A stretch of 64,000 nucleotides of DNA, from assembly GCA_009829735.1 (NCBI GenBank), contig CM020619.1, positions 13,073,777 through 13,137,776 on the forward strand, written 5' to 3'. Every line of letters begins with the position of its first letter. Positions within the stretch are counted from its first letter, which is position 1. The DNA is from Pyropia yezoensis (lineage: Eukaryota; Rhodophyta; Bangiophyceae; Bangiales; Bangiaceae). Positions 1 through 64,000 of this stretch are shown one piece after another. The notes under the pieces are model-generated. The model worked only from the letters and a program-made list of their open reading frames with translations, had not been told where the DNA came from and did no database searches. A program made the translations under genes and the position numbers.

Positions 1-472
1 GTGTATCGGTCGGGGTGAGGGTGCGGGTGGCGGCAGTGGCGGCGCAGGTGACGGTGGTGGCAGCGGCGGCGGGAGCTGCGGCGGTGGCAGCGGCGGCGGC
101 GGCAGCGGCTGCTGCTGCGGCGGCCGTGACGGCGGGGGTGGCGGTTTGTTACGCGGCGGTAGCGGTGCTGCCTGCCAACCCTCACGTCGGGCGGGAACTG
201 GTCAAGGCTGGGCGGCGTGGTGTGGAGCGGAGCAGGGGGGTGGAGGGTACTGCCGCTTGTGCGGCGGCGCTACGAGACGCTGCCACCTGCTACCGACCGC
301 TGGTCGCCGCCCCTCCCCCCGAGGGGGCTGCCTCGCGGACCGGCGTTTCTCTCTCTTGCCCATCTGTGTGCCCTTGCCCTCCACCCTCACCACCGCCCCA
401 TTCTGGGCGTCTCCGCGGCCCGCCTCCTCCTCCCTTTGCCTCCCTGCTCCCACCCTTTCCCCGCCCATCTAG
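1..472 (+). other. Gly/Ser/Cys-rich open frame cut by the left edge
   Basis: Frame 2 is open from the window edge to a stop at 470-472. Its first 50 codons are Gly-rich with scattered Ser and Cys and come from a GGC/GGT tract; the rest has no recognisable composition or motif. It could be the 3' end of a gene starting to the left, or repeat DNA that happens to be open. The other frames are Ala-rich, which is what any GGC/GCG tract gives. From 473 to 738 I see only C/T-rich leader-like sequence before the next gene. Confidence 0.2.
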
Positions 473-738
473 GCGTTGCTCTTTTGCCCCTGTCCTCTCT
501 TGTATCCATTCCCCACCGTCCTTTCCCCCCCCCCCCCGCGTGTGCACCTCGCGTCCCCACTACTGGCTGATTTTACCTCTCTTCACGCCCGCCTCTTCTT
601 TCTGACGTGTGACGCTGGCCTGTGTGGACCGCTCCTTCCACGTCAGCTGCGCCCCACCATTTCCCTTCTCGCACCCAGCGGCCCGCCCGCCCCCCTCTTC
701 CCTTTGGCCCCTTTGCCTCCGCGACGACGTGGCCGACG

Positions 739-1692
739 ATGACCCGCCCACGGCGGCCGTCGCGCTCACGCTCGACGGGCCGATCGTGGGCGGGCCCCCC
801 CCTGGCAACCCCCGGCGACGACGCCACGGACGTTGCAGAACGTACCTACACCTCTGTCACGGACTTCGTGGCCGACGTACGCCGGTGGGGCGTCGGCGGT
901 CTAGCCGCCCTGGCCGTCTACCTCGCCCCCATTTTTGTTTGGCTGGTGGCGTTTGCGTTTATCCACGACCTCATCCCCGTCTCGCGCAAGCCGTCCATCA
1001 ACGTAACGCTGCTGCCGGCCATTGATAAGGCGTGCGGGTGGAGCTACCGGTGGTTTGCCACGCCCACGGCGGTGGCGCTGGACGTCCTCGCGGCCGTCCC
1101 CTACACCATCCACGCGGTGGTGCCCCTCTTTTACGCCCCCTTCCTGTTGGCGCGGTCCCGCTCCCCCGCCCGCCTCGGCACGTTTGCCTTTACGCTGGGC
1201 TGCATGAACATTGCGGCGGTGACGACGCACGTGCTCTTCCCCACCGCCCCCCCATGGTACTTTGACAAGTACGGGCTGACGCCCGCGACATATGCGATGA
1301 AGGGCGACCCCGCGGGGCTGTCCCGCCTGGATACCCGCGTTGGGGGCTCTTTTTTCCACTCCATGTACCACGACGGGGGCAAGGTGGTGTTTGGCTCGTG
1401 GCCCAGCCTCCACGGCGCGTGGCCCTACCTGATGGCGATTTTCGCACCAACGGCGGGCAGCCGCGGTGGCAAGACCATCGCGTGGGTGTACGTTGTGCTC
1501 GTGTGGTGGGCGGCGCTCTACCTCCAGCACCACTGGTTTGTGGACCTCCTGGGGGGGGCCCTCTACGCCGAGGTGGCCTACCACCTCGTCGGGCGCCCGC
1601 GGGCAGAGGTGGCGGCCGCCACCGCTGCTGCCGCCGCCACGGCCGCTGCGGGGGGCAGCCGCTGGGCCGCTTGGTGGTCGGGGGGGTCGGCA

Positions 1693-1730
<38 letters not shown>

Positions 1731-1866
1731 GGCGGGCGCCTCCCCAGTGCGCCGTGGCGGGCTCTCTGGGGGGGACCCCCGGCTGGCGACCACCGACGAG
1801 GACGCCGACGATGGCGCCGCGCTGCTGCCCCTGTCGACCGACTCGGACGGGCCAGGCCGCGTATGA
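739..1866 (+). CDS. PAP2-superfamily membrane phosphotransferase, AUR1 (inositol phosphorylceramide synthase)-like
   Basis: A multi-pass membrane protein of about 375 residues, taking the ATG at 739; the open frame begins further up but is Pro/Arg-rich there. Visible signatures are FPTAPPWY, then WPSLHGAWPY, then YLQHHWFVDLLGG. This is the order seen in AUR1/IPC synthases: an aromatic-Pro motif, the PSLH catalytic histidine, and the H-x3-D pair on the next helix. Known members transfer phosphoinositol from phosphatidylinositol to ceramide in the Golgi; that substrate is inferred from the family. The C-terminal ~80 residues are Ala/Gly tracts from GGC repeats and probably a cytosolic tail. The 3.6-kb transposon starts about 340 bases downstream. 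It could instead be another PAP2 lipid phosphatase, but the WPSLH context favours AUR1-like. Confidence 0.8.
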
Positions 1867-2202
1867 CGGCGGGCGGGAGCGGGGTGGGGGGGCGGGGCTC
1901 CTGTTCACCCCCCCCCCCCTCCCGCCCCCCTTCCCGTGGTTGTTTTCGTGGGTTTTTTTTTTCCTTTTTTTTTGTCGGGGAGCAGGTGGAGGAAGAGGCA
2001 AGCGTCAAAGTGGGGGATCGGGTGGCCCCCGGCGTGGGCGGGAGCTGTGCGGGTTGTGGGAAGCGGCGGTGCGTGTGGGCTGTGCCGGCGAGGCGCGCGC
2101 GTCGCCGCTGCAGCGGGCAGCAGCGCTGCTGCCCCCGCTCGCGCGCCCCGTGGCGGCCGTTTCTTTTTTCAAGATCGCCCCCTCAATCGTGGGAAGCACA
2201 TC
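1867..2202. other. intergenic, 3' flank
   Basis: C-rich then T-rich sequence (runs of C near 1910 and of T near 1950-1970), probably the 3' UTR of the upstream gene. It ends in the CATC that forms the left target duplication of the transposon. No gene seen. Confidence 0.5.
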
Positions 2203-2250
2203 CACCCCCAGTTAAGACGCCCGGAGAGCGGACACTAGGGTTCAGAGCGA
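2203..2250 (+). repeat. left terminal inverted repeat of the 3.6-kb transposon
   Basis: Matches the reverse complement of 5761-5798 apart from about 10 extra bases at 2217-2227. It starts CACCCCCAGTTAAG and ends GGGTTCAGAGCGA. Confidence 0.88.
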
Positions 2251-2745
2251 TTCCGGATCAGCCATTGGCCCAGAGCGCTGTGTCAGGAGCAAATATGGCA
2301 TATATTGAAACTTGTGACCCTATTCCAAGGTTCAAACGACGTGTCTGATGAGAATTGGAGCACAGCTGCCTGGGGCGCCTGCGGTGGGCCTCTCGGGTTG
2401 AAAGTCGACATGGAATCGGCATATTTCTTCTCGATGGAAGAGCGCCTAGAGCTTTGTGCGCATCAGCACAGCAATGGCTAAGTCACACAAGGGAGCCCAA
2501 GAGAGGGAGAGCAGGTCGTCTGAGGCGGAAGGGGGTACTTGCACGGAAACAAGAGCAGCTTGATCATTCCCCCGTATCCCAGGAGGTCTCTTACAAGGGT
2601 TGGTCGTCCGATCCCCCTCCCCTGTATGCGCGCAGGTCGCACGCGGGGAAGCCGGGGGAAGCTGAGGGAATACATAGGAGCCTGGAAGACGTCCAAGCGG
2701 TCGTCCAGAGTGCACAGGTCATGTGAAAGAACAGCCAGTGTATCT

Positions 2746-5271
2746 TTAATCGTCAAGCAAGATGGCAAGGCACATTTCCTCTGCGGCAGCAAGCAAGGCA
2801 TCGTCGGCCTCCGCTTCGGCCTCCTCCGCTGCTACTGCCTTATCCTTTCTCTGACGATAAGCAGCTATCTTGGTCACAGCCCCTGCGGCCGTATTGGTCG
2901 CCCACTTGTTCATGTCGTCCTCGCGCATCTCAAGACACGCTGCCGACTCCCCAGGGCTGCTCCCGGCTGCTATCTTGGCACTAGTCGTGCGCATGTCGGT
3001 CTCCTTAGTAGCTTTGCGAGCTCCAGCCGCCGCGGCGGCCCGACGCTTGCCGAGGTTGAACGATGAGTTGTCTAAGCCGCATCCCACGGCCGCTTTCTGC
3101 AGCAGTCGCACACAGCGCTCCAGGAAGGTGGCTCCAACAAGGGCCTTGTTGTTCTGGTTGTCATGCCCATTCCACGCCTCTAAGCCTTGCTCACTGCAGA
3201 GGCCAATTGATCCATGCCGGTCCAGGAAGTCAGGCGCATGGCAGCAGAGGATGTGGAACTTGGGGATGACACTGCACCACTCAAAGTCCGCAATGAGGCC
3301 GTCAACAAAGGCAGCTACTCGTCGACGGAAGGTGGCTCGCTCCGCCGGCGGGATGATCTCAGCCCGGTTCATGACGGGGATGATAGAGCCCCAGAGAGTG
3401 CCCGCATCGCGATAGGCACGCGCGCGCAATGCGGGCACGAAAGTGTCCAGCAGGTCGCACAAGAGCTCCAGCTTAGCAGCAATCTTGTGGCACTGCTTTC
3501 CAGCGAACGCGCCCCCGTGGTACGGAGCCTGGCATACACCCACGCCGGACCGGAGGACCTCGGCCATTGCCATTGAGTACTCAGCCGCCTTCTCCGGCCC
3601 TTGATCGAAGACAACCGCTTCAACGCCGAGGATAAGAAGGTAGCCCGTGCCACCCTGCGTCACGTGCAGCGGCATTGGGGCGATGTCAGCAACGTCAATG
3701 ACCAGGAGGGGCTTCCGCTCAATGGAGAGGTGCTCGGTCATGTCCAAGGGCTCGTCCATGCCCGCCAGCGGCACATCTTGGTACGCAAGCGCCATGTCAT
3801 CAGCGTTCTGGATCGTACGGAGCCGACCCCCCGCCTTGCTTCCAGCTTGCATGTTGCCATACTCATGCAGGTGCTCGGCGTTCACCTTCGTTGGCCGCGC
3901 CCACGCAGTACAGTACAGGCAAGGCATCCGACACGTGGCTCCCGCGTGCCCCAGGTGCGTCGTCATGAAGGCATAGTCTCCCATCATGATGAGGTGAACC
4001 GGCCTGAGCTGGTCCCCGACAGTCATGCCATTGCTCCGCAGGTCCTCAATGTCGTCCGAGAAGAGGTCCGCCATTGTTGCTTGAGCGGCGTAGTCATCCT
4101 TCCGACATGGGAAGGCCCCAAAGAGGACGGTGTTCTCCCGGCTGCAGGGTTGCTCCTGGTTGCCACACCCCAAGACCGCCTTGCACGTGCTCTGGGTCCC
4201 CCCCTTGTCCATCCCGAAGAGCACAATGACGGCGTTCGTAGACTTGCCCGCCAGCTCGCGCTCGATGAACATCCCACTCCGCCACAGGCGCTCAACCATC
4301 GCCTCTAGCGCTGCCCGAACGCTAGCGAGCGTCGCTCCAACCTCCGTGGGGGTCACGAGGTTGCTGCTCTTGGTGTACTCAGCCTTCAACCCGGCACGCA
4401 TCACCTCTCGGCTGGCCAGGCCGCTGGCGGGTCCACCTTGGAGACGACGCAGAGCCGCCCACGTCTCCTGGGTCAGGTTCCGAGCAACAACGAACTTGGC
4501 CTGCACATCGACCGGAAGAGGAGCCAGCGCGCGTCGTGGCACCACCGCAATGACGCCGTCACGTGCAGCCCTCCGGCTGAGGTCGCCAATCAACGTCTGG
4601 TACGAGTCCACGCGGGACTCGCACAGGCTCGACAGAGTGTCCCAAGCGAGCGAGGAGCGACGCCGCAGCTGGCGACGACCCACATCTGCACCAAGAGGGA
4701 CGCTCAGGCGCCGGTACAGCATCGGTCGGCCGTTGCCCCAGCGCGCCCGCACCTCCAGGGGCTTCATCAGCTCATGGTACATCCGCACGATGCCCAGCAC
4801 CTCCTCACGCTGCGCGGCGTCCATCCAGGCAAAAGATGACCGTACGACTGTGATCGCCTCACCAGCCGTGCGGGTGGGGGGAGCGGGCGCCACGTCCAGC
4901 GCGCATGCTCCTACCGTCGTAACGAGACGCGGGGCGGCAGCGGAGGCCTCACACGCGGCGCAAGGCAGCGCAGCTGCACGTGTACGCAGCCCGTCCACAG
5001 GTGCCAACCCACAGCCGCTGTGAGGAGCCTCTCCGGGGCCACCGTGCTGGGAAGCAAGAGCCCGTCGGGTAGCCAGAGACCGGCGCACACGACAGACCAT
5101 CATCCGGTCTCGCGGAGCGCGCGCCGCCTGCTCCAGCGCCACCTGCGGTCCCCAAAGGAGTGCGAGGATACCCGGTGTGGGGGTGATGGTGGGGGGCCCA
5201 TCGGTCGAAACCAACGGGTGCAGAAGTGAACAACACGCACCAGGGGGAGTGGGGACATCGTGTGGGGCCAT
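2746..5271 (-). CDS. transposase-like protein of an unnamed DNA transposon family
   Basis: 841 residues from the ATG at 5271; the frame runs 12 codons further up but only to a GTG. Motifs in order: FGMDKGG (Asp355), MMGDYAF (Asp432) within a stretch ending in CRMPCLYC, LHVTQGGTGYLL, YHGGAFAGKQCHK, and SEQGLEAWNGHDN (Glu694, Glu698) near the C-terminus. From memory, this order (DKGG, GDYxF, CxxPCxxC, YHGG, EQGxE) recurs in uncharacterised proteins of cnidarians and amphioxus. The two Asp and a Glu could be a DDE catalytic triad; that assignment is inference. The C-terminal 120 residues are Ala/Lys/Glu-rich. It is the only gene between the inverted repeats, so it is most simply the mobilising enzyme. 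I do not place it in a named superfamily. Confidence 0.75.
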   Translation of the reverse strand: MAPHDVPTPPGACCSLLHPLVSTDGPPTITPTPGILALLWGPQVALEQAARAPRDRMMVCRVRRSLATRRALASQHGGPGEAPHSGCGLAPVDGLRTRAAALPCAACEASAAAPRLVTTVGACALDVAPAPPTRTAGEAITVVRSSFAWMDAAQREEVLGIVRMYHELMKPLEVRARWGNGRPMLYRRLSVPLGADVGRRQLRRRSSLAWDTLSSLCESRVDSYQTLIGDLSRRAARDGVIAVVPRRALAPLPVDVQAKFVVARNLTQETWAALRRLQGGPASGLASREVMRAGLKAEYTKSSNLVTPTEVGATLASVRAALEAMVERLWRSGMFIERELAGKSTNAVIVLFGMDKGGTQSTCKAVLGCGNQEQPCSRENTVLFGAFPCRKDDYAAQATMADLFSDDIEDLRSNGMTVGDQLRPVHLIMMGDYAFMTTHLGHAGATCRMPCLYCTAWARPTKVNAEHLHEYGNMQAGSKAGGRLRTIQNADDMALAYQDVPLAGMDEPLDMTEHLSIERKPLLVIDVADIAPMPLHVTQGGTGYLLILGVEAVVFDQGPEKAAEYSMAMAEVLRSGVGVCQAPYHGGAFAGKQCHKIAAKLELLCDLLDTFVPALRARAYRDAGTLWGSIIPVMNRAEIIPPAERATFRRRVAAFVDGLIADFEWCSVIPKFHILCCHAPDFLDRHGSIGLCSEQGLEAWNGHDNQNNKALVGATFLERCVRLLQKAAVGCGLDNSSFNLGKRRAAAAAGARKATKETDMRTTSAKIAAGSSPGESAACLEMREDDMNKWATNTAAGAVTKIAAYRQRKDKAVAAEEAEAEADDALLAAAEEMCLAILLDD

Positions 5272-5760
5272 GGCGGCGGACCCGACGTTCACCCGGTAGG
5301 ATGCCACGGTGCTCGGCGGACGTCACGATGTCTGATCTGACGGGGAGAGGGAAGGCGCCGCGTGTGACGCTCTGATGTCCGGATCTGACCGTGGGCTCAA
5401 GCAGGAGCGGGTGGGGCCGTTTGATTTGCGCTCCGGATCAGACCGATTCCCGAAAGAGTGTGAAATTTACATGCAAGGGCAAGAGCCCCTGAAAGTTGAA
5501 TTCGCGCTCGGGGTAATTGCCGAAGCACTCTGAGGTAACGCCTTTTTTTGCATGAAAAAAAAGGCCCGCATTATGGGGCATTTTTTGGGTCTATGAGAAG
5601 GACAGTGCCGTACCTCTTTGTTTTCTTGTTCCTTCTTTTGTGTTCTTGCTCCTGCTTTTCTTGTCGTATATAGACGTATATGTTTTCTCTCGTCCAACCA
5701 GGAAGCCGTGTCGGGAGAGAAGTGGCCCGAACGTGGCACGTGTTGGATGTAATGCAATAT

Positions 5761-5798
5761 TCGCTCTGAACCCTAGTGTCCGCCCTTAACTGGGGGTG
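5761..5798 (-). repeat. right terminal inverted repeat of the 3.6-kb transposon
   Basis: Reverse complement of the left end without the 10-base insert; it ends in CTTAACTGGGGGTG at 5785-5798 and is followed directly by CATC. Confidence 0.88.
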
Positions 5799-6011
5799 CA
5801 TCCCCTTGCAGGCGCGCAAAACCCCCCGCTCCCCCTCCGCCGTCGCCGCCGTCGCTCCCGCAAGTGCGCGCCGGGGCAGCAGTCCCTGCCGTCCCCTTCC
5901 ACCCCCCCCTCCCCCCCTCCCCTATCACGAGGGGGGACCTACTCATTTTCTCCCCCCAGCCAGCCGCCCACCCCCCCCTCACCGCTCCCCACTTTCTGGG
6001 TCGCCCGCGCC

Positions 6012-7240
6012 ATGACGCCCGCCGTCGCGTTTGTGCCCCCCCTCCCGCCCGCGCGGCGCATCGCGGCTGGGCGGCGACGGGCGGGGGCGGCGGCGACGCC
6101 CTCCCCCCGGTGGGGCCTTGCCGCCGCCGCGGTGTCCGTCCCTCTCCCCCGCCGAGCCCACCGCCCGTCGGCTGTGGCCGCCGCCCGCCCTGCCGCCGCC
6201 GCCACCGCCGCCGCCACCGCCACTGCGGCCGCCGCTGCGGGCCACGGCACCGGCAATGGCGTCGGGGGCGACGGTGGCGACGAGGAGGGCGACGACGAGC
6301 TCGATGACTTGTCGGTACCCGTGGCGAGCCTTGACCGCCTCGCCGCCCGCGCCGCGGCGGTCGTGGCGGCCACCACGGGCGACACCGGCCGCAGCGGCAG
6401 CGGCGGCGGCAGCGGCGGCGGCAGCGGCGGCAGCGGCGGCAGCGGCGGCAGCGGCGGCGGCGGAGGCGGCCACCCTCTCCTTGTGGGCCCCATCCCCCCG
6501 GGCACCCCCTGGCTGCTCCCGCAGGTGTGGGCCGACGCGGGCGTCGGCGGCTGGGCGGTCGCGACGCTGGCCGCCGCGCGGTCCCTGCCGCCCGGGGAGG
6601 TGTGGTACACGGGCGGCGGGGTGGGCCGCCGCGCCAAGGCCGTCCTCGGCGCGCGGGTGGGGGTGGTGGTCGGCGGCGGCGCGGCGGGGGGGCGGCGGCA
6701 GGACGACCTCGGCGACGTCGGCGACCTGCGGGACCTCCAAGCCGCCGCCGCGGCTGTCGCAGCACGGCCGCCACGGGGGGGGGGGGCGGGGGGCGGCGGC
6801 AAACGCCGGGGGGGGGGGGGGGGGGGGGGAATGGCGCCGTTGCCGCCGCCACCGCCCACAGGGGGGGCGCGGGCGGGGGTGGGGCGCGTGCGGGTGCTGC
6901 TGCGCCTTGGCGCTGGCGCGTCCGCCCCAGCTGGCAGCAGCGACGGCACCGGTGGGGCCGGCGGCGGCGGTGGGGCCACCGGCGGGTCGGCCACGATGGC
7001 GGTGGTGGAGGTGGCGGCGGCGATAGCGGCGGGGTGCCCCCTGCTGGACGTGGCGGGCCTGGCGGTGGACGCCGACGTGGCCGTCGCCGACGCGGTCGCC
7101 GCCCGCCGGGCGGTTGCTGACGTGACGGGCGGCCGGGTGCGGTCGTTGCAGCTGGTCGTGCCCCTCGAGGTAAAGGCGGTGGCACCCTCCGACGGCGATG
7201 ACAACGACGACGATCGTGGCCTTGGCAGGGACGACCAAAC

Positions 7241-7273
<33 letters not shown>

Positions 7274-7463
7274 TGGTGATGACGAGGACGACGAATGCGA
7301 TGAGTTGGAAGAGGGGGGTGACGGCGCTGGCGCCGACGGGCCCGCTGCGGACCGCCACGCCCGGGTGTGGGGCATTGGCGCAGCGGCGGCGGCGACCCTT
7401 CGGGTCTGGGCAGGCGTGCCCGGCGTGACCTACCTGGTTGCCCCAGGCTTTGAGGATACCTGA
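6012..7463 (+). CDS. low-complexity protein with a faint PLP decarboxylase-like core
   Basis: 483 codons from the ATG at 6012; the 20-30 residues after it are Arg/Ala-rich and could be an organelle leader. Long Gly/Ser, Ala and Asp runs (an 11-Asp run near residue 415) break up the protein. Between them the order of segments recalls ornithine/diaminopimelate-type decarboxylase barrels: VPVASLDRLAARAAAV, then GVGGWAVATLAAARSLPP with GEVWYTGGGVGRRAKAVL, then DDLGDVGDLRDLQAA, RVRVLLRLG, and PLLDVAGLAVDAD. The catalytic lysine motif and the C-terminal substrate motifs are absent, so if the resemblance is real the protein is no longer an enzyme of that type. The frame is credible because it stays open for 1.4 kb with G/C third positions, but other frames here are open too. 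Function unknown. Confidence 0.45.
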
Positions 7464-8102
7464 GAGGGGTGCTCCACCGGGCAGAGGAGGGGAGCGGGGG
7501 GGGGGCAAGTTTTTCTTCTTTTCGTGGATGGGTGGGGTTGCGCATGCTGTTGGTGTTGGGGAGCGGGGTGGTTGGCGCGGCTGGCCGCCGCCTGGCCCCG
7601 TCACCCCGTATTTGCTCCACGGCCGCCACTGCCACGGTGGTTACGGACACGGACCCGCGGTAGGCGAGGGGCGGGTAAGTGTCGGTGCGGCAGCCGCCCG
7701 ACAGAGCGGCGTTGCCGTCGCCGCTGCCACCGCCGCCACCGCCGCCACCGCCGCCGCCGCCGCGGTGCCACGCAGCCGGTGCACGAGTTGCGTGCAGCGT
7801 CGGACGGGGCGTGGCTGGCGGCGGCGGCACCGCCCGCCGCTGGTACCATGCGTTAGGAGGGGGGAGGGGGGGGGGGAGGGGGGCGTCGTGGCCGCGGCGG
7901 GGCGGCCGCGGCGGGGCGACCGCGGCCGGGGGGCGATGATGCCGCCCCCTCCCCCCCATATGTAACCAAGAACAAGAAGAAAAGCGGACGTCTATGGTCC
8001 CTGCCAGAGGTGGGTGAGAAGAGGGGGCTGGACGGCCCGTAAGGGACACGTCGCAACCCCAGAGGGGAGCGGTGGGCAGGCCACGCCCGTACGGGACGCG
8101 CC
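7464..8102. other. intergenic between convergent genes, CCG repeat
   Basis: Between the ends of two genes facing each other. It holds a CCG/GCC trinucleotide block near 7720-7760, a G-rich block at 7855-7885, and an A-rich stretch near 7965-7985 that may belong to a 3' end. No gene seen. Confidence 0.5.
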
Positions 8103-9785
8103 TCACCCCCGCCCCCCCCGCTGTACAACGCCGTGCCAGCGGCGGCGGCGACCACCCGGGCGACCCCCCCCCCACGTCGCCACTGTCGTGGCGCCCCCCC
8201 CCCCAGGGCCGTCGCCCTCCCGCCCCCCACCCCCTCCCACCGCCCCCCCCGCGCCCCGCCCCCCCCGTCTTTGTTGCCACAGCCAGTCCCGCCGCAGGCG
8301 GCGGCTGTAGCGCGCCGCCTCGACCACTGCCCCAGGGCTGTGCATCCAAACCCGGCTGACTACCCCCCCCCCAGACGCGTCATACACAGCCGCCTCGAGC
8401 CGCCGCCACACGCCCGCCCTGTCAAGCGCCCCATTCCACACCCCCGCCAGCCCGCAGTAGCTGCTGGTCGCGGTGGTGGCCACGGGACGCAGGACCCCCA
8501 CCCGCCGTGCAAGCCGCACCACACCACAAGCGTGGGCGCCAGCGGGGGGGGTGGCCAGCGGGAGGACAGCAAGAAGGCCCATTAGAGCCACCCCGAAAGA
8601 CTGGGCGGCCAGGGACCGCGGGGATGCGCCGGCAAGAATGCTCAGCGGTAGTAGCGCAATGGCGCACCAGTCGCTGACGGCATCAAAGAAAATGCCCGCC
8701 CCGGCCGACCCGTCGGGTCCATGTTTGATCGGGAACACGAGCGGCGCATCGGTGACGTAGCCCGCCGACAGTGCAAATCGGACCACCCCCGACAGCAAGT
8801 CAGCAGTGAGCCACGCGGCAAACACCCCGCCCGCCGCAGCGGCCGCGTCTGCGGGAGAGTGGAGGCGGCCAAGAACGTCGAGGACGACGAGGTCCGACAG
8901 GTAGTCAGCGACAATGACGGTCATTCGTTGGAGCACCACCTGCTGCTGGTGGGGCCGGGGGTCGGCCCCCACCGCAGCCTCCGCCGCGGAACCGGGCGAT
9001 GGGGTGGCACCCGCTGCCGCTGACGTCGCCACCACGGCCGGTCGGGGCCCCACCGGCCAGTCACGGGGGGGGTCATAGAGGGGTGCTGGAGGAGGGGGGG
9101 GGAAGGGCGCCAGTACAGCCTCCGCGAGGGAGTGCAACGGGCCCCGCCGAGGGGGTAGGGGAGGAAGGATGGGCGACGGTGGAGGCGCCGGCAGCGCCGC
9201 AATAGCAGCGACCGCTGCCGCAGTTGTCAGAGCGGTAGCTACCGCCGGTGGAGTGGCCGACCCTGCAGCGTCTGACGACAACAATGACGGCGAAGGCGGC
9301 GCCTGGCCACAGGTGCATCTACCGGGACCGCAGCTACAACTCAAGAACCCATCCCCCGGCGGTTCCGGCGGCCGAAAAGACACTGCAGCCGCGGCCGTGG
9401 CCGTTGTCCTCGTAGGGGGCAATGCAGCCGGCGCGGGGTCCCCCCCGCTGTCCATGGCGGCAGCAGCGGCAGCAGCATCGACAGTGGGCAAGGAACCCCG
9501 CTCCCCGGGGGTGCCCCCCCTCCCTTCGGCAGGGTTCACACCGCCCCACCCTCGGATGCGGCGGAAGCCGAAGCCGACAGCCACTGCCGACGGCCCCCCG
9601 CCGCCGTCAGACCGGCCATCGGACGGGGGTGGCTCATGCGGCCGACGGCGATGGTGGTCTACGCGAACGCCCCGACGGGCGGCAGGGACGCACAAGGCCA
9701 GCCGACGGGGGGAGAAGGCAGATGCGGGGGCGTCGCCTGTTGCCCACGGGCAGGCTGCCAGCGCGCCAGCAGTGGCAAACGCCAT
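8103..9785 (-). CDS. FAD4/TMEM189-like (lipid desaturase domain) membrane protein without the histidine clusters
   Basis: 560 residues. The N-terminus (MAFATAGALAACPWATG, then Ser/Arg-rich) looks like a plastid transit peptide; residues ~50-270 are low complexity. The C-terminal half follows the layout of plant FAD4 and CarF/TMEM189: AAWLTADLLSGVVRFALSAG (family: ADLgSGvyHWaiD), a helical stretch, GAHACG, and YCGLAGVWNGALDRAGVW followed by RRLEAAVY (family: YC...G.WN..LD....w..lE). The family's metal-binding histidine pairs are not there: the position of the HH.P motif reads PIKHGPDG, and the segment before YCGLAG, which carries HAEHH in FAD4, has no histidine. FAD4 desaturates phosphatidylglycerol in plastids and CarF/TMEM189 makes plasmalogen. 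This protein keeps the fold signals but probably not the chemistry. Confidence 0.68.
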   Translation of the reverse strand: MAFATAGALAACPWATGDAPASAFSPRRLALCVPAARRGVRVDHHRRRPHEPPPSDGRSDGGGGPSAVAVGFGFRRIRGWGGVNPAEGRGGTPGERGSLPTVDAAAAAAAMDSGGDPAPAALPPTRTTATAAAAVSFRPPEPPGDGFLSCSCGPGRCTCGQAPPSPSLLSSDAAGSATPPAVATALTTAAAVAAIAALPAPPPSPILPPLPPRRGPLHSLAEAVLAPFPPPPPAPLYDPPRDWPVGPRPAVVATSAAAGATPSPGSAAEAAVGADPRPHQQQVVLQRMTVIVADYLSDLVVLDVLGRLHSPADAAAAAGGVFAAWLTADLLSGVVRFALSAGYVTDAPLVFPIKHGPDGSAGAGIFFDAVSDWCAIALLPLSILAGASPRSLAAQSFGVALMGLLAVLPLATPPAGAHACGVVRLARRVGVLRPVATTATSSYCGLAGVWNGALDRAGVWRRLEAAVYDASGGGVVSRVWMHSPGAVVEAARYSRRLRRDWLWQQRRGGRGAGGAVGGGGGREGDGPGGGGATTVATWGGGRPGGRRRRWHGVVQRGGRG

Positions 9786-10747
9786 ATCGCCGGGGCGTGG
9801 GATGAGAACAGGGGGGGGGAGTAACAGTGGGGACCAGGGGCCAAGAACTTTTCAAGGGGGCAAACGTGGAACGGCAGCCGTCCGCGGGCCGTTGGGGAGG
9901 GGGGAGGGGGGAGCGGGGGGAAGGTGAGCCGGCGGCGAGCCGGCGGGGGGGGGGGCACCCCCCCTCCCACCGGCGGCCCGCGGCAGTGTCGGCGTCGTCC
10001 CAAAACAGAGACGTGAAGATGAGAGCGGGAGCCGGGAGCGCCACCAAGAACGGCGGGTCGGACGGGGGCGGGGAGCTCTGGGGGTGGGGGGGGTGGAGAG
10101 CGGCAAGAAGGCACACGCGCCACCACCACGGCGGCCAGCGCCGCCAGCGGCACTCCACCCACTGCCCTCCGGGTTTGTGGAGGCGTTGGCGGGTGGTGGC
10201 GGCTTGGCGCGGCCCCAGGCGGCCCGCGGTCAGGCCGCCACACGCACCCCCACCTCGACGGGACTGCACCGCGGCGTGCGCGGTGGGGGCGTGCGGATGA
10301 ATCTCCGAAAGCTGGTCGAGCGAGCAATGCGGCGCGAGCGAGCAGCGGCTGCTCGTGCAAGTGTTGAAATACTACTCGCGTACTCACTCGTCGTAGTTAC
10401 ATTTTACAGTTAGTAAGCTGCGAGTCGTCCACTCGTCCACTCCCTGGACATCGTGGCGAGAGCTTCCGCTTGAAAGCCAAGCGCCCCATTGGGGAAGCGG
10501 TCGAAAATACACCACCGTCGACCACCTCCTCGGCCACACTTCACTACCTTACAGACGTACAGACAGGCTCTCGAGCAAAACGGAAACAGAAAAAAGAGCT
10601 TGGGGCAGACCCTACGACAGGAGGCGCCCCAGGTCCCATCAGGCTCCCGCTCTAACGCAACCAGCACGTGGCAGCCTCTGGCGACGGGACGCATGCGAGC
10701 AAGCGTAGCCACCCCACACCACGTCCCAATAAAGCCAAGACCCCATC
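9786..10747. other. intergenic, G-rich
   Basis: Upstream of the FAD4-like gene and downstream of the RRM gene, both on the minus strand. G-rich to about 10300 (G runs at 9945-9955 and 10080-10095), then a more balanced stretch with an AT-rich patch at 10360-10415. Open frames here have no recognisable motifs. Confidence 0.4.
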
Positions 10748-11058
10748 CTACAACCCGCCCCGTACCCCCTCATCCCCTCCCGTCCCTCTGTTCCGCGCCA
10801 CCCGAACAGTCACCGGGCGCCCATCCAACAGCATCCCATCAGCCGCGGCGACCGACGCCGCCAGCTGCGCCGACGTCGCCGCCCCTCCCTCCTCCTCGGG
10901 AGACCGCAGCAACACAAACGCCATCCCCCGAGGCAGCCCCGTCGCACGCGACCGTAGCAGCCGCACGTCCGACGCGGTCACGCCACCGACGCCGACGCCG
11001 GCCAAGGCAGCCACCACGTCCGCGGCCTCCGCCGCCCAGGGGAGGTTGGTGAGGAACA

Positions 11059-11092
<34 letters not shown>

Positions 11093-11788
11093 AACAGGCG
11101 TTCCAGCCGTGCCAGCCGTGCCTGTGGCGACAGAGCGTGTCGTGCCGGCTGCCGCCGCCGCCGCGGGAGTGCCACCCGTGCCGGCCGCAACGGCGGTGCC
11201 GCCGTCGCCACCGCTGTCGCCGCCACCCGCCGCCGTCGCTGCCGCTGCTGTAATGCGCCTCCGACCAGCTGGCGGCACGCCCACGGGCGCCCCCCGCCGG
11301 CGGGACCGCCAGGTGCTGATGCCCTGGCCCGACCGGGCGGCGGCGGCGGTGGCGATCGCTGCCCGCTGGTCGGGCGGGTAGGGCACCAGCGCGTGGGCAG
11401 CGTCGAGCCTCAGCAGCGACCGCGGGGACTGGAACCAGGTGTGCGCGCAGACGCCACACGCAACCAGCCGCCCACCGCCTCGCGTGACCGCCGACGAGGG
11501 GAGGATGAACGCTGCGGCACACGAAGTGCAGACGGTGTAGGGAGTGCCGGTGGCGGGGGGCGGGGGGCGGGGGCGGCTGCGGTTGCGGGCCGAAGGCGAG
11601 GAGGAGGAGGAGGAGGAGGAGGAGGAGGGAGCAGGAAACGGGGGGGGGGGATTGGAAGGCGCATCGTCAGCCGAAGCGCCCGCGCCGGGGGGGGGGGGGC
11701 GGGCGGTGCATGTCATTCCCCGCCGCCGCAAGGCGGATGTTGTCGCCACGCCACGGCGTGGGAGGCTCAGCGGCGTGGCAAACGCCAT
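10748..11788 (-). CDS. zinc-ribbon plus RRM protein, probably organelle-targeted
   Basis: 346 residues from the ATG at 11788; an ATG 48 bases further up is also in frame, but MAFATPLSLPRRGVATTSALR looks more like an organelle leader. Residues ~80-125 hold a zinc ribbon: CTSCAAAF ... VACGVCAHTWFQ, the CxxC-x(n)-CxxCxxxW layout of MJ0042-type ribbons. The C-terminal ~85 residues form an RNA-recognition motif: LFLTNLPW is the RNP2 strand and RGMAFVLL the RNP1 strand, ending LDGRPVTVRVAR. A Ser run (GAC/GTC-type repeat on the + strand near 11058-11090) sits just before the RRM. RRM proteins of plastids take part in RNA editing, splicing and stability; the partner RNA cannot be told from sequence. 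Confidence 0.68.
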
Positions 11789-11836
11789 GCTGGGGAAGGT
11801 TGAAGGCGGTGGCTGCTGCAGCGGGCGACACCACAT

Positions 11837-13111
11837 TGGTTGGTGGACGAGTTACACGGGAGAGCCACTAATAGCGGGATGGAGATGAACCCCAGGTAGC
11901 AGGTGTTGACGGAACGGGAATGGTTTGGAGGAGACGACGAGGGGGCTCTGTTCCAGCGAGACTCGCTCACGGTCCTGAGATCGTGATCCTTAAAAATATT
12001 AAAGGACGTACTTTCGTACGAAAATGAAAAAAGTGAGATTCCGACCTCAGTGGACACCAACTCGCTCACGGTGGAGAGCTTGACGTCCCAGCCCCCTCCT
12101 GGAGAGACCGCACACTGACGAGGAGCGTCAAGCGGGACGGGTCGAGCGACTACCCTGCCACTTCCATGCCGCCGCGCGAGACGCCAACAACCGCTGCGCA
12201 CTGCAGAGCCGGCAGTCGCCTCCGCGGGTCGGCCACGGTGGCAGCGGCGGGAGACGCCGCTGGCGCTGCGACCCCATCAATCTAGTCCAGCGGGGCAACT
12301 TGGGGCTGGTTTTCCTCACCGGCAGCGCGACCACCACGGCGTAGGTGTGATGGCGCTCACCTGTCGCCACCTGCTGCACGGGCAACTGGACGGCCTGCGC
12401 ATGAGAGTCCCCCATATTGGGCATCGACTGGATGACCGCGTCTGCACTGCACGGGGTGGCACTCGCGGGCTACCCTGGCGCGAGGCTGAATTTCGCCCCT
12501 TGTGCCTGGTCTACAGCCAGCGCCACACCGCTGCCACCTTTGCTGCCGCTACTATTACCACCATCCACCGCCGTTGCTTACCTATCTACCATTCGTTGGC
12601 CATCCGAGGGGGGGCCGCCGCGGGCGCTGCAGGTGACTATCACGGCGGTAGAGTGCTCAGTGCGGGGTAGCCCCCAGCGGCCTACCGTGTCGCACGAACG
12701 CCGGACCCTCAGTTCACAAACCGATGGGACCACTGCGGTTGCTGCCGGGTCGGCCGCACCATCAACAGCAGTGCGGTAGCGGCCACGGGCCAGACCATCA
12801 GCATGGCCAGGATGGGCGTAGGGTTGGAGATGGGGTCATCTAAGGGTCGCGGCGGAAGCGTTCAGACAGCTAGGGGGATTGCGCCAACTCTGTCGCACAA
12901 CAACGCCCAGCTGAGCAAAGCATTGACTGTCACTTTCGGCTGACGCAGCGTCATGCTTGATAGCAGGCGAGGGGTTTAAAAACACTTATAGCATTGTCCA
13001 AAGCAAATACCTATTCAAGGTCTCACAACAGGTCATCTAAGTTTTGATACTGTTTAAGTCTGAGAGTGGACACGTGTATCGTGCGCTCGCGATCGTCGAA
13101 GCTGCGTCGCG
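11837..13111. other. intergenic between divergent genes
   Basis: Separates the RRM gene (minus) and the uL2m gene (plus), so it should hold both promoters. It contains AT-rich patches at 11985-12030, with the palindrome-like TACTTTCGTACGAAAAT, and at 12970-13050. Open frames at 12130-12780 show no motif and no coding bias that I can see. Confidence 0.4.
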
Positions 13112-14383
13112 ATGCACCGTCTCAGCGCGCGCCTTTTCGGAAGCTGCACAGTCTTCCCTGGCCGCATCCCTCCACCACCGACTGGCACGATGTTACGCTC
13201 CTTGTTGATCCCGTCGGGGTCTTTGCGGTTGCGAAACTTTCCTGCATTCCTCCCGAGGAGCTGGTCGTCGGCACCCGGCGGTGTCATCGGCATCTCCGCT
13301 GGATGGCGGCACGCCGCCGGTGCCGCTGCGGCCGTCGCCCCCGCCCCTGCCGCCGAGACCTCATCATCCCCCTCTTTGGCAGACACCTTTTCTCCCCATC
13401 TTGACGCTGATGATGTGCCGCGGGTGCGCCGTGGCTACAAGGGCCCTGGGACGCCCAAGCAGCCCCTGCCACCTCCTGGCATAGACATTACCCGGCCGCC
13501 TGTCATCCAGCGGCGGCCAGTTACCCCCTCGCAGCGCCACACCGCCCTCATCCAGCACTCCCTCCTTTACCGCGGGCGCCCCCTCCGCCGCCTGTGCGAG
13601 GGCCTGACCAAGACGGGCGGCCGGTCCAACACGGGCCAGATCAGCGTGCGGCACATTGGTGGCGGCCACAAGCGCCTGTACCGGCGGGTAGACTTTGTGC
13701 GAGCGGCCCACGACGGCAAGGTGGGCGTCATTGAGCGGGTCGAGTACGACCCCAACCGGTCGGCGCTGCTCGCGCTTATCCGCCACCGTGGTAAGTGCGC
13801 GGCGGTGCCGGACGTGCAGCGCCCCGACCGCTACGCCTACATCTTGTGCCCGGCGGGGGTCGAGCTGGGTGGGGAAGTGCTGGCCAGCCGCTCGGACCCG
13901 ACCGCCCCGGATGGGGTGGTGGTGGACGTGCGCCCCGGCAACGCGATGCGCCTACGGTTCATGCCCGTCGGCACGACCGTCCACAATGTGGAGCTGCGGC
14001 CGGGCAAGGGCGGCGTCCTCTGTCGCTCTGCCGGAAGCAGCGCGCAGCTTCTGGAGCGGTCCGTGGCCAAGAGCCTCGCCCTCCTCCGGCTGGCCTCCAA
14101 GGAGCAGCGCTACGTGCCGCTGGACGCGATGGCCACCGTCGGCAAGGTGAGCAACGCCGAGCACAAGAATGAAAAGATGGGCAAGGCGGGGCGGAACCGG
14201 TGGAAGGGCATCCGCCCGTCGGTGCGGGGTATCGCCATGAACCCCATCGACCACCCACACGGGGGGCGCACCAACGGGGGGCGTCCGAGTGTGAGCCCGT
14301 GGGGCTGGTACACCAAGGGCATGCGCACGCGCAACACCAAGAAGGCGTCCCAAAAGATGATCATGAAGCGGCGTCCATCTTGA
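13112..14383 (+). CDS. mitochondrial large-subunit ribosomal protein uL2m
   Basis: 423 residues from the ATG at 13112; a second in-frame ATG at 13190 (MLRSLLIPSGSLRLRNFPAF) would also start a good mitochondrial leader. Residues ~110-423 are a complete bacterial-type L2: LTKTGGRSNTGQISVRHIGG with GHKRLYRRVDF near the start of the domain, and the L2 signature GIAMNPIDHPHGGRTNGG with RPSVSPWGWYTKGMRTRNTK at the end. uL2 binds 23S-type rRNA at the peptidyl transferase centre. Red algal plastid genomes carry their own rpl2 and, as far as I recall, their mitochondrial genomes do not. The leader plus nuclear-type composition therefore points to the mitochondrial ribosome. Confidence 0.92.
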   Translation: MHRLSARLFGSCTVFPGRIPPPPTGTMLRSLLIPSGSLRLRNFPAFLPRSWSSAPGGVIGISAGWRHAAGAAAAVAPAPAAETSSSPSLADTFSPHLDADDVPRVRRGYKGPGTPKQPLPPPGIDITRPPVIQRRPVTPSQRHTALIQHSLLYRGRPLRRLCEGLTKTGGRSNTGQISVRHIGGGHKRLYRRVDFVRAAHDGKVGVIERVEYDPNRSALLALIRHRGKCAAVPDVQRPDRYAYILCPAGVELGGEVLASRSDPTAPDGVVVDVRPGNAMRLRFMPVGTTVHNVELRPGKGGVLCRSAGSSAQLLERSVAKSLALLRLASKEQRYVPLDAMATVGKVSNAEHKNEKMGKAGRNRWKGIRPSVRGIAMNPIDHPHGGRTNGGRPSVSPWGWYTKGMRTRNTKKASQKMIMKRRPS

Positions 14384-16953
14384 CGCACACGTAGCGCGGT
14401 GTCGGGAGGGGGCGTTGGCGCAGGGATAAGACGACCCATCAACTTTTTTTTTCTCATGGCGCTGCCTCTCGTTTTCTTCCTATTGTTGAGACGTGCCTCC
14501 TCTGGTGTACCAACGCGCGGCAGTGATGTAGTGACTAGGTGGTTAGGGGCTCAGGGAGGGGAGGGGAAGACGTTGACGGGGATGCTGGGGGGGGAGCAGC
14601 CCCAACGTAAGCATGAGAACGAAAAGTGGAAATCCAGTGGAGGAGCCAGACATCAAAGTTGGTTCAATAGATTAGTCTGTAGATTTATCTAGGCTAGTTG
14701 ATAGCTTAACCGTAGGGTGGAAAGAGAAGGCGTGCGTTTCCTTGCCTGGCTGGGGGGGAACCGTACGCTGTATGCATGTACACACCGGCAGGCGGTGGTG
14801 GAGGTCGTGGGCGGTGGTACGGCAGCTGCTGTGCGCTTGTAGGGAGTTGAGGCGGCATGGAGGTGGGATGCCCGTCGAGGATGGAGCGGGGTAGGGAAAG
14901 GTCCGAGGGGTGGCCGAGCAGACTACAGAATGGAAGCGGGGTCGTCTGCGGGCCTGCGTCGCCGCCAATGGAGGGAATGGCAAGGGACGGCGGCCCCGGG
15001 GGAGGAAAGCGGGGGGATCGTGGGCACGGGTTTCGGGTCGGGGCGGCCGGCGGGGATAAGGAGTAGCGCTGGCATCATCTCGTTTCTGTGCTTGGGCATA
15101 GGGACACACCGGGAGCCCACACCCCCGGGGCCACCTTTGCCCAGCGTCAATAACTGTGGTGGAGCTCTACCGCCCGCCATGGCGGCGGCGGTCAGCAGCC
15201 GCGCGTCGGCGGACAGGCGCGTACGAGCGCACTGTTCTTGTCTTGCCGTTGACGTGCGCGGCGAGGACGCTGGCCCCGCTCGCAAGGCCACTGTTCTGGT
15301 TGTCCGTCTCGCTCTGGAGGTGACCGCCGCGGCACGGCCATGGTGGCGGCGGCTGTAGCAGCGCTGAGGAAGTTTCGGCGGGGCGTCCTCCCTTGATAAC
15401 TTGCTGAAGGTCAGTTGCCTGGCGCCGCCAGCCAGCCGTCGTGGCAGACCGGAGAGAAGCAGCTGCACTGTATCCACATTGATCGCCAGGCCCGCTGGCG
15501 CTGTCGTCACGCACCCGCTCACCATCTTCACAGGCATGGTAGGCCGCCCCTCACCACCCCACAACGACAGCCACTGCTCCCCGCCCCTCCCCCCCCCGCC
15601 CGCACGTCCCCGAGTCCCTACGTCCAATCCCCGCCGCCACCGCTCTGGCTTCCCCCTGTCATGCCTCCCATTCTACACCCGCTGTCACCATGCACTCCCT
15701 GACGATAAAGTGGAGCCCGCTTTTACCCTCAGACCGTCGTCAGCAGTCCCGCCCCCGGCCTCCGCAGAGCGACCGCCGCGGCCGCCACCAGTCCGCTCCT
15801 GCCCCCCCCCCCCCCCCCGCTGCAAACCGCCCCACCGCCGTCACCCCCTCCCCGAATCGTGCCCGCGCAACTCGTGCGCGGGGGGTAAAAGTTGGGGACC
15901 TGTGTGGTGGGCGGGGTGGGAAGTCAAGAAGGCGGGTGCGGGGGAGAGAGTGGCGCGCACGTGAAGCGTGGAGACGATCTGTACAGTAGACAGAATACAC
16001 TCACACACGGAACAGCGTAACCGCACCGCCACCCACACGTCGCGTCCAGCCGTGGATTCCGCGCGGAAGATTCGGGTGCGCACTTCGTCAGACACCGTTT
16101 TTTCTTTGTGTTCTTGTTCATGCCTTGCTGTACGCATGATGCACTTGGCGCCGCTGTACGCAGCGGCCACGGCCTGGCGCGAGGGACGCAAGACCCGCGC
16201 GGCGCTGCTGCCCTGTCATCGGATCATGGAGCATCACGTTGCGCCCTAATGGCGCAACGTAAGTCCACCAGAGCCCACAGACAAGCAACAACGAGCTCCT
16301 TGGTCGACGGCAGACGGGAGCATACACTGAGATAGACACTGTAGCCTTTTGCGGCGGGTGCCGCCAGGGGTGCCGCCGCGTCCTAACGGCACAACAGCAT
16401 GGTGTGATGGCCGTGATGGCTGCGGGCTGAGGTCCTCAGTGGATCCCGCCTCGTGGAAAAGGAGGATGGATCATCCATCATGATGATCCCCGACGGCGGG
16501 AGGGATGATCCCGACCCGAGGGTCGCGACGGGTTGTAAGGCCTTTGGGCCTCCCGCTCCAAGGCGGTCCGCTCGCGTCTGCCACCAGGGCGTGGAGGGCG
16601 CGCGTGGCAGAGTGCGGCAGCAACCAGAGGTGGCGGGATCCGGGGGGGGGGGCGTGCTGCGGGTTGCACGCGCACAAAAAACGGTGGTGCTGGGCGGCTG
16701 CTCTCGGGCTCTCCCACGGTGCACGTCGAGGCAGGGGACGCCCGCTGCGCCACGAGTCGTGAGGATAAATAGCCGACCGCCCCATCTGGTTGCCAAGAAG
16801 GCAGGTCTCATCACGTTGCGTCGCCAACGACGGCCCCCCCATCTGCTCCCTCTGGCGCCGATTGTTGTGTCCCCCTCTCCGCGCCGCGCTCTCACGTCCC
16901 ACCGCCCCGGGAAAGGCGGCCCTTGCTCCCGCCCTTAAGACCCACACCCCGCC
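14384..16953. other. 2.5-kb gene-poor stretch
   Basis: AT-rich 3' flank of the uL2m gene to about 14720, then mixed sequence. The longest open frame (14923-15627, minus) has no recognisable domain. A perfect 10-bp hairpin lies at 16236-16260. A dense cluster of GATGATCC/GGATCATC-type short palindromes lies at 16460-16515. The last 100 bases before 16954 are C-rich and probably the leader of the Hint-domain gene. A small spliced gene cannot be excluded. Confidence 0.35.
16236..16260. repeat. perfect 10-bp hairpin
   Basis: ACGTTGCGCC, a 5-base loop CTAAT, then GGCGCAACGT. It lies in a stretch without a gene. It could be a transcript fold or a small transposon footprint; nothing else supports either. 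Confidence 0.5.
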
Positions 16954-18468
16954 ATGGCGCTTCGTTCCGGCCGCAAGGTGTGGATGACGGCGGCTGCGGC
17001 CGCCACCGTCGCCGCAGCAGCGGCGGTCGCCTCCTCCACGGTCGACGCGGCGGGCATCGGTGGCAGTGCCGGCACGTGGGCATCCGCGCTGCTGCCGTCC
17101 CGGCGGACGCTGGCGCCCCGCTACGTCACCCGCACCTTCACCCTCCGTCGGCTGGTGTGCCCGGCGGGCACCCACACGGACGACGGCTACGAGTCGTGTG
17201 ACGACACGGACGATGAGCACGAGGGGGGCGGCACCGCCCCGCGGGCTGACAACCGCGGCCGCCACCCGTCGACGGGGGCGTGCGCGGCGAGCGTTGGCTT
17301 CCGCTCCGTCGCCAGTCGTGCAGGTTGGAACGGCGGGCTGTCCGTCGCCCACGCGGCCATGGTCGAAGACGAGGCCGCCTGCACCGGTGACGGGCGGCTG
17401 GTGCTCGTCCCTCCGGCGGCGTTGGAGTCCCTCGAGACGCTCGCCAAGGCGCTCGGCGACGATGCGGACGACACTGCCGTCGCGCGACCGCTGGCGGTCG
17501 CCGTGGACGCCCGCCTGGGCGCCGCCGTCGACGACGCGTTTGACGGCGACGACGCGCTCATTGGGGTGGACGGCGCCGGCCGCTCGTGCGGCCGCCGCCG
17601 CTCCGCGCCGGCGGTCGTGACCATCTTTGTGATGCCGCGGGCGCCGGTGGACACCACCTTTCTGGGCCGCCGCGTGGTGCTCCCCGCCGCGCCGGCGCTG
17701 CTGCGGGTGCGGCTGCCGTCTCGGGACGACAACGACGACGACGACCACACAAACGGCGAGCCGCACGGGCCTGACGGCGGCCGCTTCCACGACGCGCCCC
17801 TCTGTGTATACACGACGGCGACCGCCGGGGAGCCGGGGGGCGGCAGCAACTCGACGGCCGGCGGCGGCGGCGGCTCCTCGTGCTTCCCCGCCGCCGCGAC
17901 GGTGGAGCTGGCGTCGGGGCGGACGGTGGCGATGGCGGACCTTGCCGTCGGGGACGTGGTGCGGGTGGCCGCCGGCGACGGCGCCGCCGCCTTTTCCCCC
18001 GTCTACCTGTTTTCCCACCGGTCCCCCGGGGGGGTCCACCCGGTGGTGACCATGACCACCGCGTCGGGCCGGACGCTCACCGCCAGCCCCGACCACCTCA
18101 TCCCCGTGGGTGGGGGCGGCGGCGGCCGCCGCCGCGTGCTGCTGCGTGCCGCCGACGTGGCCGTCGGGGACGCTCTCACCGACGCCCACGACCGGGTGTC
18201 GTCGCGGGTAGTGCGGGTGGGGCGGGCCACCGCGGCGGGGCTGTACAACCCCCACACGGTGGCGGGGGATATTGTGGTGGGGGGAGTGCTCGCGTCCACG
18301 TGGACCGCCGCGGTGCCGCCGCGGCTGGCGGCGGCGGCGCTGGCGCCCGCTGCGGCGGTTGGTGCCGCGACGGGCTACCGGCTGGACCCGTCGGGGGGGT
18401 TGCTGGAGGGCGGGGGGGGGGCCCTGGGCCGCTGGCTCATCCGCGCCGTCGCCCGCCTGTCTGCCTGA
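16954..18468 (+). CDS. secreted protein with a Hedgehog-type Hint (Hog) autoprocessing domain
   Basis: 504 residues. The first ~33 (charged start, then an Ala-rich hydrophobic run) form a likely signal peptide. Residues ~35-305 are a domain I do not recognise, with a few Cys and acidic loops. The Hint domain starts at Cys310 in SSCFPAAATVELASG and continues MADLAVGDVVRV, then TASPDHLIPV (His381, the TxxH position), then LLRAADVAVGDAL, and GLYNPHTVAGDIVVGGVLAS (residues ~430-449). These match the Hog/Hint pattern. In Hedgehog the Cys attacks the preceding peptide bond and the N-terminal part is released, with sterol attachment in animals. Here the residue before the Cys is Ser rather than Gly. 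The tail after the Hint domain is short and Gly/Ala-rich. Release of an N-terminal cell-surface domain is inferred. Confidence 0.82.
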   Translation: MALRSGRKVWMTAAAAATVAAAAAVASSTVDAAGIGGSAGTWASALLPSRRTLAPRYVTRTFTLRRLVCPAGTHTDDGYESCDDTDDEHEGGGTAPRADNRGRHPSTGACAASVGFRSVASRAGWNGGLSVAHAAMVEDEAACTGDGRLVLVPPAALESLETLAKALGDDADDTAVARPLAVAVDARLGAAVDDAFDGDDALIGVDGAGRSCGRRRSAPAVVTIFVMPRAPVDTTFLGRRVVLPAAPALLRVRLPSRDDNDDDDHTNGEPHGPDGGRFHDAPLCVYTTATAGEPGGGSNSTAGGGGGSSCFPAAATVELASGRTVAMADLAVGDVVRVAAGDGAAAFSPVYLFSHRSPGGVHPVVTMTTASGRTLTASPDHLIPVGGGGGGRRRVLLRAADVAVGDALTDAHDRVSSRVVRVGRATAAGLYNPHTVAGDIVVGGVLASTWTAAVPPRLAAAALAPAAAVGAATGYRLDPSGGLLEGGGGALGRWLIRAVARLSA

Positions 18469-19469
18469 TGGCAAGGCGGCTGCCGCGCAAGAGGGGGACA
18501 GGAGGAGGGGGCGGGGAGTGGTTGGTTGCTTTGGGGGGGGAGCGGGCGGGGGTGGGGTGGCGGAGAGGTGGGCTCTGCTATAGCTGAGACAATACAATGA
18601 CAATGCAAAGCACGGGGCATTAATAATGCACGTCCAGTTTGCGCGCAATGGTGTTCTGTACTGTACCTCTTTCAAGGCGCTGGTGTTCCGTAGAGTCACC
18701 CCACCACCACGCTCCTCTTCTTCTCTGCACGGCCGGCCGCTGCGCACACAGTGTCCTGCGCGGCCGACATTCCCTCCCCAAAGAAACCGGTCAGCCCGCT
18801 CAGCCACATCTCCCTGTCCTGTACATATAGTACATACGTGGACCGACACCCTTCTCGTCGTCGCCGCCACAGAGGGAAGGAGGGGAAGTGCGGGCGCCGC
18901 TGGGAAGTGCTGCGGGGGAAGGATATGGGCGGGGAGGGGCTGGCGGGGGGGGGGGTGGGGGGCGCCGAGCCACGTATGCATGGCCCCGACCCTCTCAGTC
19001 ACCCCGGCGCCCACGGCCGTGGGGCCGCGTGCAAGGCCGATCCCCAACTGGACGCTGGCCCCAGCACGCACTGGCGGAGATTTCCCAGATCACACGCAGG
19101 GCGATGCGGGTGGACCCTCCCCCCGATCCTCCCCCGCCCCCACCCCCCCGATCCTCCCCCGCCCCCACCCCCCCGATCCCGTGCCGCTTGTGCTCTCGCC
19201 ACCTGCCGCCCGTGTCCCCGCCACCACGCGCCTGGTTTGGTGGCGTTCGCCTTCCGCCGCGCTTCCCATCCCTTTCCCCCACACACGCCAGCTCCCACGC
19301 GTGTGTGTTGCGCCGCCCTGTGTCTCTTACCACGCGCCTGGTCCTGTCTCTCCCGCCACGCGGCAGGCCCCGCATTCCCCCCTCCCCCCCACCCCCCCGT
19401 CTCTCTATCCTCGTCGACGCGCCCCTTCGCCGCCCCGCCAACCCTCCCTACCCCCCCCCGCACCCCACC
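18469..19469. other. intergenic with a 28-bp tandem repeat
   Basis: Between two genes on the plus strand. It has a G-rich 3' flank, an AT-rich patch at 18585-18640, and just over two copies of a C-rich 28-bp unit (containing CCGATCCTCCCCCGCCC) at 19118-19180. The last 100 bases before the epimerase ATG are C/T-rich, as in other leaders in this window. No gene seen. Confidence 0.45.
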
Positions 19470-21323
19470 ATGGGTGCTCCCACCGCCTTTTGCGCGCCGC
19501 CCGTCGGGCGGGGCGTGAGCCTGCGGTCCACGGCGGCGGCTGCGGTCGGCGGCCGGCTGGCCGCCGCCGCCGTGGCCACCCGCCGCCGCCCCGCGCCGCC
19601 CCCCGCGGCCGCGGCGGCCGGCGGTCGGCGGTCGGCGCGGATGGACGCGGCGGGCACGGACTTTGATGACGTTGCCCGCCGGCTGGCCGAGGAGCTGGGC
19701 GCCCCTGCTGGGGATGGGGAGGGGGGGGCAGAGGGGGCGGACAAGGCCGCCGCCGCCGCCGCGACGGAGAATGTGACTGTCGGGCCGGGCAATGGGGGGC
19801 TGATGCGCGTGGCGATGAAGCACCCGGCTTCCAACCAGGTACGGGGTGGCGTGGGGGAGAGGTGGGGGGCGTGAACGTGGAGGGCGATTGGGTAGGGGAG
19901 GAGGGAGGGAGGTGAAGGGAGGGAATGGGGGCAGAGAGATGGGGCGGGTGCCTTTCTGGCTGCCGAGGTGGTGCTTCGGTGTGGACCCTTTTCGCTGGTC
20001 GTGTCCTGGGTACTCAGTTGTGGGCGGTGCGGTGCCGATTTTCTGTCGTGCCTGGCTTACTAACGAGATGATATCCGCGTCGGTGTCGTATCTGGCTGCT
20101 CTGTTGCGGTGGAGCGGCATCCACGTGTTCCTGTCGCCTCGCTCCCTCGCCTGTGTCGCTGCACCTTGTGCGCACCCCCCCCCAATGCGTGTGTATCGTC
20201 TGCTATGTGCACTCTGCGGTTTTGAACCGACAGGAGGTGGAGGTGTACACCCTGGGGGCGGCGGTCACGACATGGAAGGCCCGTGGCGAGGATGTGCTCT
20301 GGTGCTCCAAGGAGAATAAGTGGGATGGCGCCAAGCCCATTCGTGCTGGTACGTGGCTGCTGCGTGTGTGCGCGTGGGGGGGGAAGGGCTGGTCTTGCCG
20401 CACCCACTGGAACGTGCTGTGGTTGCAGGGTGAAGGGTGGGTGTGGGCGGTGGGTGGCGTCTTGGTCGTTATGCACTGGTCTGCCGGTTCGGTTCCCTAT
20501 TGTGTCGGCAGTGTTTGGTTGCTCCTGGGGCAACCCGCGTCTCTCTCATCGGGTGACTCAGTGCTGACGTGAGGCCGCCATTCCGTGTCCCTTGTGTGCT
20601 GAGTGTTGACGTCTCCCATCGCATCCCCCCTGTTTACGTTTTTGTTTTTGGCGGACAGGCATCCCCCTGTGCTTCCCCCAGTTTGGGCCGGGCCCGCTCG
20701 CGCAGCATGGCTTTGCGCGGATCGCCAACTGGGAAGTGGTCTTTGCCGGCACCCTGGACGATGGCTCGGTGCAGACGGTCATGACCATCTCGTCCGACAC
20801 GGACAATGACGTCATCCGCCAGTGGGGCCACGCCTTTACCGCCGAATACGCCGTGACGCTGTCGCCGACCGGCCTCGAGGTTTCCCTGCGGGTGGTCAAC
20901 ACGGGTACCACCGCGTTTGACTTTACCGCTGCGTTCCACAACTACTTCGCGGTCACCAACGTGGCCGAGTCGCGGGTGTTTGGCGTGGAGAGCCTGCCCT
21001 TCCAGGACCGTCTTGCCGATGGCGCCACCGGCACCGAGGCTGCCGACGGCGGCGCGGGCTACCTCGTCGACAAAGCGGTGGATAAGCTGTACGTGGGCGC
21101 CCCCGAGGAGCTGGCGGTGTTTGACTTTGGGGCGCTCAAGGTGCTCAAGATCAAGAAAAGCGCCAGCCTCCCCGACGCGACGCTGTGGAACCCGTTTGGG
21201 GAGGGCGGCTGCGATGGGGGGTGGAAGAACTTTGTGTGTGTGGAGCCGGCGGCGGCGGCGGACAAGGTTGTGCTCGAGGCGGGCGAGGAGTGGCTGGGCG
21301 CGCAGCTGCTGGGCGTCGAGTAG
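19470..21323 (+). CDS. glucose-6-phosphate 1-epimerase, three exons, probable organelle leader
   Basis: Exons 19470-19838, 20234-20348 and 20659-21323 join in frame (phases 0 and 1) to 382 residues. Introns are GTACGG...ACAG (395 bases) and GTACGT...ACAG (310 bases). Residues 1-55 are Ala/Arg/Pro-rich like a plastid transit peptide. The epimerase domain reads EVYTLGAAVTTWKARGEDVLW, then GIPLCFPQFGPG, LAQHGFAR (first catalytic His region), DFTAAFHNYFAV (second His), and VVLEAGEEWLGAQ (catalytic Glu region). These are the landmarks of the YeaD/aldose-1-epimerase family, which interconverts alpha and beta anomers of glucose 6-phosphate. The first exon has stronger GC bias than the last. Family assignment is firm; location in the plastid is inferred from the leader. 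Confidence 0.88.
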
Positions 21324-22425
21324 GTCGTGCCGTGAGCAGTGGCTGGCGGGCGGGGGCGTGCCGGTGTGGCCCCTTCGCCGTGTGGTGGGTGGCATCAGCT
21401 TTGCTTGCGTGATGCAAAAACACCATAGTCGGACGCCCCCCTTTTGTGGCTAACTACCTGCCGAGCGGGGCCGTTGGGTTGTGGGGAGCGTGGAAGGACA
21501 GACAGCAAAGCCGATCACAAGACGATTCGAGTCGTATCATACGACGTGCGTCGGCGGACCTGTTGCTCTTTTGCAGAGTGGGGCTGTGACAATCGCTCAC
21601 CCTACTTCCACAATCCCCCCTGCCGCCCGTGACTTGGGCAGCACCCTCCCCCTTGGTCCCTACTCCCTATCCTATCCATCAGTTGTCTCACTGTGTTTGG
21701 ATGACCCTCCATTAGCATCTCACGCGTCAGCGCCGCGCAGCAACTGCCGGGGCACCCACGAACCGCTGTAGTGGCGGAGCGGCCATCCGGGGTGCGCCTC
21801 AGCTTAGGTGAATGCGCGGGGCTTGCAGGCGCTGCTCGAGGTGAGGGGCGTCATCTCTGGGTACGCCGTTTGTGCTGGCCAGCGAGTTTTCCGCCCTGGA
21901 CAAGCGCGTCCGCAGTGAGTGAACTTGGCGTCCTCTTCCCGTTCGACTGCATGTTCGCCCTCGGACGGGACGGCGCGACGCGGCGGCCGATACCAGGTCG
22001 TCTGCGCCTGCGGCAGCGCCGAGAGCGGTGAGGCTGCGAAGACGGCGGCGTCGCCGGCAGCGACAGCCGGGGGATGACGGTGGCGGCGTGGCCGAGGCAG
22101 TGGCGGCGGCGGCGGCAGTGACATGGGTGTCGGGGGCGGGGGGCGGTGGGGTGGGCAACAGGGCGGCCCCGGCAGGGTTGGCGCGTCGCACGTTCCTCGC
22201 CGTCAGCCCAATGGGGCAGGCTGGAAACGGCACTCTGGGCGGGGCGGGGAGCGGGGGGCGATGGGGGTGGCCGCTATGTGGCCCGCCCTGTCCACACGCC
22301 CTTGAGCCACGCGGTGGTCTACGGCGGAGGGGCTTAAGCGCGGACACAGAACACCCCTGAACGCGGTGGCAAAGGAACAAAAAAGCAGGCCAGGTGCCGA
22401 CGTGAAGAGGTAAGTCCCCCACCAG
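21324..22425. other. intergenic before the CACTA element
   Basis: 3' flank of the epimerase gene, then about 1 kb of mixed sequence. Open frames on both strands around 21800-22330 are rich in Arg, Gly or Pro and share no motif with known families. It ends in CAG, the left target duplication of the next element. Confidence 0.4.
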
Positions 22426-22460
22426 CCCTATGGGAACAGAACCGGGATAAAACCGGGATT
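22426..22460 (+). repeat. left terminal inverted repeat of the CACTA-like element
   Basis: About 35 bases starting CCCTATGGGAACAGAACC, matching the reverse complement of the right end at all but two positions. A partial second copy follows at 22464-22491. Confidence 0.87.
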
Positions 22461-22894
22461 CCATCCCGGAACCGGGATAAATCCGGGATCCCCCTTCCCC
22501 CCCCCTCAGGATGCGTATTTCGAGACGCTTCTTGACTGTTCCAGCAGCACAGCAAATCCAAGCGGGGCTCTGATTGGCCCCCTGGAACATTCCAGAGCAG
22601 GCTTCCAGAAGATCCCCGAAGCCCCTGGCGGCATACTATAGGACGGCATGTTCGTCCACAGTGGGGTCGACCTTTGGGTGCCACCCTTCGCATCTCGGAT
22701 CCAGAGCACTATTTAATGGCATATTGGTTTGCCCCCTCCGACTTCACTGCGACCACCAAGCCGTCCCCACAAGCCCCCACCACCAGCCCCAGACCATCGG
22801 CTCCCGCTACATCCCCCGTTCTTCCCCCAACCAACCGGCGGCATCCCCCTCAGGGCCACTTCTCCTTGCGTGGTTACCCCCTTCTTCCGCCGCC

Positions 22895-25633
22895 ATGGCC
22901 GATATGCGGGAGTGCTGGTGCCCGATATGCCGCGGGGGAGTATCAGGGGCCTCTTCTGTGGTGCCGCGATCAACGTGGTTTGAGCACCAGCGGCTGTGGC
23001 GCGGTCGGCGGCGCCGCCGAGCCACGGCTGCGGCTGCGGCCGCGGTCGAGGCGCCAGTGCCAGAGGGCCCAGACGCGGCCGCTGGCCCAGCTGGCGGTGG
23101 GGGACAAGATGACGTGTCGTCGGCCCCGCCTCCGCAGCCGGTCAGCGTTCGTCCAAACGGCGTATGCGTTACTCCCAGTGTTTTTCAAGACAATATTGAC
23201 GACTACGTCGCATACGCCTTCATAGTTCATCACTGCCTGTGCCGAGAAGCGGCTGAGGACTACCTGCTGCAACGCCGCACGTCAGGAACTTGTCGCACCC
23301 CGCACCAGCTGAGCGCCATGATCGAGGCCAGCGTCGACTTGCAGACGAAAGAGGTTGACTGCTGCCGCAATGGCTGCGTGGCTTTCACCGCTTCGCGCAA
23401 GGCACTCACGTAGTGCGACGTATGCAAAACCTCTCGCTACCGCTCAGATGGGCGAGCCGCCAAGAAAGCCACGTACTGGCCTTTGCTTCCCTGGCTGAGA
23501 ATGATGCTGGCTGACGCAGACATTGGCGCCGGTATGGTCACGGCTATGAAGGAGGCTCGCCAAGCTGCGGCCGCGGGCGCGCCCAAAGACCTTCGCAATT
23601 GGTTTGACGGCACCACGTTCCGAAACCTGGTAAACAAGGGCTACTTTTCAACGAACACGTGTATCGCGCTCAGCATCTCGACGGATGGTTTCTAAGCATG
23701 GAAGCAGCGAGGTTTCGAAGGTTGGCCAATTATTGCCACCATCCTCAACGTCGACCCCAGCGCAAGAGTACAAGTCGTCTCCCAATTGATCCTGGGAGTT
23801 ACTCCCGGACCAGGTCAACCTGTAGACCTGGAGTCATTTATGCACCCCGTCGAAGACGAGCTGAACGTCCTGGCTACGGGCGTGAGTGGCATCACGGTCG
23901 CCGGGTTCCCTGAGCCGCAGACGGTCCACGCCTTCGTGGTGCAGTTTACGGCAGACATGCCCGGGGCGGATAAGATCGTCAATGCGATAGGAGGAAACGG
24001 GGAGCACCTCAGCAGGTTCCGTGTGTTCTCCGGCGTGCGCGATAAGCACCGCTACTACTACCCTCCGTACGCACCTGACGACCCCCCACCCTCGAAGCGG
24101 CCGCGGTTCGACCTGCAAGGTGACTCGACTCCCCGTCGGACTGCAGGGAGCATCGCCACGAGCGTGGCCAGAGTCGAGGACGCCAGAGCGGCAGGTCAGA
24201 GCAAGACTGCCGTTCGCTCCTTGGCTCAAAAGGAGGGCTTCAGGGGGTACTCGCTGTTCTTCTGCCCGAGCCCCGGAGACAGGGCTCGCTACCCCGCGCT
24301 TAAGTATCTTTGGGGTCTCGGCCCCCATCTCGTACCGCACGACCCCATGCACTTATTCCTTAGCAACGTCGTGCCGAAGCTGTGGGAGCTGTTTTCTGGG
24401 GAGAACGACAAGCTCGGAGAGGACCAGCCGTGGATCCTTTCCAAGTCGGATTGTGCAGCCATCGGGGCGGAAATCGCAGCTGGTCGTCCGAGCGTACCGC
24501 TCAGCCAAGCTCGCTCTCTGCGGGACATTTACAAGCATTCCGGCTCGTACAAGGCGGTCGATTGGATGTACTTCCTTCTGAGCGTCGGAGAAGTTGTCCT
24601 GGCGGAGCGAATTCCGGAGGATTATTTCAAGACGTTCATGCTACTTTGTCAAGCTGGCCGGCTACTTTTCAAGCCAAGTGCAGTGACGGAGCACGAGCTG
24701 AGCACGGCAGACAGGCTCCTGAAGCGCTTTTGCGAGGCCTACTTCAAGCATGTGTACGCCGGCAAGGAGAAACGCCTGAGGCTCTGCCGACCGACAACAG
24801 TGGCTCTCCTGGACGTCACTCAAAACTTGCGCTCGTGCGGACCTGCCTGGTCTTACTGGCAGTTTCCAGCGGAGCGCCTGATCGGTACTCTTACGCGACT
24901 CATCAAGTCACGTCGTCTTCCATACGCGGCGCTGACAACGGCGGTGTCATCCAAATACTGGGCGGAGCTCGTCACCAGTTTTGCTGAGGCGCGCGTACCG
25001 GATGCCTGGGTTGCAGCAACTGGGAAACCTCGTCGACGTGAAAATCAAGATCCACGTGGCACATTCACGCTGTCCCAGCAGCCGAAAGTGGACCTTCTTC
25101 CTCCTCGACAAACTGTGGCTCCGCTGATTGGCCAAGAGCTTCTTCACATGAAGGCAGCTCTGGGCCTAGAAGGCGTCACCCAAGTACCTGCTGAAATTTA
25201 TGCCAAGAAATACTTTCGCATTCGGGTGTCAAATGGCCAATGCGGCGGGACCGTCTCCGTGGTGGATGAGGCCGCTGACCGTCGACGCGACCATCTCGTG
25301 CGTGTGAGTTCGCACGTGGAACAAGCGGCTGGTCGTGGACAAGGAGTGCGACGTGTTCCTGCCAACGTGTACGGCGCTGTGCACCACTTCGCAGTTCTTC
25401 TCGTCGACAGTGCCCCGAGGGCCTTTGCGTATATAGAGTGCGTCAAGTCTTCGGTGGACCGCCACGGAGCGTTTGGACTTCCCGAGAAGCGTCGCGATAC
25501 GGAGTGCTTCACCAGTTTGGGAGGTTCCATGCGCTACGTCGACGTCTTATCCATCGACGCCGTGGGTGGTACTTTGTTTGTGAGGGGGCGGCACGTCGTC
25601 TTGTACACTCGGGAGGTGTTTAGTTCGGAGTAA
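22895..25633 (+). pseudogene. Plavaka/CACTA-type transposase interrupted by two in-frame stops
   Basis: One reading frame of 913 codons from ATG 22895 to TAA 25631-25633, broken only by TAG at 23411-23413 (codon 173) and TAA at 23693-23695 (codon 267). Family landmarks run straight through both breaks: an N-terminal zinc motif (CWCPICRGG ... WFEHQRLW), EVDCCRNGCVAFT, then after the first stop CDVCKTSRY and WPLLPWLRMML, then ISTDGF directly before the second stop. After it come GWPIIATILNVDP, LGVTPGPGQPVDLESFMHP, HDPMHLFLSNVVPKLWELF, and a C-terminal GPAWSYWQFPAERLIGTL. No frameshift is visible. Both stops are one C-to-T step from Gln codons (CAG, CAA). Either the copy died recently by point mutation or it is expressed by readthrough. 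Confidence 0.87.
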
Positions 25634-26044
25634 AAGGTAGGTGCCGGTGAGGCTGGACGAGGATGGGCAACTCTTCCCCGTGTGAACATTTCTCTGCAGC
25701 TTTCTCCTTCCCTATGGCGCCAAGCTCCTCCTGTCCAGAGGCGCGAAGTGCAGGCACCAGAAGACTGAGCAGGACACGCCCTGTTGTATTGTTTGCCCGC
25801 GTGGGTTGCATTAATTTGCATTTGAGAAGTAATTTAAAGTCCACAAATATTGGACTCCTGGCGGAAGCTTCTAGGAGCAACCAAATGAAGATTCTTCAGT
25901 GCGCGCGCGCTCCACACTCCAGCGCGCGCGCGCCCGTCGCATGGCCGCGCGCGCTCACGTCGCCTTCGTCGCTGCCCTCCTCGGCCGCGTCACAGCGCCA
26001 GCGCTGGTGCCCCCTGCAGTGCGCGTGCCCCCCCACCGTCGGCG

Positions 26045-27041
26045 ATGGTAGCCCGTCGGCGCACACGCTCGGATGCGGCCCGATCTACCCCGACACCGAT
26101 CAACCCTCCTGGTACGTCCACGCTAGTGCACACCTTTATGTCTGTGTGAGGCTGCGTCCTGCTCCTCGATGCCTCGTCGAGGCATCGCTAGCCTTTTTCT
26201 TCTGTCTGTTTGTCCACCCATCTGGTGGGCTGACGACTGGTTTTTTTCTTGTGGCTGTTGTGATTTGATCGATGTCACTTTTGCCTGTTTTTTGTGCTTG
26301 GTCTCCTCCGGTGCAGGCGATCGGCAGCCGCGTCCGCCCCGCCCTCCTCGCCGAGCGACCCGGCGGGGAGCCGCCCGGGCTGCCGCGGTCCTCGGGGGCG
26401 GTCCGGACGCGACGGGCGCACCTGCGCCGGCGGCTTTGGCTTTGGCTGTGCCGCCGGCCGGATCGGCAGTTCCCCCCCCGCCCCCTCCCCCTACAGCAAG
26501 TGGCGTTCGCCCAAGCTCGCGACGCCACACCAACGGGCGGGGCGGGATCTACCTAGGCGGGCATCGTCCTGTGCCTATGCCAGAGGGAGCTACGATAGCG
26601 AAAATCAGCCTCTTTAAGAAGCGGCTGTTGGGCTTCACGGCGGATGACGACGGCAAGAAAATGCGGAAGTACGTCGCGTTCGCCATCAACAATATCCTGG
26701 GCAGCACCGTTCCCTTCTGCCGACAAGATGGCGACAAGCTGCGCGGTGCGGTTATCTACCTAGAGGAGCGGGAGCCACGCCTCGCCGTGTGCGAGTTCAG
26801 CTGGGGTGCCTGTGCTCTTTTATCGAGGGGGCTGATGCACCGCCGGCCGCGTCGGCCGCGGCGCGTCCGCGCACGAGCGCGTGATGGGGCGGCAAGCACC
26901 GCAGCTGTGAACGGCGGCCGCACCGAGGCGGGTGGCGGCAGTGGCACCACGGAGGGGGACAGCGAGGTACCGCCCGCGGATGTGACGGAGGAGCAGCGCC
27001 TGGCGCAGGAGCAGCTGGATTTTCTCAACCAGCTGGAGTGA
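26045..27041 (+). CDS. second gene of the CACTA-like element, spliced
   Basis: Exon 1 (26045-26111) and exon 2 (26317-27041) join in frame across a 205-base intron with GTACGT donor and TGCAG acceptor; the phase-1 junction reads PINPPGDRQPRPP. The product is about 263 residues: Arg/Pro/Ala-rich N-terminus, then a more ordered core (AKISLFKKRLLGFTADDDGK, MRKYVAFAINNILGS, FCRQDGDKLRGAVIYLEERE) and an acidic tail ending EEQRLAQEQLDFLNQLE. CACTA elements often carry a second protein that binds subterminal repeats; that role is inferred from position only. I do not recognise the core. The ATG at 26045 was chosen because an upstream ATG (25941) hits a stop. Confidence 0.55.
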
Positions 27042-27277
27042 GAGGTAGGCGGGATGAGCAACAAATAGAAACATGTACGGAAATGAGCAGAAACAGATAC
27101 AACAGGAAATAACAGCAAGAAAGAACGCCTGAGGAACAGCTGTAATGCTCTTGTCTGTAAGGCTTGATACTATGTATGTCGGCTCCTTCATGGGCGATTG
27201 TGAGCCAACCAAAGTCCAGCCGATCCCGGTTTTCTCCCGGTTCTCTTCCCTCCGAGCGCTTCATTGGCTATGACAGA

Positions 27278-27312
27278 AATCCCGGTTTTCTCCCGGTTCT
27301 GTTCCCTTAGGG
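27278..27312 (-). repeat. right terminal inverted repeat of the CACTA-like element
   Basis: Reads AATCCCGGTTTTCTCCCGG and ends GTTCCCTTAGGG; followed by CAG. A second, imperfect inverted copy lies at 27214-27242. Confidence 0.87.
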
Positions 27313-27797
27313 CAGTCGGCGACACGGCACGCCTTCCGCCAGACGCACTCCAGTTGCGACGCCAGCCAACATCACGGTGCGTAGCTGCCGCACTCCACTC
27401 ACCTTCCGCCGCCATCACCGCCACCAGGCGCGGCCACGGCCGCGACCGCCCCCCCCCCAACGCCATCGCCACGGCCTCTCCCGGCGGCCCATGGTGCCAC
27501 ACCGGGCCCGTTCCCCACGATGCGGGCGGGGGCTGACGCAGAGAGAAACCCGACAGCCTGGATGGGCCATTCAGCAGATGCCTTTTCAAAAGGATGTGGC
27601 ACCCGCACATCATCACTAGAAAAAAAACAAAGAACAGAGCGCATGTCCATTCAAACATGAGGACCAAGACGACGTGCGCCGCTATCGCTCAAAACCGAGG
27701 GAATCGAGCCCCACCAACCTCCTCACCCCAAGAAAGGGAACTGGGCTGATCGCCGGAAGCGTCAACCCTCTGATGTCGCCTTCGCGACGATGCGCTC
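27313..27797. other. intergenic, 3' flank of the AAA gene
   Basis: Mixed sequence between the element and the end of the AAA ATPase gene. An A-rich patch on the plus strand at 27617-27645 would be T-rich in the minus-strand transcript. No gene seen. Confidence 0.4.
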
Positions 27798-29519
27798 TCA
27801 GTCTTCCTCCTCCTCCTCCTCCGCCAAAGCGCAATCATCAAAATCAGGGTCCTTTCCATCGCCGTCACCAGCTTCTGTCGCTGCGGTAGCGGCCGCGGAG
27901 GCGGCAGCAGCCTCCTCCGCCGCCACGGCGCGCCCTGTCAGGTACTCGGCACAGAAGGAGGGTACCCCAGCCACACACTGCGCTGGTGTGGCGAGCCGCA
28001 TGTAGATAAAAAGCTGCTGGGCGGCGGCCATGGACACCTTGGCCGCGCCCAGACCCGCTACAAGCGCGTCAGCAAACGCTGAACCCGTGGACGCATCAGC
28101 TTCAGGGTAGTAGGAAGAAAATAGACGCACGAGCTGGGCCTTGTCTGGCGCCGAAAAGGCCCAGCGCCGGTCCACGCGACCGCCGCGTACAAGAGCAGGG
28201 TCCAGCTCACACACGTCCTTGTTGGTTGTCATGGCGACCAACACAGATTCGGCCGCGGTGAGGCCGTCCAGGCAGTTCAAGAGACCGGAGAACGTCATCG
28301 AGCCTGCCGCGCCCGTCGCCAACCGGTCGGCGGAAAAGAGCGCATCCACATCCTCAATCACGAGTAGTGCCCTAGAAGGCAGGGAGTTGACCGCATCGGC
28401 CAGCACTTGGTTGTTGAACTTGGCATTGGTGACACTCAGAAAGCACGCCTGAAGACCAAATGTGCTGGCAATGGCACGAATGGTCGACGTCTTGCCCGAC
28501 CCGGGGGTGCCGTGGAGGAGGTACGATCGCCTGTACGGAAGGCCATGACGACGGTACCAGGCCTTGGCGGACGAGGACAGAAAAGAACGCACGTCGTCCA
28601 AGACCGCCTCAGCCATGCCATCGGGCAATATAACAGACGACAGCAGCCGACCATGCTTGCTCCCTTCAGACTCCCAGTAGCTATAGCCTCCCTCCGAGTC
28701 CGTCCGGAAGCGGTGCAGATCGAACATCATCGGCCGGGGCACCTGTTCGTACAGGTCCCGCCGCCAGTTCATCACTCCCCGCACAAAGTCCAACAGGACA
28801 GCCTCCCCGTCCGCCTCGGTGCTCACGAGGACCACATTGCGAAAGAGGGGCGCCTCCCCGCAGTCTTTCGTGAGTGGGGGTCCGGTCGCGAAGTGCACCA
28901 CGTGAATAGTGTGGGAGAGGGGCGCAGAGGCTATGGTGGCCGCCGATGCTGCAGCCACCGGGGAGCCACCCTCGACCTTCATCCGCCCACCCTCCCTTTC
29001 AGGGAGCATCGCCGCCCGCAGGGCGCTCGCAGACAGAGCTGGCGGCGGCGGCCACGTGACGATCGTTTCACCAAGCCCTGCCACGGCCTTGAGCACCTTC
29101 CGCGGGTGAGGCCGAGCCAGGAACTGCGCCGCGTCACGGTCATCGGCTTCCCCGGCCAGGCCATGCGCCTTGATAGCAGCCGCGATGGCCTCTGCGTGTT
29201 CATCATCATCTACGCCGCTCCCGGGGTCACCAGCCCACTCCCACGAGTCCTGCGGGTTGACCCACCGTGCCCGCAGCGGCCCAGTCGCGACGGTCACGGG
29301 CGCCTGTGGGTAGCGACCAGCATAATCGAGAACAGCGTCAATAGTAACTGAAGAGGCCTCGAGGAGGCTCAGCTGCGACGGGGCCAAGCCCGCCGAAGCG
29401 GCAACGTGGGCGAGCGTGGCGTGGGGGAAGGGGTAGGTACAGGGTTCACCATCCCGACCATCGGATAGACGGTCCGCGTACGTGGTCGGGGTGGGATGAA
29501 TGCCCGACGGGAGCGCCAT
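27798..29519 (-). CDS. BCS1-like AAA ATPase
   Basis: 573 residues from the ATG at 29519; the frame continues upstream only from a TTG. Residues ~250-330 match the region before the ATPase in BCS1 proteins: GRLLSSVILPDGMAEAVLDD, then VRSFLSSSAKAWYRRHGLPY and RRSYLLHGTPGSGKTSTIRA (Walker A at ~335-343). Further on are LLVIEDVDALF (Walker B, ~380) and TFSGLLNCLDGL, the BCS1 subfamily motif, then a sensor region with RVDRRWAF. BCS1 translocates the folded Rieske protein across the mitochondrial inner membrane; plant relatives work in several membranes. I see no clear N-terminal membrane helix or mitochondrial leader, so a role outside complex III assembly is possible. The last 40 residues are Ala then Glu/Asp runs. 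Confidence 0.85.
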   Translation of the reverse strand: MALPSGIHPTPTTYADRLSDGRDGEPCTYPFPHATLAHVAASAGLAPSQLSLLEASSVTIDAVLDYAGRYPQAPVTVATGPLRARWVNPQDSWEWAGDPGSGVDDDEHAEAIAAAIKAHGLAGEADDRDAAQFLARPHPRKVLKAVAGLGETIVTWPPPPALSASALRAAMLPEREGGRMKVEGGSPVAAASAATIASAPLSHTIHVVHFATGPPLTKDCGEAPLFRNVVLVSTEADGEAVLLDFVRGVMNWRRDLYEQVPRPMMFDLHRFRTDSEGGYSYWESEGSKHGRLLSSVILPDGMAEAVLDDVRSFLSSSAKAWYRRHGLPYRRSYLLHGTPGSGKTSTIRAIASTFGLQACFLSVTNAKFNNQVLADAVNSLPSRALLVIEDVDALFSADRLATGAAGSMTFSGLLNCLDGLTAAESVLVAMTTNKDVCELDPALVRGGRVDRRWAFSAPDKAQLVRLFSSYYPEADASTGSAFADALVAGLGAAKVSMAAAQQLFIYMRLATPAQCVAGVPSFCAEYLTGRAVAAEEAAAASAAATAATEAGDGDGKDPDFDDCALAEEEEEED

Positions 29520-30209
29520 AGTCTGCCGCCACGAGTGAGCACAGCAGCAGTCGCCGCAGCCTCTTGTCCCCGTGATCCCGCCAACGCGTGGACCCCTCCA
29601 CCTCCTTGCCGCCAGCTCACGGCAAGTCGGTGAGGGACAGAAAGGGCGCCGGCAGTGGGAACAGAAGAGGAGTTTCAACCGGTGCCCGGGCCAGGAGTGC
29701 ACCAACCGTCGAGCTTGTGTACATACATCAGCGGCCAAGCTGCTCCGTGACTCTTGTCGCCACCCGGCGCCTCCCCCTCCGCTCTCAACAGGAAACCCAA
29801 CGCCAAAAGAGGAGGGAGCGGCTCATATCAACTGGGCAGGGCACGGCCATGCGTGCAGGACTGCGTCAGCATTGTGGGACCCGCAGGCTCAGCTGCGGTG
29901 CAACGAGGTCGACGTCATCTTCGTCGCGCTACGTGCGCACGCGGTGTCGCGGTGGTTGCTCGATCCAGACTTAACCAACAAGTCATGATTACACTTATGG
30001 CTGGTATCTGGGCAACACTGTCAAGAAACCCAGAGTCCCCGATCGTGAAAGTGAAGAACAGTGATGAACTGGGTCGTGGAAGCGACGGCCGCCGCCGACG
30101 CCGCCGCCGCCGCCGCCTTTGCGGGCGGCAGTGGATTCCAGCGCCGGCAGCGTCGGCAGCGTCGGCAGCGTCGGCAGCGTCGATGGCTGACGCCACGCCG
30201 CCGCCGCAG
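29520..30209. other. intergenic, upstream of the AAA gene
   Basis: Holds the AAA gene promoter. It includes a 9-bp tandem repeat (AGCGTCGGC, four copies) at about 30145-30182 and GCC/GCG-type repeats before it. No independent gene seen. Confidence 0.4.
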
Positions 30210-30645
30210 GCACGTCGGCGGCCGTCCACCCTGACGGCGCGGTAGCCCCCTTGCCGTGGCCGTCTGCCTCGTCCGACGCGGTCGAGTGCAACGCGACGGT
30301 GGCGTACCTGGCGCGCCCCGACGGGGTGTTTGCAGAGGTTGGCCGCCTACTCTCCCCCGGTGGCGTGGCAGTCGTAGCCTGGTCTGACGCGCTCTCTTTT
30401 TTGAAATTACCACTGCAGGGTGGCAGGGCCCCGACCCGGCGGGGCGCGTTGCGCTCGTGTCGGCCTACCTGTCGGTCGAGGCGGGGTTGGACGTGGTGCA
30501 CAACGGTGGCTGCGGGCACGCCACGGGAGGCGGCCGTGATGCACCAGCTGCTGGAGGCACTGGGGCGGGAGGTGGCGGCGGAGGAGCCCTTTTCAGCTGT
30601 TTTGGCTTGCAAACCAGGGGGGGGCGGTGGGGAGGGGGGGGGCGG
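30210..30645 (+). pseudogene. C-terminal fragment of a SAM-dependent methyltransferase, frame-broken
   Basis: A class I methyltransferase tail is readable but changes frame twice. Frame A gives APLPWPSASSDAVECNATV with AYLARPDGVFAEVGRLLSPG and GVAVVAWSD, the post-motif II and motif III layout (D.V.C...v.YL..P..vf.Ev.R.L.PGG). At about 30420 the match moves to another frame (WQGPDPAGRVALVSAYLSVE, then AGLDVV), and near 30525 it returns to frame A (MHQLLEALGREVAAEEPFSA, VLACKP). The SAM-binding N-terminal half is missing upstream, where only GCC repeats occur. It is probably a decayed gene; very short introns are less likely because the breaks lack clear GT-AG signals. The substrate cannot be told. 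Confidence 0.55.
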
Positions 30646-33505
30646 TGGAGCAGAAGAGGGGCGATGACGCCGCCTGGAAAGGTGGCGCACGCGGGTCATG
30701 CAGGGGGCGAGGGGGGAACTCCGCCCCCCCTCCCGCCCCCCTCCTCCGAGCGCCCGTCAACATACTGCCACTCCACGCGGCCTCCCGCGGCGCACAAGCC
30801 GACGGCGGTGCGCCACTGGGCAAGAGCGCGGGATTGGGTGAGCGGGTAGGGCGAGCGGGGGTAGACATGCCGGGGTGGTCCGCGTCCGAGCCGCGGGGGG
30901 GGTATCCACCGCGCTTGCCACTGGCACCGCTTCGAGTGACGGCTGTGACGGCGGCAGAGACTGCCTTGTCCCCCTCCCGCTGCTTCTCCACCCCCGCTGC
31001 GCCACCGCGGCCGCTCCTTGTGGTAGCCTCCCGTCTGCCCGCCGGCCCGCCCGCCCGCCCGCTCGCCCGCCCTCCCGCCCGCCTGCCTGCCCGCCTGCCT
31101 TTCTGACCTGTGTAGGGTACCATGAGCGCCGCTGCAACGAGTCGCTCACCCTCGCTCGTGAGCTGGCGACGACGCGCGGCGGTGGGCGCCGAGTTCCGCA
31201 GCCAGGCGGCTGTTGGTGGCGGCAAGCGAAAGGTTGGGAAGGGGAGCGGTGGGTCGCCGCGGCCGGCTTCGGAGGCGCCAGGGGGCGGCGGTTGTGGCGG
31301 CTGCCAGCCCTGGGCGGCCGCCGGGTGATGATGGCGAGGCTGGGCGGCGGTGCTGGCGGACACTACTTTGTCTTCTGGCAGCGGCGGCAGCGCCACACGG
31401 CGGAGCGTACCACAGAAGCCAGTCGATGGAGCCAAGCAAGTGTGTGTACCAGCCTGGGTCTCCCAAAAACAAGGCGCGTGGCCGGCGGAGAGCAGCGGCT
31501 GGGGACCGGGGCCCGCGGAGCAGACGTAGCAGTAGCGACGTGAGAGTAAGCGTCGGCTGCCACGGCCTCAGCCAGTGTGCGGGTGGCGAAGCAAAGTGGC
31601 GAAGCAAAGGATAACGAATTATGAAACCCCTTTTTCGCTACGTCACTGCACTGCATGTGGATTTCTTTTCGTGCGCAAGCTCTTTGAGCCAACCTGGTCA
31701 GCCGCAACCTGCCGAGGTGAGGCGATTGGAAACGCGCTCGGCCCACCGTCCTATTTAATTGCGCTTGGAGGGCCTCGCAGACCCGGGGGCAGGAGCACCC
31801 ATTTAGCGTAGACAACGCTGGAAGAAAGGCTGCCTTAAGGTGAGCTTGTACTCTTCTGCAACGGAGGCGTACACACAAACAACAAGCAGATAGATTGATG
31901 CACATGTACCGCTGGGGCTTCCGTCCCGTACCGTGCACACAAGAAGAACAGTGGAAGAAGTCGCCTTTACCAATCCGTGTGCACTTGCACCTCGAGGCGA
32001 CACTCGCGGAGGCGTCATCTTCGATGGTCAATTCGTCTTCCGAGTCCGGCCGCATGCTGAGGAGATGGGCAAAGATCTCAGGCAAAAGCCATCTCTGGCA
32101 GTCCCCCTAGCGTTGGGTTCCGCGTCCTCGGCGCAGGTTGCCCGGCGACGCGACGGCCATGCTTTTCCCACTGCCGCCTCTTGCTCGCTCCGTCCTCAGC
32201 CGCAGGTGAGCCACCGCCCAAACGGCCTGCGTCGCCCACCATTGGCGAGGGCGCAGCACGCACTACGGCCTCGGCCCACGCCCGAGTCTGCCGCGCCAAC
32301 AGCGATCGAATAGACATGGCAACCGTCAGGTGGGGGCGTCGACTTGTGTCTCACGAGGGCGTACTGGGTTCTCCGTCACGAAATCGAGGGTGAAAGGGCG
32401 CCACTGGGATGGGCCGGAGGGGTGGAAAAAGGGAAAGCTGGCTCGTCAGCGGAAAACGGTAGAGAAGGGCAGGGTGCTGCCAATAAGGAAGTGGGGAAGG
32501 ATGGGGCGCGTGAGGGCCGCGCGGACCACTGACTTGACTACCTGCTGACAGCAACTCAGTTCACAGCACCTCTGTTCATACCTGTTGTAAAAGTCGGGGA
32601 GGAAGGTCGTCCCTGACCACCCGCGGACGTCCCCTTCCGCGTCCGCCTTTTCCTTGGCACTGGTGCACACAGACCCGGTTGCCAAAGCAAAGTTCTTTGT
32701 CTTCTTCCGGACCCCCGTGGCTAGCCCACGGGGCCCTCGCTCATATACTCTCCAGGGAGCGCCCGCCCATCACGCAGTGGGCCTCACGCCCCCCACGGCC
32801 CCCTTTCGGATCCCCCGGCGGCCCTGCCGCCCGGGCATGCCGCCTGTCACCTTGCCGCTTGGTCAAGCTGCTCGCGCGGCCGCACCGCGCGGGCAAGCCG
32901 CCCGCGCGGTTGCCCTCTCGCCGCCGCCCGTTAGGGCCTCCCCCACGGGCTAACCCGTATCCGGCCGCCCTCTCCCAGCGGGCACACCTGCCCGTCGGGT
33001 GCCCGCCCGCGCACTTCCCCGCACCCTCACCCCCGATCGGTGACGCTTGCGGCGTGTGCTTGCCGACGGTCGTCCGGCTCCAATTCAGTCCCGCGCCATG
33101 CCCACCCACGGTGGGTACAGGCCCTGCCGTACAGGAGGGCCCCATGTCAGCCGGCGGCACACAGCCTGCCGGCGGCTCACGGCCACCCCACATCCTGCTG
33201 CACTTGTCAGCCGTGGTCCTCTGTAGGCCCACTGCCACGTGCCCCCCGGGAATGGGAGGGGCAAGCCCACGTATTTGGGCTTGCTCCCCCCCCTAATCCC
33301 AACAATACCCAGCTTGGGGAGTCGCCCGCTTCCTACCCGGCAAACGAAACACATTGATGAGATCGCGCTTGCGCAGCGTGCCCAGCGGGTCCCTGTTGGC
33401 ACTGCACCGCCCCGGTGCTTCCAGCTCCGACACCATTGAGATTCCCACCTCCTCCTCACCCCCCCCCCCTCCCGCCCCACCCCCTCGCGGCACTTCGCGG
33501 CTGTG
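30646..33505. other. 2.9-kb stretch without a supported gene
   Basis: Contains a GCCC/GCCT tandem block at 31030-31090, then ordinary-looking sequence with short unrelated open frames on both strands. A C/G-rich block at 32750-33010 has many overlapping GCCCGC/GCGGGC short inverted repeats. A possible acceptor (CCTGTGTAG at 31108-31116) precedes an open frame starting at ATG 31122, but no partner exon or domain is visible. Confidence 0.35.
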
Positions 33506-33615
33506 CATCTCTTCCGCCGCCATGGGAGCTGCGTCTGCCAGGCTGCCCTGCCAATGGCAAATGCCAATGGCAGGGCAACCTGGCAGACGCCACTCCCACG
33601 GCGGCGGAAGAGATG
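33506..33615. repeat. 110-bp foldback (long imperfect palindrome)
   Basis: The left arm from CATCTCTTCCGCCGCC and the right arm ending GGCGGCGGAAGAGATG pair along their whole length (about 54 bp per arm, roughly four mismatches), with the centre at about 33560. The RNA would form a nearly perfect hairpin. It could be a small-RNA precursor or a foldback MITE. I see no clear target duplication outside it. Confidence 0.8.
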
Positions 33616-33802
33616 ACGAGTGAGGACAGCGTCGCGGGACCCTATCTTGTCCCTACCACTGGGCTTTGAGCTCTCCACGGTGAAGCTCCATAGCATGCAG
33701 CAGTAGCTCAGCCCCCCTCAGCTCGCGTCTGCCGTGGACCAAAATTCATTTGTGAGGTTTGTGCAATATAAAAACAAAAAAGTTCACGCCAATTGCCAGA
33801 AC

Positions 33803-33895
33803 CTCTCGATAGCTCAGTTGGCAGAGCGTCTGACTGTAGTGGTCCCCGCACTTGAAGACATCAGAATGTCGCTGGTTCGACTCCGGCTCGAGAGA
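33803..33895 (+). tRNA. tRNA-Tyr (anticodon GUA) with a 20-base intron
   Basis: Acceptor stem CTCTCGA (33803-33809) pairs with TCGAGAG (33888-33894), discriminator A at 33895. The D arm is GCTC-AGTTGGCA-GAGC. Anticodon stem TCTGA/TCAGA encloses C-T-GTA-G, then an intron at 33840-33859 directly after position 37, then A38. The T arm is GCTGG-TTCGACT-CCGGC. This is the usual intron site of eukaryotic nuclear tRNA-Tyr. Internal promoter boxes are visible (TAGCTCAGTTGG and GGTTCGACTCC), and a run of five T about ten bases past the end would stop RNA polymerase III. Confidence 0.95.
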
Positions 33896-35172
33896 TGCAT
33901 CAATTTTTGCCGCGCCTACTGCGTCGCGAAGCGTGCATGTTTTGATTGCGAGACGAAGCTGAGCCACGCAGCTCACAAGTGATGATGATTTATGTATATT
34001 CATGCCACGCGAGCGAAACTGCTGGTAAGCTGGATGTCGAGAATGCAGGCTTCACGAAACACCAGACTGGATGTCGAGAGAACATGGTCCCCGCACTGGG
34101 GCGTCGACAGAACATGCTTCACGAGGTCACCGACTGACGGTACGAGCTGGTGGCGCGGTGCTATTCCGCACCAGAAGAAAGACAGCAGAAGTACTCGTAA
34201 TTGTTACTTCGGAGAAGAAGCAGAGGGATTCTTTCGCTTGAGCTCGAGACTGGGAACGTCGCGAACGCACCTCCACGTTTCTGCTGGCCTCTGACGGCAG
34301 CCGTTTCGACCACCACCCGTTGCAGATTTGCAGCTATGTACAGTACTGAACATACAGCACCGTAGCGGTGGTCCCTGCTGGCCCTGTTGGCTCTGTTGGC
34401 CACGGCCGACGTTCCACTCGCCGCGTCCCACTCCACCCCCCCCGGCCCCCCCTCCGTCGCCGCCTCCGCGGTCATGACTAGCGCGGGCTGCTCCCAGCGG
34501 CTGCGGCGCGCACCCTGCCCGCGGGGGACGGCAGCTGGGGGGGGGCGGAACCATGTCCCCGGCCTTCCGTCCACCGTTGCTCCTGCCGCGCCAGCTGGTG
34601 ACCACCCTTCTCCTGTGGTATGACCAGCGACGGCGAGGCAGTGGGGCGACAGCAACGACCATCCCTTCGTCCCTGCCTCTCCCCGTCTATGGAGGTGCTT
34701 GTCATCTGTTTCACTTGTCACGCTGAGGGTGGCCATCCATCTGCACCTCCCCCGGTGTTGACGCGGGCGTCAATCTCGCGCCTGCGCGAGCACACAGCGG
34801 GGGGAGAGAAGGGAGGCGAGGGGGGGGGCGGGGCCAGGGGCGGCGCACGGCACACCCCCGGGGTGGTGCTGGCAGGCGAGAAGCCTGGGCCCGTGGGGCG
34901 GGGACCGCGCGAGCACGCGATGGCCGGCGTTGGCGGCAGCGCTCAATTGTCGAGGCCGCGACACGAGTAGTCCGCGGTGGTTGGCGGTTGCCGGGCGTGC
35001 TTGCCAGCGTGCGTCTACCCGACCTCCCGCTCCCGCCCTCTTCTTTTACGCAACACCTGCTTCCCTGCTTCCCTGTGCAGCACCACCGTCTCTCTGACGC
35101 TGGCTCCTGTGAGGACGGAGCTTTGGTCAGCCCCCCGTCCCCCCCCCCTCCCCCGCCCCCTGCCTGCCCGGC
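33896..35172. other. intergenic, AT-richer then C-rich
   Basis: 33900-34330 is AT-richer with short direct repeats (CTGGATGTCGAGA at 34029 and 34068; a 13-base copy of part of the tRNA intron at 34085-34097). Open frames at 34160-34740 (minus) have no motif. From about 35020 the plus strand turns C/T-rich, as expected of the leader of the next gene. Confidence 0.4.
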
Positions 35173-36522
35173 ATGGACGCTCTTGCTGCCTCGCCCTTGT
35201 CCCCCCCCCCCCCCCCTGTTCTGTTCGCCATCCCCCCCTGGGCGTACGCGCTCATCTACACCGTGCCCGCCACGTTTGTCGGGGTCTACTACGCCGCTCC
35301 CCCGGGGTGGTCGTCGGTGTCGACGTGGTCGGTGGTGCTCCTGACGTTTGTGCTCTTTCCCATAGTGGACGCGGTTGTGGGCACCCGCTGGGGGGAGGCC
35401 CTCCCGCCCGCGACAGCGCCGGTGCGCCGGCGGGGCAGGAGTAGCCGGCCAGCTGCTACTGCGGCGACGGTGGCTGCCGGGACGGCCGTGGCGTCGGCTG
35501 GGGCGCCGGCGGCGGGCGCCGCTCCCGCAACCAGCACCGGTGCCTCCCCCGCCGAGCGGCATCGCGGCCTTGGCCGCTCTCCTCCCTCATTCTCCGCTCC
35601 GGGCGCCCCTGTCGACACACCCGCCGGCGTCGCCCTCATGGACGAAAAGAACGATGACGAGGACGCGAAGGTCGCGGCGGCGCTGGCCACCCTCCGGTCC
35701 ACCCGCGGGTACCGGCTGCCCCTATATGCGTGGCTCCCTGTCCAGGCGGCGGTGACGGCGTGGGCGGTGGTCGCCCTTCCCCGGGCGTCCCCTCCGTTGT
35801 CGGTGACCGGCCTCACTGGCGCGGCGGCGAGCCTGGGCGTCATTGGCGCGGCGGGCATCACCGTCGCGCACGAGCTCCTCCACTCGCCCGTCGCGGCCGA
35901 GCGGTCCCTCGCGGGGGCGCTGCTGGTGGCGGTCGCGTACGGCCACTTTTCGGTGGCACACGTGGCGGGCCACCACAAGGCGGTGGCCACCGCCGACGAC
36001 GCGGCCACAGCAGCGGCGGGCGAGTCCCTGTACGCGTTTTGGTTGCGCTCCCTCACGGGCGGCGTCGCCACCGCCTGGGCCGCCGACTCTGGCCGGTCGC
36101 GCCCCCTGATTGTCCGCCGCGCAGCCGCGACGGCGGGGGTGGCGGCGGCGGCTGCCGCCGCCGGCGGGCGCACGGGGCTGGCCCTGTGGGCGGTGGGGGC
36201 GGCGATGGCGGTGGCGCTCCTGGAAACGTCCAACTATGTGGAGCACTATGGACTCCGCCGCGAGGCCAAGACCGGCGGCGGCCCCGGCCCTATCACCGCC
36301 GACCACGCGTGGGACGCGCCGCCGACGCTGTCGAGCGTGCTGCTGTTTAAGCTGCAGGCGCACGCGGACCACCACCTCCACCCAGGGGAGCCGTACCAGG
36401 TGCTTGGCCGGGGGGGGCCCCGCCTCCCCGCGGGCTACCCGGCCATGACCCTTCTCGCGGCGGTTCCGCCGGCGTGGCGGGCGGTAATGGACCCACGGCT
36501 GCCAAAGGGTGGCGCCGAGTGA
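35173..36522 (+). CDS. AlkB-type membrane non-heme di-iron monooxygenase (alkane hydroxylase-like)
   Basis: 449 residues. All histidine boxes of the alkane 1-monooxygenase family are present and in order: HELLHSP (from His233), AHVAGHHKAVAT (His263, 267, 268), NYVEHYGLRR (residues 354-363) and QAHADHHLHPGEPYQVL (His397, 400, 401, 403). The NYVEHYGL and DHH...YQ.L motifs separate AlkB from ordinary fatty-acyl desaturases. Several hydrophobic helices flank the boxes. Residues ~75-165 are an Ala/Arg/Asp-rich insertion between the first helices that bacterial AlkB lacks. Bacterial AlkB hydroxylates the terminal methyl of alkanes with rubredoxin as electron donor; the substrate and donor here are unknown, and no rubredoxin domain is fused. 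The C-terminus ends about 370 bases before the folate gene, same strand. Confidence 0.85.
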   Translation: MDALAASPLSPPPPPVLFAIPPWAYALIYTVPATFVGVYYAAPPGWSSVSTWSVVLLTFVLFPIVDAVVGTRWGEALPPATAPVRRRGRSSRPAATAATVAAGTAVASAGAPAAGAAPATSTGASPAERHRGLGRSPPSFSAPGAPVDTPAGVALMDEKNDDEDAKVAAALATLRSTRGYRLPLYAWLPVQAAVTAWAVVALPRASPPLSVTGLTGAAASLGVIGAAGITVAHELLHSPVAAERSLAGALLVAVAYGHFSVAHVAGHHKAVATADDAATAAAGESLYAFWLRSLTGGVATAWAADSGRSRPLIVRRAAATAGVAAAAAAAGGRTGLALWAVGAAMAVALLETSNYVEHYGLRREAKTGGGPGPITADHAWDAPPTLSSVLLFKLQAHADHHLHPGEPYQVLGRGGPRLPAGYPAMTLLAAVPPAWRAVMDPRLPKGGAE

Positions 36523-36893
36523 AGGAAAGGGGGCGAGGGGAGGGCAAAAGGGCGTGAGGGACCCTCGAAAAGACCAAACAGACGAGCCGTGCGACCAAAC
36601 AACAGGTTTTCGCTCTCTCGGCCACGCGCTCTTGACCTTTTTGCGGATCACGCTGCTTTTTGTCGTGAATGCAAGGCAGTGCAGTCCGGGCAGTCCACCT
36701 CGGAAGCAGTCATCCTCTTCTCCACCCCCGCCAACCCTCCTACCCCCGCCGTCCTTCGTCCGCCCCACCTCCCTCCGTCTAGTCCAGCCGATGTGTATTC
36801 CCCTTCGCCCACCCTCCCACGTTACGCATCCTACCTTTTTCCCCCCTCTGCTGTCTCCAACCCCCCCCCCCCCCCCCCCTCCTCGAACTCGTC
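36523..36893. promoter_or_regulatory. short intergenic region before the folate gene
   Basis: 370 bases that must hold the 3' end of the AlkB-like gene and the promoter of HPPK-DHPS. The plus strand is increasingly C/T-rich with an 18-C run at about 36861-36878, just before the ATG; similar pyrimidine leaders precede other genes here. No TATA element is evident. Confidence 0.35.
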
Positions 36894-37867
36894 ATGCCTC
36901 CCCCTAGGCGAGTCTTCCTCGCGCTCGGCGCCAACATTGCCCCCCGGGCGCCGCCGCTGGCCGCGGCCGTCGCGGCGCTCGCGGCACACCCGCACATTAC
37001 CCTCACCGCCACGTCGGCGTTGTACCGTACCGCCCCCGCGCACGTGACCGACCAGCCAGCCTACTACAACGCCGCCGCGTCGATTGTGACGGCGCTGTCG
37101 CCGGCAGCGCTGCTTGCCGCCACACAGGCCATCGAGGCGGCGGCGGGGCGGCCGCCCAGCAACGACAAGGAAAGTCGGAAGCGGCAGCGGTACGGCCCAC
37201 GGGTGCTCGACGTGGACATTGTTGCGTACGCCGACGGGGGGTCTGTTGACGACCCGCCGGCGCTGACCGTCCCGCACCCGCGCCTCGGCGAGCGGCGGTT
37301 TGTGCTGGGCCCTCTGGCCGACGTTGGCGCCGCCCCCGTGCGGGTGCCGGGCACCGGCGGTCGCACCGTCGCGGACCTCCTCGCCGGCCTGCCCCCCGCG
37401 CCCGACACGGTGCGGCTGATGCCCCTCCCCCGTGGGCGGAGCCGCGTGTGGGGCGGGCCCACGGGGGTGGCCGCCATCCTCAACGTCACCCCCGACTCGT
37501 TTAGTGACGGCGGCCGGCTGGTGTCCCCCGCGGCGGTCGCCAACGAGGCGGAGCGCCTCGTGGCGGCGGGCGTCACGCACCTCGACATTGGCGGGGTGAG
37601 CACCCGGCCGGGCGCGGCGGCGGTGGGCGCCGCCACCGAAGCCGACCGCCTGCTGCCGGCGCTGGCGGCGGTGCGGGAGCGCCTCGGCGGGGAGGTGTTG
37701 CTCAGTGCCGACACGTACCGGGGGAGTGTGGCGGCGGCGGCCATTGCGGCGGGCGCCGACATGATCAACGACGTGATGGGCGGCCGCGGGCCCGCCGACG
37801 GGCCGGGCGGGGCGGGGACGGTGGGGGTGGCCGCCGCAGAGGGCGTGCCGCTGGTGCTGATGCACAG

Positions 37868-37916
<49 letters not shown>

Positions 37917-38588
37917 GGGCAGCAGAATGGCGGCGGTGGCAACGTCGACGCTGCCGAGGACGACTGCGTGCGGCAGTCGGCAGGGGAGCTCGCGACGGCA
38001 GTGTCGGCGGCGATGGCGGCGGGGGTCCCCGGCTGGGCGCTCCTGGCGGACCCCGGGCTTGGCTTTGGCAAGGACCCCGCCACGTCAACGGCGACGCTGG
38101 CGCGCCTTGCCGGCTGGTCCACAGCCCTCGCGGGGGGGGTGGCGCGGACGTCGGGCGGCTGGGCGGCGCGGGGCAAACACGGCGACTGGGCGGCGTTCCC
38201 GCCGCCCGCCTGGGGGGGGGGGGGGGCCGCTGCCGCCGCTGCCGCCGCGGGGGGGGGGGGGGGGGGGGGGGCGGCGGCGACCGCAGCGGCGGCGGGGGCG
38301 GCAGCGGGGGCGGCGGCGGGGGCGGCGGCGGTGGCGTCCACCCCCTGGTCAGGCGCCCGCCTGCCCCTGATGGTGGGCCCGTCGCGCAAGCGCTTCCTCG
38401 CCGCCCTCTGCCGCGGGGACGACGGCGACGCGGCGCGGGTGGTGGGGCGGGACGAGCTGGACTGGGCCACCGCCGCGGCAGTGGCGGCGGTCGTGGCGGG
38501 CGGGGGGGACATTGTGCGGGTGCACCATGAGGCCGCCGTCACTGTTGCGCGGGTGGCCGACGCCCTGCTGCGGAGGCGAGAGTGGTGA
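36894..38588 (+). CDS. bifunctional HPPK-DHPS of folate synthesis
   Basis: 564 residues. Residues ~6-175 are hydroxymethyldihydropterin pyrophosphokinase: VFLALGANI, ALYRTAPAHVTDQPAYYNAA, GPRVLDVDIVAY, and PHPRLGERRFVLGPLADV. From ~190 follows dihydropteroate synthase: AAILNVTPDSFSDGG, GVTHLDIGGVSTRPGA, ADMINDVMGG, VPLVLMHSR, WALLADPGLGFGKDP, LPLMVGPSRKRFLAAL and a C-terminal VRVHHEAAVTVARVADALLR. The two enzymes pyrophosphorylate 6-hydroxymethyl-dihydropterin and then condense it with p-aminobenzoate. The fusion is usual in plants and protists, often mitochondrial; no obvious leader precedes VFLALGANI. Poly-Gly inserts lie in surface loops, one encoded by 46 consecutive G (37870-37915), others at about 38212 and 38251. 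Confidence 0.93.
37870..37915 (+). repeat. 46-base G homopolymer inside the DHPS coding region
   Basis: Uninterrupted G encoding about 15 Gly between VLMHSR and GQQNGGG. The frame is kept on both sides, so the length as given is a multiple that fits, but such a tract is prone to slippage in the cell and in sequencing. Confidence 0.9.
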
Positions 38589-39633
38589 AGGGGGGTGCCG
38601 GGGGGGGGGGATGATGGGAGCGCGGCGCGACCGAGAAAGGCCGCGAGAGTGGCGGAGGGGAGGGCGGAAGGACGGGGCGCGCGGGACCGTTTTTTTTTGG
38701 CAATTGGCGACGCGGGGGGCATCCCCCCCGCAACGCACGGGCGCCGCGGATGGGTCTGTGCGGCCGACGCCGCCGCCGCCGCCACGCTGCCTGGCGCCTG
38801 CCACCGACGGCACCGCCTCTGCCGTGGCCGTCGGGCCTTGCAACCATTGTCGATGCCGTGGCTGCGGCCGCCAGCGACGCCTTCCGCCCCCTTCTCCCCC
38901 TCTCCTCCCTTGGTGGCGGCCCCCGGCGAGCGACGCGGTGGTCTGTGATGGTGGATTGGGTGGACGAGTGCCTTTGGCGGGGTTCAAGATGGTCACCGCG
39001 CGGGCGTTCCACCGGTGGGGGTCGCCTCCGCCGGCGCCTCTCCCCCCCTCCCTCCCGCCCAGCGCCGGCTACCGCGGCGGCCGTGGCAGCCGGCCGCCCC
39101 GTGCTGTGGGGACCGCCGCTTGATCGCGCCGACCGCCCGGCGGCCACCTGCGACGGGCCGCTGCGGGCGGGCGCCCCCCCCGATTGAGGGAGCGCGTGAC
39201 CACTCCGCGGGGCGTGAGGGGTGGGGAGTGAAGGAGGGTTGTAGTGGCGGCAACGGCGGCCGCGGCTGGACCGGCGGGGGGGACGCTGGCGTCGGCGGCG
39301 GGTGCGGGCGCGGTGTCGGCCGTGGGTGCAGCAGCCACAGCCCCCCCCCCCCCCCCCCCCCCCCCCCCGACGAGGTTGGGCGACCACAGCGCCGGGCGGG
39401 GGCGGACCAAACGGGCGCGGCGCCGCGACGCGCGCAACGGCGGGGCGGTCCCCGCCCCCCGCCGTCCCCCCCCCCCCCCCCCCGCCGAGGAGTAGTGTGC
39501 CTCCGCCCCCGCCTCCTGCCGCCCCTGCCACGTCCCACCGCGGCGGGGGGTCCGCCGCGCCCCGGCCGGGGCGGGGCGTCCCCATGACGGTCACGGCGCC
39601 CGCCGCGCGCCGCGTCGTCGCTGCACCCCCCCC

Positions 39634-39665
<32 letters not shown>

Positions 39666-39712
39666 CACTGGCCAAGGCCGTGCGGAAGCTTGCGGACGAG
39701 GCGGTCGCCCAC

Positions 39713-39743
<31 letters not shown>

Positions 39744-40469
39744 CCGCTGTTGACGGCGCCACCGCCAAGCCCCGCAGCCAGCTTGCCTGCTCCCCCCCCC
39801 CCCCCACACCGCCGCGACCCTGTCGGCGGTGGCCCAGGCCGGCGCCAACGCCCGCCCCGCCACGCAACGCCAGTCAGGTCGGTCACCGCACCGGCGCGTG
39901 GCCGGCGCGGCGGCGCCGCGCAGGTCTCGTTTCCCGCACGGTGGTGGGGTAAGGGAGCGGCGCGGGCTGGGTACCGGTCACGCCGCGGAAAGGAATGGGG
40001 GGGGGGGGGCGGGGCGGCGGTGGGAAAGACACCATGGGCAGCAGGAGGGGGAGGGGGGGAGGGGGGCGGGAAGTGGTTGCGACAAGAGGTGGGGGCACTT
40101 GGTGGGTGGAGTTGGTGAAGGGTCAATGGCACACGACGGCGCGCGGCGGGCGGCCGGCGGCCCAACCACCCCCCACCGCTCACAGCCGCGGCTGCTCCCG
40201 CAGCGTCCCCCCTTCAACGGCCAGCCGCTGGGCAGCCACGAGCGTGAGCACGAGCAGGCGGTGCGGACGCGCGCCCGCGGGTGGCCCGTCATCCAATCCG
40301 ATCGGACGTGTGGGGCGGGCTCTCGCCCGTTTGACCGTTGTCTCGCGCACCGCTGTTTATGCCGCGGCCCGTAGACCGCGAGTGCCCGCCCCCGCCCCGC
40401 GCGCCGTGGTCGTTCTTCCTTCCCCTTTTTTCTTCTATTCTTTTCTTCTTCTTCCTCCTCTTCTTTGCC
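38589..40469. other. low-complexity region with long C and T homopolymers
   Basis: Holds a 28-C run at 39341-39368, a further C run near 39470-39482, and a C16-T24 block at 39626-39665. A stretch at about 38860-38980 is open in one frame (LATIVDAVAAAASDAF ... VMVDWVDECLWRGSRW) and reads like protein but is isolated. Just after the T run the frame SLAKAVRKLADEAVAHAAA is also protein-like, and the pyrimidine block could be the end of an intron. I cannot join these into a gene. Confidence 0.35.
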
Positions 40470-41244
40470 ATGGCCGCACCGGCACCGGCCGCACAAGCTA
40501 CGACGGCGGCGGCGGCGGCGGCGGGGGCGCCCCCCCCCGCCCCCCCCCCTACCCCTACACCCGCACGACCGGCCTGCTCATCGTGGACGCACAAAACGAC
40601 TTTTGCGACCCCGCCGGGTCCCTCCCCGTCCCCGCCGCCGCCGCCGCCGTCGCCGCCATCAATGGTCACGTGGCGGCGGCGGTGGCGGCGGGCGCGCCGG
40701 TTTTCCTCACCGCCGACTGGCACCCGCCGGTGACGCCCCACTTTGTGACCGCCGGCGGCCGCTGGCCGGTGCACTGTGTGGCCGACACCTGGGGCGCCCG
40801 CTTTGTCGACGGCCTGGCCATCCCCCCGGGGGCGGTGGTCGTGCGCAAGGGCGTGGGCGGGGAGGATGGGTATTCCGGGTTTGGGGCGCGGGTGGTGGGG
40901 AGGAAGAAGGGGGGGGGGGTGGGGAGGGACAGGGGAAGGGGGAGGGGGCGGGGGAGCGGGATGGGGATGTGCAGGGCGAGGGCGAGGGGGAGGGGGAGGG
41001 GGAGGGGGAGGGGGAGGGGGCGCTGATCGACACGGGCCTCGCCGCCGCCCTCACCGCCCGCGGGGTGACGACGCTGGTGGTGGTGGGCGTGGCGGGGGAC
41101 GTGTGCGTCCGCGCCACGGCGCTCGACGGCCGCGCGCACGGCTGGCCCGTCGCCCTCCCGCGGGCGGGGGTGGCGTACGTGGACCCGGCGGCGGCGGGGG
41201 GGGTGGAGCGGGAGCTGGCCGCCGCGGGGGTGACGCTGGTGTAA
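40470..41244 (+). CDS. nicotinamidase (isochorismatase family), one purine-rich intron
   Basis: The enzyme reads TGLLIVDAQNDFCDPAGSLP (catalytic Asp), LTADWHPPVTPHF (metal-binding Asp/His/His), VVVRKGVGGEDGYSGFGAR (catalytic Lys), then VVVGVAGDVCVRATALDG (catalytic Cys), ending AAAGVTLV. These are the complete signatures of nicotinamidase/pyrazinamidase, which hydrolyses nicotinamide to nicotinate for NAD salvage. The frame change between GYSGFGAR and GALIDTGLAAAL fits a 125-base GT-AG intron (40892-41016, phase 0 on both sides) made largely of GGGGGA repeats. The likely ATG (40470, in a GCCATGG context) is in another frame from the enzyme; the shift falls in the G/C homopolymers at 40523-40549. 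Either that tract is miscounted or the true start is elsewhere. Length about 215 residues is normal. Confidence 0.8.
40892..41016 (+). other. purine-rich intron of the nicotinamidase gene
   Basis: GT at 40892 and AG at 41015-41016; almost no pyrimidines, with GGGGGA repeated through 40986-41016. It lacks the polypyrimidine tract of ordinary introns. Splicing here restores the family alignment exactly in phase. Confidence 0.65.
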
Positions 41245-42972
41245 GGAGACGGCGGCGAGACGCGCCGCCGCCGCCGCCACCGCCGCGCGTCACGTGGGCG
41301 GGCGGGCGGCTGCGCACGCGGTGGGCGCCGGACGGTGGCGGCGGCGGCGGCGGCGGCGGTGGCGGCGGGTGCCGCTGGGGGACGGGCCGGCGGTGGCATT
41401 GCGAGTCGTGCGCACGAGGGGGGTGTGTGTGTGTGTGGAGAGGGTGAGAAGGGATTGCGTGGGCCACCCGTCCCGCCCCCTCTGGCGACGTTGGATGAGT
41501 TTGGGGGAGGCAGCGGGGGGGCACGGGGCCGCCACGATGTCTGGGGGACAAGACGGATCCTCTCCTCCGGCCTGCCGCTGCTGCCTTCCACCTGCTGCGC
41601 TACCTCCCCCCGCACCCCCCCCATTCCCCCCAGGCACCACCCCCACCCGGGGGGGGCTTATGACGGGCGCCTTTGTCTTGCCGGCAGTGGGGTAGGTACT
41701 GTACAGGCGTTTGCGCCTGCCGTACCCGCCCAGAGGGGCTGGCTCGGTGCCCGCCCACGAACGAGCGTGGATGGGGAGCGGTTCAAGTGCTGGCAACAGG
41801 CGCCTGTCCGCCTGCTGGGGGGGCGGGCGTGGCGGGCGGATGCACCACCCGCTGTGTTCAGGGGGGCCGGCTGGTCCGCGGGCCACACCGTGGCCAACAG
41901 CAGTGGGGGATGACGGGCGGCGAAACGGCCGCGACCCTCCCACCAGGATGGACCATGGGCGGCGGGGAAGGGAGGGCGGGGGGGGAGGCCCCCCAGCGGG
42001 GAGCGGCGGCAGGGAGAAAAACAAAACACACACACACACACCACCCAAGAGCGCAGACGGGATAAGACAAGACGAACGGGGACGTGTTCTGCGCCGACGC
42101 ACCGCCACACACCGTCCGCGTGGAAAAATGCACAACCACCACCTCACACACCCACCTCCACACGCCACAGCGGGGAAAAAAACATCAAAAACAAGAGGGG
42201 AGCGACGAGCACCACACGCACGTGAGCGCCAAGCCGCGTCATGAGAGGGAGAGGTCGGAAGGCATGAGAGGACGGGAAGGAGGATGACGACGCCGCGGCT
42301 GCAAGGTAGAACGAACGGAAGCAGGTGCCAGGAAGCAACATGACCGCCAGAGAGTGCGCGGCGCAAGGAGAAAACAGCGAGGAGGTAGAAGAGACACAGC
42401 GCGTGAAGCAGCAGCAGAGGCAAACGTGCACAGAAGGGGTGGGCGGGAGAGGGAGAGTGCGACGCGAAGCACGGCTTGGGGGGCGACCCCACCACCACAC
42501 CAGGCGCGCGTACTGCTGCCAGCAAGGACGACACGATGCAATCGGGGATGGTGGCGGGGTCTGGGAGGCCGCAAAACTGAAAGTGGTGTCGCGGCACGCG
42601 GCAAGGCAGCACCCACGGCGACGCAGAAGCTGCCCCGATCGCAGCGCGGAAACCGCAGAAAGCCAGCAGCCAGCACGTGGCGCACCGCAGGTAGGCTACT
42701 GGGGAAGCCAACTGCGCATCGTACGGCACCACCTCACAGACAAGATGCCAGCCAGTCGGAAGTTGGGGCCACTACAGGCCGCGCGCTGGTCCGCCGCAGT
42801 CCCCCAGCGTCATGGCGTCCGCAGCCGCCATCGGCGACAGCACCACCTGGGCGCAGCCAGGCCACAAACGTGCTCGTCATGCCCCCCAACCTGGCCCCAC
42901 CCGCCCGCTCCGCTCCGCCAGCGACCGCGCCACGGTACGGAGCGAGCGCCCCCACCAACCCGCCGTGACCCG
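41245..42972. other. intergenic between convergent genes
   Basis: Contains a GGC block at 41335-41370, a GT run at 41422-41435, an AC run at 42025-42040, and from 41990 to 42480 a strongly A/G-rich plus strand, so the minus-strand transcript of the SAP gene would have a C/T-rich 3' region. The 480-codon open frame on the minus strand (41290-42732) has no motif and follows this skew. Confidence 0.4.
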
Positions 42973-44394
42973 TCACTTGCACGAAAAACGCTTGGCGCGC
43001 AGCGCCCGCTTAGCCAGCTCCACCTCATCAAGCGGCACGGGCGGCGCGAGTTTCCTCGCAGACCCCTTGCCCGACGATGACGGCGGCGTCGCCTTGGCCG
43101 CCGCCGCCACAGCTGCAGCCGACGCGGGGGCGCCCCCAACCGCGCCGGTGGCGCCAACTGCAGCGCGCGGCGATGACGGCGGCTCTGCCTTGGCCCGCTT
43201 AGCGCGGGTGGCGGCCGCGACTGCCGCCTCCTCTGCTTGAAGCTCCTTTGCAGTCTTCTCGCCGAGCTCAAACTTGCGCGCCCGCTTCCGCCGCTTCTCC
43301 TCTTCGGCCGGATCCATGGCAGGCGCCGGGTGGCGAGCGTCACTCGCGCCGCTGCTCTTGGTCGCTGCTGCTGCTGCTCCTTCATCGGTGGCAGGGATGC
43401 CAAAACGGACGGCCCGGTCCGCCGGGGTGGCCGCCTTCTTCTCCGCCCCCGCGGGCGAGCCGCCGGCGAGCGGCGCCTTCACGGAACCCTGTGCGTGCAA
43501 ATCAGAGACACCCTGGCCGTTAGTGGACTCACCTCCCCCCTCTACTGGTGATGCAAAACGTACCTGATTGTCCTTGCGCGCGTCTTCCGCATGGCTCGCC
43601 GCACCTGGTGCCACTGCCGCGGTGGGCGCAGCGGTCACCGCGGCCGTCACGGCCGCAGCCGGTACTGCATCGCTGCTGACCCTGGACTCAACAGAGGGCA
43701 CGGCAACCCCACTCCCCGTCCCGGCAGTATAACCCTCCCGCCCCTTGTCTGCAAAATCCGCAGCATCCACATGGTCCTCCTCCAAGAGCTCCTCCTCCAA
43801 CTCCCCCATGATCATACCGGCATCCGTCCCGTCGGTGGGGGGAGCCGCCAATGAGGCCGCCACTGCGGTGACAGGGAGCAGAGCGGTAGCGGCGACCGGG
43901 GTAGGCGCAACGGCTGCCACCGGCACCGTCGCCGCCGCTGAGGAACGGGACGCGCGCGCCGCCGGTGACCGCGACGCAGCCGCCGGCGAGCGCGCCGCAG
44001 GCGCTGGCGGCGAGCGCGCCGCAGCCGCGGGTGGCGAGCGCGCCGCAGCCGTGGGCGGCGAGCGCGCCGCAGCCGCAGGCGGCGAGCGCGCCGCTGTCGC
44101 TGCGGGTGACCGTGCTGCAGCCGCTGGCGGCGACCGCGTAGCCGGCATCACCGTAGACCGCGCCGGCACCGCTGGTGACCGAGCCGCTGCCGCTGTCGAC
44201 CGCGCTGCCGCAGCAGGCGACCGTGCCGTGACCGCCGGTGACCCAGACAGCGCCACTGACGCGGACAAATCAATGTTCGCGTCTACCACCTCTTGCAGCC
44301 GCTTGATGAGTGCAGCCTTGTTGCCCGTCGTCGACGCGCCGCGCCGCTTCAACTCCTTCCGCAGATCGTCCACCTTCATCTTAGACGGATGCAT
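42973..44394 (-). CDS. SAP-domain protein, Tho1/SARNP (CIP29)-like
   Basis: 473 residues. Residues ~6-38 are a SAP motif (MKVDDLRKELKRRGASTTGN, KAALIKRLQEVV), which binds nucleic acid. About a dozen copies of an ARSP-type unit (AARSPPAA) follow at ~60-165. The C-terminal third has the basic RxKRxxRF signatures of Tho1/SARNP: EEEKRRKRARKFEL and ELAKRALRAKRF at the end. Known members bind mRNA and the helicase UAP56 in export complexes; that role is inferred. Between 43563 and 43489 (minus strand) the sequence has GTACGT at one end, CTAAC in the middle and GCACAG at the other, exactly 75 bases and without a stop, so it may be an optional in-frame intron. Confidence 0.75.
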   Translation of the reverse strand: MHPSKMKVDDLRKELKRRGASTTGNKAALIKRLQEVVDANIDLSASVALSGSPAVTARSPAAAARSTAAAARSPAVPARSTVMPATRSPPAAAARSPAATAARSPPAAAARSPPTAAARSPPAAAARSPPAPAARSPAAASRSPAARASRSSAAATVPVAAVAPTPVAATALLPVTAVAASLAAPPTDGTDAGMIMGELEEELLEEDHVDAADFADKGREGYTAGTGSGVAVPSVESRVSSDAVPAAAVTAAVTAAPTAAVAPGAASHAEDARKDNQVRFASPVEGGGESTNGQGVSDLHAQGSVKAPLAGGSPAGAEKKAATPADRAVRFGIPATDEGAAAAATKSSGASDARHPAPAMDPAEEEKRRKRARKFELGEKTAKELQAEEAAVAAATRAKRAKAEPPSSPRAAVGATGAVGGAPASAAAVAAAAKATPPSSSGKGSARKLAPPVPLDEVELAKRALRAKRFSCK

Positions 44395-45602
44395 GGTGCC
44401 GGCCGTCGTTGAAGGGTGGGGGGGTTAGGCAGGCGAGCGGTCCGATAAGAGCGATGAGCGTGGCAGACGCCCGGCGGTGGGCCAACCGTCTACGGGCGCC
44501 GTGGAAACCACCCGAGCAGCGGGCTGGGGGCAGGTCTGGCCAGCCCGTGGAGCAAAAAGGCCCGAAAGAGAACAGCCTTGGCCGCGACGCTTGCCGAAGT
44601 ACGACGACCTCGTACACCTCGCGAGGAGAAGCCAAGAAAAGCGGCAGGAGTCGGGCAACGTCGCCGCGGCGAGTAGCAGCCGGCGCACGATCTAGCCACC
44701 CTCCGTGGGAACGCCCGCCTCAGGAGCGCACCGCCAAACGACGGGCAATCGTCCAGCGGCCACGCAAAGATACCCACCACGTCTACCGCCAGCAGGCAAC
44801 AGCGCGGGCGCGCCGGTGCGTCGGCGGTGGGCAAAGCCTCCCCGCTCCCCCCCCCAGGAGTACTAAAAAGGAAGAAGAAAAACAAGAGCCAGCAACACGG
44901 CCACGAACAACCACCACCACAACCACACACACGGCCAAAAGAAAGAAGGAATCACCACCCCGTTCCGCCGTCGGCCGAGTCCGCCCTACCAGCCCCGCCA
45001 GCCGTGCCAACCGCCGCGAGACAAGAAAATAATGCGGGGAAAGCACCGCCCGTCCGTACCCGGTCCCGAACACCCCCGCCCGCGAACCGTCGTACGCAAC
45101 ACCCACTTCCAGGCAAACAGGTAATGGAACCACCCGCGTACGGCAAGGTCAAGGCCGGGAGGTAGGCCGCAGTGGTGTAAAGTGGGGCAACGCAGAGAGG
45201 GAGAAACAACACCGGCGCCGGGACACAGGGCCCGCTCCAGCTACTTATCGCGGCACGATGTGATAGGTCTCGCGGCGGAAGGAAGCGCGGGAACACGTGC
45301 ATCGGGAGCGCAGCAAGCGCAACGGAGGGGGGCTGGACGGCGAGAGCGCTGGCGCGCAACGTGGCGTAAGTTCACTGTACAATGACACTATCGGGCGAAT
45401 GCATGTACTTGACAGGGCCGCCAGTGAGAGAAGGCTTCCAGGTCGCTTGTGTCAAGAGAGTCTGATGAGGTTGCTGTCAGTCCCGCGCAGGGAGGGGGGC
45501 TATCAATGATTTTGAAGCAAATGATTTTGAAGCCCAGTAACCCGGATCAATTGTCAATTGCAACGCAGTCAGTGAAGGATCGTCTCGCCATCATCGTCTG
45601 CC
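44395..45602. promoter_or_regulatory. 1.2-kb region between divergent genes
   Basis: Lies between the starts of the SAP gene (minus) and the AP endonuclease gene (plus), so it should hold both promoters and leaders. Short open frames show no motif. The sequence becomes AT-richer from about 45370 to 45600, with a direct repeat ATGATTTTGAAGC at 45506 and 45521. Confidence 0.4.
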
Positions 45603-47747
45603 ATGGCCCACCTGCCTCCCCACCGTGTTGCACCTTCGCTGCGGTCTTGCCACTCCAGGGTCTTGGCCGGCACCATGCACACCCGCCGCCGCACAAGGTC
45701 TGGAGCAGCGGCATCCGCCACGGCCACGGCCCCCGATAGCGGTAGCGACGCCGGCTCGACGCCGGCGCCCTCCCGGCGGTCGACCAGGCGGCGGACGGCA
45801 TCACCGACTTCCCAGCCCCTAGCGCCCGCGCTTGGCCGCCCACCGCGGCGGGCTGCCAAGCGGCGTCGCGGGGGCGCCGCTCCCGTCGCCACACCTCCCC
45901 CCGCCTTCGCCGCCGCCGCCGCCCGGCAGCGTCGCACACGGACGTCCAAGGCAGACGGGGGCGGCAGCGACGGCAGCGCTGGTGGCGGCGATGATGGCGG
46001 CAGCGACGACGGCAGCGGCGGCGATGGTGGCGGCGGCAGCGACGGCAACGTCAGCGGCGAAACCGCGGCCGACGCTCACCCATTCCCCTCTTCCGAACCG
46101 GGTGGCGGCGGCCGCCGGCGCCGGGCGACGGCCGCCGCCCCCGCGGCCGCCCCTCCCGCGGTCGCCCCCGCGCTGGGCGCGCCGTCAGGCGCCCCCCCCC
46201 CGTCCCCCTGGCCACCCGCGGGGAGCCCCCTCCCCCCCGGCGCCATCAAGGTGGCCTCGTGGAATGTGGCCTCCCTCCGCACCGTCCTCCGTACCGGCGC
46301 GCTCGCGGCGTACGTGGCGGCCGAGGACCCCGACGTGCTGTGCCTCCAAGAGACCCGCCTGGCGGCCGGGAGCGTGCCGGCGGTCGCGCCCGCGCTGCCG
46401 CCGTCGCTGCCGTGGGCGTACTTTGGGTGCTCGGGCGATGCCGAAGGGGTGCTGGTGGTTGGCAGCTCGGGGGGGGGGGGGGGGGGCACCGCCGGCGACG
46501 CCCCCGCTGCCGGGGGGGGGGGGGGGGGGGGCGGTGCGAGTGCGGCGGGAGGTCTGCCGGCGGCCGCCTCTCCGGCCAGCGCCGTGGTGGACGGGGACGG
46601 TGGCGGGCGGCCCCCCCCTCCAGACGGGGCGACAAAGGCCTCGTCGGCGGCGGCCACCCCCCCCCCCTTCCCCCGGCGCGGCCGCCTCGGCTACAGCGGC
46701 ACCGCCCTGCTGTGTCGGCACCCCCCCCTGCGCGTCAGCGCGGGCCTGCCGTCGATGGATGCCGACGGCCGGCCCTTCACCGGGCCAGCCGCCGCGGCCG
46801 ACGGGGAAGGCCGCGTCATCACCGCCGAGTTCCATGACACGGTCATCGTGTGTGTGTACGTGCCCAACGCCGGGGCGGGGCTGGTTCGACTGGCCACCCG
46901 CGTCGGCCCCGGCGTTGGCGCCGACGGCCGTGGCGGCTGTGGCGGCGGCGGCGGCGGCGACGGCGGCGGGGACGAAGGGGACGGCGGCGTGGATGGCGGG
47001 GGAGACGACGGGGATGTTGGCGGGGACGGCGGGGAGTGCGAGGCTGGCGGGGCGTCGCGGGGGGGCTGGGACGCCCGCCTCCGCGCGCACGTGGCGGCGG
47101 TGGTGGCGCGGACGGGCAAGGGCGTTCTCGTCGCCGGGGATCTGAACGTGGCTCACGCGGCAATGGACCTGGCCAACCCACAGTCAAACGTGCGCAACGC
47201 AGGTTTTACCCCCGCCGAGCGGCGGAGCTTTTCGGCGCTCGTCGGCCCCCCGCCGGGGGGCATTGACGATTCCCCCGGGGGGGGAGGGGGTCCCTCCCGC
47301 GCCCGCGGGGCGGGGGCAAAGGGCGTACGCCCACCGCGCGGCGCCGCGGGGCGGCGCCGCGAGGGGGCGGCGGCGTCCGCCACTGCCCCCACCGCTACTG
47401 CCCCCACTGTTGATGCCGCCGCCGCCCCTCTGGCGACGGGGGCGTCGGCAATCGCCCCGCTCCCTGCGCCCCGCGCGTCACCGCCACCGCCACCGCCCCT
47501 GATGGTGGACACCCTCCGCGTGGCACACCCGACCACCGTTGTCTACACGTTTTGGTCCTCCCGTCGGGGCGGGGAGGCGCGCGCCAAGAATGTTGGCTGG
47601 CGGCTGGACTATGTGCTCGCGTCGGCCGCCGCGGCGGGCCGTGTCGTCGCCGCATGGGCGCGCCCAGAGGTAGGTGGCTCGGACCACGCGCCGGTGGGGG
47701 TGACCATCCGCGCGGCGCTAACGCCGCCACCCCCCGCGGCTGGCTGA
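45603..47747 (+). CDS. AP endonuclease (exonuclease III/APE1 family)
   Basis: 714 residues from the ATG at 45603; the start (MAHLPPHRVAPSLRSCHSRV) could be a mitochondrial leader. Residues 25-215 are low complexity. The catalytic domain reads IKVASWNVASLR (~218), DVLCLQETRL (catalytic Glu), RLGYSGTALLCR, GRVITAEF, VYVPNAG, VLVAGDLNVAH (catalytic Asp/Asn), GFTPAERRSF, YTFWSSRRGGEARAKNVGWR with LDYVLAS, and GSDHAPVGV (catalytic His). This is the full set of ExoIII/APE1 motifs, so the enzyme should cut DNA at abasic sites in base excision repair. Poly-Gly and Gly/Asp inserts (about 46470-46530, 46930-47050) and a long Ala/Pro insert (47280-47500) enlarge surface loops; the family is normally about 260-320 residues. 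Confidence 0.9.
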   Translation: MAHLPPHRVAPSLRSCHSRVLAGTMHTRRRTRSGAAASATATAPDSGSDAGSTPAPSRRSTRRRTASPTSQPLAPALGRPPRRAAKRRRGGAAPVATPPPAFAAAAARQRRTRTSKADGGGSDGSAGGGDDGGSDDGSGGDGGGGSDGNVSGETAADAHPFPSSEPGGGGRRRRATAAAPAAAPPAVAPALGAPSGAPPPSPWPPAGSPLPPGAIKVASWNVASLRTVLRTGALAAYVAAEDPDVLCLQETRLAAGSVPAVAPALPPSLPWAYFGCSGDAEGVLVVGSSGGGGGGTAGDAPAAGGGGGGGGASAAGGLPAAASPASAVVDGDGGGRPPPPDGATKASSAAATPPPFPRRGRLGYSGTALLCRHPPLRVSAGLPSMDADGRPFTGPAAAADGEGRVITAEFHDTVIVCVYVPNAGAGLVRLATRVGPGVGADGRGGCGGGGGGDGGGDEGDGGVDGGGDDGDVGGDGGECEAGGASRGGWDARLRAHVAAVVARTGKGVLVAGDLNVAHAAMDLANPQSNVRNAGFTPAERRSFSALVGPPPGGIDDSPGGGGGPSRARGAGAKGVRPPRGAAGRRREGAAASATAPTATAPTVDAAAAPLATGASAIAPLPAPRASPPPPPPLMVDTLRVAHPTTVVYTFWSSRRGGEARAKNVGWRLDYVLASAAAAGRVVAAWARPEVGGSDHAPVGVTIRAALTPPPPAAG

Positions 47748-48048
47748 GGCGGTGGCCGCAACGCGGGGGGGGGAGGGGGGACCGGGGGGCGCTGGGGAGA
47801 GGCAGGCCGACGACACTTGGCGCGCGTCTTGGCCACTGCACCTCGCACCGACAATCCCATTCATGGCAGCTGGCTCCCGTCTTGCTCTCTCATCCCCACT
47901 CAGCTCCTCCCCCGCCCTCCTTCCTTCCCCATCACCCCGTCCGCTGCTTCGGACGAAAAAAAAGCGTATGAGAAGTGCGTTTTCTGACGTGGCACCGCCA
48001 GGTGCCCGTCTGTCACCCTGCCGCCGCTCAGACGCGTCCGCCTTGGTC

Positions 48049-48701
48049 TTACTTATCGTCACCCTTTGGTGACAGGCTCTCCTTCAGCAGGCCGCCCAAC
48101 TTCTTCTCGGCCTCTCCTGCCTCGCCGGCGGCCGGCTCCCACGGGCCCTCCTGCTGCTTGACGAGACCAACGGGCTGGGTGGGGGGACCCGCCGCGAGCT
48201 TGGCTGCGAGGTCCGCAAACAGCGCCTCCCGCGGCTGACTGTGTGAGGAAGGACCCACAGGACGACAGGCAGCCATAGGCACGCCCGCGAGCAGTCGAAC
48301 CAGAAAAGAGGAGGGGGGGAAGCGGCAAAGAAAAAACCCAAAAAGATTGTAAGTAGCTAGCTGAGCCACGAGGGACGGGCGTGCAACGCGTCCACAAAAG
48401 TGCCAACGCTCACGAACGGGACCGTTGCCGCACATCCGTCACAAGCATGAGAATGGACTCACTGACGTACCCCTGGTCCTCCGCCGTGGCCGCCTCCTTG
48501 TCCGCACCACCCGCTGCGGATTGGCCAGCCAGCGACCCAGTCAGCACCCCACCGAGCGCCTTTTCAGCCAAACTGGCCTCGGAGCCCACCCCCGTCTCAG
48601 CGGCTGTGTGGTCCACCTGCTTGACCAACCCGACGGGCTTGGCCGGAGGGCCCGCCGCAAGCTTCGCTGCCAGGCTCTCCATCAGCGACTTGCGGTCGGT
48701 G
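48049..48701 (-). CDS. uncharacterised protein with a duplicated exon (partial, 5' end not located)
   Basis: Two exons on the minus strand, 48701-48471 and 48238-48049, join in frame over a 232-base intron (GTACGT...CACACAG). Both exons begin in phase 2 and encode the same module: SLMESLAAKLAAGPPAKPVG with LVKQ ... LAEKALGGVL, and ALFADLAAKLAAGPPTQPVG with LVKQ ... AEKKLGGLL. The first exon is 231 bases with both borders in phase 2, so it can be duplicated or skipped without breaking the frame. The product ends KESLSPKGDDK. An upstream exon ending in phase 2 is expected beyond 48702 but I could not find it with confidence; alternatively translation starts at the ATG inside SLMESL. I do not recognise the module; the predicted helices suggest a small adaptor or binding unit. 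Confidence 0.6.
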
Positions 48702-48702
48702 C

Positions 48703-49938
48703 TGTTTGGGGACCGGCGGGAAGCGCACCAGAATGTGGGGGGAGACAGGCAGGGCTCAGAGACACGAGTGGAGAGCATTGATCAGTAACAGTCGCACGTC
48801 AGACTGGGTCTGCGTGGGGCCACGAAAGCGCAAAAATGGGCCTAGCAGGCGCCGTCAACCTTCTCAAGCTCAGAGCGCCGCCAGGCTGCACACCCCCGAG
48901 GCGACGGCCAGTAGCACCTGCGCCACGGAGACACCGTCTCCTGCTAACATACGGTTGTTCGTCCGCCATCGAGAACAGCTAGGTACAGAATACCACGAGG
49001 AAGGGAAGAAAAGCCTTGAATGGCAAAGGGTGGTCGAAGGCAAGCCAGAGAGGGACGTTCTACATGCACCAAAGCCAGTAGGAGCGCACTACGCGGTAAG
49101 CGGTCGCCGAAAGAGGGGGGGCGACCCACGCTCGTCACTGCAGGTTGTATTGTGCCGGTCCGCAACTGCCACTGGCGGTGTTTGTCAGCGGCCACCACGA
49201 GTCTCGAGGGCTCAGCAATTGCACCGCTGGCACGCAGAATGTGGCCTTCCCCGAGTTTACAGTGGTCCTTTTCCCCGAAAGCATCCCTAAAAAAAGGAAT
49301 TGAGCGACGGCGACGCCGACCGACGTCCGCGGCGGCGGCCACAGGCGAGGGACGGAGGACCACCGGCCTTTTAAATGGGCGTCGAAGACCACGTGCTCGG
49401 CACACCACCCCGTCGACATCGCTATCGTACCCGTCTTCCCCGCCGATTGTACGTTTTTTTTATCCTCCCGCCGCTCAGCCTCCCGTTACTCCCGCGCATA
49501 CGTGTGGGCGTGGGTGACCTGGGTGCGCGCATGGGCGTTTCCTTCCCTGCCGGTGTGCCGAGTAACGGCTGGCTGGTTTGGGTGGCTCAACCTTTGTGGG
49601 AGAGGGTCGCACCTTTGCACCAGCTGGGGTGGTTTGCCGTATGACCAACAGGCTCGGCAATACGGATCATTGTCCGACTACTGGCGTCGGGGTGCATTCA
49701 GGCATGCGGACACTGGAAGAAGATCAGTGGTGGCGCCCCGGCAGTTGTCGTTGGTCCTCTGGTATATGCGTTCGACAGTTGATCATCTCTTCTGGTGAAG
49801 ATTGCTGACGCTCTCCGGTCTCTTGCACTGTTGTGGTGATTGTTTGGGCGCATGTTCTATTCTTCTGATCTGATCGTTCCTACTGTCGACGGCGGATCAC
49901 AGACGTCTTGAGTTTACCTGTTCACCTAGCCTTTCATC
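48703..49938. other. region between divergent genes, leader of EF-1alpha
   Basis: The part near 48703 should hold the 5' exon of the duplicated-exon gene. From about 49420 the plus strand becomes T/G-rich and leads to the EF-1alpha ATG; a 5' UTR intron is possible there but not provable. A C-rich, more protein-like stretch on the minus strand (48944-49408) has no motif. Confidence 0.4.
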
Positions 49939-51288
49939 ATGGGGAAGGAGAAGCAGCATGTGTCCATTGTGGTCATTGGCCACGTCGACTCTGGCAAGTC
50001 GACGACCACCGGCCATCTGATCTACAAGTGCGGGGGTATCGAGAAGCGCGCGATTGAGAAGTTCGAGAAGGAGGCTGCTGAGATGGGCAAGGGCTCGTTC
50101 AAGTACGCGTGGGTGCTGGACAAACTGAAGGCCGAGCGCGAGCGCGGTATCACCATTGATATTGCTCTGTGGAAGTTCGAGACGGAGAAGTACAGCTTCA
50201 CTATCATTGACGCCCCGGGTCACCGTGACTTCATCAAGAACATGATCACGGGCACGTCGCAGGCGGATCTGGCCATCCTGGTCATTGCTTCGCCGCCGGG
50301 CGAGTTTGAGGCGGGTATCTCCCAGAACGGGCAGACCCGCGAGCACGCGCTGCTGGCCTACACCCTGGGCGTCAAGCAGATGATTGTGGCTTGCAACAAG
50401 ATGGACGACAAGAACGTCAACTGGTCGCAGGACCGCTACGAGGAGGTGTCCAAGGAGATGGACCTGTACCTGAAGAAGGTCGGGTACAACCCCGCCAAGG
50501 TGCCCAAGGTGCCGACGTCGGGCTGGACGGGTGAGAACCTGTTCGAGAGGACCGATAAGACGCACGCCCTCGGTAAGTGGTACAAGGGCCCGTGCCTGCT
50601 GGAGGCTCTGGACAACTGCGACCCGCCGAAGCGCCCGGTTGACAAGCCGCTGCGCTTGCCCCTCCAGGATGTCTATAAGATCGGCGGCATTGGCACAGTG
50701 CCGGTGGGCCGTGTGGAGACTGGGCTCATCAAGCCCGGCATGGTCGTGACGTTTGCGCCCTCGGGCCTGTCGACTGAGGTGAAGTCGGTCGAGATGCACC
50801 ACGAGGCGCTGCCCCAGGCCGGCCCCGGCGACAACGTTGGCTTCAACGTCAAGAACGTGTCGGTCAAGGACCTGAAGCGCGGCTACGTGTGCGGTGACTC
50901 GAAGAACGACCCGCCGAAGGGGTGCGCTTCGTTCAACGCCCAGGTCATCATCCTGAACCACCCTGGTGAGATCCACGCCGGCTACGCGCCGGTGCTGGAC
51001 TGCCACACGGCGCACATTGCGTGCAAGTTCTCGGAGCTGATCCTGAAGATGGACCGCCGCTCAGGCAAGAAGCTGGAGGACACGCCCAAGATGATCAAGT
51101 CCGGTGACGCTGCTATGGTGAAGATGGTTGCCTCCAAGCCGATGTGCGTGGAGGCCTTCACCCAGTACCCGCCGCTGGGCCGCTTTGCCGTGCGTGACAT
51201 GCGCCAGACGGTCGCTGTTGGTGTCATCAAGTCGGTGGAGAAGAAGGAGGTTGAGGGCAAGATGACCAAGTCGGCGGCCAAGAAATAG
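49939..51288 (+). CDS. tef1: translation elongation factor EF-1alpha
   Basis: 449 residues, no intron, complete. The GTPase motifs are all present: [20 protein letters not shown] (P-loop), [12 protein letters not shown], and NKMD at the expected spacing, followed by the two beta-barrel domains ([40 protein letters not shown]) and a Lys-rich end. EF-1alpha brings aminoacyl-tRNA to the ribosome as a GTP complex. The protein is very close to what I remember of Porphyra EF-1alpha and is the best guide to the organism. Codon use is tuned (almost exclusively C- or G-ending, no low-complexity inserts), as expected of a highly expressed gene and in contrast to its repeat-laden neighbours. Confidence 0.98.
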
Positions 51289-52034
51289 CAGCCAACCCAT
51301 CCGGCTGTGAGGTCGCTGGTGGCCTCGCTCGCTGCAGACCAGATGCGAGTCAACCAGGAGCGCGTTATCGCGCTCTTCGTTGTCAACGCTGTCATGACTG
51401 TCGCGAAGGATGGGTGCCGGTCCGCAGCAGTCGACCGCCTCTACTACTCGACGCTCGCGAAAGGGAGAATAGAAATGTAGCGTGCTTGTCTTGCTTTTGC
51501 TAGGGTGTTTCTTGAGGCTTGCATTGTCTCGCGAAAAAAACATTGCTTTCGTACGCCACTGGTCAACATGGATATTGAACGAGGACGGTGAAGACTCCGT
51601 GGGGCGCCAGGAATGCGTGATCAGACTTTCTTGACAGCTTAGCTGCTTTGCAAGAGGGGCGCCCATCCTGCCCCAGAGCCGGTCAAGAGACTTACCGCTG
51701 GCGCCGCGCATGACCAGCAGCGACGCGTTAAGACGAGGACACGTCCAGCCACATGGACAAGAAAACAAAAAAACAAAACCAAGAAACGTTTGGGCAACTG
51801 GACAAAAACGTGGCCACAGCAGTCCAAGATGATCGCTCCGCAACAGACGTCCATCGCGGCAATCTTGCCGGAGCGGCCACCCCAAACGTGCCATGAGAAA
51901 CAAATCACCACCACAAAAAAGAGAATTCCAACAGAGCCTGACCATCGACACGCGGGGGGGGGGGCAGCAACGCGCTCGTTCCCGGGGGCTCACCCCCGCC
52001 CACTGACTCCAGCACGGAGCCCGTGGGCCAACCA
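51289..52034. other. intergenic between convergent genes
   Basis: 3' flanks of EF-1alpha (plus) and the G-patch gene (minus). AT-richer than the genes; A-rich patches at 51533-51543 and 51760-51785. No gene seen. Confidence 0.5.
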
Positions 52035-53078
52035 CTACCTGCGCAGCGGCTGGAATGGGGGGTCCATGTTCACGCACAGGCCCTGGCCAAGACCCAGCTC
52101 CATCATTGGCAAAGCCAGCCCCAAGTCAAGGTCGACGTCGGCGTTCGCGTTCGCGTCTGCGTCGGCGTCAGCATCAGCGTCCGAATTGTCAGCCATGCCG
52201 GCCCTGCCCCCGTAGTCCACATCACGAATGCTCGTCGGGCTGTGCCCACCCCACTGTGCGCTGCTCTCTCCGCATTCATCCGTGTCCATGACGCTGCCCT
52301 CCATCGAGGAGAGACTGTCGCCAGCAGCACCGCTCTCCGTGAGCAGGCTGCCACTGTTGCCACTGCCACACCGCCGCTCGTGTCGGTACAGCTTACGACC
52401 TCCAGCGGCGGTACCCGCCCACCCGCACCAGCGGCAGCGAGGCTTGTAAATGTCGCCCACTAGCGCTGACACAACCGCGTAGTCAGCGGCCTCGGCCTTG
52501 ACCGCTGCGCGCACGTCACGGCGGGCAGCGGGCGCTGGGCGACCCAGGCCCCCGCGGCCAACCTTGACAGTCACGCCCAGGGGCTCAACCAGGGCGCCCT
52601 CGGCAGGAGCGGCGCCCAGCGGCGTGCCAGGGGTATAACCGAGGCGGGTGAGCATATCGTAGCCGACATTGCCACGGCTCAGAGCCAGGCCCTCGTAAGT
52701 CGTAGTAACCGAGTGCTTGGGCGTGGTGTAGGACCGTCGGCGGGGGACCGGCACGGGCTGACACGCAGAGAGCGCAAGCAAACGGCACAGGAGGCCGACG
52801 AAAGAAAGAAAATACACGTCAAAGCAGAGCACCCATAGGGCAACATGACCAACAGAAAAGGGAAGAAGCGGGCCATTGGGGAGAACAGGGGAGGGAGGGC
52901 AAGATAACGCAATTAGCGTACATTACGCGGTGTCTCACCGCAGCCGTCGCCACCCCAACGCGGGGAGCGCCCCGACTCGCCAAAGGTGGCGGTCTCACCC
53001 GCCCCAATCACACGTCCCAAGGGGGACAGGTCAGCTCACCTGTGCCATCGCCCGGCCGCTCCCGGAATCGCCCGCCAT
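52035..53078 (-). CDS. G-patch domain protein with a C2HC zinc finger, two exons
   Basis: Exon 1 (53078-53040, MAGDSGSGRAMAQ) and exon 2 (52757-52035) join in phase 0 over a 282-base intron with GTGAGC donor and GTGTCAG acceptor, giving 253 residues. The G-patch is GNVGYDMLTRLGYTPGTPLG followed by EPLGVTVKVGRGGLG. A zinc-finger-like motif follows, CRWCGWAGTAAGGRKLYRHE ending RRC. A run of Asp-Ala and Asn-Ala dipeptides (52130-52190) lies near the C-terminus. G-patch proteins usually activate DEAH-box helicases in splicing or ribosome assembly; the partner is not deducible. The stop codon overlaps CAG-GTAG, so a further 3' exon is possible. Confidence 0.75.
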
Positions 53079-56000
53079 GATGGCGGGACTCAAAGCCACG
53101 GGGGGGCACAACGCCCAAGTCAGCGCCACTGGGCCCAGGTGAGAGGGGGGGGGAGGGAGGGTACGGGCGGGGAGTCAACCGCCAGGAGCCGGCACGCCGC
53201 CACCAAACCGCCCCAGAAGTGGTGGTCTTCAAGCCCTGTCGCCGCAGGCGGTTCAGTTGCGGCAGGGGGCACAGCACAAACCGGCAGGACCCGGCAGCAG
53301 GGCGGGAGAAGCACCGCAGCAGCACAGCCGGTACGCAGAGCCGACGGCTGGGGGCACCAGCGAGTCCGTAGACGAGCGCACTTGACAGCCACGACGGACG
53401 CAGAGGAGCAAAAAGAGGTGCTGCGAGCGTGACCACGCAGCAGGCCCGTGAGGGGCGGGTGAGTGGGGGCGTAGTCGGCCGCAAAAGAAATGTCCGCGCA
53501 GTCGCGACGGCCGGACTGTGAAATGGTCGACAGGGGGGGCGGAGCGGTGGTCGTCAGGCGGGTGGTTGCTGGGGGGGGGGGGGGCAGGGTGGCGGGGAAG
53601 CTTGGCAACAGGGGCCGATCGGGGTGACGGCCGGGGTGTAGACGGCAGCCCCGCTGGCAGTCGTCGGCAGGCGGGAGGGACGGCTGACGGTGGCGTCCCC
53701 GCGTGCGTGCACTCGCGTGGGCGGGGCGGATGAGCGGACAGGGGGTGGCACAGCATGCAGGCAATGGGGTCAGCGATGACGGGCGGGCCGAGAGAGGGGT
53801 GGCGGCACTGACAAGACCCCCCAGCGGCAGGCGCTGGGAGGGAGGGGCTAGCAAGGGGGAGGGGCTAGCAAGGGGGAGGGGACGCCTTCAAACGGGGTGG
53901 CAGTGGAAGGGGGCGTGGGTGGCCCGGCGCGCGCGCGCGCAGGCAGTGCGGGGCCCGGCGGGGGAGCTCGGCCTCGCACTCCCCACGCCTCGAGCCTCCC
54001 TCTCTTTCTGCCCGCGCCCCCGAGGGGTTGCAGGAGCGAGGCCGGGCCACAACCCACCCAACCGCGGCCTGTGGGGTCTTGGCGGGGGGTGTGCCGCGCC
54101 TCCAACAAGGTGGGACGGGAATGTGGGGAGGTCGTGTGACGTGGCGTCTGCGGCAACTGGGCGGATAGTGGAGGCCACCTGTCAGCGATGCCGAAATGTG
54201 GCTGTGAACGCATGCATGCATACAGCATGCGCGACCAAATTAGTCTCCAATCCGCGCGGGCCATTGCCAAGAAGTTATCCTGGTGGGGAAAGGATGGTTG
54301 AGCCCCCGGGAAACACTATATCATTCTATGCATGTATTAGGCACAAGTCTTTCCCTAAGCATGCCGTTTAAGTCAGCTCCCGCCCCAGTCTATAGGAGTT
54401 AGAATCGTTCCATTCGTGGATATACTGGACAGGAAAGGTAGTCTCATCTAAGTGAAGTTCATGACGAAGAGAGGTGCCTATGGTGCGTTGCACAAAAAAG
54501 ATACATGGAGGTTCTTCTCGGCTTGGGCCCGGGTAGGAGACCGGCCATGACGGGGTTGGCGGCGGCCATGCTGACAGAAGGATCACAGTGCCCCACGAGA
54601 TCTCATGAGGTCCGTGTGTCTCCCGGCCGGTGTACCTCTCTCAGGGGCACCCCGCGTGGACCGGGTGCCGTCGACCCTGAAATGGGGCCATCCTTTTCGC
54701 ACTTCTTTGCCCGGCTTGGGGGTCGGTCCGGGCCCATGTGCAAACTGAGGCTTGGAAGAGGGGTGCTCGATTTACGGGAGGAGCGCGGGGAAGGTTGGAG
54801 GCCATTGTTTTGAGGGCTTTTTTCCGTGTGGGGGTCCCTATTTTTGAGAACGCTGTCCTTGAGGGAAATGATCCATGTCATGGGCTCGTTTGATTGGTCC
54901 ACGAAGAAGCCTGGTCTTCATGTACCCCTTGCCTGTTCAGGTTCAGGCATCTCTGGCACGCCCCCCCCCGACTCATGATGAAGGAGCCTCTCCCCCCCCT
55001 TCCCCTCCTGGACCCCTCTTCTGGACTGGACGCCTTGGGGAGACAAAAACTGACCCGCCCCACGCCTGCCGCGTCGGTCCCCGATGCCGGGACTTCGGCG
55101 GGGCACCTCCCGTGCATAGAGGGCGGCCGAGAGGGGACCAGGGCCCAGAGGGATACTTGACCGCACGCGCCAACGTGCGCGACCAGCGGGGGCGATACAA
55201 GTCATGCTGTCCATTGAACTATTTACTGTCAACCAGACGCGATCTGGATGCTCCTGCAGCTTCGCCTGCAGCATCTCGCCGGATCTGAACCTGACGAAAG
55301 CCCGAGCCCGGAACGCCCGCGCACGATTTTGCTTTTCTGATCGACGAAGGGCGTAGGGATGGCCTGAGGCCAAAAAATCTCCCCCAGGATGACCGACACG
55401 AAGGCCGCTGTCGTGGTTCAGTCAACCAATGACAACAGCGGGCGCTAAATTCCGTTGTGGATGAATCGCACGTAGCTAAGCGATGGTTCTTCGTGATTTA
55501 AGCGCTCAGTGGATCAACGATGTGCTTTAGAGCGGTCATCGTGCTATTAGGCTGATCTTGACACCAAAAGAACGGGTAGTGGCAGGTGAGCTGGATGCTT
55601 CCGCTGTCCTTGTGTGGCAAGCGTCCCACAAATGCAACTTGCAGCGTTTCGAAGAATCGGCCACAGAGCACAAAAACCAGCCACTTGGCTCCATGTGTGC
55701 CCAAGATCTGACCAGCATGTTTTTGAAGGGAAGACCCACCTGTGTGATGACCACTTTTTTCGGCCATGTAGCCCCCGCATATCAATACATTCCACCCTCC
55801 TTTCCCTTTCTGCAATATATTCTTTTGCTCACTCGCGTCACGGGGACTACATGTGTGTTACGTTGGCCCGTTCTGGGACGAGGTTCTGGCACCGTCCTGG
55901 CACAAGGATCATTGACAATGCTCTGGTCGCTGACGGTGTCGTCTTCCCGCTCTGTCTTTCCTTCCCCAAGGCAGCTCCAAGAAGTGGAAGCCCGACGACA

Positions 56001-56242
56001 ACCTCGGCCGCTGACCGCGCCGCGCGCGGCAGCTGACCGCACCGCGCCCGCATCCGCGCCGCGATGCAACCGTGTTCAGTATTATTTAAAGCCTCGGCGA
56101 GGTGTCCTCAGCCGTCATTTTCCTACTTGTGCCTTTTGTATGTCACCAAGCAGTTACCCCCCCCCCCCCGCCCCCCGGTGACCTCTTTCCCGCTCCCTCA
56201 ATCCCCATTAACCGCTCTCCCCCGCTTCTGATTTGACTTGGC
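53079..56242. other. 3.1-kb stretch without a supported gene
   Basis: Includes the upstream flank of the G-patch gene, a direct repeat GGGGCTAGCAAGGGGGAG at about 53845-53880, a CG run near 53928-53940, and CATG/GCATGC repeats near 54210-54230. From 54300 to 56100 composition is less GC-rich than the host genes. The frame at 55558-55755 (plus: VVAGELDASAVLVWQASHKC, NLQRFEESATEHKNQP) reads like protein but is short and isolated, perhaps an exon or transposon remnant. The last 100 bases before 56243 are C-rich leader. Confidence 0.35.
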
Positions 56243-56803
56243 ATGGGGCGCGCGAAGCGCACGCAGCGGCAGCTGAGCCAAGACCTCGCACGCATCGAGC
56301 GTCAGCGCATGCAGCGGTCCATTGCCCAGAAGAACCGCTTGGCCGAGCTGGCCATGGCGACTGAGACGGTGGCGCCGAAGCTTCGTGCGGAGGAAGGCAA
56401 GGCCACGGGGAAGGGGAAGGGACCGAAGGGCACAACCAAGACGTCGAGCGCATCCGCGGGAGGTCCGGCCCACTCGAAAGAGCGCCTCGCCCCAGGGGCA
56501 CCGGCTCCCCGTAACCCGGCGGACTTCGAGGACGCCCCATTGGTTCTGCCAAGGTCTGTCTTTAGACGTATGGTGAAGGAGATTGCGAATGCGCGTAATC
56601 TCGACATGCGCTTCACCAGCGACGCCATGGAAGCTGTGCAGGCGGCCACAGAGGACTACATATCTGGGCTGTTCGACGACGTCAACATGTGTGCGCTTCA
56701 CGCTAAGCGCGTGACCATTATGCCTGCTGACCTGGTGTTGGCTCGCCATATCCGTGGAGAGGAGCGCGACCCGCGCCGCGCGCCGCGTGGTAACACTGAG
56801 TAG
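56243..56803 (+). CDS. divergent histone H3 variant, candidate centromeric H3
   Basis: 186 residues. The C-terminal ~75 are an H3 histone fold: LVLPRSVFRRMVKEIAN, DMRFTSDAMEAVQAATEDY, ISGLFDDVNMCALHAKRVTI and MPADLVLARHIRGE, matching H3 from helix 1 to helix 3. Unlike canonical H3, the ~95-residue tail has none of the ARTKQTARKSTGG motifs, and the alpha-N region (PGTVALREIRRYQKS in H3) is missing: the fold follows a Lys/Gly/Ala linker and NPADFEDAP. Loop 1 has the normal H3 length, whereas many CENP-A proteins have a longer one. A fast-changing tail and loss of alpha-N are typical of centromeric H3, but a different specialised H3 is also possible. Single uninterrupted exon with ATG in a good context. 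Confidence 0.8.
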   Translation: MGRAKRTQRQLSQDLARIERQRMQRSIAQKNRLAELAMATETVAPKLRAEEGKATGKGKGPKGTTKTSSASAGGPAHSKERLAPGAPAPRNPADFEDAPLVLPRSVFRRMVKEIANARNLDMRFTSDAMEAVQAATEDYISGLFDDVNMCALHAKRVTIMPADLVLARHIRGEERDPRRAPRGNTE

Positions 56804-57350
56804 TGCTGAATTGGTGAAGTGATGAGACGAGCGGGCGTCGGTCTTGGTGGGCGACGGTTCTGGTGGGTGATGGCCGGTGGTGCCGCAGTTTGCTTGTGGT
56901 AGGCTTGTGGCTCCGCTTGGAGGGGGTGTGTGGAGTCTGTGGCCTGCGATATGGGTGGTCAGAGGGGGAATGACATGAGGGATGTTCCTGGACGCGCCTT
57001 GGGCAACCCACTGCTTCGGCAGCAACAATGTCGCGATCCCCTCGCTTATTCCTTCCGCTTCGCCTCTATCTTTGCCGAGTTTCACCGAGTTGGGTTGTGC
57101 CAAAGGTCAAGAGGGGAGGGGATGTAAAGATTGTGAAGAGTGGCCTGCGGCCTGACTGTGCAGTCGAACTGAGCAGGTGACCCCTCCGAGGGGAGACTGT
57201 GTTCTCCATTTTGCTCAACGCAGGATGGGGCATGTACTGTATAGCCAAGAGAGAAAAGGGATGTTATGTATGGGGTTCATACTAATTCGTCTGCTTTGCC
57301 CTCCAGACGTCCCCGACACCAACGACCTCTTCGCAGCCGCGAGAGACGAC
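56804..57350. other. intergenic between convergent genes
   Basis: 3' flank of the H3 variant: T/G-rich to 56930, then mixed. No gene seen. Confidence 0.45.
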
Positions 57351-57660
57351 TCAGCGCCATCGACGTCGGTCCCCCCAGTTGCCGCGTCCGCCGAAGTCCA
57401 CGGAATCACCGTAGTCACCTTGACTGGCGTGGCCGGCGTGGCCGCCGCATCCGCAGTAGTCGCCATCGCCGCCGTGGCGGCCCTGGCCTCCGTAGCCGTC
57501 TTGCCTATTTGCACCGTGGCTGCCGTGGCCAAAATGGCAGCCGGAGCCATCGTGGCCATCGTGGCCACCGTGCCCGCCGTAGCCACCGGGACCACTATGC
57601 TCGCCACCGCCGTGGCGGCCTTGACCACCGTGTCCGCCCCGCCATGGCGGCCGTGACCCT
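57351..57660 (-). pseudogene. Gly/His-rich protein, frame interrupted
   Basis: The minus strand encodes a Gly/His/Tyr-rich chain (GGHGGQGRHGGG, GGYGGHGGHDGHDGSGCHFG, GGQGRHGGDGDYCGCGGHAG) ending GNWGDRRRWR and a stop. The same composition continues upstream in a different frame (REGHGRHGG), with the switch at a run of four G near 57641, so one base has probably been gained or lost. It may be a decayed gene or a miscounted G run. Gly/His-rich chains occur in cell-wall or metal-binding proteins; nothing firmer can be said. It lies head to head with the similar ORF that follows. Confidence 0.45.
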
Positions 57661-58163
57661 CGCGCCTGACGAGGCTGCCGAATGGGGCGGAAAGAGTGAC
57701 GGTAAAGACCGTTGGGGTGGTGGTCAACCAACCGCCTTGCGTCAGGCGGTCGTGCCAGACGCCGCGCACAGCTGCATCGCGTCGCGCGCTCGCGCCGGTC
57801 CATCCGCCGATTACACTGCAGCTCCCAAGGACTGAAAGCGGTCGAGCCTGACCATCCGTGGATGGTCCGGCGCGACAGCTCGGACATGCTGCACGCTGCT
57901 GCACGCTGCAGCAACCAATGGCTGTCCGCTGCACGCTGTAGCTCCCAATGGCTGGCCGCGTTCGCCGCTGTGTCCCGGATCCTCGATGTCGTGAGTATAA
58001 GAGAGCAGCTGCCGGAGGTTCTCCTGCCTCACTTTGGCATCACCAGCATCACCCCACGTTCTTGTACCTCCCAGCCTCAACCCTCCTTAACTTACCTCCT
58101 TCCAGGTTCTCCCCCCCTCTCGCTCTCCCCACATTTTCACACGGCCGCCATCAGCGCCATGAC

Positions 58164-58976
58164 AGTAATGGCCATGGCCATGGACACATCTGCGGCTGCC
58201 GCGGCCGCTGCGGCCGCGGCAACGACCTTGTCCATGGTGGACACGGCGGTGGAGACGAGCGGCGCCGTCGCGACCGACTCTGACGTCGCCATCCCTGCGT
58301 CGGCCGTAGCGGCCACGGCGGCCACACCGACAGCTACTGCGGCAGCAGCGGCAGCCGCGGCGGTGGCCACGGCAACGGCCGCGGTTACGGCCCCCACGTC
58401 TATGGCGGCCACGGCCACACCTGCAGCCGCAGCTGTCGCAGCCACGGTCTTGACATCAATGGCTGTCTCGGCCACACCTGCCGCTGCCGCGGCGGCGGCA
58501 GCCACACCTGCAATGGCGGTCACGGCCACACCCGCCGCTGCCGCGGCGGCGCCAGTCAGACCTGCAATGGCGATCACGGCCACACCTGCCGCAGCGGCGG
58601 CAGCCACACCTGCAATGGCGGTCACGGCCACACCCGCCGCTGCCGCGGCGGCGCCAGTCAGACCTGCAATGGCGATCACGGCCACACCTGCCGCTGCCGC
58701 GGCGGCGGCAGCCACACCTGCAATGGCGGTCACGGCCACACCCGCCGCTGCCGCTGCGGCAGTCAGACTTGCAATGGCGGTCATGGCCACACCTGCCGCG
58801 GCTGCGGCGCCGGCAGCTACACATGCGGCCGCAGCGGAAGCTTTGCCTATCGCGGACACAGCGGAAACGGACGCGGCCATGGCCGTGACAGCCGGCGCGG
58901 CGGCGGAGACGGCGGGGGCGGCCACACCGAGAGATTCGTTTGCGGCTTCTCCTGTCGGTCCGCCGCGCACGCCTGA
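58164..58976 (+). CDS. Cys/His/Gly-rich tandem-repeat protein, one in-frame TGA
   Basis: Three frames are open across this repeat. I choose the one in which nearly every codon ends in C (GGC CAC ACC TGC CGC), matching codon use in this genome. It encodes NGHGHGHICGCRGRCGRG, then about seven units of an 18-residue repeat with consensus GHTCRCRGGGSHTCNGGH, and ends FVCGFSCRSAAHA with TGA at 58974. One TGA interrupts the frame at 58281. A possible acceptor (CATGACAG) precedes 58164, so an upstream exon with the start is likely. The Ala-rich frame (ATG 58159 onward) stays open to 59196 and cannot be excluded. Regular Cys/His spacing suggests metal binding or cross-linking in the wall. Function unknown. 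Confidence 0.4.
58470..58800. repeat. 54-bp tandem repeat, about six to seven units
   Basis: Units contain GGCCACACCTGCCGCTGC and CACACCTGCAATGGCGGTCA; most are 54 bp and one or two are 48-51 bp. The length in multiples of three keeps all frames open. Confidence 0.8.
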
Positions 58977-59128
58977 CGACGCATTAACTAATGGCGACCG
59001 CGCTGTTTCCCTTATTGCGCGCGCTATCCTGCGCGTGTCCCCGCCTGTGTTGTCGAGGAGGAGGTCTACCCCGGCGCTGGTGATGGCCTTCTTCATCTCT
59101 CGCATGGCGTTTTTGTGTGGGGTCTCAA

Positions 59129-60076
59129 ATGGAATGGCGGAGGAGCTTGTGCACAACACGATGGTCTCCATGTTTACCAACACAGCCAAGGGATAGAGGC
59201 GCCTGTGTGACATCTTTGGCGTATGTGAGCGCGGCCTATTCCTACCTGGTCGGAAGGCGGCCTTGGGATGTCGAGCCCGGATGCTTAACACCTGGAGAGC
59301 TCAAGGCCCTCCGAGACTACCTCTTGTCGCCGTCGGGGCAGAGCCGGGCGGCCTTTGCAGGGATGAAGCTGCTGCCGGGGGTGGACTCAAACGGGCGATA
59401 CGACCCCGCCGCTGCCGTTTCATTCGACTACAGCTGTCACCCATGGAGCGAGGGTTCCCCGGCCGTCCGTCTCGTGAAAGCACTGAAGCCCAGTCTGCTC
59501 AAAACGCCGAATGCTGACCTATCCAAGGTCGTGCTGTTCCCAACGGCAGTCAAACTGCAACGTGCAGCAGCTGCTGCCCCTGCTGCTGTGGCTTCCGCTG
59601 CTGCGGCGGCTGCTGCAGTATCAGAAGCTGTGGAGCGTGCTCGGCCGGCTTCTGGGAGTCCTGCTGGTGGGAGTCCTGCACGTGGTTCGCCTACCTCTGG
59701 GCATCCTGCACGGAATAAGCGACGCGCGGCTGCGGCGGCACGTTCAGGTCGGCCGCCACGGCCCAGCCCCGGCAGATCTGCGATGGCTGCTCTTCAGGAT
59801 GGTCCTGGTACTGATTGTTCCCTCCCAGGGTTACCTAACGTGTCGGGGCCGATGCTCGCTGGGCACGTCCCCCCGTGTGAGGCGTGGCCGGACGGGGCTT
59901 GGGCACTTCAAGTCCCGCTTCCGTCTCACCTGGACCTCTCCGCTGACGGAGACCCTCAGCTTGAGATCAGTGTGGATCAAAACACAACGTACCCGGATGA
60001 AGCAGGTTTTTATCACTACTCAGCTGTCGTCACGGAGCTACCGCAGCAGCTGAAGCGCACCCCAAGAAGCGAGTAA
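59129..60076 (+). CDS. uncharacterised protein, part 1 (stop at 60074-60076)
   Basis: About 315 residues from the ATG at 59129; the true beginning may be an exon border near 59200, where the protein becomes well composed (YVSAAYSYLVGRRPWDVEPG, LTPGELKALRDYLLSPSG). Middle part Ala/Pro/Ser-rich; then DLSADGDPQLEISVDQNTTY and PDEAGFYHYSAVVTELPQQL. After the TAA the same frame stays open and protein-like to 60496, so this may be the first part of a longer protein broken by one stop, or an intron may remove the stop. No known domain recognised. It differs from the host housekeeping genes in less biased codon use. Confidence 0.4.
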   Translation: MEWRRSLCTTRWSPCLPTQPRDRGACVTSLAYVSAAYSYLVGRRPWDVEPGCLTPGELKALRDYLLSPSGQSRAAFAGMKLLPGVDSNGRYDPAAAVSFDYSCHPWSEGSPAVRLVKALKPSLLKTPNADLSKVVLFPTAVKLQRAAAAAPAAVASAAAAAAAVSEAVERARPASGSPAGGSPARGSPTSGHPARNKRRAAAAARSGRPPRPSPGRSAMAALQDGPGTDCSLPGLPNVSGPMLAGHVPPCEAWPDGAWALQVPLPSHLDLSADGDPQLEISVDQNTTYPDEAGFYHYSAVVTELPQQLKRTPRSE

Positions 60077-60496
60077 CTGGGGATTCATGTCACTGTGAAG
60101 GCTGGCGTGGACGTGCGTGCTCGGTCCGTGGACTTTCTAGTGGCAGTCCGGCGTATTGCTGAAGTGGAGCTGTTTCACGCAGGAAAGGGGACTCGAGGTG
60201 GGGAGCGGAGTGGAGCCCAGGACGAAGCTGGGGACGGCGACGAAGGATCCGCGCCGGACGACGACGACGGGAGCGTCGACATGAATGGATCTTCTCCCGC
60301 CAAAGACCCTGCGCCTATCACGTTGTCCTTGGACTTCGCTGCGGTTCCCAAGGGCCCCTTCAGCGCCACGTTCACCTTCTCTTCCCTACTCCGCTTGAAG
60401 GAAGGAGTAGTGAAGTCACGGCGCGACCCGGGTCGCCTGTGGATTGTCATTCCTGCCGAAAAGTCCGTGGTGAGGCGCCGTAAGACGGTTGTATAG
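60077..60496 (+). pseudogene. in-frame continuation of the uncharacterised protein, part 2
   Basis: The same reading frame as 59129-60076, directly after its TAA: LGIHVTVKAGVDVRARSVDF with LVAVRRIAEVEL, an acidic linker (DEAGDGDEGSAPDDDDGSVD), then LSLDFAAVPKGPFSATFTFS and LWIVIPAEKSVVRRRKTVV to a TAG. There is no ATG at its start, so alone it is not a normal gene. Alternating hydrophobic stretches suggest beta-strands. Family unknown. Confidence 0.35.
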
Positions 60497-61219
60497 TACG
60501 TTGTCACGCACAAGTGAAACATAAAGTCAAGCGGCACAGGTGTCTGTACCATCTTCACTGATTACCTCTCAAGCGCACGTGCGACCCGCTCGGTCAAGCC
60601 GAACAGGCAGGTGAGTGACCTGTAGCGAGCGTCCTAAGAGTGCCGCAGCCCAAATGAAGGAACGACTCGCCCCCACCACCAAAAAAAACACCCCACGACC
60701 CGCGCGGGAAGCCACAGCATCGCGGACACCTGCGGTGGGGGTGAGGGCGCGGCGTCGAACCGGGCGGCCAGCCAGGCGGCCAGCCGCGCTATGTCCCGCC
60801 GGGCTGGCGGGCGAGCCTCTGCTGTCGCCGACGAGCCCGCGCAGGGCGGCGGCCTCCTACTGCTGGACTGTGTCGCCCGTGGGGGGAGGGGGGGTGGCGG
60901 GGCGGCCAACGCCGCACCTGGTTCCCTCCGACTCGCCGCCAGCCTCCCCCCCGCCTCGCGCCTCCTTCCGCGCGGCTTGCGAGGGCCTGTGCATGGCTGG
61001 AGGGCAGCTACAGGCCGGGGGGAGGGGGAGTTGGTGGAGCTGGTGCTGGCGGCGATGGTGGCAGCAAGCCCGGGACCGTCACGGCTCGCCGCCGCGTGCG
61101 CGTGCGTGCGGGCGGGCGTGCAGCCGTGCGGGCGAGCGACCGAGCAAGTGAGCAAGCGAGCGTGCGAGCGTGCGTGTGTCGCGGAGAGAGGGGGCGGGGG
61201 GGCTTGCTGACTGGCTGTT
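60497..61219. other. intergenic, Arg/Ala-coding repeats
   Basis: Contains short GGCGGCCAGCC-type repeats near 60765-60785 and a GCGAGCGTGCGAG-type repeat at 61130-61185. Open frames are compositional. A plausible acceptor (TTTGTTAG) sits at its end. Confidence 0.35.
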
Positions 61220-61665
61220 TGTTAGGTACCGCCTTCAACCGGGCGGCCATGCTGGACAACGTTCCCCGTCGGGTAGAGCGTCTGCCCAGGGCCAGGGCGG
61301 TGGGCGCCATGCTGTCTCGGAAGGTGGTGTCCTTTTTCCACTCCTCCGCGTCAGGGCTGTTCTTGGGGGCCTGCGCCTGCACGACCGGAAACTTTACCGA
61401 GCTTCTGCGGGAGGCGACGGTGGAGGCGCGGGGGGGGGGGGGTCGGGGACGGGGGGGAGGCATGGGGCGGTTTTGGGTGCGAGGACTGGCGCGGGGTATG
61501 AAAGTCGTCGCGTGGGCCGGGCTCCTGTACGGGTATGCGCCGGTGAGACGGGGCAAGGCACGCGAGTGGGGGGGCAAAAGGATCGCTGTCGAGGACGGCA
61601 CGGCTCAGTGGCCCTCCTCGACCCCGTATCTTTCGTACACACACGCAAACAAAACCCGCGATTGA
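61220..61665 (+). CDS. possible terminal exon of an uncharacterised protein
   Basis: After a candidate acceptor (TTGTTAG just before GTACCGCC) the frame reads AFNRAAMLDNVPRRVERLPR, MLSRKVVSFFHSSASGLFLG and ACACTTGNFTELLREATVEA before a Gly-rich stretch, ending SYTHANKTRD and a stop. The first 65 residues look like protein; the Gly-rich part and tail do not. The end overlaps the first copy of a 75-bp duplication. No ATG-linked upstream exon was found. Function unknown. Confidence 0.3.
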
Positions 61666-61743
61666 GACGACGGCACGGATCGGTGGCCCGCCTCAACCCC
61701 GTATCCTTCGTATGCACACGCAAACAACACCCGCGATTGACGA
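61594..61743. repeat. 75-bp tandem duplication
   Basis: Two adjacent copies, 61594-61668 and 61669-61743, each starting GACGGCACGG and containing CCCGTAT(C)TTCGTA and ACACGCAAACAA; they differ at about ten positions. Confidence 0.8.
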
Positions 61744-64000
61744 ACGCTACAACGAGAAATCCGTCATTCTTCGCACTCGTTGGCGGCAAATGCAGCACGC
61801 CTGTGCATCAGAGCATTAGCAGGAGTGCGAAGAAGCGGCGGTACCCATTGACGACCATCCAGTGCTGCTCGCGGCGGCCATCTCCGTCGCCGTCGCGTGC
61901 TGCGTCGATGGGGTGTCCACGCCCCACGTGGCGACGGCGGGGAGCCACCTCAGAAAGTGCACGTGCACCTACCGTGGCAGGCAGAGGCCCACGAGGACGA
62001 GGGGCGATACCGTACGGCCCCCACACGACGCTGCTGCTTGTGGTGGCGGCGACCATGTCAAGCACCACGCGCACGGAGCGCGGATGCCAACAGTAGCCCG
62101 GCTGGTGAAACTGGTCGTGGTAGGCTGGGTCGGCGGGCTGCCTGGCGGCAGCATCCACGTGAGTGGTGATCGGCAACGTCCCCAGCGTAACGTCTTGGAG
62201 CACCAGCGACGAGCGCGCCAGGTGATGGGGAACCCGTGCGGTGGCGGCTCCGTCGGCACCCGTCGACGGTGTCGCGTTGACCACGTTCTCCACCACCACC
62301 TCTTCAGCACCCGGCGCGTCAGTGCGCCCGCGTTCCGCGAGCGACGCACCGCTGTCGTCCACGATCATATCGCCAACGTGGACGGCGCTCGCCCGCACGT
62401 CATGGTCGTCGTCTGTCAAGTCGGAGGGGCACGGATCGGCCACGCTGGCGGGGCGGGGAAAAGCGCGATCCGATCTGTCCATGACGGACGTCCGCGGCAG
62501 CACAACTGGAATGGGCGGCAAACGATGATCGGGTCGGGTGGCCTGAGCGGGGGGTGGTCGTCAACAACGCCCGAACGGGCGAGGAGGGGGGTGGGGGAAG
62601 GGGGGCAAGGCGGAATGTCGGTGGGTGGGTGGGGGTGGGTGTGGAGCGTGGCGCGGGGGGTCCGGGGGGGTCTGGGCGAGTGCGGAAAAAACCGCGCGCC
62701 GACCGTCACACTGCCAGTCACGCGTGAGGCGGCTCAGGCCTGTGCCTGTGTAGTGACAACAACTCTTAAACGCCGTGAAGTGCATGGTACTTTAAAGTCC
62801 AGATTGGACCTATTCCAGAGGCCCTCCCTGGCGCTGCACGTGTTGCTCGCGCTGCTCGTGTTGCTCGTGCTGTTTGTGTTGACGGGGTTGCCCCCCCCCG
62901 CCGACCCCCCCACCCCGGGGGCCGAACCGTCTGACGGTCGTGAGACTGAACTATCAGTGGAACTATCATTGACAGAAAGATTTTCGAAATTCTAATTGAT
63001 ATAAGTTTTGTTGCCTCCACCGACTGCCACGTCCCGGGTGGCCGGTGCACGCATAATGGATATGCGGCGATCCGGCACGGGCGGGATCCGGCCAGCCCCG
63101 CCCGCGAAAGACTTTGCCGTGGGCGACTCCGCAAGCGGCCGCGCGGCCGCAATGCGGGCAAGGGGTGGCAGAACAGGCACAGGCGCCATGCGCATGGGAA
63201 AAAGGGCGACGCGGTAGGGAAGGTATCGGGAGAACCGCCCCTCTCTCTAAAGAGCAAAGGCGCCAAAGTGGACACCTGGCACACAGGGCGGGTGGACGCC
63301 TCTGCCCTGCCACCCCGATCCATCGCCGCACACTGCCGCGCGCGGACGGAGGTGGCACACCCCGTCACCGGCATTGCTACGGGAGAGAGGGGCCACGCCA
63401 GGGACAGCGCCGACGGCAGGGGCACCCGTCAGCCCCCGCCACAGCTGTGATCGTGCAGCGGTACGGAGGCGCTATGTGCCGACCACGCGCCAGCACATCG
63501 CCAAGAAACGAGAAAGAGGGGGCGGCTGCCGCCACTGGCTTTTTCGGGGCGCGTGGTTGGCGTAGCAGGTCCGCGACCGTACCCGGTAGATAGGGGCTGG
63601 AAGGCCGCGGCCGCCATGCCAAGCGCTGACCCGCGGGGGAGCAGTGGGGCCACGTCCCCTCCCCCCCCCCCCCCCCCCCCCCACCCCCGCCCCCCCCCCC
63701 CACCCGTGCCGTCCCCTCTCCCATCTTCCTACTCAAAAGTCAAAGGAGTCGAGGGTGCTCTCCCCCAACGCGCCGGCCCCGCTCGGTGCCGCAACGGTGA
63801 CGCCCGCGACGGCACCAGCGTCGCCGCGGCCTCCACGGCCTTCGCCTCCACCGCCACCACCGTTGAGTAGCCAACCACGCTGAGTAGCCCTCTGGCGGGG
63901 TGTGTACTGCATAGGGTGCCTGGTGGGGCGGCGGGTAGCCACCCACCGCCACGGAACCCGCTGCCCTCAGCAAGGCGCTCGGGCATAACTGGCAGAGCAC
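61744..64000. other. window end, no firmly supported gene
   Basis: A 237-codon minus frame (61808-62521) is open and fairly balanced in composition (QPADPAYHDQFHQPGYCWHP, VRVVLDMVAATT) but has no known motif. A CTGCTCGTGTTGCTCGTG microsatellite lies at 62838-62880, and a C-rich tract at 63658-63712. At the right edge the minus strand reads GGYPPPHQAPYAVHTPPEGY and, in another frame, SGAGALGESTLDSFDF before a stop at 63733; this may be the 3' end of a gene entering from the right. Confidence 0.3.

What the first reader, a model, noticed from the sequence alone, without database searches (positions are those of the whole stretch)
2203..5798. Complete DNA transposon with a DKGG / GDY / EQGxE transposase and a 4-bp CATC target duplication
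Both ends, the target duplication and an 841-residue intact ORF are visible. The motif order resembles proteins I recall only as uncharacterised in invertebrates, so this may be a plant-lineage member of an unnamed superfamily, with D355, D432 and E694 or E698 as a possible DDE triad.
Basis: partly seen in the sequence, partly recalled or inferred. Interest (0 to 1): 0.8.

Follow-up and report, generated by a model that had tools for sequence, protein, structure and literature searches.

The report
Red-alga Chapaev transposon with asymmetric ends
This is a complete cut-and-paste transposon in what is almost surely the nori seaweed genome, of the known Chapaev kind related to the RAG enzyme of our immune system, and its two ends differ by one DNA turn in a way that resembles the 12/23 signals of antibody gene assembly.

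Summary
In detail: a 3,596-bp element (2203-5798), 4-bp CATC duplication, inverted ends, intact 841-residue transposase. The genome (contig sizes match Pyropia yezoensis) holds 11 other loci at 96-98% and more distant subfamilies. Of 18 copies with both ends, 17 have perfect 4-bp duplications; 3 of 3 joined sites searched have paralogous empty sites. It is not an unnamed superfamily: CAC..GTG ends, 4-bp duplication, motifs C(2)C, LH, H(4)H, and relatives passing the Pfam DUF1280 cut-off place it with Chapaev. The fold match is RAG1/RAGL/HzTransib in the first 35 of 50 listed entries. The triad is most likely D355, D432, E698 rather than E694.

What looks new is in the ends. Behind the terminal 14-mer a second block lies 1 bp away at the transposase-start end and 11 bp away at the other, a 10-bp offset in 28 of 28 elements. 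Genome-wide, 98 of 100 listed sites have gap 1 or 11, and all 29 convergent pairs found among them join a short with a long end. This resembles the RAG 12/23 arrangement. That it is a pairing rule is inferred.

The parts
2199..2202 (.). left target-site duplication CATC
5799..5802 (.). right target-site duplication CATC
2203..5798 (-). complete Chapaev-type DNA transposon, 3596 bp (transposase reads on the - strand)
2203..2216 (+). 3' end of the element: terminal 14-mer CACCCCCAGTTAAG
2217..2227 (+). 3' end: 11-bp long spacer (sequence variable between subfamilies, length nearly constant)
2228..2249 (+). 3' end: second conserved block GCGGACACTAGGGTTCAGAGCG
5785..5798 (-). 5' end of the element (upstream of the ORF): terminal 14-mer
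5784..5784 (-). 5' end: 1-bp short spacer
5762..5783 (-). 5' end: second conserved block
2746..5271 (-). transposase ORF, 841 aa plus stop
4207..4209 (-). D355, proposed first catalytic Asp (DKGG), in the first core strand of the predicted fold
3976..3978 (-). D432, proposed second catalytic Asp (GDY), just after a predicted core strand
3910..3921 (-). C451-x2-C454, C(2)C motif, 19 residues after D432 as in RAG1 D708/C727
3664..3669 (-). L535-H536, LH motif
3238..3255 (-). H673-x4-H678, H(4)H motif
3178..3180 (-). E698, most likely catalytic Glu (RAG1 E962 equivalent)
3169..3171 (-). N701, where the other rows compared have His (14 of 14, 14 of 14)

Best explanation
The element is an autonomous, recently mobile cut-and-paste transposon of the Chapaev group (CMC/CMCT clade) in a red alga. 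Its transposase has a RAG1-like core: an RNase H fold with D355, D432 and E698, and a zinc site C451/C454/H673/H678 (inferred from motif spacing and predicted fold). The transposase cuts next to CAC at both ends and joins them to target DNA with a 4-bp stagger, which gives the 4-bp duplication (the duplication is shown by copies and empty sites). By analogy with RAG1 and Transib it probably cuts through a hairpin on the flanking DNA (inferred). Each end is bipartite: the terminal 14-mer plus a second block, set 1 bp away at the transposase-start end and 11 bp away at the other end. The conserved 10-bp, one-turn difference is shown; that the transposase needs one short-spacer and one long-spacer end to pair, as RAG needs a 12 and a 23 signal, is inferred.
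Against: The window protein itself has no Pfam hit; the DUF1280 link runs through relatives and covers only 48-62 of 220 profile positions around the first Asp. With the smaller alignment A1 only 3 of 7 PDB rows were RAG1, E 0.45-0.85, beside unrelated proteins. Both fold models are weak (mean pLDDT 51.4 and 59.3), with low TM-scores (about 0.2 and 0.4) and large rmsd in many rows. No Repbase sequence was available, so no tree was made. All elements come from one genome; copies of a family are not independent, and the asymmetry could be inherited without being needed. In five elements the 10-bp offset wins by one point only (L032, L035, L040, L042, L048). Beyond its first seven bases the second block is hardly more conserved between subfamilies than the spacer (0.65 over 14 bases against 0.56). 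The related pattern did not exceed its control. PMC7204232 proposes that invertebrate RAG-like transposases are relatively insensitive to end asymmetry. The window copy has N701 where relatives have His. In L032 E698 is Lys and in L045 C454 is Arg.
Confidence: 0.85

Rival explanations
1. It belongs to a separate, unnamed or recently proposed superfamily of the CMCT clade (for example Lanisha), not to Chapaev proper.
For: P0001 itself has no Pfam hit; no tree with reference Chapaev or Lanisha was possible; PMC12730594 lists Lanisha as a lineage with the same motifs (passages).
Against: Relatives joined to P0001 at E below 1e-137 reach the DUF1280 cut-off. Lanisha is described as similar to EnSpm, whereas profile comparison with EnSpm/CACTA proteins of this genome gives probability 0.2 of 100.
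Confidence: 0.12
2. It is a diverged Transib/RAG-like transposon rather than Chapaev.
For: RAG1, RAGL and HzTransib are the nearest solved folds; CAC ends; asymmetric bipartite ends as reported for RAGL and subgroup I Transib (PMC9435367). PMC4411706 counts Chapaev and Chapaev3 as clades of a wider Transib superfamily (passage).
Against: TSD is 4 bp, not 5. Pfam RAG1 reaches only E 0.19 in one of 18 members while DUF1280 reaches 1e-6 in a relative. I saw no Chapaev structure among the matches, so the fold cannot separate the two.
Confidence: 0.05
3. The 1/11 spacing is only a relic of common descent and has no role in pairing.
For: All elements may share one ancestor; no functional test; PMC7204232 holds that invertebrate RAG-like transposases may be insensitive to asymmetry.
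Against: Spacer sequences have diverged (14 distinct 11-mers listed, mean pairwise identity 0.46, minimum 0.09) while the length stays 11 in 46 of the 48 long-gap sites listed, and short elements of about 285, 576, 783-842 and 1,070 bp keep one end of each kind.
Confidence: 0.3

Closest known systems
Chapaev transposons of animals (CMC superfamily; Pfam DUF1280)
   Same: CAC..GTG ends, 4-bp TSD, DDE with C(2)C, LH, H(4)H, DUF1280-type first-Asp region in relatives
   Different: Host is a red alga; bipartite ends with 1-bp and 11-bp spacers (the words asymmetr*, spacer and subterminal do not occur in PMC4079192 or PMC12730594); no RING or Chapa domain identified. Repbase now files Chapaev under EnSpm (PMC4455052, passage)
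Transib / RAG-like transposons and RAG1
   Same: Predicted core fold; C(2)C, H(4)H and catalytic Glu at identical local spacings; CAC ends; asymmetric bipartite ends (12/23 in RSS; 4/13 in A. anophagefferens RAGL per PMC9435367; an 11-bp end length difference in C. virginica RAGL per PMC7204232)
   Different: 4-bp instead of 5-bp TSD; one long sense ORF, no RAG2-like gene looked for beyond that; spacers 1/11; sequence similarity only at profile level
EnSpm/CACTA elements of the same genome (PF02992)
   Same: CMC clade with the shared motifs (PMC12730594)
   Different: No detectable profile similarity; A1 profile finds none of the 8 CACTA loci fetched at E up to 10
Lanisha (Repbase Reports 2020, reference seen in PMC12730594)
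   Same: CMCT clade motifs (PMC12730594)
   Different: Not comparable here: no sequence available

Membership tests
Chapaev (CMC) | terminal 5'-CAC and GTG-3' | tested here: met
   window and copies
Chapaev (CMC) | 3- to 4-bp TSD | tested here: met
   17 of 18 copies perfect 4 bp; three empty sites
Chapaev (CMC) | DDE core with C(2)C, LH and H(4)H motifs | tested here: met
   definition from PMC4079192 (passages)
Chapaev (CMC) | DUF1280 (PF06918) similarity of the family | tested here: met
   4 of 4 tested relatives reach the cut-off and are joined to P0001's alignment by profile
Chapaev (CMC) | DUF1280 (PF06918) similarity of the window protein itself | tested here: inconclusive
   no hit for P0001; 9 of 18 aligned members match weakly
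Chapaev (CMC) | tree placement with reference Chapaev | not testable with these tools
   no Repbase or eukaryotic protein collection
Chapaev (CMC) | N-terminal Chapa zinc domain (some groups also RING) | tested here: inconclusive
   five relatives carry CxxC-x55/56-CxxC at the N-terminus; no match to it seen in the window element (output cut in the middle); no Chapa model to compare
Transib / RAGL | 5-bp TSD | tested here: not met
   4 bp
Transib / RAGL | RAG1-like core fold | tested here: met
   on weak models
Transib / RAGL | RAG2-like partner gene (RAGL only) | tested here: inconclusive
   one long sense ORF in the element; shorter ORFs not searched
EnSpm/CACTA | PF02992 transposase | tested here: not met
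   no Pfam hit for P0001; profile-profile probability 0.2
Lanisha | transposase similarity | not testable with these tools
   no sequence held

The most novel reading that the evidence does not exclude
A 12/23-like pairing rule, one short-spacer and one long-spacer end differing by one DNA turn, operates in Chapaev transposons of a red alga. It would then be older than, or have arisen apart from, the Transib/RAG line in which I saw it reported, so that the asymmetry behind V(D)J recombination reflects an ancient property of the whole CMCT transposase clade.
Probability: 0.3. Interest if true: 0.8.

Novelty: new variant of a known kind. Interest (0 to 1): 0.58.

Why it matters
The transposon itself is a new family of a known kind. 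Its ends matter more: the 12/23 rule orders antibody gene assembly, and its evolutionary depth is open. A young, multi-copy family with a near-strict 1/11 spacing, outside the Transib/RAG line, gives a natural system in which to test whether asymmetric ends are ancestral in this transposase clade and whether one-turn offsets enforce pairing of unlike ends.

Full report
1. The observation. The terminal 14-mer is perfect at both ends; an inner 21-mer is found twice in the window and nowhere else with up to 3 mismatches. The ORF on the - strand encodes 841 residues. An open frame of 858 codons is far beyond 200 first-order Markov simulations of the element, maximum 455.

2. Copies. The window is G000:C2:13073777-13137776 of a 107.5-Mb genome. 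Its three large contigs of 43.6, 34.3 and 29.4 Mb match the three scaffolds given for Pyropia yezoensis in PMC7423979 (passages), so the host is almost surely that red alga. A protein search gave 69 matches, a lower bound by the tool's own note: the window copy, 11 loci at 96-98% identity, a group at about 77-92% that includes many fragments, and others at 69% and below. Of 18 copies with both ends in hand, 17 have a perfect 4-bp duplication and one (L004) differs. In a second batch of 22 loci, where pairs were kept only if at least 3 of 4 duplication bases agreed, nine loci gave 4 of 4 and one place (L025 and L043) 3 of 4; the others gave no such pair, and L034 holds a further small pair with 3 of 4. 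I see no consensus in the duplications. The 12 close copies are 98.8% identical on average, and 7 of the 12 keep the 858-codon frame open.

3. Empty sites. Flanks of 23 insertions were joined with one copy of the duplication; three whose flanks looked repetitive were searched. All three exist elsewhere in the genome as continuous sequence across the junction: L022 (12 places covering 1-120 at 91-97%, some with a base or two more), L019 (best 95% over 4-120), L038 (best 94% over 1-120), while the occupied site itself matches only as two halves. The site of the window copy itself was not searched.

4. What the protein is. P0001 alone hits nothing in Pfam, PHROGs or PDB sequences. With its relatives a clear picture forms. 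Nine of 18 aligned members match Pfam DUF1280 weakly, best E 0.0012. A search of the genome with DUF1280 gave 29 matches, 8 marked over cut-off. Four of these proteins, scanned alone, all reach the cut-off, and the profile of the window family finds them along most of their length (L057 E 1.4e-152). PMC3985635 (passages) identifies DUF1280 with Chapaev transposases of animals and groups it with RAG1. PMC4079192 (passages) gives the Chapaev hallmarks: 3-4 bp duplication, CAC..GTG, and the motifs C(2)C, LH and H(4)H. The family has all of them. PMC12730594 (passages) places Chapaev, Transib, EnSpm, Mirage, Plavaka, ESTA and Lanisha in one CMCT clade; PMC4411706 (passages) counts Chapaev as a clade of a wider Transib superfamily; Repbase files it under EnSpm (PMC4455052, passage). 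The name of the next rank up is thus a matter of usage; the Chapaev label is not affected.

6. The ends. In the elements read, the second conserved block sits at different distances from the terminal 14-mer at the two ends. For 28 elements with both ends, from the close copies down to subfamilies of about 40% protein identity, the best offset between the two ends is exactly 10 bp in 28 of 28, and the short spacer is at the end upstream of the transposase. The margin is wide in most, one point in five (L032, L035, L040, L042, L048). Of 222 sites matching CAGTTAAG, 0-20 bases, GCGGAC (8 in the reversed control), the 100 listed have gaps of 1 (52), 11 (46), 12 (1) and 13 (1). Counts for the whole genome: one at gaps 2-10 (control 5) and four at gaps 12-20 (control 2), hence 217 at 0, 1 or 11; gap 0 was not counted alone and none of the 100 listed has it. 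Among the listed sites, 29 convergent pairs under 4.5 kb all join a short with a long end, 28 as 1/11 and one as 1/12; two of the pairs share one right end. They include full-length elements and short ones of about 285, 576, 783-842 and 1,070 bp. A subfamily with a shifted second block gave six sites at gaps 2 or 12, again 10 apart, but there the control was as high, six. The spacer varies in sequence while its length is nearly fixed: at the 3' end of eight representatives mean identity is 0.91 in the 14-mer, 0.56 in the spacer, 0.81 in the first seven bases of the second block, and 0.65 over its first 14 bases.

7. Meaning of the ends. Unequal spacers that differ by about one helical turn define the 12/23 signals of RAG. 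PMC9435367 (section 2 part 1) reports bipartite asymmetric ends with 4/13-bp spacers in a RAG-like transposon of an alga and (passages) asymmetric ends in Transib subgroup I. PMC7204232 (passages) notes an 11-bp end length difference in an oyster RAG-like element, but also proposes that invertebrate RAG-like transposases are relatively insensitive to asymmetry, which speaks against a strict rule by analogy. In the two held papers on Chapaev and its clade that I searched for it, PMC4079192 and PMC12730594, the words asymmetr*, spacer and subterminal do not occur. No paper search was aimed at asymmetric Chapaev ends, so novelty is likely but not proven. That the transposase needs one end of each kind is my inference from the absence of 1/1 and 11/11 pairs among 29 and from the nearly constant length.

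8. Mechanism, step by step. Shown by sequence: mobile ends, 4-bp duplication on insertion, recent spread, purifying selection between subfamilies (dN about 0.07, dS about 0.29; among the close copies the ratio is higher, about 0.5-0.9). Inferred from homology: metal-ion catalysis by D355, D432, E698; zinc site; hairpin on flanking DNA; synapsis of unlike ends. The window copy is intact but carries N701, where the other rows compared have His, so it may be impaired.

9. Verdict. Ordinary in kind (a Chapaev family), unusual in host as far as the held literature listings show, and of real interest for its asymmetric ends.

Noticed in passing
L039 (G000:C1:9176300-9182100); matches at C1:9167988-9192995: A tandem array of a 2.6-kb unit derived from a dead relative of this transposase: units 99.9% identical within L039, six listed matches with the same number of stops.
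   Followed up: partly
G000, e.g. C1:2490095-2490379 and C1:11402771-11403844: Short, presumably non-autonomous elements of about 285 bp and 1.07 kb with the same ends and the same 1/11 spacing; their interiors were not read.
   Followed up: partly
N-termini in L019, L028, L032, L034, L058: A CxxC-x55/56-CxxC module, probably a zinc finger, stands at the N-terminus of these five relatives and was not found in the window element.
   Followed up: partly
L049-L056: The genome also gave 52 matches to CACTA transposase PF02992, many in long open frames.
   Followed up: partly
window 622-1866 and 8103-9785: Neighbouring ORFs: a PAP2-superfamily ORF on + and an ORF with a sub-threshold lipid-desaturase match on -.
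   Followed up: no
window 33803-33895: One tRNA-Thr (tgt) gene.
   Followed up: no
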